Origin: a virus
Reading direction: 5' to 3' (one strand)
Length of the DNA stretch: 23,650 nucleotides
Virus record (IMG/VR): IMGVR_UViG_3300033144_009790
Span: 1 to 23,650 of that record
Shown here in pieces: positions 1-23,650 of the stretch. Numbering within the stretch: position 1 is the stretch's first letter; each line of letters begins with the position of its first letter. A model generated the notes under the pieces. It had not been told where the DNA came from, searched no databases, and worked only from the letters and a program-made list of their open reading frames with translations. The position numbers were made by a program, and so were the translations under genes.

Positions 1-507
1 GTGATAGACTTTCTGGAGTATGAGGCAATCATCAACCGCTCTGTGCTTCTGCTCGTAGGGACCAATCAGGTCTTCATACAACGCCTGAAGCTTCATATAC
101 CGGCCATTATAGAATTTCTTAGCAATCTGTACTGTATCATAGCGGCGCAACGGCATTGGGAAAGCCTTGTCCCAGCCTGCCCGACGCAACTCAAACATCA
201 ACATCTGGTAGTCAAACGGCATATTGTGAGCAATCAAGATGTCTTCATCACCAACAAACTCTGCTAACTCCTCAACGATGTCTGTGAAGAAAGGTTCATC
301 CACAACATCAGCATCAGTCAGCCCGGTGATCTTAGTAATAATTGCGGGCAACGGGACGCCGGGATTGATAACGCAGTTAAACTGATCCTTCATCCCGGGG
401 AGCGTAGGTTCCCTCACCATCCCAATCTCGATAATGTGCGGCTGCTTGTCTAAGCCTAGTGCTGCGTTGCGGATTAGCCCGGTTGTTTCCGTATCAAAAA
501 ATATCAT
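1..507 (-). CDS. DnaQ-like 3'-5' exonuclease (C-terminus beyond window edge)
   Basis: This minus-strand frame starts with ATG at 507-505 and stays open for 169 codons to the window edge, so the C-terminus is missing. All motifs of a DEDDh exonuclease (DNA polymerase III epsilon/RNase T superfamily) are visible: Exo I FFDTETTG near the N-terminus (acidic D5 and E7), Exo II LIAHNMPFDYQ in the middle, and Exo III HRAVDDC close to the edge. Such enzymes remove nucleotides 3' to 5' using two metal ions, as proofreaders or in DNA processing. It is the last visible gene of the minus-strand operon. Its ATG overlaps the previous stop (ATGA), so translation is probably coupled. It could be a free-standing exonuclease or the front of a longer protein. 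Confidence 0.88.
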   Translation of the reverse strand, partial: MIFFDTETTGLIRNAALGLDKQPHIIEIGMVREPTLPGMKDQFNCVINPGVPLPAIITKITGLTDADVVDEPFFTDIVEELAEFVGDEDILIAHNMPFDYQMLMFELRRAGWDKAFPMPLRRYDTVQIAKKFYNGRYMKLQALYEDLIGPYEQKHRAVDDCLILQKVYH

Positions 508-812
508 TTTCTATTCTCCAGTACAGCGACCGCAATGATCGCATAAATTGCTAAGTCTTTATAGTCGTCAATGAGTTTATCTTTCGCAGCGACCCGGAAG
601 GCAGCAGTTGCTTCAGGGTCAGTAGCAAGCATAGTCAGCCGCTCCAGTCGCGTAAACTTCCGGCTCACGTCCGAGAATCGCATCCACCATTTGAAAGGCG
701 ACCCCGGCTCACCGATGTGAAATGCGCTATCACCGTATTGTTTCTGCTTCTCAATAAAAATTTCCGCCAGGCCGGTGATCGCATGAGCAAACAATTGCTT
801 AGAATCACTCAC
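504..812 (-). CDS. DUF1599-like phage protein (nucleotide-modification-associated type)
   Basis: This 102-residue protein resembles the DUF1599 / nucleotide modification associated domain 1 family, which is common next to phage nucleotide metabolism genes. Visible family-like features are an early K-x-x-QYGD segment (residues about 23-29), a central KFTRLERL helix, and a C-terminal helix with KLIDDYKDLAIYAI, an acidic D-D-x-x-D arrangement. The family's biochemical role is not established; a part in nucleotide or base-modification chemistry is inferred from context. It overlaps the thyX stop by 4 bp upstream and the exonuclease start by 4 bp downstream. The family assignment is from memory of the motif pattern only. 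Confidence 0.65.
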   Translation of the reverse strand: MSDSKQLFAHAITGLAEIFIEKQKQYGDSAFHIGEPGSPFKWWMRFSDVSRKFTRLERLTMLATDPEATAAFRVAAKDKLIDDYKDLAIYAIIAVAVLENRK

Positions 813-1576
813 ATCGTTCTCCCATCTTTAACGACTGGCGTTGCTTCGTGGCGTGCTTCTTCCCACCGCTTTTTTATTGCCTTTTTTATAGTCCCATATT
901 CAACATAACCATTCATTGTCAATTCCTGTATTGGACACTCAGTGTACCGGGGGAAGGCGCACACGCCGGTATTGACGCAAGCGACATTGATGAAATCTTC
1001 TGCCCAAGGGTGCACCGCAACCACCGCCTTTTTCATTGCGCGAAATACATCCTGATATTCACCTTGGGTCCGGGTGCACAGGCGCACGTTCGCCATTTCG
1101 TGCAACGTGCGTAAGGAAAATTGAGCGATGATCGAGGTACATACGTTAGTGGGGAGGATTCCCCGGGCGTCTTGTGGGTTGACACCAGAACGGACCATAT
1201 TAGCATAAGCCCCCATGGCCATTCCTTCAGCAGTAAACCACATGTCTCGTTGCTCCGCAGTATCAAATCCGGGAGACTTCACTTCAGCCCCACTCACATC
1301 AACAGTACGCATTGACTCCTGAGCGTAGCGCCCATTACGAGTCCGTACCAACTGGTGGGTAAACGCTCGGGTCACGCCGGAGATTTCAAAAGTGTAATTG
1401 ACGAATTCCCAACTGGACTTAATTGTGTCGCGCATATAGGCTAGATGCTCCAGTTTCTTTTCATGCGGCCACTGAATGATATCCTCCAGAGTCTGGCCGC
1501 CTTGTAGCCGGGTATTTTTGGTATATAGAAGCAGGGCCAGTGAGCCTCGCGTTGTGTCTAATAGTTCAACTTTCAT
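809..1576 (-). CDS. thyX: flavin-dependent thymidylate synthase
   Basis: This 255-residue protein makes dTMP from dUMP with methylene-tetrahydrofolate, FAD and NADPH. The ThyX signature RHR-x7-S appears at residues 78-88 as R78-T79-R80-x7-S88, so the histidine is replaced by threonine; the segment reads LVRTRNGRYAQESMR. The later conserved stretch LPTNVCTSIIAQFSLRTLHEM, followed by VRLCTRTQGEYQDVFRAM, matches the substrate-binding region of the family, where the usual AQ-E-I-R is more divergent. The length is normal for ThyX. The ATG overlaps the oxidoreductase stop and the thyX stop overlaps the next ATG, so three genes are translationally chained. The identification is firm; catalytic activity with the H-to-T change is likely but inferred. 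Confidence 0.93.
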   Translation of the reverse strand: MKVELLDTTRGSLALLLYTKNTRLQGGQTLEDIIQWPHEKKLEHLAYMRDTIKSSWEFVNYTFEISGVTRAFTHQLVRTRNGRYAQESMRTVDVSGAEVKSPGFDTAEQRDMWFTAEGMAMGAYANMVRSGVNPQDARGILPTNVCTSIIAQFSLRTLHEMANVRLCTRTQGEYQDVFRAMKKAVVAVHPWAEDFINVACVNTGVCAFPRYTECPIQELTMNGYVEYGTIKKAIKKRWEEARHEATPVVKDGRTM

Positions 1577-2469
1577 CGGTTCAATCTCCTTGAGTATGAA
1601 TCCATGTTCATCAGATCACGGATCTTAAATATGTCTTCAAAGACGTCATCCAAAAGGATGTTGCGCCATGTCGCGAAACGTCCGAGTGAATAGATGTTGT
1701 GCTTTTGGGTTAGCTCGGCCATGATGGATCGGCGAATGTCGTTATCTATGGGGATGATTTTGCCGTATTTTTGCTCTTGGGTTGGCTGGTCTTGCGCAAA
1801 GCCTACCTTGTTATGGAAGCCGAATGCGGGGAATCCTACATTCGGCGCTGCGCCATCAATTGGATTAGAAGCAAACTCACAAATCATTTTACGCCCAGTC
1901 ATTGACGCCCGATACAAAGAAGTCTCAGCCCCGGGAAAATAGATGGTTTGGTAAATATCACATCCACCAATAACAAATGTGCGAGTCCAAATAGGCTCCC
2001 GGTGGAAATCAGCTAACAGACCGGAACCATCCATCACCAGTTTAAGCATCACAGGCATCGGGATAGTGCTGATGATTGGTCCGCTAACAACCGCCTGTGA
2101 ACTAAAGTTATGATTATATTCAATATCACATCGTTCAGCCAGCTGCTGAATGAAATCATCGGGCGCTATATATCGAGTACAAGGATCAATATTAGCAATA
2201 GATCGCCGCCCATACTCCCCAGTCACCTTCCGGGAATACATATTCTGGAAGCGGGGATGGGGCTGGACCTCCCTGCCCTCGTACCAAATCGCCTTGGTAA
2301 CGCGAACAGGCTTAAACGGTATGCCTAGTGCCCTTCCAATCTGTCCTGACCGGAATCGCAGCACTGCGCCATGGTTATTGGGCAACTCCTGCTGACGTTC
2401 ATAAATAGTGCTGCCAGGATTAAGCGCACCGCATATTAAGCCGGAAAGTCCAGCCCCAATAATGTTCAT
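1573..2469 (-). CDS. FAD/NAD(P)-binding oxidoreductase-like protein
   Basis: This 298-residue protein opens with a dinucleotide-binding Rossmann motif, IIGAGLSGLICG (GxGxxG at residues 5-10), followed by an acidic residue in TIYER that should bind the adenosine ribose. The C-terminal end, YSLGRFATWRNILLDDVFEDI, resembles the FAD-binding GR-(Y/F)-A-W segment of UDP-galactopyranose-mutase-like and related flavoproteins. The substrate is unknown. The gene lies directly upstream of thyX with a 4-bp overlap, so the two flavin-linked proteins are probably made together. It might support flavin or reductant supply, or modify a sugar or base, but neither is shown by sequence. The fold class is secure; the role is not. 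Confidence 0.75.
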   Translation of the reverse strand: MNIIGAGLSGLICGALNPGSTIYERQQELPNNHGAVLRFRSGQIGRALGIPFKPVRVTKAIWYEGREVQPHPRFQNMYSRKVTGEYGRRSIANIDPCTRYIAPDDFIQQLAERCDIEYNHNFSSQAVVSGPIISTIPMPVMLKLVMDGSGLLADFHREPIWTRTFVIGGCDIYQTIYFPGAETSLYRASMTGRKMICEFASNPIDGAAPNVGFPAFGFHNKVGFAQDQPTQEQKYGKIIPIDNDIRRSIMAELTQKHNIYSLGRFATWRNILLDDVFEDIFKIRDLMNMDSYSRRLNR

Positions 2470-2663
2470 GGCGCCAGTGCCTGTTTAATCACATTCGCCA
2501 CATCCTTGATTGATGTCGCAATGGCGTAATTAGGAGTCAACGCTGCCTCGTGAATTGGCAAGTCCTTGACTGGCTCCATCATAAGATCAGCGTTGACTGA
2601 TAAACGATTAGCAATATTCATCAAAAGCTTATGCACATTTGGATCAACTTCAATATTCATCAT
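2466..2663 (-). CDS. small hypothetical protein
   Basis: This 65-residue protein starts at the first of two adjacent ATGs (2663-2661, 2660-2658), preceded by GAGGAG. The frame is open further upstream, but that extension runs through an intrinsic terminator (2673-2707), so the internal start is preferred. The product is predicted mostly helical (NIEVDPNVHKLLMNIANRL at the start, DVANVIKQAL at the end) with no recognised domain. Its stop overlaps the ATG of the oxidoreductase gene, placing it at the head of the thyX-oxidoreductase operon. Confidence 0.7.
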   Translation of the reverse strand: MMNIEVDPNVHKLLMNIANRLSVNADLMMEPVKDLPIHEAALTPNYAIATSIKDVANVIKQALAP

Positions 2664-2672
2664 ACTCTCCTC

Positions 2673-2707
2673 AAAAACCCCGGCCCAGATTGGCCGGGGT
2701 TGTTTTT
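2673..2707. terminator. bidirectional intrinsic terminator
   Basis: A perfect 8-bp GC stem, CCCCGGCC (2678-2685) with GGCCGGGG (2692-2699), closes a 6-nt loop. It is flanked by AAAAA on one side and TTGTTTTT on the other, so it can stop transcription on either strand. On the minus strand it sits after the lysine-rich protein gene and immediately before the ribosome binding site of the next gene. That suggests partial read-through, or a promoter located after it. Confidence 0.85.
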
Positions 2708-2710
2708 GCC

Positions 2711-3247
2711 TCACGCTGTTTTCTTCGCTCCGGATGCTTTGACGCAGCCTTTGTCGAGGAGCTTGGTGAGGATGCCAAGTGCCTGGCCACGAGATTTAAC
2801 ACCATCCATCTTCTCCACAGCATCAACGAATGCCGCAGTGGCCATCGTTTTCTTCTTGCAGATCAGTTGGTAGGCTTTGTATCGCGGGAACTTCTGATAG
2901 AAGCTATCATCCATTCCGGTCACAGCCGTAAGTTTCTCGCCAACCTGGAAGCCGCCAGTCTTACGACCTGGCGTACCTTTCGTTTTACGCGCTGACGTTT
3001 TCTTGGTGGTGGTTTTCTTTACTGCTTTTTTCTTGGCGGCTTTCTTTTTGCCTGTTTTCTTTACTGTACCCATTTTCCTTTCCTTTAATGGTGGGGCCAT
3101 GCCCCTTCTTTTATTGCCGGTTTTCATCCAACCCAAAATGTAGGATTCATCCCGACCCTCTTTGCGCAAGTGCGCAATTTCTTCTTTCTCTGCTGGCGTC
3201 CACGGTCGGACCCAGCCATCTTTATCAGTTGTGTATTCAACTTTCAC
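2711..3247 (-). CDS. lysine-rich DNA-binding-type protein, possibly HTH-fused; alternative start at 3073
   Basis: From a GTG at 3247 this frame encodes 178 residues; an internal ATG at 3073 gives 120. The internal start has the better ribosome binding site (AAAGGAAAGGAAA), while the upstream GTG has only a weak one, so two products are possible. The upstream 58 residues contain WTPAEKEEIAHLRKEGRDES, which resembles a GcrA/homeodomain-type helix-turn-helix. Then comes a histone-H1-like tail of Lys, Ala and Thr (KKTGKKKAAKKKAVKK), and a C-terminal domain of about 75 residues with FYQKFPRYKAYQ and VKSRGQALGILTKL. That last domain is shared with the protein at 15109-15444. A nucleoid-associated or DNA-compaction role is inferred from the tail. 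Confidence 0.75.
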   Translation of the reverse strand: MKVEYTTDKDGWVRPWTPAEKEEIAHLRKEGRDESYILGWMKTGNKRRGMAPPLKERKMGTVKKTGKKKAAKKKAVKKTTTKKTSARKTKGTPGRKTGGFQVGEKLTAVTGMDDSFYQKFPRYKAYQLICKKKTMATAAFVDAVEKMDGVKSRGQALGILTKLLDKGCVKASGAKKTA

Positions 3248-3446
3248 GCTTATTTTTCTCACGTTGGCACTCAATGAAAATGTCTTGTGCTTCTTGAATC
3301 TTTGCCCGGTAGAAGTCGTGATTGACGTCGCACATCGCTTGCGCTTCGTCATATTGGCCTGCTGCGGCAGTGATCTTTATGGCCATATGGCCATATGGCG
3401 GTAGGGATTGTCTCTTTTCCGTATCTGTAGCAATCGTTCTCATCAT
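3237..3446 (-). CDS. small hypothetical protein
   Basis: This 69-residue protein starts at the first of two tandem ATGs, right after GAGGAGAG. Upstream in-frame codons to 3572 run into the helicase gene and are not used. The C-terminal half is a charged helix (NHDFYRAKIQEAQDIFIECQ). No domain is recognised. The coding strand contains the 12-bp palindrome GGCCATATGGCC around 3380-3395. It overlaps the GTG start of the next gene by 11 bp. Confidence 0.65.
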   Translation of the reverse strand: MMRTIATDTEKRQSLPPYGHMAIKITAAAGQYDEAQAMCDVNHDFYRAKIQEAQDIFIECQREKNKRES

Positions 3447-3493
3447 CCTCTCCTCAGCTGACGGATGATTATATACCTCAGTGTGGCTATTTA

Positions 3494-4978
3494 CTATAGT
3501 TCGTAGCCGTGAACGGACGAAGCCATCACACAAAAAAGTCGTTTCCTCGCTCGCGTTACGGCCACATACCAATTCCTGTGTTCATTATCAGGGTCCAATA
3601 AAGCCGCGTCCAATATGTTCCCGGTCTGATCTAACAATACTACTACGTTGTCTGCTTCTCTGCCTTTGGCTTTGTGTATTGTGGACAGTTCGATCTTGGG
3701 GATGGCTGTTAGGTCTTTGTGTATGGCTAGGGCACGGTGATAATAATCCACATTATCCAACGATCCAATAGTCCGGGAGAATATGTTTATTGGATCGGCA
3801 TTAACGACGTCAACACCTGCTTCGGCGGCTGTGGTGGTGCCTTTAGTGGGTAGATGAACCAAGTCTATAACATTGTAATTCAAAGACGATTCCCAAATAG
3901 CCCTGCGCAAACTCTCCACGGAAACTGCTTCGCCACGTTGCAATTTGATGATGGTCATTATTTTTTGAGCGGTGCGTTTGTTTATGGACCAACCATTCTC
4001 GTCCACATATATCTCGCCAATGGACTTCAGCCACCAACGTACATCATCCAACATGAAATCAGATCGAGCCAGCACGAACCAAGTTTCATCGGTATATTTG
4101 CTGAATGGCACAAAGGCATAGTCCCCGTACATTTGGAACAGACCTGACGCCTCCCGAGGCTTCCATTCTTTCGGCTCCCTGTTTTCAATCCTGTGTAGGA
4201 TTATGCTGGCGACTGCGTGAACCTTCTTCGGGCACCGATAAGATTGCGTCAGCATAATCTTCTCGTCAGCAGGATAAGACAGCATTTTATCCACCCGGGA
4301 ACCCGACCAAGCATATATAGATTGATCATCATCACCCGCGACATATTGCCTAGCTGAATCAGCAAACGTGTTCTCGATAACCTCCCATTGCTGTCCGTTC
4401 AGGTCTTGGACTTCATCGATGATGCTGACTTTGATATCTGGCTTAATTGGGGTGGCTAGGTAATTGTCGATCATGTCCTGAAAGTCTACTTTCCCGGTCG
4501 CTGTCTTCCACTCCTCATAGGCGATGACGAACTCCTCCATAATGGAGAAGTCATGAGTCACCCAGTTAGTTGATTTCATCCACGCATCCTTAAGCGGAAT
4601 TTGCGCAGCCCGGGCGAGATTGTACGCTTCCAAAGCAATGTCGCCGCGCTCCTTTCTCCGGGGATTGCCGCTGAAGTCTATCACCCGGTGAATCTGCGCG
4701 AACACCTTAAGGTCATAAGGGGTCACAACCTGCTGCCCCGGGAGCCGGGAGAGCGTGAAGCAGAGGCTGTGGATAGTTCTAAACCACATCATGTCATTTT
4801 GCTTCAGTTTGAATTTCTTCGCGGTGCGCTGCTTGGCTTCGTTGACTGCTGCGTTGGTAAAGGAAACGAAGGCAATCTCATTGGGCAAGATTCCATTCTC
4901 CAACTCCTTCTCAATAATGTGAAGTAATTGGGTGGTCTTGCCTGTCCCGGGCGGGCCGAAGATGGCTGTGCGTTTCAT
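3494..4978 (-). CDS. UvrD/Rep/PcrA-type superfamily 1A DNA helicase
   Basis: This 494-residue protein carries the complete SF1A helicase motif set. Walker A is at residues 8-15 (GPPGTGKT), motif Ia FVSFTNAAVNEA follows, Walker B reads SIIDEVQDLNG, motif III GDDDQSIYAWSG, motif IV SYRCPKK, motif V STIHKAKGREADNVV, and motif VI YVAVTRARKRL near the C-terminus. Such enzymes unwind DNA 3' to 5' using ATP. It is shorter than cellular UvrD (about 700 residues), as is usual for phage versions with trimmed 1B/2B subdomains. It lies directly after the primase and a coiled-coil protein, with a 4-bp overlap to the latter, so a role in replication or recombination is likely. Confidence 0.93.
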   Translation of the reverse strand: MKRTAIFGPPGTGKTTQLLHIIEKELENGILPNEIAFVSFTNAAVNEAKQRTAKKFKLKQNDMMWFRTIHSLCFTLSRLPGQQVVTPYDLKVFAQIHRVIDFSGNPRRKERGDIALEAYNLARAAQIPLKDAWMKSTNWVTHDFSIMEEFVIAYEEWKTATGKVDFQDMIDNYLATPIKPDIKVSIIDEVQDLNGQQWEVIENTFADSARQYVAGDDDQSIYAWSGSRVDKMLSYPADEKIMLTQSYRCPKKVHAVASIILHRIENREPKEWKPREASGLFQMYGDYAFVPFSKYTDETWFVLARSDFMLDDVRWWLKSIGEIYVDENGWSINKRTAQKIMTIIKLQRGEAVSVESLRRAIWESSLNYNVIDLVHLPTKGTTTAAEAGVDVVNADPINIFSRTIGSLDNVDYYHRALAIHKDLTAIPKIELSTIHKAKGREADNVVVLLDQTGNILDAALLDPDNEHRNWYVAVTRARKRLFCVMASSVHGYEL

Positions 4979-5202
4979 TTATTGCTCCCTAATGCTGCGA
5001 GTGGTGCATATAACTCACCCACCATTCCAGTTCTGTACGAAATACGAGCAGCATCAGCAACAGCCTCAAGTTTCTCGATGCGGGCAGTCTTTTCAGCAAT
5101 TAGATTGTTTCTGTCCTGTACGACACCCGACAAGTCCTCTGTAATTTCTTGCAACCGCTCATTCTCATCGAGTAAGGATTGCATTCTTTCTGCTTCATTC
5201 AT
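4975..5202 (-). CDS. small coiled-coil protein
   Basis: This 75-residue protein has heptad-like spacing of hydrophobics and many Glu, Leu, Asn and Lys residues across residues 5-50 (MQSLLDENERLQEITEDLSG, then NNLIAEKTARIEKLE), predicting one long coiled coil. It sits between the primase and helicase genes, overlapping each by 4 bp, with GAGGAGAG before its ATG. The tight placement suggests a partner or spacer for one of those enzymes, but no function can be assigned from sequence. Confidence 0.75.
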   Translation of the reverse strand: MNEAERMQSLLDENERLQEITEDLSGVVQDRNNLIAEKTARIEKLEAVADAARISYRTGMVGELYAPLAALGSNK

Positions 5203-6680
5203 ATTGCGCTCTCCTCATGGACATCGTCCAGTTTATCCAAATCCTGTAAATACCAAAACCCTCTGCCGCCGCGCTTTTCTTCCCGGACCTTAACATCCTC
5301 AGCAATCAGCGCCTCAAACAACACCTCCGGCAATAGCTGCGGCATGCTCAATCGCCGCTTCAGCATCTTCACCAACTGATGCGGATAGACGTACACACCG
5401 CCCTTGTTATCGTGTAGAGGTAGACCGCTGATACATTGCCCCCAGCTCTCAGCAACGTTAGAACTGGACACAATATTGATTAGTTCGCTAACCAATTGCC
5501 CTCTGCGTCCGGAGTATTGTGGTGCTTCTACTTCTTGCGCCCCCACCGTCATCTCGCCCATAATTTCAGCAAATTGTCTCGCCTTCATCGCCGGGACCAT
5601 ATACCCAGTCTGCCTCATGACTGCTATCCGGAAGGCATGGACGCCTATTATGGCGTGTGCGTCTAGGTATACGCGCTTACCGTTTACGGTGACGATGTAG
5701 TAGACATCCTCAGTCATAAACCGGATGCCTCCCTCCAGTTTAAAATCGGCGGCTTCAAATCCATCGCCCCCAATCCCGTGCGGCCTGCCGAGGCATATTG
5801 ATTTCTGGCAGACAGTATTTATAGGGGAATCGGAGCATTTATAGAAGTATGTTTTCTTTTCCAAATTCCGAACAATCTGCGCCACTTCTCCGTTACTCAA
5901 CGGTGGGTCCATTAGCTCCGCGTTCAAATCATTAAGCTTATCCTGCCATTCATCAGGCCACCGCTTCCGGCAAAACACCCCCAAGTTGAAAAGAGATATG
6001 TTGCGAGAACCAGAAGGGAACCCATTACGGACCAAAGTGTTCAAGCAAGGAGGTCCGCCCTCCAATAGTTTTTGCTCCCCGGGGACAACAACAACTTCCA
6101 GTTCATCGTGCTTTACGGATTTGAGGATGGCTTCTTTAATGAAGCGAGTCATCGAGACTCGTTTGCCATTCACAATCCCATATCGTAAATCATCCTCATC
6201 ACCGCCGAAGTAAGGCATGTTGATCCAATTACCAACATCCTCCTTGGTCCGGATTGCGTCTTGCTTAGGGAATATCTCAACGCCAGAGTATCCAAGCTCA
6301 GCAGCCCACTCCGCCAGCTTCGGTCGAACCTTCTCCGCCAAAGCCCCCGGACCTTTGATGAACAAATAAAGATGAGCGCCGCCCGACTTAGAGCGGCACA
6401 CCATCAGGGGAAGGCCAAGTGCTTTTATTGCGGCTTCGAGTTCAGCATGATCAAGTGGATAAGTATCAATATCAATAGCAGCAAAACAGACTGTGTTATC
6501 ATCCCGTATAGGAATAATGCCGATGCTACGCTCACCAGAAAGATGCAGCCCCCAAATGTCTTCAGTAACCGCAGACTGCATTGTCCTGCCCTTGCCAGCC
6601 AGTTTTTCACCTTCTTTCTCTGTAACCTGATATGTGCCATATGCCCGATCAAGTCCCGCGAATAATTCCCAAATCTTCAT
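5199..6680 (-). CDS. archaeo-eukaryotic-type DNA primase (AEP superfamily)
   Basis: This 493-residue protein contains an AEP primase domain in its first half. The catalytic D-x-D is FAAIDIDTYPL (D70, D72) and the nucleotide-binding S-x-H-like motif is SKSGGAHLYLF (S97 to H103). The stretch EIFPKQD, followed by GNWINMPYFGG, is typical of the TOTE-type AEP group. The middle segment GSRNISLFNLGVFCRKRW resembles a PriCT primase C-terminal helical domain. It is followed by a cysteine cluster (C-x8-C-x4-C, then GRPHGIGG) that may bind zinc or an iron-sulfur cluster. Primases of this class make RNA or DNA primers and can also polymerise. It probably starts phage replication with the two helicases nearby. 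The start overlaps the HAD gene by 32 bp. Confidence 0.87.
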   Translation of the reverse strand: MKIWELFAGLDRAYGTYQVTEKEGEKLAGKGRTMQSAVTEDIWGLHLSGERSIGIIPIRDDNTVCFAAIDIDTYPLDHAELEAAIKALGLPLMVCRSKSGGAHLYLFIKGPGALAEKVRPKLAEWAAELGYSGVEIFPKQDAIRTKEDVGNWINMPYFGGDEDDLRYGIVNGKRVSMTRFIKEAILKSVKHDELEVVVVPGEQKLLEGGPPCLNTLVRNGFPSGSRNISLFNLGVFCRKRWPDEWQDKLNDLNAELMDPPLSNGEVAQIVRNLEKKTYFYKCSDSPINTVCQKSICLGRPHGIGGDGFEAADFKLEGGIRFMTEDVYYIVTVNGKRVYLDAHAIIGVHAFRIAVMRQTGYMVPAMKARQFAEIMGEMTVGAQEVEAPQYSGRRGQLVSELINIVSSSNVAESWGQCISGLPLHDNKGGVYVYPHQLVKMLKRRLSMPQLLPEVLFEALIAEDVKVREEKRGGRGFWYLQDLDKLDDVHEESAI

Positions 6681-7008
6681 GCCCGATATTCCCTGTGTTT
6701 CTTATTACGCGCACGCCCCGGTCATCCCAGAATTCACTTATCCGGGAATACTTATTTGCTGTTATTTGAAGCGGAGGCAGGCCCATGTCATGCAATGCCG
6801 TATCAATTGTCTGGCATTCTGTCATGACCTTGCTAGGCTCCCATTCGACCGATACCCGGGAAGTGAAGATCAAGACTTCACACCCATCCCGGAGCCATTG
6901 ATGAACTCTGGTGACCATGGAGGGAACCGGAGCGCCATAGACGCCCGGACCCTTGTACCCATGGTACTCAACCAAAGTGCCATCCCAATCGACAGCAATG
7001 GTTCTCAC
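6649..7008 (-). CDS. HAD-superfamily phosphatase
   Basis: This 119-residue protein starts with GTG overlapping the previous stop (GTGA). It has the minimal HAD fold motifs: motif I AVDWDGTL (nucleophile D7, acid D9), motif II LIFTSR, motif III lysine in TANKYS, and motif IV EFWDDRG. There is no sizeable cap domain, so it resembles the small phage HAD proteins related to polynucleotide 3'-phosphatases or nucleotidases. The substrate is unknown; a mononucleotide or DNA 3' end is the natural guess given its position between the primase and the putative ssDNA-binding protein. Confidence 0.85.
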   Translation of the reverse strand: MRTIAVDWDGTLVEYHGYKGPGVYGAPVPSMVTRVHQWLRDGCEVLIFTSRVSVEWEPSKVMTECQTIDTALHDMGLPPLQITANKYSRISEFWDDRGVRVIRNTGNIGHEDLGIIRGT

Positions 7009-7793
7009 AGCGCGTTACCAGACTCATTATCAATCGTAGCGCCGCCACCATCCTGCTGACCGCGATCATACGTCAAGAGATTGTGACGCTGGGCTTCGAT
7101 AATGGACGCTTGCATCACGCCAAGATCAGGCAACAACATCGTGTTATCAGTCTTATCGTAAGTCCACCCAAACCAGTTCCCTTTATCGTTCGACAACTTT
7201 TCGGTGCCGAGTGTCCATTGGAAAGATCGGATGTTGATATTGGAATATGACTGGCCTTCAATCTCCATCTTCATCGTCCGCAACGTCCGCAACCAGATCC
7301 GGGAAGTCTTAAGCTGCGAAGCGGACATTGATAGCGTAGCCGGCTCCCATTCATCTTCCTCGACCTCGATGGCGCATTGGTAGTTGGCGTGAAGCTTGAA
7401 CTCATTACCATTCGGCAATATGTTCTGGTTTTCCACCTTCTCGCAACTGGCCAAGATTTCCTTCGCCATTGGGTCCAGCGCATTGACCTCCTGCACAAAG
7501 CCACCGCCCTTCTCACGGGGAATCCATTCGATGTACGACTCAACATAATCCAAAACGACTATGTTGATTTCTTCGTAAGCATCCTGAGTCGAGGTCAGCA
7601 GAATCATTCCCGCTTTCGCGCCCTTGATGTAGGCACTCTCGTCCTTGTCTACTTCTGGGGACATCTTCTGGAGTATCCTGATGAACGGCATAGCATAGCT
7701 ATTGCTCGTCGTGTTATCAAAACCATCACCCTTCAACAGTTGCTCAAGTGTCAACCGTTCCTGATCAGACATTTTCTTCTTTCTAGCTGCCAT
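7005..7793 (-). CDS. conserved phage protein, candidate ssDNA-binding protein
   Basis: This 262-residue protein has a basic start (MAARKKK), then segments I associate with a widespread phage family found among replication genes: MPFIRILQKMSPEV, YIKGAKAGMILLTST, a V-L-D-Y strand followed by IEWIPREKGGGFVQ, and a beta-rich middle with many aromatic residues (WIRTLRT-like and FQWTLGTEKL segments). The C-terminus is polar, glycine-rich and mildly acidic, as in many SSBs. In related phages such genes sit with primase and helicase and are often proposed as ssDNA-binding proteins. The function here rests on that context. The ribosome binding site AAGGAG is well placed. Confidence 0.55.
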   Translation of the reverse strand: MAARKKKMSDQERLTLEQLLKGDGFDNTTSNSYAMPFIRILQKMSPEVDKDESAYIKGAKAGMILLTSTQDAYEEINIVVLDYVESYIEWIPREKGGGFVQEVNALDPMAKEILASCEKVENQNILPNGNEFKLHANYQCAIEVEEDEWEPATLSMSASQLKTSRIWLRTLRTMKMEIEGQSYSNINIRSFQWTLGTEKLSNDKGNWFGWTYDKTDNTMLLPDLGVMQASIIEAQRHNLLTYDRGQQDGGGATIDNESGNAL

Positions 7794-7805
7794 TTTCTTT
7801 CTCCT

Positions 7806-8363
7806 TTATTTGACTGTAGTTAATTTAACAACATGGACTTTAAAGTATTGCTGCGGCAGGCTGTGGCCGTGATCTAGCTCCTCCCGTGCCCAGGCCTTAA
7901 GCGTACCGGGGTGGACTGATACTGTCTCGTTGGGGCTTGCTCCTACGTCTAGCAGGGCCTGAAACGCTTCGTCGGCCATATCCCTTTCGCCCCGGGCGAA
8001 CTTAGCAGTCAAGCCAATCTTAATCAGATCGCCATGCCCGTTCGTGTCCATCCACTTATAAGCATCAGGCTTCATCAGCGCCGGGATAGCAATTTGAACG
8101 CTGTCCTTGACTGCCACTTTCTTACCGTCGCTCAACGTAATAGACTCAAAGCCCAGATTGCTCATCAATGAAGGAATCTCATCCTGATTGATGGACCGCT
8201 CCAGTCGCTTCGCCTCCTTCAGCTTAATTTCCATATCAACGATCAGCTGCTGTTGGTCCAGAAGCCTATTGACTGCTGCTCCTAAAGTCCCCATTTGTTC
8301 ATTGGTGAACTTCTTGTCTGCTGGATCTGTCGTTGTTAACTCGTCCAATATTGTTCTACTCAT
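7806..8363 (-). CDS. conserved phage protein of the replication module
   Basis: The product has 185 residues from the ATG at 8363; GTG at 8366 is also in frame. The N-terminal half is helical and partly coiled coil (LLDQQQLIVDMEIKLKEAKR). It continues with INQDEIPSLMSNLGFESITL, a glycine-lysine hairpin and WMDTNGHGDLIKIGLT, and ends with VHPGTLKAWAREEL and LPQQYFKVHV. I recognise this arrangement from many tailed phages, where it lies beside the putative ssDNA-binding protein, but I cannot name a function. The ribosome binding site GGAGGAGG lies in the end of the upstream membrane-protein gene, and the two genes overlap by 8 bp. Confidence 0.7.
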   Translation of the reverse strand: MSRTILDELTTTDPADKKFTNEQMGTLGAAVNRLLDQQQLIVDMEIKLKEAKRLERSINQDEIPSLMSNLGFESITLSDGKKVAVKDSVQIAIPALMKPDAYKWMDTNGHGDLIKIGLTAKFARGERDMADEAFQALLDVGASPNETVSVHPGTLKAWAREELDHGHSLPQQYFKVHVVKLTTVK

Positions 8364-8511
8364 CACATCCTCCTCCGTACATATTACTTACGCATTGTTG
8401 CGTCGTTCCTTCCTGAGACCATTCATAAGCCCAGACAAACACATAGACTGTAAATGTCGTCATCGCCAATAAATAAAGTCCCACTAAAGCAATTACAAAA
8501 TATCTTTTCAT
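8356..8511 (-). CDS. 51-residue single-pass membrane protein
   Basis: This short frame begins with ATG at 8511-8509, overlapping the helicase stop as ATGA, and ends with TAG at 8358-8356, 8 bp inside the next gene. Residues 4-28 form one unbroken hydrophobic stretch rich in Val, Leu, Phe, Tyr and Thr, a clear transmembrane helix after a KR dipeptide. The remaining 23 residues are polar, with Cys40 and Cys49 and a GGG turn. The fit at both ends supports a real gene. No family is recognised. An inner-membrane peptide made with the replication proteins could act on the host envelope or anchor a complex; that is inference. Confidence 0.72.
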   Translation of the reverse strand: MKRYFVIALVGLYLLAMTTFTVYVFVWAYEWSQEGTTQQCVSNMYGGGCDE

Positions 8512-10001
8512 TCTATTAAACTCCTCACGTCAGTCAACATCGCGGCCATATCCTTCTTCTCGATCAGAGACTGCTTCAGTTTCATGTCCACATCAATTTT
8601 CGCGGCTGGAACCGGGCACCACAAGTCGATTATATTAACGTGCTTGGTTTGACCGATACGATGAGCTCTATCTTCGGACTGCTCTCTGTGCTCGTGGCTG
8701 AAAGTATTACTGAAATATATCTCGTTTTCAGCAGCAGTGAGGGTATATCCATACCCAGCGCACGACTGAGTACAGACAAGAAAATCCTTTTGTCCTGATT
8801 GGAAATCTCTTCTGTTATCTTCTCGGTCATCCTTCTTCACCCTTCCAGTGATCTCGCCAATTTTATCGGCGGATGTTATTGCGCGGAGCAGCCGGATAAT
8901 GGCTAAGTGCTCTGCTTTAAACCGGGCCCAGATGATCGTTGGCCCGGGGAATTGTTCGATTGTTTCAGCTAAAAGATCGATTTTGGGATTGCTACCGGGG
9001 ATGGGTGTTGCCTCCTCGTCGTCATCCGAGGGCAGGAACCCTCCTACAACCTGCTGTAGCCTGAGTAATTTGGTGAGGGCAATCTCGGTAGTAATGAACC
9101 GATCTTCCTCAATCTCTGCCACGATGTTCTTAGCAATGTCCTTATATAAACGCAAACCGTCTGGGGTGAGCTTGGTTGTGCGCTCGTGGTATATCTTATC
9201 GGGGAGGTCTAGGCAATCTGCTTTCTTGACGAAGAAGGCGAATGACATCAGCTTCTTCTTCAGTTCCTCGATATTCTTCGCCCCGGTAATCTGAATTATC
9301 TTCCGGGTCTTGGTCCATTCCTTCGTTCTTTTGTCAAACTGCGGCTTGGCTATGCGGATGACTTTAGTTTCTAGTACGCAATAGCGTGCCCTGAAACTGT
9401 AGTAATTGGTGAAGCCCAAAGGCTCACGCATCAGGAACCTGAGCTGGCTATAGTAGTCAGCGGCTGTAACTGCGGGTGTGCCGGTTAGGATTGTCTTGGC
9501 TGTTGAATGATCGGCTATGCCGTGGGCGGCTATTGATTGTTTGGCGCTGACTGTTTTAATCCGGCTCGACTCATCGCATATTGTGTGGGTCTTATATCGG
9601 CGGATGAACCAGTGGGCTAGTTTATTTGCTTTTGGGGTGCGGATGCCCTCGATGTTCATTATGAGGAATGTCAGTTGTTTTGGGTTCTCGTTATAGAGGA
9701 CAGTCTCTAATTGCTTTACGGTCGCTTTGTTTAGAGAGGCATCCCACAATGCCACAATCGGCGCGACTCTGTCAGGACAGTGGGTGACTATCTCCTCGAT
9801 CCATGTGGCGGTGAGGGACTTGGGGCAGAGGATCAATGCGCTCTGAATCTTGCCCCGCTCAAAATTATATACAGTCCGGTCTATTGCTACTTTTGTCTTG
9901 CCGGTGCCCTGCTCCATAAACAAAGCAGCATAGGCCAGATGGGCTGTGTGATTGAATGCGTCACGCTGATGCGCGTAGGGTTCTGTCTTACCGATGTACA
10001 C
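8508..10001 (-). CDS. SNF2-type superfamily 2 DNA helicase/translocase
   Basis: This 497-residue protein starts at GTG with GAGGAGATAAC in front. It carries the SNF2/SF2 motifs: the Q-motif-like PYAHQRDAF (8-16), Walker A EQGTGKT (30-36), a Ia-type segment LILCPKSLTATWIEE, motif II HTICDESSRIK, motif III ILTGTPA, and in the C-terminal lobe motif V-like CTQSCAGYGYTL and motif VI SEDRAHRIGQ. The last is diagnostic of SNF2 enzymes. These proteins move along duplex DNA with ATP, remodelling forks, removing bound proteins or helping strand exchange. Phage copies of this size usually lie with replication genes, as here. It is the first gene of its transcript after the spacer at 10002-10354. Confidence 0.92.
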   Translation of the reverse strand: MYIGKTEPYAHQRDAFNHTAHLAYAALFMEQGTGKTKVAIDRTVYNFERGKIQSALILCPKSLTATWIEEIVTHCPDRVAPIVALWDASLNKATVKQLETVLYNENPKQLTFLIMNIEGIRTPKANKLAHWFIRRYKTHTICDESSRIKTVSAKQSIAAHGIADHSTAKTILTGTPAVTAADYYSQLRFLMREPLGFTNYYSFRARYCVLETKVIRIAKPQFDKRTKEWTKTRKIIQITGAKNIEELKKKLMSFAFFVKKADCLDLPDKIYHERTTKLTPDGLRLYKDIAKNIVAEIEEDRFITTEIALTKLLRLQQVVGGFLPSDDDEEATPIPGSNPKIDLLAETIEQFPGPTIIWARFKAEHLAIIRLLRAITSADKIGEITGRVKKDDREDNRRDFQSGQKDFLVCTQSCAGYGYTLTAAENEIYFSNTFSHEHREQSEDRAHRIGQTKHVNIIDLWCPVPAAKIDVDMKLKQSLIEKKDMAAMLTDVRSLIE

Positions 10002-10205
10002 GTTATCTCCTCAGAATCTCCTCAACTGAAAATCTGCTCTGGGCGGCCACCGACACGGAAGGTCGTATTGGTCTTACACCCAGGCAGACCCGCAACTCTG
10101 AGGAGAGTGTGCAGCCTTGATTATGCCCGAGGCTCGAAAGCCGGTCTACTATCCTCCGAAATCTGGACTAAAGAAAGTATTTTTTTTGGGTATATTAACT
10201 GGGCG

Positions 10206-10243
10206 AAAAACGGTCGCTGTGATTAAAAACGGTCGCTGTGATT
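10206..10243. repeat. tandem 19-bp direct repeat (two copies)
   Basis: Two identical adjacent copies of AAAAACGGTCGCTGTGATT occupy 10206-10224 and 10225-10243. The unit is not a multiple of three, which argues against a coding repeat. Its position upstream of the minus-strand replication operon fits a protein-binding site (operator or iteron), but no binding protein is identified. Confidence 0.9.
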
Positions 10244-10270
10244 TCGCTATAGTAATCAGGAGGTTACGCC

Positions 10271-10312
10271 ATGAATGGTGAATTTCAGGCGAAAAAAGAC
10301 CCAGACGCGTGA
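10271..10312 (+). other. plus-strand 13-codon mini-ORF with strong ribosome binding site
   Basis: ATG at 10271 is preceded by AGGAGG at seven bases and the frame stops at TGA after 13 codons. The stop lies inside the terminator-like hairpin at 10292-10332. The arrangement resembles a leader peptide or a decoy, and it lies opposite to the surrounding minus-strand genes. It may be chance. Confidence 0.3.
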
Positions 10313-10332
10313 GCGCCCGGGCCAGTCTTTTC
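10292..10332 (-). terminator. terminator-like imperfect hairpin
   Basis: On the minus strand AGAC...GTCT arms, with inner CCC/GGG and CGC/GCG pairings around a short loop, precede a run of six T residues; the plus strand also ends in TTTT. It lies 22 bp after the stop of the 100-residue gene at 10355, so it probably ends the small-gene transcript before the replication operon. Confidence 0.6.
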
Positions 10333-10354
10333 TCTCTCATCTAGCCATTGCTGA

Positions 10355-10657
10355 CTAGCCTAGCATTTTCATCAAGCCTATCATTTCATCCCAAGCATCC
10401 CACTCATCTTTGGTGACCAGCCAATGCTTGTTGTCTTCAAGAATCTGAACTGATTCTTTCTGACATTGCTCTTGCATCTTATCACACCACTCATCCCGGG
10501 AATCATCCTTGATCTTCTCCATCTCATCATCAGTCATAAAGTTGCCTTCCGAAAACTTCTGGAGAAACGCCTTGGCTGCTTCGATGAAGCGGCAACGATC
10601 AGGCTCATTCTGGAGAATGGAGCTCAGCTCATCCATGCTGAAGTTACGATAGTTCAT
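10355..10657 (-). CDS. small acidic hypothetical protein
   Basis: This 100-residue protein is rich in Asp, Glu, Lys and Trp and predicted helical (residues about 18-35 CRFIEAAKAFLQKFSEGNF; later DEWDAWDEMIGLMKML). No family is recognised. GAGG lies about eight bases before the ATG, and the start overlaps the upstream zinc-ribbon gene by 4 bp. It is the last gene of its cassette, followed by a terminator. Confidence 0.75.
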   Translation of the reverse strand: MNYRNFSMDELSSILQNEPDRCRFIEAAKAFLQKFSEGNFMTDDEMEKIKDDSRDEWCDKMQEQCQKESVQILEDNKHWLVTKDEWDAWDEMIGLMKMLG

Positions 10658-10938
10658 AACCCATCCTCAGCGGCTGCCTTCAACTCATCCAATCCATGAT
10701 CCTCATCATGAAGCTTCTCGCATTGAACGAACCAAACGTGAGACGTTGTGTCCCAATAAGGTCTTGCTACAGGATCATCCAGCCAATGTGGTATCAGCTT
10801 AGAATCTTCCAAAGCTTCGCGAGTCCCGCATTCAGAACAAATAGCAGTCTTATTATCGCGGCGGCTTAGAGCATTGAGCAGTTTATTGTGCTTCAACAGG
10901 TTCCACTTACACCGTGGACAAGTGGTACGATTAGCCAT
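10654..10938 (-). CDS. zinc-ribbon protein
   Basis: From the ATG at 10938, after AAGGAG, the product has 94 residues; the longer open frame to 11010 overlaps the previous gene deeply and is rejected. Two CxxC knuckles, C7-P-R-C10 and C34-S-E-C37, enclose a segment ending in NALSRRDNKTAI, and the following GTREALEDS is the pattern of a common small phage zinc-ribbon protein. It probably binds one zinc ion. The exact role is unknown; family members are encoded among early genes. It overlaps its upstream neighbour by 8 bp. Confidence 0.78.
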   Translation of the reverse strand: MANRTTCPRCKWNLLKHNKLLNALSRRDNKTAICSECGTREALEDSKLIPHWLDDPVARPYWDTTSHVWFVQCEKLHDEDHGLDELKAAAEDGL

Positions 10939-11116
10939 TCGCAAATCTCCTTTCGCCGCGTTCAATATACAATTCAATGGCGGCTGGAGAATAGCAGACA
11001 ACGAACTCACTTGCTTTCGGGAGCGTGTCCATCTGCTTTTGCGCTTGCTCGGATGTCTCGCATGTTGCTACGATTTTCCGAGAACGACGGTGCTTAACGT
11101 AATATTCCACTTTCAT
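10931..11116 (-). CDS. small basic hypothetical protein
   Basis: This 61-residue protein starts at the ATG following the leader GAGGAGAGAAAA. The in-frame extension upstream merely translates the leader. The first part is basic (KVEYYVKHRRSRKIVATCET) and the middle is helical (SEQAQKQMDTLPK), followed by a short beta-type stretch (EFVVCYS). The layout resembles small phage proteins of the beta-alpha-beta type, but no function is known. It heads a cassette of three overlapping genes. Confidence 0.75.
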   Translation of the reverse strand: MKVEYYVKHRRSRKIVATCETSEQAQKQMDTLPKASEFVVCYSPAAIELYIERGERRFANG

Positions 11117-11178
11117 TTTTCTCTCCTCATACGGCACGGAATGTACCAGCCAATACCCTCCTCCGAAGGTATTGGAGT
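11117..11178 (-). promoter_or_regulatory. structured leader unit A (two hairpins + RBS)
   Basis: In minus-strand order: distal hairpin CCAATACC/GGTATTGG (arms at 11168-11175 and 11150-11157), proximal 5-bp hairpin GGTAC-ATTCC-GTGCC (11143-11147 and 11133-11137, one U-G pair), then GAGGAGAGAAAA and the ATG at 11116. It is the leftmost of eight related units. Confidence 0.85.
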
Positions 11179-11184
11179 TACATT

Positions 11185-11403
11185 CTATGAATGGATATAT
11201 CCGTCAGGCTCGATGCCCAACCACATACCACACCATGGAACCATTATACACCTACAACCAGGCTGGACGGTGCGCCTAAACTGACGATATGATAATTTTC
11301 GGCGGATGCCGTAATATCCATCAAGCATCATCGGTTTAGCGTCAATCGGCTGACGATCATAGACCTTCTTCAGCGCCACTCGTTGTGCTCTAGTGAGATT
11401 CAT
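11185..11403 (-). CDS. small conserved phage protein
   Basis: From the ATG at 11403 (GAGG six bases upstream) this gives 72 residues. It begins with LTRAQRVALKKVYDR, a positively charged helix, and ends with the distinctive CIMVPWCGMWLGIEPDGYIHS. I associate that last segment with a small hypothetical protein found in many phages of diverse hosts, without known function. It overlaps the previous gene by 14 bp. Leader unit A begins a few bases after its stop codon. Confidence 0.75.
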   Translation of the reverse strand: MNLTRAQRVALKKVYDRQPIDAKPMMLDGYYGIRRKLSYRQFRRTVQPGCRCIMVPWCGMWLGIEPDGYIHS

Positions 11404-11794
11404 AGCGCGCCTCACTAACAGAGTGTGGGTGTCCATCTTCATAAGCCTCCAGAAGCAGATCCCGGCCATCACGCTCCGGCACTTTCTCCGGATAGTCCAA
11501 CCAGCAACCTCCCGGGCCCTCTGCCCAATCGTAGATGTCGTTTACTACGCGAGTGAACGCATAGTAGTTAGCCGGGATGAGCCGGGAGCCTGTGCTCACA
11601 GCGTGGTCGCAATCCATAAACCTATCGCAGAGCCTCACCTTGCCATCCACTTCATACTTGCGGATCTGCTCGATGACGCAAAGCTTCTCGGTATATGAAC
11701 AACCTTGGCTTGTGGTATGATGCTTTCGCCACACCCTCCAGAGGTTGTACCAGTCTGAGCGCTTCAAGCCTCTGCCCAATTCTAGCGGCGTCAT
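11390..11794 (-). CDS. hypothetical protein
   Basis: The 134-residue product starts at the ATG that overlaps the upstream stop (ATGA); an in-frame GTG at 11803 is an alternative. Trp, Tyr, Arg and Cys are frequent (SDWYNLWRVWRKHH; CSYTEKLCVIEQI; NDIYDWAEGPGGCW). Several cysteines and histidines could bind metal but do not form an obvious CxxC pair. No family is recognised. Translation is probably coupled to the zinc-finger gene before it. Confidence 0.7.
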   Translation of the reverse strand: MTPLELGRGLKRSDWYNLWRVWRKHHTTSQGCSYTEKLCVIEQIRKYEVDGKVRLCDRFMDCDHAVSTGSRLIPANYYAFTRVVNDIYDWAEGPGGCWLDYPEKVPERDGRDLLLEAYEDGHPHSVSEARYESH

Positions 11795-12081
11795 ATCGGC
11801 CACCGCACATCGTGGGCGGATTGATAAGCCTCATAGTCACCATCTTCCAGTGCAGCCAATCGTCGATCATCGGCGGCTTGCTCCAGTTTCTCTGCGTTTT
11901 CCCCGGGAACTGTTTCTTCAATTGTTCCCTGGCCACCGCAGTTGTTACAAACCACGTCATACGCACCATCCATATACTCCTCCATGAACTCTGGATCTTC
12001 GCGCATCTCAGCGCTAAGACCATTTCCGTCGATGGCTGGATTGACGTGACTGCCTTTTCCTTTACATACAGGACATTCCAT
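11791..12081 (-). CDS. DnaJ-like zinc-finger protein
   Basis: This 96-residue protein starts after a leader unit. It has two CxxCxGxG-type knuckles, C3-P-V-C6-K-G-K-G10 and C45-N-N-C48-G-G-Q-G52, as in the zinc-binding domain of DnaJ. They are separated by HVNPAIDGNGLSAEMRED and FMEEYMDGAYDVV, a spacer common to a phage family seen especially in actinobacteriophages but also elsewhere. It lacks a J domain, so it is not a co-chaperone by itself. It probably binds one zinc ion; the role is unknown. The next gene overlaps its stop. Confidence 0.85.
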   Translation of the reverse strand: MECPVCKGKGSHVNPAIDGNGLSAEMREDPEFMEEYMDGAYDVVCNNCGGQGTIEETVPGENAEKLEQAADDRRLAALEDGDYEAYQSAHDVRWPI

Positions 12082-12141
12082 TTTTCTCTCCTCATAGGGG
12101 ACAATCCCCCAGCCAATGCCCTCGTGAGAAGACATTGGAGT
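12082..12141 (-). promoter_or_regulatory. structured leader unit B
   Basis: Distal hairpin CCAATG/CATTGG (12133-12138 with 12113-12118), proximal hairpin GGGG/CCCC around GATTGT (12106-12109 with 12097-12100), then TATGAGGAGAGAAAA before the ATG at 12081. Relative to unit A the sixth base pair of the distal stem changes from A-T to G-C, a compensatory change. Confidence 0.85.
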
Positions 12142-12146
12142 GAGAC

Positions 12147-12398
12147 TCATAAAACGGATATTTGACGTTCATCCATCTGCGCCTTCAGATCATCCACATA
12201 GTACTCAAGCATTTTGTAGATGTCTTCGCGCTTAACATTGCGGGCGTATCCCAGTTTGCGCTTCACGTGGGCGGTGACGCTGCCCCGGGAATTCTTCAAA
12301 CCCTTCATTTCCAGATGGATAGAGTGCTTCCATTGGAGTAGCTGGAACCAAGGGACCGTGACCAGTTCTTCTTTCGCGTTATAGATCTGGACGTTCAT
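12147..12398 (-). CDS. small basic hypothetical protein
   Basis: This 83-residue protein has GGAGGT ahead of its ATG, which overlaps the preceding stop. It begins with a beta-like segment (NVQIYNAKEELVTVPWFQLL), has a basic centre (GSVTAHVKRKLGYARNVKRE), and ends with the helix DIYKMLEYYVDDLKAQMDE. The basic middle could contact nucleic acid. No family is recognised. Leader unit B begins within six bases of its stop. Confidence 0.72.
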   Translation of the reverse strand: MNVQIYNAKEELVTVPWFQLLQWKHSIHLEMKGLKNSRGSVTAHVKRKLGYARNVKREDIYKMLEYYVDDLKAQMDERQISVL

Positions 12399-12598
12399 GA
12401 TACCTCCATGATAACGCCATTCACTAGCAACGCGCTGGCGTACCAGCGATGCGGCTTTGGATAGTGCGGTCCTTCAAGCGTAATGCGGCCATTGTCGGGG
12501 CAAGGGAATGGGCCGGGTGAGTGACACCTGACCAAATCACCGTCAGCAACTGCTCTTTTGAGATCAGCTTTGGACTTAAAGTTTATATTGGTATACAT
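12395..12598 (-). CDS. small hypothetical protein
   Basis: This 67-residue protein starts directly after leader unit C. It begins with KSKADLKRAVADGDLVRC and continues CHSPGPFPCPDNGRITLEGP, then PHRWYASALLVNGVIMEV, a compact beta-rich fold. The pattern occurs in other phage small proteins, but no function is known. It is coupled by a 4-bp overlap to the gene that follows. Confidence 0.72.
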   Translation of the reverse strand: MYTNINFKSKADLKRAVADGDLVRCHSPGPFPCPDNGRITLEGPHYPKPHRWYASALLVNGVIMEVS

Positions 12599-12660
12599 TT
12601 TTCTCTCCTCATCGATGGGAAATCCATCAAAGTGCGCCCTTTATAAAGACGCACTAGTTG
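12599..12660 (-). promoter_or_regulatory. structured leader unit C
   Basis: Distal hairpin AGTGCG/CGCACT (12650-12655 with 12631-12636), with an inner CTTT/AAAG stem; proximal hairpin GATGG-ATTTC-CCATC (12624-12628 with 12614-12618); then GATGAGGAGAGAAAA before the ATG at 12598. Both stems differ in sequence from units A and B but pair perfectly. Confidence 0.85.
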
Positions 12661-12663
12661 GAC

Positions 12664-12903
12664 TTAGCCCCATTCTGGCAGCTTTGCCGTTTCAGCGATT
12701 GTGATGCGTCGGAAACGATACAGGAATGCCCCGCCACAACTATCGCACTTGAGCTCAGCACTAGACTTCAGGTCAACCCGCTTATCACCCTCTATCCGGT
12801 AATAATCAGTGCCGTTGGCTGCTGGAAACATCCGGTGATGGATCTCGCAATCCATTACCTCGACCCACTTACAATGCGGGCAGGTTGTCGATACCGTAGT
12901 CAT
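12664..12903 (-). CDS. zinc-ribbon protein
   Basis: This 79-residue protein has two CxxC knuckles, C8-P-H-C11 and C53-D-S-C56, about 40 residues apart, with a further C19 and H22/H23 between them. It ends FLYRFRRITIAETAKLPEWG. It probably binds one zinc ion and may contact nucleic acid or protein. It overlaps the previous stop by 4 bp and has no leader unit of its own, so it depends on the upstream cistron. Confidence 0.78.
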   Translation of the reverse strand: MTTVSTTCPHCKWVEVMDCEIHHRMFPAANGTDYYRIEGDKRVDLKSSAELKCDSCGGAFLYRFRRITIAETAKLPEWG

Positions 12904-13199
12904 ACCGACTGACCATCGCGAGTGGAAACCATCTTACCCAAACCAGGCCACCAGGTCCGAAGCTGATGTGCTCCGGCTGATCGCTTGAAGTCTGATGCTT
13001 TCCGAAGGTCCAGATGGACCATTGGCGTCTTACCGAACCAATCCAACATCTTGTCGATGAATCGGCGGATTGGATTTCGGCGGATGGGTGCACGACCTCG
13101 GTGCTGCTGACGTCGCTCTGCCCGGTCTGCCTTCTGCCTGTTATCATCAAGGCGGATTGCCCTTCTGTTGGCGACAGATCGCATATTGCTCTTAGCCAT
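12900..13199 (-). CDS. small Arg-rich basic protein
   Basis: This 99-residue protein begins MAKSNMRSVANRRAIRLDD and is strongly basic through residue 60 (QHRGRAPIRRNPIRRFIDKM), then has an aromatic end (HQLRTWWPGLGKM). Such composition suggests nucleic-acid binding, but no family is recognised. It starts after leader unit D and is followed, with a 4-bp overlap, by a zinc-ribbon gene. Confidence 0.72.
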   Translation of the reverse strand: MAKSNMRSVANRRAIRLDDNRQKADRAERRQQHRGRAPIRRNPIRRFIDKMLDWFGKTPMVHLDLRKASDFKRSAGAHQLRTWWPGLGKMVSTRDGQSV

Positions 13200-13259
13200 T
13201 TTTCTCTCCTCGGGAACGGAATGTTCCATATAGGATACTCCCTGAAGTGGGAATATCCT
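13200..13259 (-). promoter_or_regulatory. structured leader unit D
   Basis: Distal hairpin AGGATA/TATCCT plus CCC/GGG (13254-13259 with 13232-13237, starting inside the upstream stop codon); proximal hairpin GGAAC-ATTCC-GTTCC (13223-13227 with 13213-13217); then CGAGGAGAGAAAA before the ATG at 13199. Confidence 0.85.
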
Positions 13260-13554
13260 ATTGGACTACTGCTTGCTGAAGCCATTCTAACCACCCCAGC
13301 ATTGTGTCGCCGTTTTTGACTTCCCGGCGCCAGTCTCCTTGATTAAAGATTGGTACCATCTCCTTAATAGCGACGATGCGCCAGGCATACGCCAAATGTA
13401 CATACACCATTTCGACTTCTAAGCCAAAGCTGTGAACCTCATCAGCAACATTTCGTAGCTCCTCATAAGGCAATAGCGTTAACGTTGATAGCTTCCACTG
13501 CTCTTCTTTGACGGACTCATTATATTCGGCAAACGTAATTTTACGAATACCCAT
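13258..13554 (-). CDS. hypothetical protein
   Basis: This 98-residue product starts at the ATG after leader unit E; an upstream in-frame extension only translates the leader. It is helical and aromatic (FAEYNESVKEEQWKLSTLTL; YEELRNVADEVHSFGLEVEM; AYAWRIVAIKEM; MLGWLEWLQQAVV). No domain is recognised. It is a single-gene cassette bounded by leader units on both sides. Confidence 0.72.
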   Translation of the reverse strand: MGIRKITFAEYNESVKEEQWKLSTLTLLPYEELRNVADEVHSFGLEVEMVYVHLAYAWRIVAIKEMVPIFNQGDWRREVKNGDTMLGWLEWLQQAVVQ

Positions 13555-13614
13555 TTTCCTCTCCTCATAGGGGCGAATTCCCCAGCCAATACCCTCGTGA
13601 GAAGATATTGGAGT
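13555..13614 (-). promoter_or_regulatory. structured leader unit E
   Basis: Distal hairpin CCAATA/TATTGG (13606-13611 with 13586-13591) with TCTTCTCACGAGGG inside; proximal hairpin GGGG/CCCC around AATTCG (13580-13583 with 13570-13573); then TATGAGGAGAGGAAA before the ATG at 13554. The distal part is nearly identical to that of unit G. Confidence 0.85.
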
Positions 13615-13618
13615 GGAA

Positions 13619-14050
13619 CTATTGAGCTGTTCTGTAATGACCGGCATCGCCTCGTGGGTCGGTAGATTCGATCCAACGCACCGGGTATCCCAAAAAGTCT
13701 ACACGATATGGATGGACGTTGTAGAATTTACCGCCGATCTCAAACCAGTCGTTAGCCAATCCGCGATTACCTTTCGGTTTGCTGCCTAGATCGGTGTAAT
13801 GCCGGAAAGGCTTCATCTTAGTTCGGACGATGCCGAGGTAATAACCTTCAACTGCTTCTGAAACATAGACCGCATCCCACAGGCCCTCTGCCTCCAATTT
13901 CTCGGCGGCTGCGACTACTGACTTACGCAACGGCAGCAGGATGACGTCCCACTCGCTGTACGGAATGGTAGATTCAGCCAGTACATGAGTAAGCTCATTG
14001 ATGTGGCTTTTCCACACCTCGATGTAGTGCGCTTTTGATTTAGCGTTCAT
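13619..14050 (-). CDS. hypothetical protein
   Basis: This 143-residue protein begins MNAKSKAHYIEVWKSHINEL. Its N-terminal half is helical (LLPLRKSVVAAAEKLEAEGL) and its C-terminal half beta-rich and aromatic (VEGYYLGIVRTKMKPFRHY; DWFEIGGKFYNVHPYRVDFL). I do not recognise the family. It begins directly after leader unit F and ends next to unit E. Confidence 0.75.
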   Translation of the reverse strand: MNAKSKAHYIEVWKSHINELTHVLAESTIPYSEWDVILLPLRKSVVAAAEKLEAEGLWDAVYVSEAVEGYYLGIVRTKMKPFRHYTDLGSKPKGNRGLANDWFEIGGKFYNVHPYRVDFLGYPVRWIESTDPRGDAGHYRTAQ

Positions 14051-14117
14051 TTTTCTCTCCTCGGATCAGAATGATCCATAGCAAACCCTCCGGGTTTGAC
14101 GCCGGAAGGCGTGCTTG
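14051..14117 (-). promoter_or_regulatory. structured leader unit F
   Basis: Here the distal part is two perfect hairpins, ACGCC-TTCC-GGCGT (arms 14108-14112 and 14099-14103) and CAAACCC-GGA-GGGTTTG (14092-14098 and 14082-14088). The proximal hairpin is GGATC-ATTCT-GATCC (14073-14077 with 14063-14067), followed by CGAGGAGAGAAAA and the ATG at 14050. Confidence 0.85.
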
Positions 14118-14119
14118 GA

Positions 14120-14758
14120 TTACTCTATTAGCTCAAACCGGATATTGCCTTTCCAGTGATAAACCGTCGCGCTGCCGTGTCGCTTAACGATGAGCCGCAC
14201 TCGTTGGTGGCCGCGTAAGCTCCAGCCATTGGCTTTATAGGCTGCTGCGATAGATGAATAATCGCCAATCAGATTGTCGTCGATGAATACCTTGACGCCA
14301 TTCCTCTTCATTGGCGGACGTTTCAGCGCTTTCCGCTCCGGAACTGGAACAGACTTGCCTACGGGCAGAAGCTCGCTGCTTGGATAGACCAAATCAGCCC
14401 ACATGATGCGGTGCTGCCTACCGGCGGACCAATCGACGATTTCCGTACCATCCCAAGCCAGTACGTGTTTGGCTACGCGGATGATGACTTTACAACCGCC
14501 CCACTTGGCCGCTAGTTCCCGCTCGATGGTGCGCACTGTCTTAGACTCGACAGCAATTCGGCGGATGGTAAAGCCCATTTCGCGGATGACTTGGTAGTAA
14601 TCTGCGTCGCTGAATCCCTTATTGCGGATTCGACCAGCGGCTGTACATTTGGCGGATGCCTCGATGTACGATGTTCCAGTCACCGCAGCGGTCGTGACGA
14701 CCGAGCAGTCATTGGTATCATCTACGCATTTCGGTTTGATATTCGTAAATGCCTTCAT
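14120..14758 (-). CDS. papain/C39-like cysteine peptidase-type protein
   Basis: This 212-residue protein starts after leader unit G. Residues 14-110 look like a papain-fold domain: Cys18 in TNDCSVVTTAAVTGTSY at the start of a helix, a glycine-rich GRIRNKGF segment, His98 in IIRVAKHVLAWDG, and Asp109 in EIVDW. The Cys-His-Asp order and spacing fit a C39/NlpC-like catalytic triad, and the motif is known from phage proteins of unknown target. The C-terminal half is basic and beta-rich (residues about 145-212), ending ATVYHWKGNIRFELIE, and may bind DNA. It may be a protease or a non-catalytic relative; a role in host takeover is inferred only from its place among small early genes. Confidence 0.65.
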   Translation of the reverse strand: MKAFTNIKPKCVDDTNDCSVVTTAAVTGTSYIEASAKCTAAGRIRNKGFSDADYYQVIREMGFTIRRIAVESKTVRTIERELAAKWGGCKVIIRVAKHVLAWDGTEIVDWSAGRQHRIMWADLVYPSSELLPVGKSVPVPERKALKRPPMKRNGVKVFIDDNLIGDYSSIAAAYKANGWSLRGHQRVRLIVKRHGSATVYHWKGNIRFELIE

Positions 14759-14817
14759 TTTTCTCTCCTCAGGGGAAAACTCCCCAGCCAATACCCTCGT
14801 GGAGAAGATATTGGAGT
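14759..14817 (-). promoter_or_regulatory. structured leader unit G
   Basis: Distal hairpin CCAATA/TATTGG (14809-14814 with 14788-14793); proximal hairpin GGGGA-GTTT-TCCCC (14781-14785 with 14772-14776); then TGAGGAGAGAAAA before the ATG at 14758. Confidence 0.85.
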
Positions 14818-14822
14818 GGAAT

Positions 14823-15041
14823 TTAGCGGCGGCGATAGTAGATATTGCCGTTGCGGATGATGCGCGTTTCTTCTGGGTAGACTCTGCCCAGCGCGAAAAA
14901 CGCAAGTGGGGCCAGCGTGAAGAATGCTACCGGAAGGATGCCTCCCAGATTCAACGGATTATCAGTCATCATCACCGTGTGTGAAAGGTCGAAACAAACT
15001 GCGGTGATAACGGCCAAAGCGAACCCATATATGAACTTCAT
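14823..15041 (-). CDS. two-pass membrane protein
   Basis: This 72-residue protein has a hydrophobic helix at residues 3-17 (FIYGFALAVITAVCF) and a second at 33-52 (GGILPVAFFTLAPLAFFALG), with a short polar loop between and a basic tail ending YYRRR. The basic tail predicts a cytoplasmic C-terminus. No family is recognised. It follows leader unit H. It could act on the host inner membrane, for example in exclusion or regulation, but this is inference. Confidence 0.72.
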   Translation of the reverse strand: MKFIYGFALAVITAVCFDLSHTVMMTDNPLNLGGILPVAFFTLAPLAFFALGRVYPEETRIIRNGNIYYRRR

Positions 15042-15104
15042 TTTTCTCTCCTCAGTCGATGGGGAATCCATCAGATTGGCCCCTCAGAGAAGGGCCAAAA
15101 GTTG
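15042..15104 (-). promoter_or_regulatory. structured leader unit H
   Basis: Distal hairpin TTGGCCC/GGGCCAA (15092-15098 with 15076-15082); proximal hairpin GATGG-ATTCC-CCATC (15068-15072 with 15058-15062); then GACTGAGGAGAGAAAA before the ATG at 15041. It is the rightmost of the eight clear units. Confidence 0.85.
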
Positions 15105-15108
15105 GACT

Positions 15109-15444
15109 CTACACAAAGGTGCAGATGGTGCCGAGCGTGCCGTCATCCGAAGGTTTGCCGACAAGCTTCTGGACGATTCCACGAGCCTGACCGCGTGACT
15201 TAACTGACTTCAAAGCCTCGATGCTGTCGAGGAATTTGCCGACAGGCATTGTCTTTTTCGGTGCGGCCAGCAGGATCTGATAAGCCAGTTGTCGCGGAAA
15301 GCCCTTGTAGAAGTGGGACTCATTTCCGGCAAATGCCTTGATCTTGCGTGACTCGTCAACCGTGACTTTCTTGGTGACTTTCTTGGCCGCTTTTGTCTTG
15401 GCGGATACGGTTTTGGTCGATACATTTTTGGTGGTCTTGGCCAT
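15109..15444 (-). CDS. lysine-rich DNA-binding-type protein (paralogue of 2711-3247 product)
   Basis: This 111-residue protein begins with a Lys/Thr/Ala/Val tail (TKTVSAKTKAAKKVTKKVTV), followed by a domain of about 70 residues with HFYKGFPRQLAYQILL, KKTMPVGKFLDSIEAL and VKSRGQARGIVQKL. The last three segments closely match those of the protein at 2711-3247, so the two are paralogues with shared C-terminal domains and separately evolved tails. The tail resembles histone H1-like or bacterial Hc1-like sequences. DNA binding is inferred. It is the first gene of the leftward block, with GAGGAGAG eight bases before its ATG. Confidence 0.8.
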   Translation of the reverse strand: MAKTTKNVSTKTVSAKTKAAKKVTKKVTVDESRKIKAFAGNESHFYKGFPRQLAYQILLAAPKKTMPVGKFLDSIEALKSVKSRGQARGIVQKLVGKPSDDGTLGTICTFV

Positions 15445-15490
15445 GATTTTCTCTCCTCAGAGACGTACAGGTTATGGGCGAAAGTTGCCC
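15445..15490 (-). promoter_or_regulatory. possible ninth leader (divergent)
   Basis: The GAGGAGAG ribosome binding site is present, preceded by a hairpin GGGC/GCCC (15487-15490 with 15476-15479). The hairpin lies further from the ribosome binding site, has a 7-nt loop and a weaker stem than in the eight clear units. It may be a relative of them or chance. Confidence 0.35.
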
Positions 15491-15718
15491 TGATGACCCG
15501 CTCAGAATTCGAACGGGCCACCAGCGATCTCTCGCAAAGGAGAGAGAAAAATTTTCCGAAGGAGCCGTTGTAACAGGCCCGGAGAGAGTAGGAAACGCTC
15601 GGTAGCAAACTTTCCGTGTTCGCCCTGACCCCGGTGAACCCTTTCGAATCCGGGCCGGGTAGCGCCCCTAAAAGGGCCGCGCGCTCTCTCTCTTTTCTTC
15701 GTACTTCTGGAGGAAAAA

Positions 15719-16009
15719 ATGCCCCCAGGCAGTTCCGGCTCTAAGCGGTCCGGCTCGCGTTTCCCCTCCTCCTTACGCTGGCTCCGATGCTCTGGAAAAC
15801 TACTCCATCTCGGCAAGCCAGCTCAGGCTAGATCCTGGTTTGGGAAGTCCCTCCTCCGGCTTCAAACCGAACTGCGGGTTCCAGGTTCCCGAGCCATCCC
15901 TGGCCCTTCGACCGGCTTCGCTGAGCCGATAAGACATTCTGACGGGTTATTCTTCAGAAGTCAAATTCGCGTTTTTCTCCTTATATATCATGAGCTTACG
16001 AGTGGGTGA
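15719..16009 (+). CDS. doubtful 96-codon frame
   Basis: ATG at 15719 has a strong ribosome binding site (GGAGG, five bases away), the only good one on the plus strand of this region. The product is rich in Ser, Arg, Pro and Leu (MPPGSSGSKRSGSRF at the start) with no recognised domain, and frames on the other strand are also open. It is listed because of the start signal; it may well not be translated. Confidence 0.2.
   Translation: MPPGSSGSKRSGSRFPSSLRWLRCSGKLLHLGKPAQARSWFGKSLLRLQTELRVPGSRAIPGPSTGFAEPIRHSDGLFFRSQIRVFLLIYHELTSG
15936..15964 (-). promoter_or_regulatory. candidate sigma70-type promoter facing left
   Basis: On the minus strand TTGACT (15964-15959) is followed after 17 bases by CAGAAT (15941-15936), matching 5 of 6 and 4 of 6 consensus bases. 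It would transcribe toward the lysine-rich protein gene, leaving a 5' leader of nearly 500 bases. Confidence 0.4.
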
Positions 16010-16083
16010 AAACCACAGTGATATGGGAAAAGTGAAGAATAAAGGTGTTATTATTCAAAGACTTAGCCGATACGTCGCGCAGC

Positions 16084-16133
16084 CCTTTAAAATCAAATAT
16101 TTATCAATGACTTTAAACCATTGATTTTAAAGG
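16084..16133. repeat. perfect 13-bp AT-rich inverted repeat
   Basis: CCTTTAAAATCAA (16084-16096) is exactly complementary to TTGATTTTAAAGG (16121-16133) across a 24-base spacer. The spacer contains a second nested pair, TCAATG (16104-16109) and CATTGA (16119-16124), that overlaps the right arm. Alternative structures or a dyad protein site are possible. Confidence 0.9.
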
Positions 16134-16181
16134 AAAAGTGCGATCTCCGGAAGGACAGGCGGTAGGCAGGCCTGGCGACAA

Positions 16182-16214
16182 AAGCCCGTAGAAGGGCTTA
16201 GGCGTGGTCTAAGC
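16182..16214 (+). other. overlapping mutually exclusive hairpins
   Basis: AAGCCC (16182-16187) pairs with GGGCTT (16194-16199). The sequence GCTTAG (16196-16201) pairs with CTAAGC (16209-16214). They share 16196-16199, so only one can form at a time. Confidence 0.6.
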
Positions 16215-16255
16215 AGGGGTGCCGAATGGCCGATATGTGGGATGAGCGTGTCGAT

Positions 16256-16322
16256 TTTACCGGACCGGAAAGTTTTCGTGGGGGCAGCACTCGCGCAAAT
16301 TTTTCTTTACCGGACCGGAAAG
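16256..16322. repeat. 17-bp direct repeat with CCGGACCGG core
   Basis: TTTACCGGACCGGAAAG occurs at 16256-16272 and 16306-16322, 50 bases apart. In the second copy the surrounding TTTCTTT (16302-16308) and AAAGAAA arms are also complementary, making a larger dyad. A DNA-binding site is plausible. Confidence 0.9.
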
Positions 16323-16359
16323 AAATCGAACTGATGGGGAGTGCCGGAAGGGCATGGGT

Positions 16360-16624
16360 AAGTTGTTGATTCTACTGAGGAAATGAAAAGCCCATATAGA
16401 TCAAGGGCTTAGGGCAGGAAAAACACAAACATATAGAGCCATAGGGCCGACATGGCCTACTTAGGTGGGGCTGATACGGGTCCACTGGATATTCAAGGAT
16501 ATCAATGGGTTACCGAGGGTATCTAGACTCACTATTCTGCTTGGTATCGTAGTTGACCCACCTAAGTAGTTGAAAACGTTGAGGCTTTGATGCAGGAGTA
16601 GTGCTGGGTTAAGTTGTTGATTCT
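16360..16624. repeat. 14-bp direct repeat (two distant copies)
   Basis: AAGTTGTTGATTCT occurs at 16360-16373 and 16611-16624, each preceded by GGGT or GGGTT. The copies flank the 113-base inverted-repeat structure at 16457-16569. Confidence 0.85.
16457..16569 (+). ncRNA. candidate structured RNA or cruciform
   Basis: A perfect 13-bp pair, CTACTTAGGTGGG (16457-16469) with CCCACCTAAGTAG (16557-16569), encloses further nested stems: GATAC (16473-16477) with GTATC (16544-16548), and GATAT (16488-16492) with ATATC (16499-16503). The nesting is what a folded RNA would show, but a DNA cruciform or protein site is also possible. Strand is assumed; no known RNA family is recognised. Confidence 0.4.
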
Positions 16625-16729
16625 TAACGGAAAACAGCTGTTTTTCTACTAAGCAGTTGATTTCGCTAGACTTTCCGGATTGGGTGGCGTACAGTCCAGA
16701 GCGGGCCCACTGCCATGCCTTCGCCATCG

Positions 16730-16897
16730 CACTCCACATCTCGGCCAGCGATCACCAGGCACAGGGCCACTGGATAAGTACTTGCAAATCAATGACTTAG
16801 GGGGCAGGACGATTGATCTGGCTCAGCAGACCTTGGAGAAAGCACTTGCAAATCAATGACTTACGCGCCATTGCCTGCCTGCGGACGATGTGGAGTG
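16730..16897. repeat. 11-bp inverted repeat around the 20-bp direct repeats
   Basis: CACTCCACATC (16730-16740) is complementary to GATGTGGAGTG (16887-16897). The arms bracket the two direct repeats at 16780 and 16844. GCCCACTGCC-like and GGCACTGGGC-like sequences further out extend partial complementarity. Confidence 0.8.
16780..16863. repeat. 20-bp direct repeat (two copies)
   Basis: ACTTGCAAATCAATGACTTA is present at 16780-16799 and 16844-16863, starting 64 bases apart. The core TCAATGACTT occurs a third time at 16104-16113. The repeats lie upstream of the terminase operon and could be iterons or operators. Confidence 0.9.
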
Positions 16898-17028
16898 GCC
16901 ATCTGGCCCAGGCTCTGGCAATCCGGTGCCCAATTAAAGAGGGGAGGGCACTGGGCATTACCCTAATTCACCTACGGCAAAAATTTGAAAAAATAACTTT
17001 TCCATCAATTAACCAACTGATTTAAATC

Positions 17029-17457
17029 ATGACTCGTAAACGATCCACAAAATCACTCCAGCTAGTCAAGCCATTCACGCGAACAACGCGCAAAAAGACT
17101 GACCTGAGAACCCACCTAGATGGCCCCAATCTTCTCGGACAATTGCAGCAGCACCTCGAAGCATTCACTACGATTGATAAAGAACTGGAGGATTCCATCC
17201 AGGATTTTGAACGGGAGATACTTGACGGTGAAGGCAATGTTCTAAGAACAGAGCATTACAAATCAACCATTCTCGATAAAGAAACCATAGCAGTTTATCA
17301 CACGCGCCAAGCAGGAAGGAAAACGCAAATCGACACTGTCCTTAAACTGCTTAACAAGGTCATGCCAGATCTGAGGGCAATCGAGACTACTGGCGACATC
17401 GGCAGCGTGGCAGATCGAGCACTCTTAGCCTTTGCCGAAGCGGCAGGAAAAGACTAG
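17029..17457 (+). CDS. probable terminase small subunit
   Basis: This 142-residue protein stands directly before the large terminase gene, sharing one base with its GTG start, which is the usual place for the small subunit that recognises packaging sites. The first 25 residues are strongly basic (TRKRSTKSLQLVKPFTRTTR, then KK). The remainder is helical (LLGQLQQHLEAFTTIDKELE; TQIDTVLKLLNKVMPDLRAI), fitting an oligomerising helical core. No obvious ribosome binding site precedes the ATG. The call rests on position, size and composition rather than a recognised motif. Confidence 0.6.
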   Translation: MTRKRSTKSLQLVKPFTRTTRKKTDLRTHLDGPNLLGQLQQHLEAFTTIDKELEDSIQDFEREILDGEGNVLRTEHYKSTILDKETIAVYHTRQAGRKTQIDTVLKLLNKVMPDLRAIETTGDIGSVADRALLAFAEAAGKD

Positions 17458-19010
17458 TGGATAAAGAGGAACTGCAAATCCTGGCTGAAGCCCAGACAAT
17501 AAGAATTAGAACAGACCCGGTTTGGTTCCTTAAAGAAGCATTTAACATTGATCTTGATATCTGGCAAGTCGAGGCATTCGAGGCGATGGCCGACGTAGTT
17601 CGGCACAAATACAACACCCAGCCTGAATTGTTCGGCTATACTGGTCCGCAGTTCCCGTTACTAAGGAATTTCGAAGCGCGACAGAAATTCACCATAAGAG
17701 CAATGCATGGTCCCGGAAAGACATTCGGTGCTGCGGCGGCGATAGTGTGGTGGCATTGCGCCTTTAAGGGGATTAGCCCTGCGACCGCTCCGACGATAAA
17801 GCAGTTGAAGAATAGGTTGTGGCCGAATATCCGAAAGATACAGGGCATGGGCACGGCATTCTGGCGCAGGGCTTTCGAGGTGCGGGCGACGGAGGTGGAG
17901 TGGTATAAGAACGCCAACTGGAAGTGCATCGCGGAAACCGGAGCCACCCCAGAGAACCTGCAAGGCTACCACGACAATTTCATGCTGATAGTGGTGGATG
18001 AGGCTAGTGGTGTGGATGAAGAGATGTTCCCGGTTATCGAGGGCGCATTATCCACCGGAATCATCGTCCTATTGCTGCTTATAGGAAATCCCACCAAACT
18101 CATTGGGACATTCGCAGACTCCCATTTAAAGCCGAAAGTGAGTAAATATTACCACCAAATCCACGTTGACCTAAAAAAGACCACCCGAGTCTCACACAAG
18201 TGGGTCGAGGAGATGGAGGACAAGTACGGGAAGGACTCCCCGGTGGTTAAGGTGCGTTGTTATGGTGAGTTTGCTGATGAGGACGAGAACCAGCTGATAA
18301 GCTTGGAGTGGTTGGAGGCAGCGCGAAACAGCAGCAAGAAGCCTGACGGCAGCATCCCCCGACAGCGGATAAGCGTTGATTGTAGCGATGGCGGTGGAAA
18401 TTTTACAGTAATCACACAATCTATAAGGTATGCTTCATTCACCCTGTTCAAGAAACAAACGAAGCACTCATGGCCATCCGGACGCGCACCCACATTGACG
18501 AGGAAGGAAGTGGAGAGGATTTGGTATGCCAACGGGATGGATAAGGCGAATGGCGATGATATTGTGGTGGACAGTCTCGGGGTTGGTGCTGGGGTGACGA
18601 GTGAGTTGATCGAGAAGGGTTTGCCGGTGATTCGTTATACGGGCGGATCAAGGAGCGACGATATTGATGAGTGGCGGAATCGTCGGGTGCAAAGTTACAT
18701 GGTACTCCGGGATAACTACCGGACTGGGAAAATCGTGTATGCTGATGATTATGTGGACGAGGATGAATGGGATGACCACGATGCGCAATTGTGCTCGGTT
18801 AAGCGGAAACCGGGCATGGAGAAGGTCGAGGATTTGCTGACAAAGAAAGAAATGGTAGATCAAAACATCAAAAGCCCGGACCGGGCAGACTCTGAGGCGA
18901 TGCTATTTGCAACTCAATCACCGATTTTAATGCCTGGGGTTCCTGCTATTGTTTTGGGCGGACAACTGGAGACAGCGAGCTATGATGGATCGCTTACGCA
19001 AGGTTTTTAA
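17457..19010 (+). CDS. terminase large subunit
   Basis: This 517-residue protein packages DNA into the prohead. The ATPase half has Walker A at residues 85-89 (MHGPGKT), an adenine-contacting segment PTIKQLKNRLWP, and Walker B LIVVDEASG (D181, E182). A coupling-type stretch follows (VLLLLIGNPTKLIGTF). The nuclease half has RNase H-like acidic positions in RISVDCSDGGG, DDIVVDSLGVGAG and SPDRADSEAM. The length and domain order are typical. It starts with GTG overlapping the previous stop. It ends inside the portal gene. Confidence 0.93.
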   Translation: MDKEELQILAEAQTIRIRTDPVWFLKEAFNIDLDIWQVEAFEAMADVVRHKYNTQPELFGYTGPQFPLLRNFEARQKFTIRAMHGPGKTFGAAAAIVWWHCAFKGISPATAPTIKQLKNRLWPNIRKIQGMGTAFWRRAFEVRATEVEWYKNANWKCIAETGATPENLQGYHDNFMLIVVDEASGVDEEMFPVIEGALSTGIIVLLLLIGNPTKLIGTFADSHLKPKVSKYYHQIHVDLKKTTRVSHKWVEEMEDKYGKDSPVVKVRCYGEFADEDENQLISLEWLEAARNSSKKPDGSIPRQRISVDCSDGGGNFTVITQSIRYASFTLFKKQTKHSWPSGRAPTLTRKEVERIWYANGMDKANGDDIVVDSLGVGAGVTSELIEKGLPVIRYTGGSRSDDIDEWRNRRVQSYMVLRDNYRTGKIVYADDYVDEDEWDDHDAQLCSVKRKPGMEKVEDLLTKKEMVDQNIKSPDRADSEAMLFATQSPILMPGVPAIVLGGQLETASYDGSLTQGF

Positions 19011-21285
19011 AAAAGTCCCACCCGTAATACTGCCCAAGCACATCGGGGCGGGCGAAGTCGGTTGGGCTGAGTCGCAGCTGTATGTCAGCAATATGCCCAA
19101 ATATAACCCGGATAAACTTATTGGTCGAAAAGGGCACGGCATTTATCGTGAGATGATGACTGATGAGCAGGTGAAAGCAGTCGTCAGGTTTAAGCGGGAT
19201 GCTATCACGGCTCGGGATTGGATGTTTGAGATGCCGAATGAGGATGCGCACACCAGCGGCAATGAACCAAACGGCAGCCACGCCAAGACCCAAGAGCGCA
19301 TCGAGATATATGAGACAATGGTCCGGGAAACATTTGGATCATTTGTTGACGGGATGAACTATATCTTAATGGCTATGTATCAGGGCTTCTCGATGACGGA
19401 GAAGGTTATTGATGCATTCGACCATAACGGCAAGCCCTATATGGGAATCAGGCAGTTAATACCCAAGCCATTCAATTCCTTTGAGTTTGATGTAGATAAG
19501 TTCGGGTCCATCAAAAAGACCATCCAAAAGCTTGATCAAGAGGAGCAAACAATTGATCTTGACCGTTTTGTTTACTACGTACAAAATCCAGAATTCGATC
19601 AGCACTATGGCCAATCGGACTTGCGTGAAGCTTATCGCTCATGGTACAGCAAAGACATCATCATCCGACTCTACAACCAATTCCTCGAACGATTCGGTGG
19701 CGGATTCGTTATTGGCAAGCCATCCAGCGGCGCAGCCCTAACTCCCGGGACTCCGGAGTATCAGCAGATGCTCGCGGCCATGAACAGCATTCAGACCCAA
19801 ACCTCCATCCTCCTACCCTCTAATGTAGATATGGAGGTGGAGCGACCTAGCACAACGGACCAATATGAAAAAGCAATCGCCCTTCATGACTTGCAGATCG
19901 CCAAAGCCCTGCTCGTGCCCAACCTGCTCGGCATTACACCTCAAGCGTCTAGTAGCGGTGGGGGCTTTGCCCAAGCCAACACGCAGCTCGAAGCTTTCCT
20001 CTGGACACTCGATGCAGACGCCACCCGGCTCCAAGAAGCCCTTAATGAGCAAATCTTCAACCCACTCTCCAAATTAAACTTCCCGGATGGTAAAGGTCCG
20101 CTATTCAAGTTCAAGTCAGTATCCGAGTCCAAAAAGATCGAACTAGTGAAAACCTGGCAAGAACTGGTGGTCGGTGGATCGGTTGAGGCTTCTGATTCGG
20201 ATGAACACCATATTCGCGAAATGCTTGAGTTCCCGCATAAAGGCGAGCCATTAGACCTTCAAATCAAGATCGGGGAAGCAACCAAGCAACCCGAGTCACA
20301 AACAGGCAAGCGCGGTCCTATAGAGGAGACCAACACCAAGCGTGTCAATAATACAGCAGCCTTTACCCGCGCGGAGAAACGAGTAGCAATCAACGTCATC
20401 GAGCGCCAATCAAATAAGATCGAAGGCGACAGCGTCATAACCCTGAACCAGCGTATTGGGGATATGGTGGCGGACGTAGTGGCAACGATAGCTGACCAGA
20501 AGCTAGGCACACCAGCCGCGCCAATAGCCGCCATCCAAACAGTAGACTTCCATCCAAAACAGAAAGCCCGGGTGCGAAAGTCAATTGAAGACACTTTAAA
20601 TCAATCTTGGGTGCTCGGCATCCAGCATTCCAAGAAAGAACTCAGTCAAGCCCGGAAAGAACAGTTCAGACTCAATTTTGGTCGAATTGATGAAGAGGCG
20701 GCAGAATTCCTTCGGCTAAATGGTTTTAAGGCATTTGGTTCTCTTTCGGATGATATGCGTACTATTCTTCAGACTGTATTGATTAATGGTGTTAAATTCT
20801 CATGGACCTCCGAACAAATCACCGATAAGATATATGATGAGTTTGTTAGGGCAGGGTTCATCGGAATAGACATCAGCGCAGAAGCTACCTCCCGGACAGT
20901 GGATGATATTGCTGAGGCGATAGGGCAAACAACAGGACTGCACCGTATAGAGACAATGGTGAGGACGACTGTGTTTGAAGCAATTAATGAAGCCCGGTTC
21001 TCAGTCTTTACTGATCCTGCTTTGGATGGATTTGTTGAGGCTTTGGAATACTCGGCTATTTTGGATAGTCGCACAACTCAGATCTGTAGACACTTGGATG
21101 ATCGGGTCTACCCGGTAGATTCTGAGGTTTGGAATAAATGGCGCCCGCCTAACCACTTTAACTGTCGTAGTCTGCTAGTTCCAGTTACAATCATTGATAC
21201 TGATGTTTCCGGGAAAGATCAAGCAGAAGGAAGCAGATTCAGTAGATCGCCATCAATTGACCCACAACAAGGCTTTGGAGCATGA
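18982..21285 (+). CDS. portal protein (Mu gp29/DUF935-like) fused to MuF-like head morphogenesis domain
   Basis: With the ATG at 18982 (GGAG ten bases upstream) the product has 767 residues, overlapping the terminase end by 29 bp. The first 450 or so residues match Mu gp29-type portals: VKAVVRFKRDAITARDWMFE, GMNYILMAMYQGFSMTEKVI, QNPEFDQHYGQSDLREAYRS and LLVPNLLGITPQ. Residues from about 560 form a separate domain ending LDSRTTQICRHLDD, then KWRPPNHFNCRSLLVPVT, the signature of Mu F/SPP1 gp7 minor head proteins. In Mu these are two genes. A single chain would tie portal ring and MuF protein together in fixed stoichiometry. Confidence 0.88.
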   Translation: MMDRLRKVFKKVPPVILPKHIGAGEVGWAESQLYVSNMPKYNPDKLIGRKGHGIYREMMTDEQVKAVVRFKRDAITARDWMFEMPNEDAHTSGNEPNGSHAKTQERIEIYETMVRETFGSFVDGMNYILMAMYQGFSMTEKVIDAFDHNGKPYMGIRQLIPKPFNSFEFDVDKFGSIKKTIQKLDQEEQTIDLDRFVYYVQNPEFDQHYGQSDLREAYRSWYSKDIIIRLYNQFLERFGGGFVIGKPSSGAALTPGTPEYQQMLAAMNSIQTQTSILLPSNVDMEVERPSTTDQYEKAIALHDLQIAKALLVPNLLGITPQASSSGGGFAQANTQLEAFLWTLDADATRLQEALNEQIFNPLSKLNFPDGKGPLFKFKSVSESKKIELVKTWQELVVGGSVEASDSDEHHIREMLEFPHKGEPLDLQIKIGEATKQPESQTGKRGPIEETNTKRVNNTAAFTRAEKRVAINVIERQSNKIEGDSVITLNQRIGDMVADVVATIADQKLGTPAAPIAAIQTVDFHPKQKARVRKSIEDTLNQSWVLGIQHSKKELSQARKEQFRLNFGRIDEEAAEFLRLNGFKAFGSLSDDMRTILQTVLINGVKFSWTSEQITDKIYDEFVRAGFIGIDISAEATSRTVDDIAEAIGQTTGLHRIETMVRTTVFEAINEARFSVFTDPALDGFVEALEYSAILDSRTTQICRHLDDRVYPVDSEVWNKWRPPNHFNCRSLLVPVTIIDTDVSGKDQAEGSRFSRSPSIDPQQGFGA

Positions 21286-21286
21286 T

Positions 21287-22324
21287 ATGCCACATGAATT
21301 AAAAGGCAAAGAAATATTTTCCGTTGGGACGTGGAATGGTATAGAATTCTCCGAGAAGGATTTGGATGAATTGATATCTAATTTCAACACCCTGAAAGAT
21401 TCTTTTAAGGTGCCCTTGAAATTTGGGCATGACGAAGATCACAAGGATGGACAACCAGCCATTGGATGGATAAGCAGAGTTTTTAAAGAAGGAGGCAAGT
21501 TGTTAGCAGATTTTACTGATATTCCCAAAACGGTGTTCGACGCGATAAATGCTAAATTGTATCGAACTATATCAGTTGAGATATTGCTAAATGCTAAGAT
21601 TAACGGCGACCGATTCTTTAATGTATTGGATGCCGTTGCACTACTTGGGGCTGACAGACCAGCGGTCAGCAACTTGAATAGTCTAGATGCTTTACTGGCT
21701 ACGCGAACCGCAATTACCGGGGGTCATAGGGTGGCATTTGAAACAATTGCTGGGAAGAGTGAGTTCAAAGTAAAAGTTCCAAAGGAGGATCTCGATTTGG
21801 ACAAGAAAGAGGTACAGGAACTCATCGATGCCGCAACTAAGCCACTGGCTGACAATAATGTCAAGTTGACGAAAGATCTGAAGGACGCAAACGATACGAT
21901 TGCGCAATTCACTTCCGACAAGGCAGATGATGAGAAAACAGCAAAGGAAGAAAAAGTCAAGCTTGCTCGCAAGACGGTGACTGATGTTCTGGATGCTGCG
22001 GTGCGTTCTAAAGCAATGACCCCGGCTAATCGTACAGTGTATGAGGCGCAGATCGGTGTTGATGATGATGAACGTGTTCTTAAAATTGATGTGGAGCAAA
22101 TCAAAACGATGTTTAGCGTAAAAGACGTTGATCAGCAAACAGGCCTCCATAAAGATCAGAATGATAACGGCGATAGTGATAACCCGGAAGCAGAGCTTCT
22201 GACGCTCGTTCGCAAGAATCAGGCTGACACTGGTGAGAAAGACTTTTCAGTTTCGTTTTCTGCTGTAGCGGCGGCAAACCCGAAATTGCATAAAGCCTAT
22301 CTCGACGCTAATGGGGAGCAATAG
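21287..22324 (+). CDS. head maturation protease/scaffold
   Basis: The ATG at 21287 follows the portal stop by one base, with GGAG upstream; in-frame codons further upstream overlap the portal and are rejected. The 345-residue product has a protease domain at residues 7-130 of the Mu I / phage prohead protease type, with His48 in VPLKFGHDED, the QPAIGWISRV turn, and Ser96 in YRTISVEI as likely catalytic residues. From about 165 on it is charged and coiled coil (DLDKKEVQELIDAATKPLAD; DEKTAKEEKVKLARK), typical of a scaffold. It probably supports head assembly and then cleaves itself and other head proteins. Confidence 0.82.
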   Translation: MPHELKGKEIFSVGTWNGIEFSEKDLDELISNFNTLKDSFKVPLKFGHDEDHKDGQPAIGWISRVFKEGGKLLADFTDIPKTVFDAINAKLYRTISVEILLNAKINGDRFFNVLDAVALLGADRPAVSNLNSLDALLATRTAITGGHRVAFETIAGKSEFKVKVPKEDLDLDKKEVQELIDAATKPLADNNVKLTKDLKDANDTIAQFTSDKADDEKTAKEEKVKLARKTVTDVLDAAVRSKAMTPANRTVYEAQIGVDDDERVLKIDVEQIKTMFSVKDVDQQTGLHKDQNDNGDSDNPEAELLTLVRKNQADTGEKDFSVSFSAVAAANPKLHKAYLDANGEQ

Positions 22325-22326
22325 TC

Positions 22327-22680
22327 ATGACTGTTGAAAATAAATTTGATACGATGACGATTGTTGCTTCCACTGATCTTACAGGCCATCAGTTTAAGGC
22401 TGTTGGTTTGGATGGATTGGTTGCGGCGACTTCTCTTGCTGCGGTAGGCATCTTGCGCACTAAGCCTCAGAATGGCGATCACGCCACTGTCGCTTTTAAA
22501 GGCGAGATGAAAGCGTTTGCTGGAGCAGTCATCAACAGTGGTTCACTCGTCGGAGTAACGGCAAGTGGTTTTCTTATAACTGTGACAGGATCTGCATCAG
22601 TCGGCTATGCCCGAGTGACTGCGGGATCTGGGGACATCTTTCCGTTCCTTGGTTCTTTCCCTGCTGACAAAATAGCCTAA
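22327..22680 (+). CDS. capsid decoration (DUF2190-like) protein
   Basis: This 117-residue protein is small, beta-rich and full of Gly, Ala, Val and Ser. Its order (LTGHQFKAVGLDGLVAATS; AVGILRTKPQNGDHATVAFK; MKAFAGAVINSGSLVGVTAS) matches the DUF2190-type cement proteins that bind the outside of HK97-fold heads. It lies between protease and capsid genes, the normal place for it. The start is 3 bases after the protease stop, with GGGGAG upstream. Confidence 0.75.
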   Translation: MTVENKFDTMTIVASTDLTGHQFKAVGLDGLVAATSLAAVGILRTKPQNGDHATVAFKGEMKAFAGAVINSGSLVGVTASGFLITVTGSASVGYARVTAGSGDIFPFLGSFPADKIA

Positions 22681-22693
22681 TAGGAGGTTTGAC

Positions 22694-23650
22694 ATGCCAC
22701 AATCAACAGGTCGTGACCTTCATCTTGATAGGTTACTTTCACAAATGGCTATTGGATTCATGGAGGGAGACACTATCGCCGGGACTATCGCCCCGATGGT
22801 ACAAGTGGATAAGCAGAGTGATGCTTATTCTATCTTCTCTCGTGCAGACGCATTACGCACGGAAGATGATAAACGCTCTCCAGGAACTGAAGCAAACAAG
22901 ATCACGCGAACCATCTCAAGTGATACTTATTTCGCGCAGAATTATGCGTTGAAATATCCGATCACAATTGAGGATCGTGAGAACGCAGATCCTGTTTATC
23001 GGCAAAATCTCTGGAATGATGCTGCCCGGTATGTAACCAACAAGTTAGCATTAAGCTGGGAAGTGCGCGTTGCTGCCCTGGTCAATGCTACAACTAATGT
23101 TGGTTCTAGTGCCGGCGTGGCTTCTGAATGGGATGCTGCTGCAAGTTCTGATCCAATAGGGGACATGAATACTGCCATGGACAACGTCCAAGACCTTACT
23201 GGCACTCGGCCTAACCGGCTGGTGTTTGGCGGTAATGCATGGAGATCACTGCGTAGGAATGAGCAGATTCTCGATAGGATTCACGGCACCACTTCGCCAC
23301 AAGGTTTTGCTACCAGAGCACAGGTAGCCAATCTTCTGGAGGTGCCTAATATCCATATCGGTGATGCTTACAGGAATACGGCAAATGAAGCGCAAGCGGA
23401 ATCACTCTCACGAGTGTGGATTGACAATGTGCTTTTATGCTATACGCCTGATGCGCCTAGCCGTGATCTGCCATCATTCATGTATTCGTACAGATGGTCA
23501 GCGGGCGGACTGCCCAACATGGGAGTTGAGCGTCATCCGTTCAATCCTAAAACCAAGACTGAAGAAGTCGAAGTTGGCTATTACCAGGATGAGAAGATTA
23601 CCGGCAGTGAGTATGCCTTCCTTCTTCTGGCGGTGAATTCTAGCACCTAA
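22694..23650 (+). CDS. major capsid protein
   Basis: This 318-residue protein has TAGGAGG before its ATG and ends with TAA at the last base of the window. Its place after protease and decoration protein identifies it as the major head subunit. Visible HK97-fold-like parts are an N-terminal arm, a long spine-helix region (NLWNDAARYVTNKLALSWEV), a P-domain segment GTRPNRLVFGGNAWRSLRRN with NEQILDRIHG, and the loop-strand ATRAQVANLLEVPNIHIGDA. The end YYQDEKITGSEYAFLL is the typical last beta strand pair. No protease site is obvious near the N-terminus. Confidence 0.86.
   Translation: MPQSTGRDLHLDRLLSQMAIGFMEGDTIAGTIAPMVQVDKQSDAYSIFSRADALRTEDDKRSPGTEANKITRTISSDTYFAQNYALKYPITIEDRENADPVYRQNLWNDAARYVTNKLALSWEVRVAALVNATTNVGSSAGVASEWDAAASSDPIGDMNTAMDNVQDLTGTRPNRLVFGGNAWRSLRRNEQILDRIHGTTSPQGFATRAQVANLLEVPNIHIGDAYRNTANEAQAESLSRVWIDNVLLCYTPDAPSRDLPSFMYSYRWSAGGLPNMGVERHPFNPKTKTEEVEVGYYQDEKITGSEYAFLLLAVNSST

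Follow-up and report, generated by a model that had tools for sequence, protein, structure and literature searches.

Introduction

T7 is the classic case of a phage whose operons are cut by RNase III. The cuts leave 5′-monophosphate ends, which invite 5′-end-dependent decay. The RNase III sites of T7 and T3 (R0.3 to R18.5) lie between genes of the early operon, and each consists of a lower stem, an internal loop and an upper stem of 9–11 bp. RNase E is stimulated by 5′-P ends, and an mRNA can be stabilised by a hairpin at or near its 5′ end (PMC3997798). RiboJ-type synthetic insulators cut the RNA upstream of the RBS and then form a hairpin, which leaves the RBS accessible and makes the mRNA more stable (PMC6993053). 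Attenuators and riboswitches use alternative, mutually exclusive helices. In cluster K mycobacteriophages, repeated elements (SAS/ESAS) precede a subset of start codons, some of them with inverted repeats that do not support RNA pairing (PMC3203893).

The window (the whole 23,650-nucleotide stretch of viral DNA that was analysed) carries eight intercistronic units in which three pairing segments can form two mutually exclusive folds, one of which resembles the anatomy of T7 and T3 RNase III sites. We propose, with a probability of about 0.6, that the units are RNase III processing sites of the T7 type and that the downstream product of each then refolds into a 5′-terminal hairpin beside an open Shine-Dalgarno (SD) sequence. 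The sequence suggests an answer to the decay of cut messages, namely that a partner able to cap the new end is already in place for the strand that the cut releases. At about even odds, the units represent a recurrent and undescribed phage intercistronic module of several unrelated lineages, in which one segment is used twice, in a nuclease site at the stop codon and then in a 5′ cap. Such a module would act as a natural insulator by cutting and capping; it would depend on pairing, not on sequence, and would divide an operon into messages that are each stable by themselves. The cut-and-cap proposal is testable one base pair at a time, and the units supply a descriptor with which processing sites can be sought in uncultured phages. 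Given its recurrence in unrelated phages, its reliance on pairing over sequence and its RiboJ-like design, the module is a possible compact natural part for operon engineering.

Eight structured leaders divide a block of small genes

The motif GAGGAGAG(A/G)AAAATG occurs at eight sites in the window, all on the minus strand, with the 5′ G of GAGGAGAG at 15053, 14770, 14062, 13566, 13211, 12610, 12093 and 11128. The distance from the upstream stop codon up to this motif is 58–69 nt, wholly occupied by the module. A sequence-only reading of this DNA had described eight structured leaders between small genes, each with a distal hairpin, a proximal hairpin, GAGGAGAG(A/G)AAA and ATG, and all eight were recovered. 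The distal stem (D) measures 7–13 bp and the proximal stem 4–7 bp; the proximal stem ends 0–3 nt before the SD, and the end of D lies about 29–35 nt from the ATG. Compared with dinucleotide shuffles, the 68-nt leaders fold more stably (mean z −2.95), whereas the mean z of 17 other gene starts in the window is −0.14 (Mann-Whitney p = 6e-6).

Segment A, at the upstream stop codon, pairs with segment B, which comprises the 5′ arm and loop of the proximal hairpin; B also pairs with segment C, adjoining the SD. Because B is the partner in both helices, A:B and B:C are mutually exclusive. The two hairpins of the earlier reading are therefore real but not independent, and A had been missed. Since the upstream stop codon is where the module starts, the last unit extends to 15111 rather than 15104.

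All eight units are on the minus strand. Unit 1 (15042–15111) contains stop TAG 15109–15111, A GAGTCCA 15103–15109, D 15076–15098, the proximal B:C hairpin 15057–15073, SD GAGGAG 15048–15053 and ATG 15041. The same elements in unit 2 (14759–14825) are stop TAA 14823–14825, A AAATTCC 14818–14824, D 14788–14814, proximal hairpin 14772–14785, SD 14765–14770 and ATG 14758. Unit 3 (14051–14122; stop TAA 14120–14122, A AATCCA 14116–14121, D CAAACCCGGAGGGTTTG 14082–14098, proximal hairpin 14063–14077, SD 14057–14062, ATG 14050) has an additional small hairpin between A and D. Unit 4 (13555–13621) is built from stop TAG 13619–13621, A AGTTCC 13615–13620, D 13586–13611, proximal hairpin 13570–13583, SD 13561–13566 and ATG 13554. 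The stop of unit 5 (13200–13265; stop TAG 13258–13260, A TCCA 13262–13265, D 13230–13261, proximal hairpin 13213–13227, SD 13206–13211, ATG 13199) falls in the base of D, just downstream of A, which lies within the last codons of the upstream gene. Unit 6 (12599–12666) has stop TAA 12664–12666, A AAGTCCA 12659–12665, D 12631–12655, proximal hairpin 12612–12630, SD 12605–12610 and ATG 12598; unit 7 (12082–12149) has stop TGA 12147–12149, A AGTCTC 12142–12147, D 12113–12138, proximal hairpin 12095–12111, SD 12088–12093 and ATG 12081. Unit 8 (11117–11187) runs through stop TAG 11185–11187, A GAATGTA 11179–11185, D 11150–11175, proximal hairpin 11132–11148 and SD 11123–11128 to ATG 11116.

The modules split a block of small leftward genes (10355–15444, minus strand) into units. 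Genes inside one such unit are joined via overlapping stop and start codons; every non-overlapping junction of the block carries a module and no ATGA or overlapping junction does. Gene order and direction suggest that these are early genes.

The stop codon overlaps A by 1–2 nt in seven of the eight window units, the exception being unit 5 (site 13211), and the predicted energies of the two folds are similar, usually within about 5 kcal/mol. Both observations fit a switch in which the terminating ribosome breaks A:B, B:C forms and initiation at the next gene changes, so that translation of neighbours is coupled or tuned without cleavage. We consider such a switch unlikely, since the SD and the start codon are left uncovered in both folds, and it does not predict the T7-like upper stems described below. 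The stop-codon overlap does not favour it either, because T3 RNase III sites overlap stops likewise. Unlike attenuators and riboswitches, with which they share mutually exclusive pairings, the units have no terminator U-tract and no SD masking, and A begins at an intergenic stop codon.

The proximal loop in the window group tends to AUUC or AUUU, and its hairpin adjoins the SD, as might be expected if a phage or host RNA-binding protein recognised the loop and repressed or activated the whole set, in the manner of T4 RegA or RNA-phage coat protein operators. However, the loop varies in both sequence and size (3–7 nt; GCUC, CUGA and GCC in the unrelated contig L319), the UUC bias is explained by pairing with GAGU in A, and recognition of the loop would leave the requirement for A and D unexplained. 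This makes protein binding an improbable explanation.

Both helices covary

Automatic alignment of such divergent sequences, as a covariance model needs, could not be trusted; the analysis relied instead on swap tests (permutations of partners), on a descriptor written by hand and on pair counts from ungapped 15-mers. Over 21 units, A:B energy averaged −6.9 kcal/mol for matched segments and −4.2 kcal/mol for swapped partners, and B:C energy −8.7 and −2.9 kcal/mol, respectively; none of 20,000 permutations was as good in either case. The tests were also significant within each related phage and in the unrelated L319. Of 20,000 permutations, 7 (A:B) and 1 (B:C) were as good for the window, 14 and 13 for L129, 28 and 28 for L130, and 0 and 137 for L319. 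Proximal hairpins were found by best pairing and A was defined by rule as the stretch preceding D (set by hand in L129_3227 only), which makes the A:B swap test the cleanest. In the B:C 15-mers, 100% of cells are paired as against 50.8% after shuffling, both sides have changed in all five pairs, and covariation is 1.303 as against 0.257 shuffled, although these counts are less independent than the swap tests because the 15-mers were picked for a hairpin of that size. The copies had been suggested not to be recent duplications but to keep an architecture over sequence; both points proved right.

The units might instead be passive translation insulators or stability hairpins that guard the SD from neighbouring sequence or stop 3′ exonucleases, with A:B incidental. 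The leaders are indeed strongly structured, and the SD and A-rich spacer are unpaired in the predicted products. Nevertheless, A:B covaries like B:C, which incidental pairing would not, and we regard this explanation as quite improbable.

Inverted repeats recurring at gene junctions could also act in DNA, as operators, recombination joints or hairpin promoters, and cluster K ESAS repeats were read in this way. Against this, the units have a single orientation relative to the genes, a fixed place between stop and SD and a three-way complementarity, and G-U pairs make up 24 of 160 A:B pairs and 38 of 242 D pairs. Sigma-70-like matches occur only at shuffle level, with none in the leaders, so promoters were rejected as well. 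A DNA-level role is highly improbable, and the recombination joint once entertained for these repeats finds no support.

The comparison with cluster K elements holds as an analogy only. The position at start codons is shared, but ESAS are 17-bp repeats with a common consensus that do not support RNA pairing (PMC3203893), whereas the window units combine free sequence with covarying pairing; the 13-bp SAS GGGATAGGAGCCC has no match in the window with up to 2 mismatches.

The module recurs in related and unrelated phages

Three related phages (the window, L129 and L130) carry the module, and with different sequences it is present in four more phage contigs, which belong to about three unrelated lineages; one contig has 12 units. 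The recurrence extends beyond GAGGAG ribosome binding sites. Neither the lack of covariation nor the lack of recurrence that would have refuted the earlier reading was seen. Terminase and leader-gene searches identified only L129 and L130 as close relatives carrying the block; no near relative was found among named phages at the DNA level, nor did bacterial genomes scanned for the terminase yield one.

The three related phages (66 kb together) gave 17 matches to the descriptor, which was based on the units; other viral loci (3.44 Mb) gave 29 and shuffled DNA 14. Densities in L319–L321 are not independent evidence, as these contigs were fetched for having matches. In 260 kb of classic phages there were two matches, one being the annotated T3 R1 site. 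In most units of other phages the stop abuts or sits within A. In 17 of 21 units the start of B:C is 0–4 nt beyond D, and in most L319 units it is at +3. L129_6504, L129_7568, L129_5293 and L130_7205 depart from the simple A-D-B-C plan.

The A:B fold resembles T7 and T3 RNase III sites

In nearly all units A:B and D together build a stem in two parts, with an internal loop or bulge separating the lower stem from an upper stem of ~9–11 bp, and annotated T3 RNase III sites, when folded, show the same lower stem, internal loop and upper stem. The units are intercistronic and on the same strand as the genes, as T7/T3-type sites require, and both share a pyrimidine-rich 5′ arm beside the loop (pyrimidine/purine polarity). 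T3 R0.5, R4.7, R6.5 and R18.5 overlap the upstream stop codon. Most T3 sites end about 19–40 nt before the next start; the usual spacing in T7 and T3 is about 20–35 nt, a range that includes the 29–35 nt of the window units. The T7 upper-stem consensus GGUC...GUGGCC is partial in L130_5119 and absent from most units. One unit, in L321/L117, has the exact T7 R1.1 upper stem GGTCATTC-N4-GAGTGGCC, found elsewhere among the loci compared only in T7. Among the roles that had been left open for these leaders, the match between the A:B form and T7/T3 RNase III sites makes processing the best fit.

We infer the following course of events. In the full-length transcript, A would pair with B below D, starting at the upstream stop codon; the result would be roughly 17–22 bp interrupted by a small internal loop or bulge. 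The expected cut by host RNase III lies between D and B, within or close to the 3′ side of the internal loop. It would leave the upstream message ending in a protective D hairpin, and B in the downstream message, released from A, would pair with C. The resulting hairpin would stand at or ~1–2 nt from the new 5′-monophosphate end and 0–6 nt before the open SD, shielding the end against 5′-end-dependent decay while the start stays free. A long message would in this way become separate messages, each capping its own new front end and each stabilised and insulated. Products cut near the D/B boundary are predicted to fold with a hairpin at the 5′ end (−5 to −11 kcal/mol), and in nearly all units their SD stays unpaired.

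T7 cuts fall about 3 nt past the upper stem, to be compared with the 0–4 nt between D and the start of B:C in most units. The T7 cut position 5887 is confirmed (PMC8708148). Several points weigh against the processing model. Most upper stems lack the T7 consensus, and the four units named above depart from the simple plan. Four sister units carry CTGG after D, and a T7-like +3 cut there would take away one base of the proximal stem. The position of the stop codon in A is compatible with the ribosome-driven switch as well.

The units differ from T7/T3 sites in belonging to other phage types, in upper-stem sequences that are mostly unlike and in that RNase III cutting is a prediction here. A further difference is that the cut product of the units can form a stable 5′ hairpin from its own 5′ arm. 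T7/T3 products have no comparable hairpin, T3 R1 excepted, so the capping step has no proven precedent. RiboJ offers a parallel in this respect, but it is man-made and ribozyme-cut, whereas the units are natural with a presumed protein cutter.

Other features of the leaders

A search of Rfam 15 at gathering score returned no matches, and no tRNA was found. EERKM is in frame in some units, but a leader peptide or N-terminal extension was rejected as the frame is not kept; in-frame stops lie 5–22 codons upstream in about half of the units. GAGGAGAGAAAAATG alone is a poor marker, being a common phage RBS (over 120 viral stretches) of which most carriers lack the module. Anti-SD pairing through the distal loop CUUCUC was rejected, since it occurs in some units only. 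Intrinsic terminators were rejected, as there is no U-tract and no terminator-like minus-strand site within the eight units. Past the last gene of the module block lies an intrinsic-terminator-like hairpin (10298–10323, minus strand) of 11 pairs followed by TTTTTT.

Structured leaders at the gene junctions of the small-gene block

The motif GAGGAGAG(A/G)AAAATG occurs at eight sites in the window (a virus record of 23.65 kb in IMG/VR), 8/8 on the minus strand, each within an intercistronic leader (11117–15111). Set against shuffled sequences and against 17 other gene starts in the window, these leaders are more structured (mean z −2.95, vs −0.14 for the other starts; p = 6e-6), which agrees with the eight structured leaders described by the sequence-only reading. 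The units sit at non-overlapping junctions of a block of small genes running leftward from about 15.4 kb, with 58–69 nt between stop and start; ATGA-type junctions contain none. No terminator-like site was found in the units and a terminator reading of them was rejected. A terminator-like hairpin with a T6 tract (10298–10323, minus strand) lies at the end of the block and closes it much as TE closes the early region of T7. Genes to its left have ordinary starts without modules.

Left of the small-gene block are encoded an SNF2-type helicase, an AEP primase-type protein, a UvrD-type helicase and a Pam3 gp34-like protein. The terminase and structural genes begin at about 17 kb and are read rightward. 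The divergent region contains an RBS-like AAAGGAGAGAGAAAAATTTTCC (15536–15560, plus strand); close to the corresponding position in the related phage L130, AAGGAGAGAGAAAAAATG lies at a start on the plus strand. At 2672–2700 (minus strand), a terminator-like ACCCCGGCC-loop-GGCCGGGGTTTTT directly precedes GAGGAGAGTATGATG, at what may be the start of a gene.

A DNA search found no near relative of the window among named phages. Terminase searches yielded close relatives at 70–80% identity (L129, L130, L131, L132 and L133), among which L129 and L130 alone cover the region of interest. Their whole contigs contain 10 and 7 copies of the motif, respectively, all confined to the matching small-gene block. 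Orthologous genes of the three phages share the leader plan with unrelated leader sequences, bearing out the earlier view that architecture is kept while sequence differs; the proximal hairpins before orthologues of the gene at 15041 are GATGGATTCCCCATC in the window, AAGCGAAATTCCTTCGCTT in L129 and TAGTGGGTTTTCCACTA in L130.

A third segment and two covarying helices

Folding revealed a helix enclosing the distal stem (D), in which segment A, at the upstream stop codon, pairs with segment B. B, which comprises the proximal hairpin's 5' arm and its loop, also pairs with C, located just before the SD. The two hairpins of the sequence-only reading are real, but they are not independent; that reading missed A and the pairing of A with B. 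Four sister units whose distal stems are nearly identical form A:B as AAAUUCC/GGAGUUU, AGUUCC/GGAAUU, AGUCUC/GGGAUU and GAAUGUA/UACAUUC. When partners were exchanged among the 21 units of the three phages, the helices weakened, A:B from −6.9 to −4.2 kcal/mol and B:C from −8.7 to −2.9 kcal/mol; 0/20,000 permutations were as good in either case, and the effect was present in every phage taken singly. The swap tests thus detect, in both helices, the covariation on which the claim of structured leaders had hinged. Pair counts over 18 distinct equal-length proximal hairpins gave 100% pairing with two-sided change in 5/5 pairs, and a covariation of 1.303 vs 0.257 for shuffles and ≤0.242 for slid controls. 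G-U pairs are common, at 24/160 in A:B and 38/242 in D, which fits RNA pairing rather than DNA operators.

Unit 13211 has its stop inside the base of D and a short A:B (4 bp); L129_6504, L129_7568, L129_5293 and L130_7205 depart from the plan or have additional hairpins. In L129, an additional long AT-rich hairpin lies directly before the SD at 5293–5340 and 6504–6530 (minus strand; GGTACTAAATAATTTAGTACC, GGTAAGAAATAATTTCTTACC).

Recurrence of the module in other phages

No Rfam family matches the module. It is not a cluster K SAS, a search of the window having found no match to the SAS sequence with up to 2 mismatches; the comparison made in the sequence-only reading holds for position. A descriptor was composed without T7 or T3 in mind, requiring six or more A:B pairs at a stop codon, seven or more pairs in D, an overlapping B:C, an SD and a start. 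Its matches numbered 17 in the focal phages (66 kb), 29 in other viral loci (3.44 Mb) and 14 in shuffled DNA. Outliers of an initial scan were inspected and contain arrays or pairs: 12 units in L319 (IMGVR_UViG_3300027903_000007, a 57.7 kb contig), about 3 in L320 and 2 in L321. L329 (3300012096_000007), reached via the L319 sequence, has about 11. Recurrence beyond the window, the other point at stake for the structured leaders, is thus seen in L129, L130, L319, L320, L321 and L329. An ATPase and a VWA-like protein of L319 have N4-like phages among their relatives, L320 has a DUF4055 portal, and L321 is unplaced; the module thus occurs in about four unrelated settings. The A:B helix of L319 is as long as 10–11 bp, and the stop codon forms part of it (UGAGCAUUUCU with AGAAGCGCUCA). 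In the L319 and L329 modules (11–12 each) the internal loop GUCC/GUG is conserved, alongside CAGGAGGAG, and these arrays are good material for an in-depth covariation study.

Resemblance to T7 and T3 RNase III sites

The module resembles a T7-type RNase III site, with cleavage here predicted, joined to a 5' stabilising hairpin; the synthetic RiboJ insulator follows a similar logic. The T3 GenBank record annotates ten RNase III recognition sites. When folded, most of these have a lower stem separated by an internal loop from an upper stem of 9–11 bp, and the next start lies about 19–40 nt past the end of most sites. The window units match them in stem anatomy, in spacing (D ends about 29–35 nt before the start) and, as with four of the T3 sites, in overlap with the upstream stop codon. 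Across six classic phages (260 kb) the descriptor matched two places, one of which is the annotated T3 R1. One L321 unit has an upper stem identical to that of T7 R1.1 (GGTCATTC-N4-GAGTGGCC), which T7 alone shares among all the loci compared. A pyrimidine occupies the 5' arm in 77% of loop-proximal pairs, and T7 and T3 are alike in this.

The two alternative folds are near each other in energy, and a switch set by a ribosome terminating on A was also considered. Its main support is the stop codon within A; however, the same overlap with the stop of the gene before is seen at T3 R0.5, R4.7, R6.5 and R18.5, so it does not discriminate between a switch and a processing site, and we regard the switch as unlikely.

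For the processing site, T7 R1.1 is cut at nt 5887, and this cut is tied to maturation and protection of T7 mRNA (PMC8708148). In most units a T7-like cut would hit the base that opens the proximal hairpin or a position 1–2 bases away, and in most L319 units it is predicted exactly at that base. Like 5887, four further T7 cut positions lie about 3 nt past the upper stem. The product of such a cut is predicted to form a hairpin at its 5' end, with an open SD after it. Such a self-capping product of the putative cut makes sense because RNase E is stimulated by 5'-monophosphate ends and mRNA can be stabilised by a hairpin at or near the 5' end (PMC3997798). A single cut leaving a folded 3' end has been described as stabilising processed RNA (PMC6993053). 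The T7 and T3 products, except that of T3 R1, differ in having no 5' hairpin comparable to B:C.

The operon's first gene (15444) has a strong hairpin without the A-D-B-C module. Ahead of its ATG, at 15465–15525 (minus strand), lies a hairpin of 13–14 bp (GGUGGCCCG...CGGGUCAUC). Its two arms look like those of the T7 RNase III upper stem in exchanged places, which makes it a possible counterpart of R0.3, the site ahead of the first T7 early gene.
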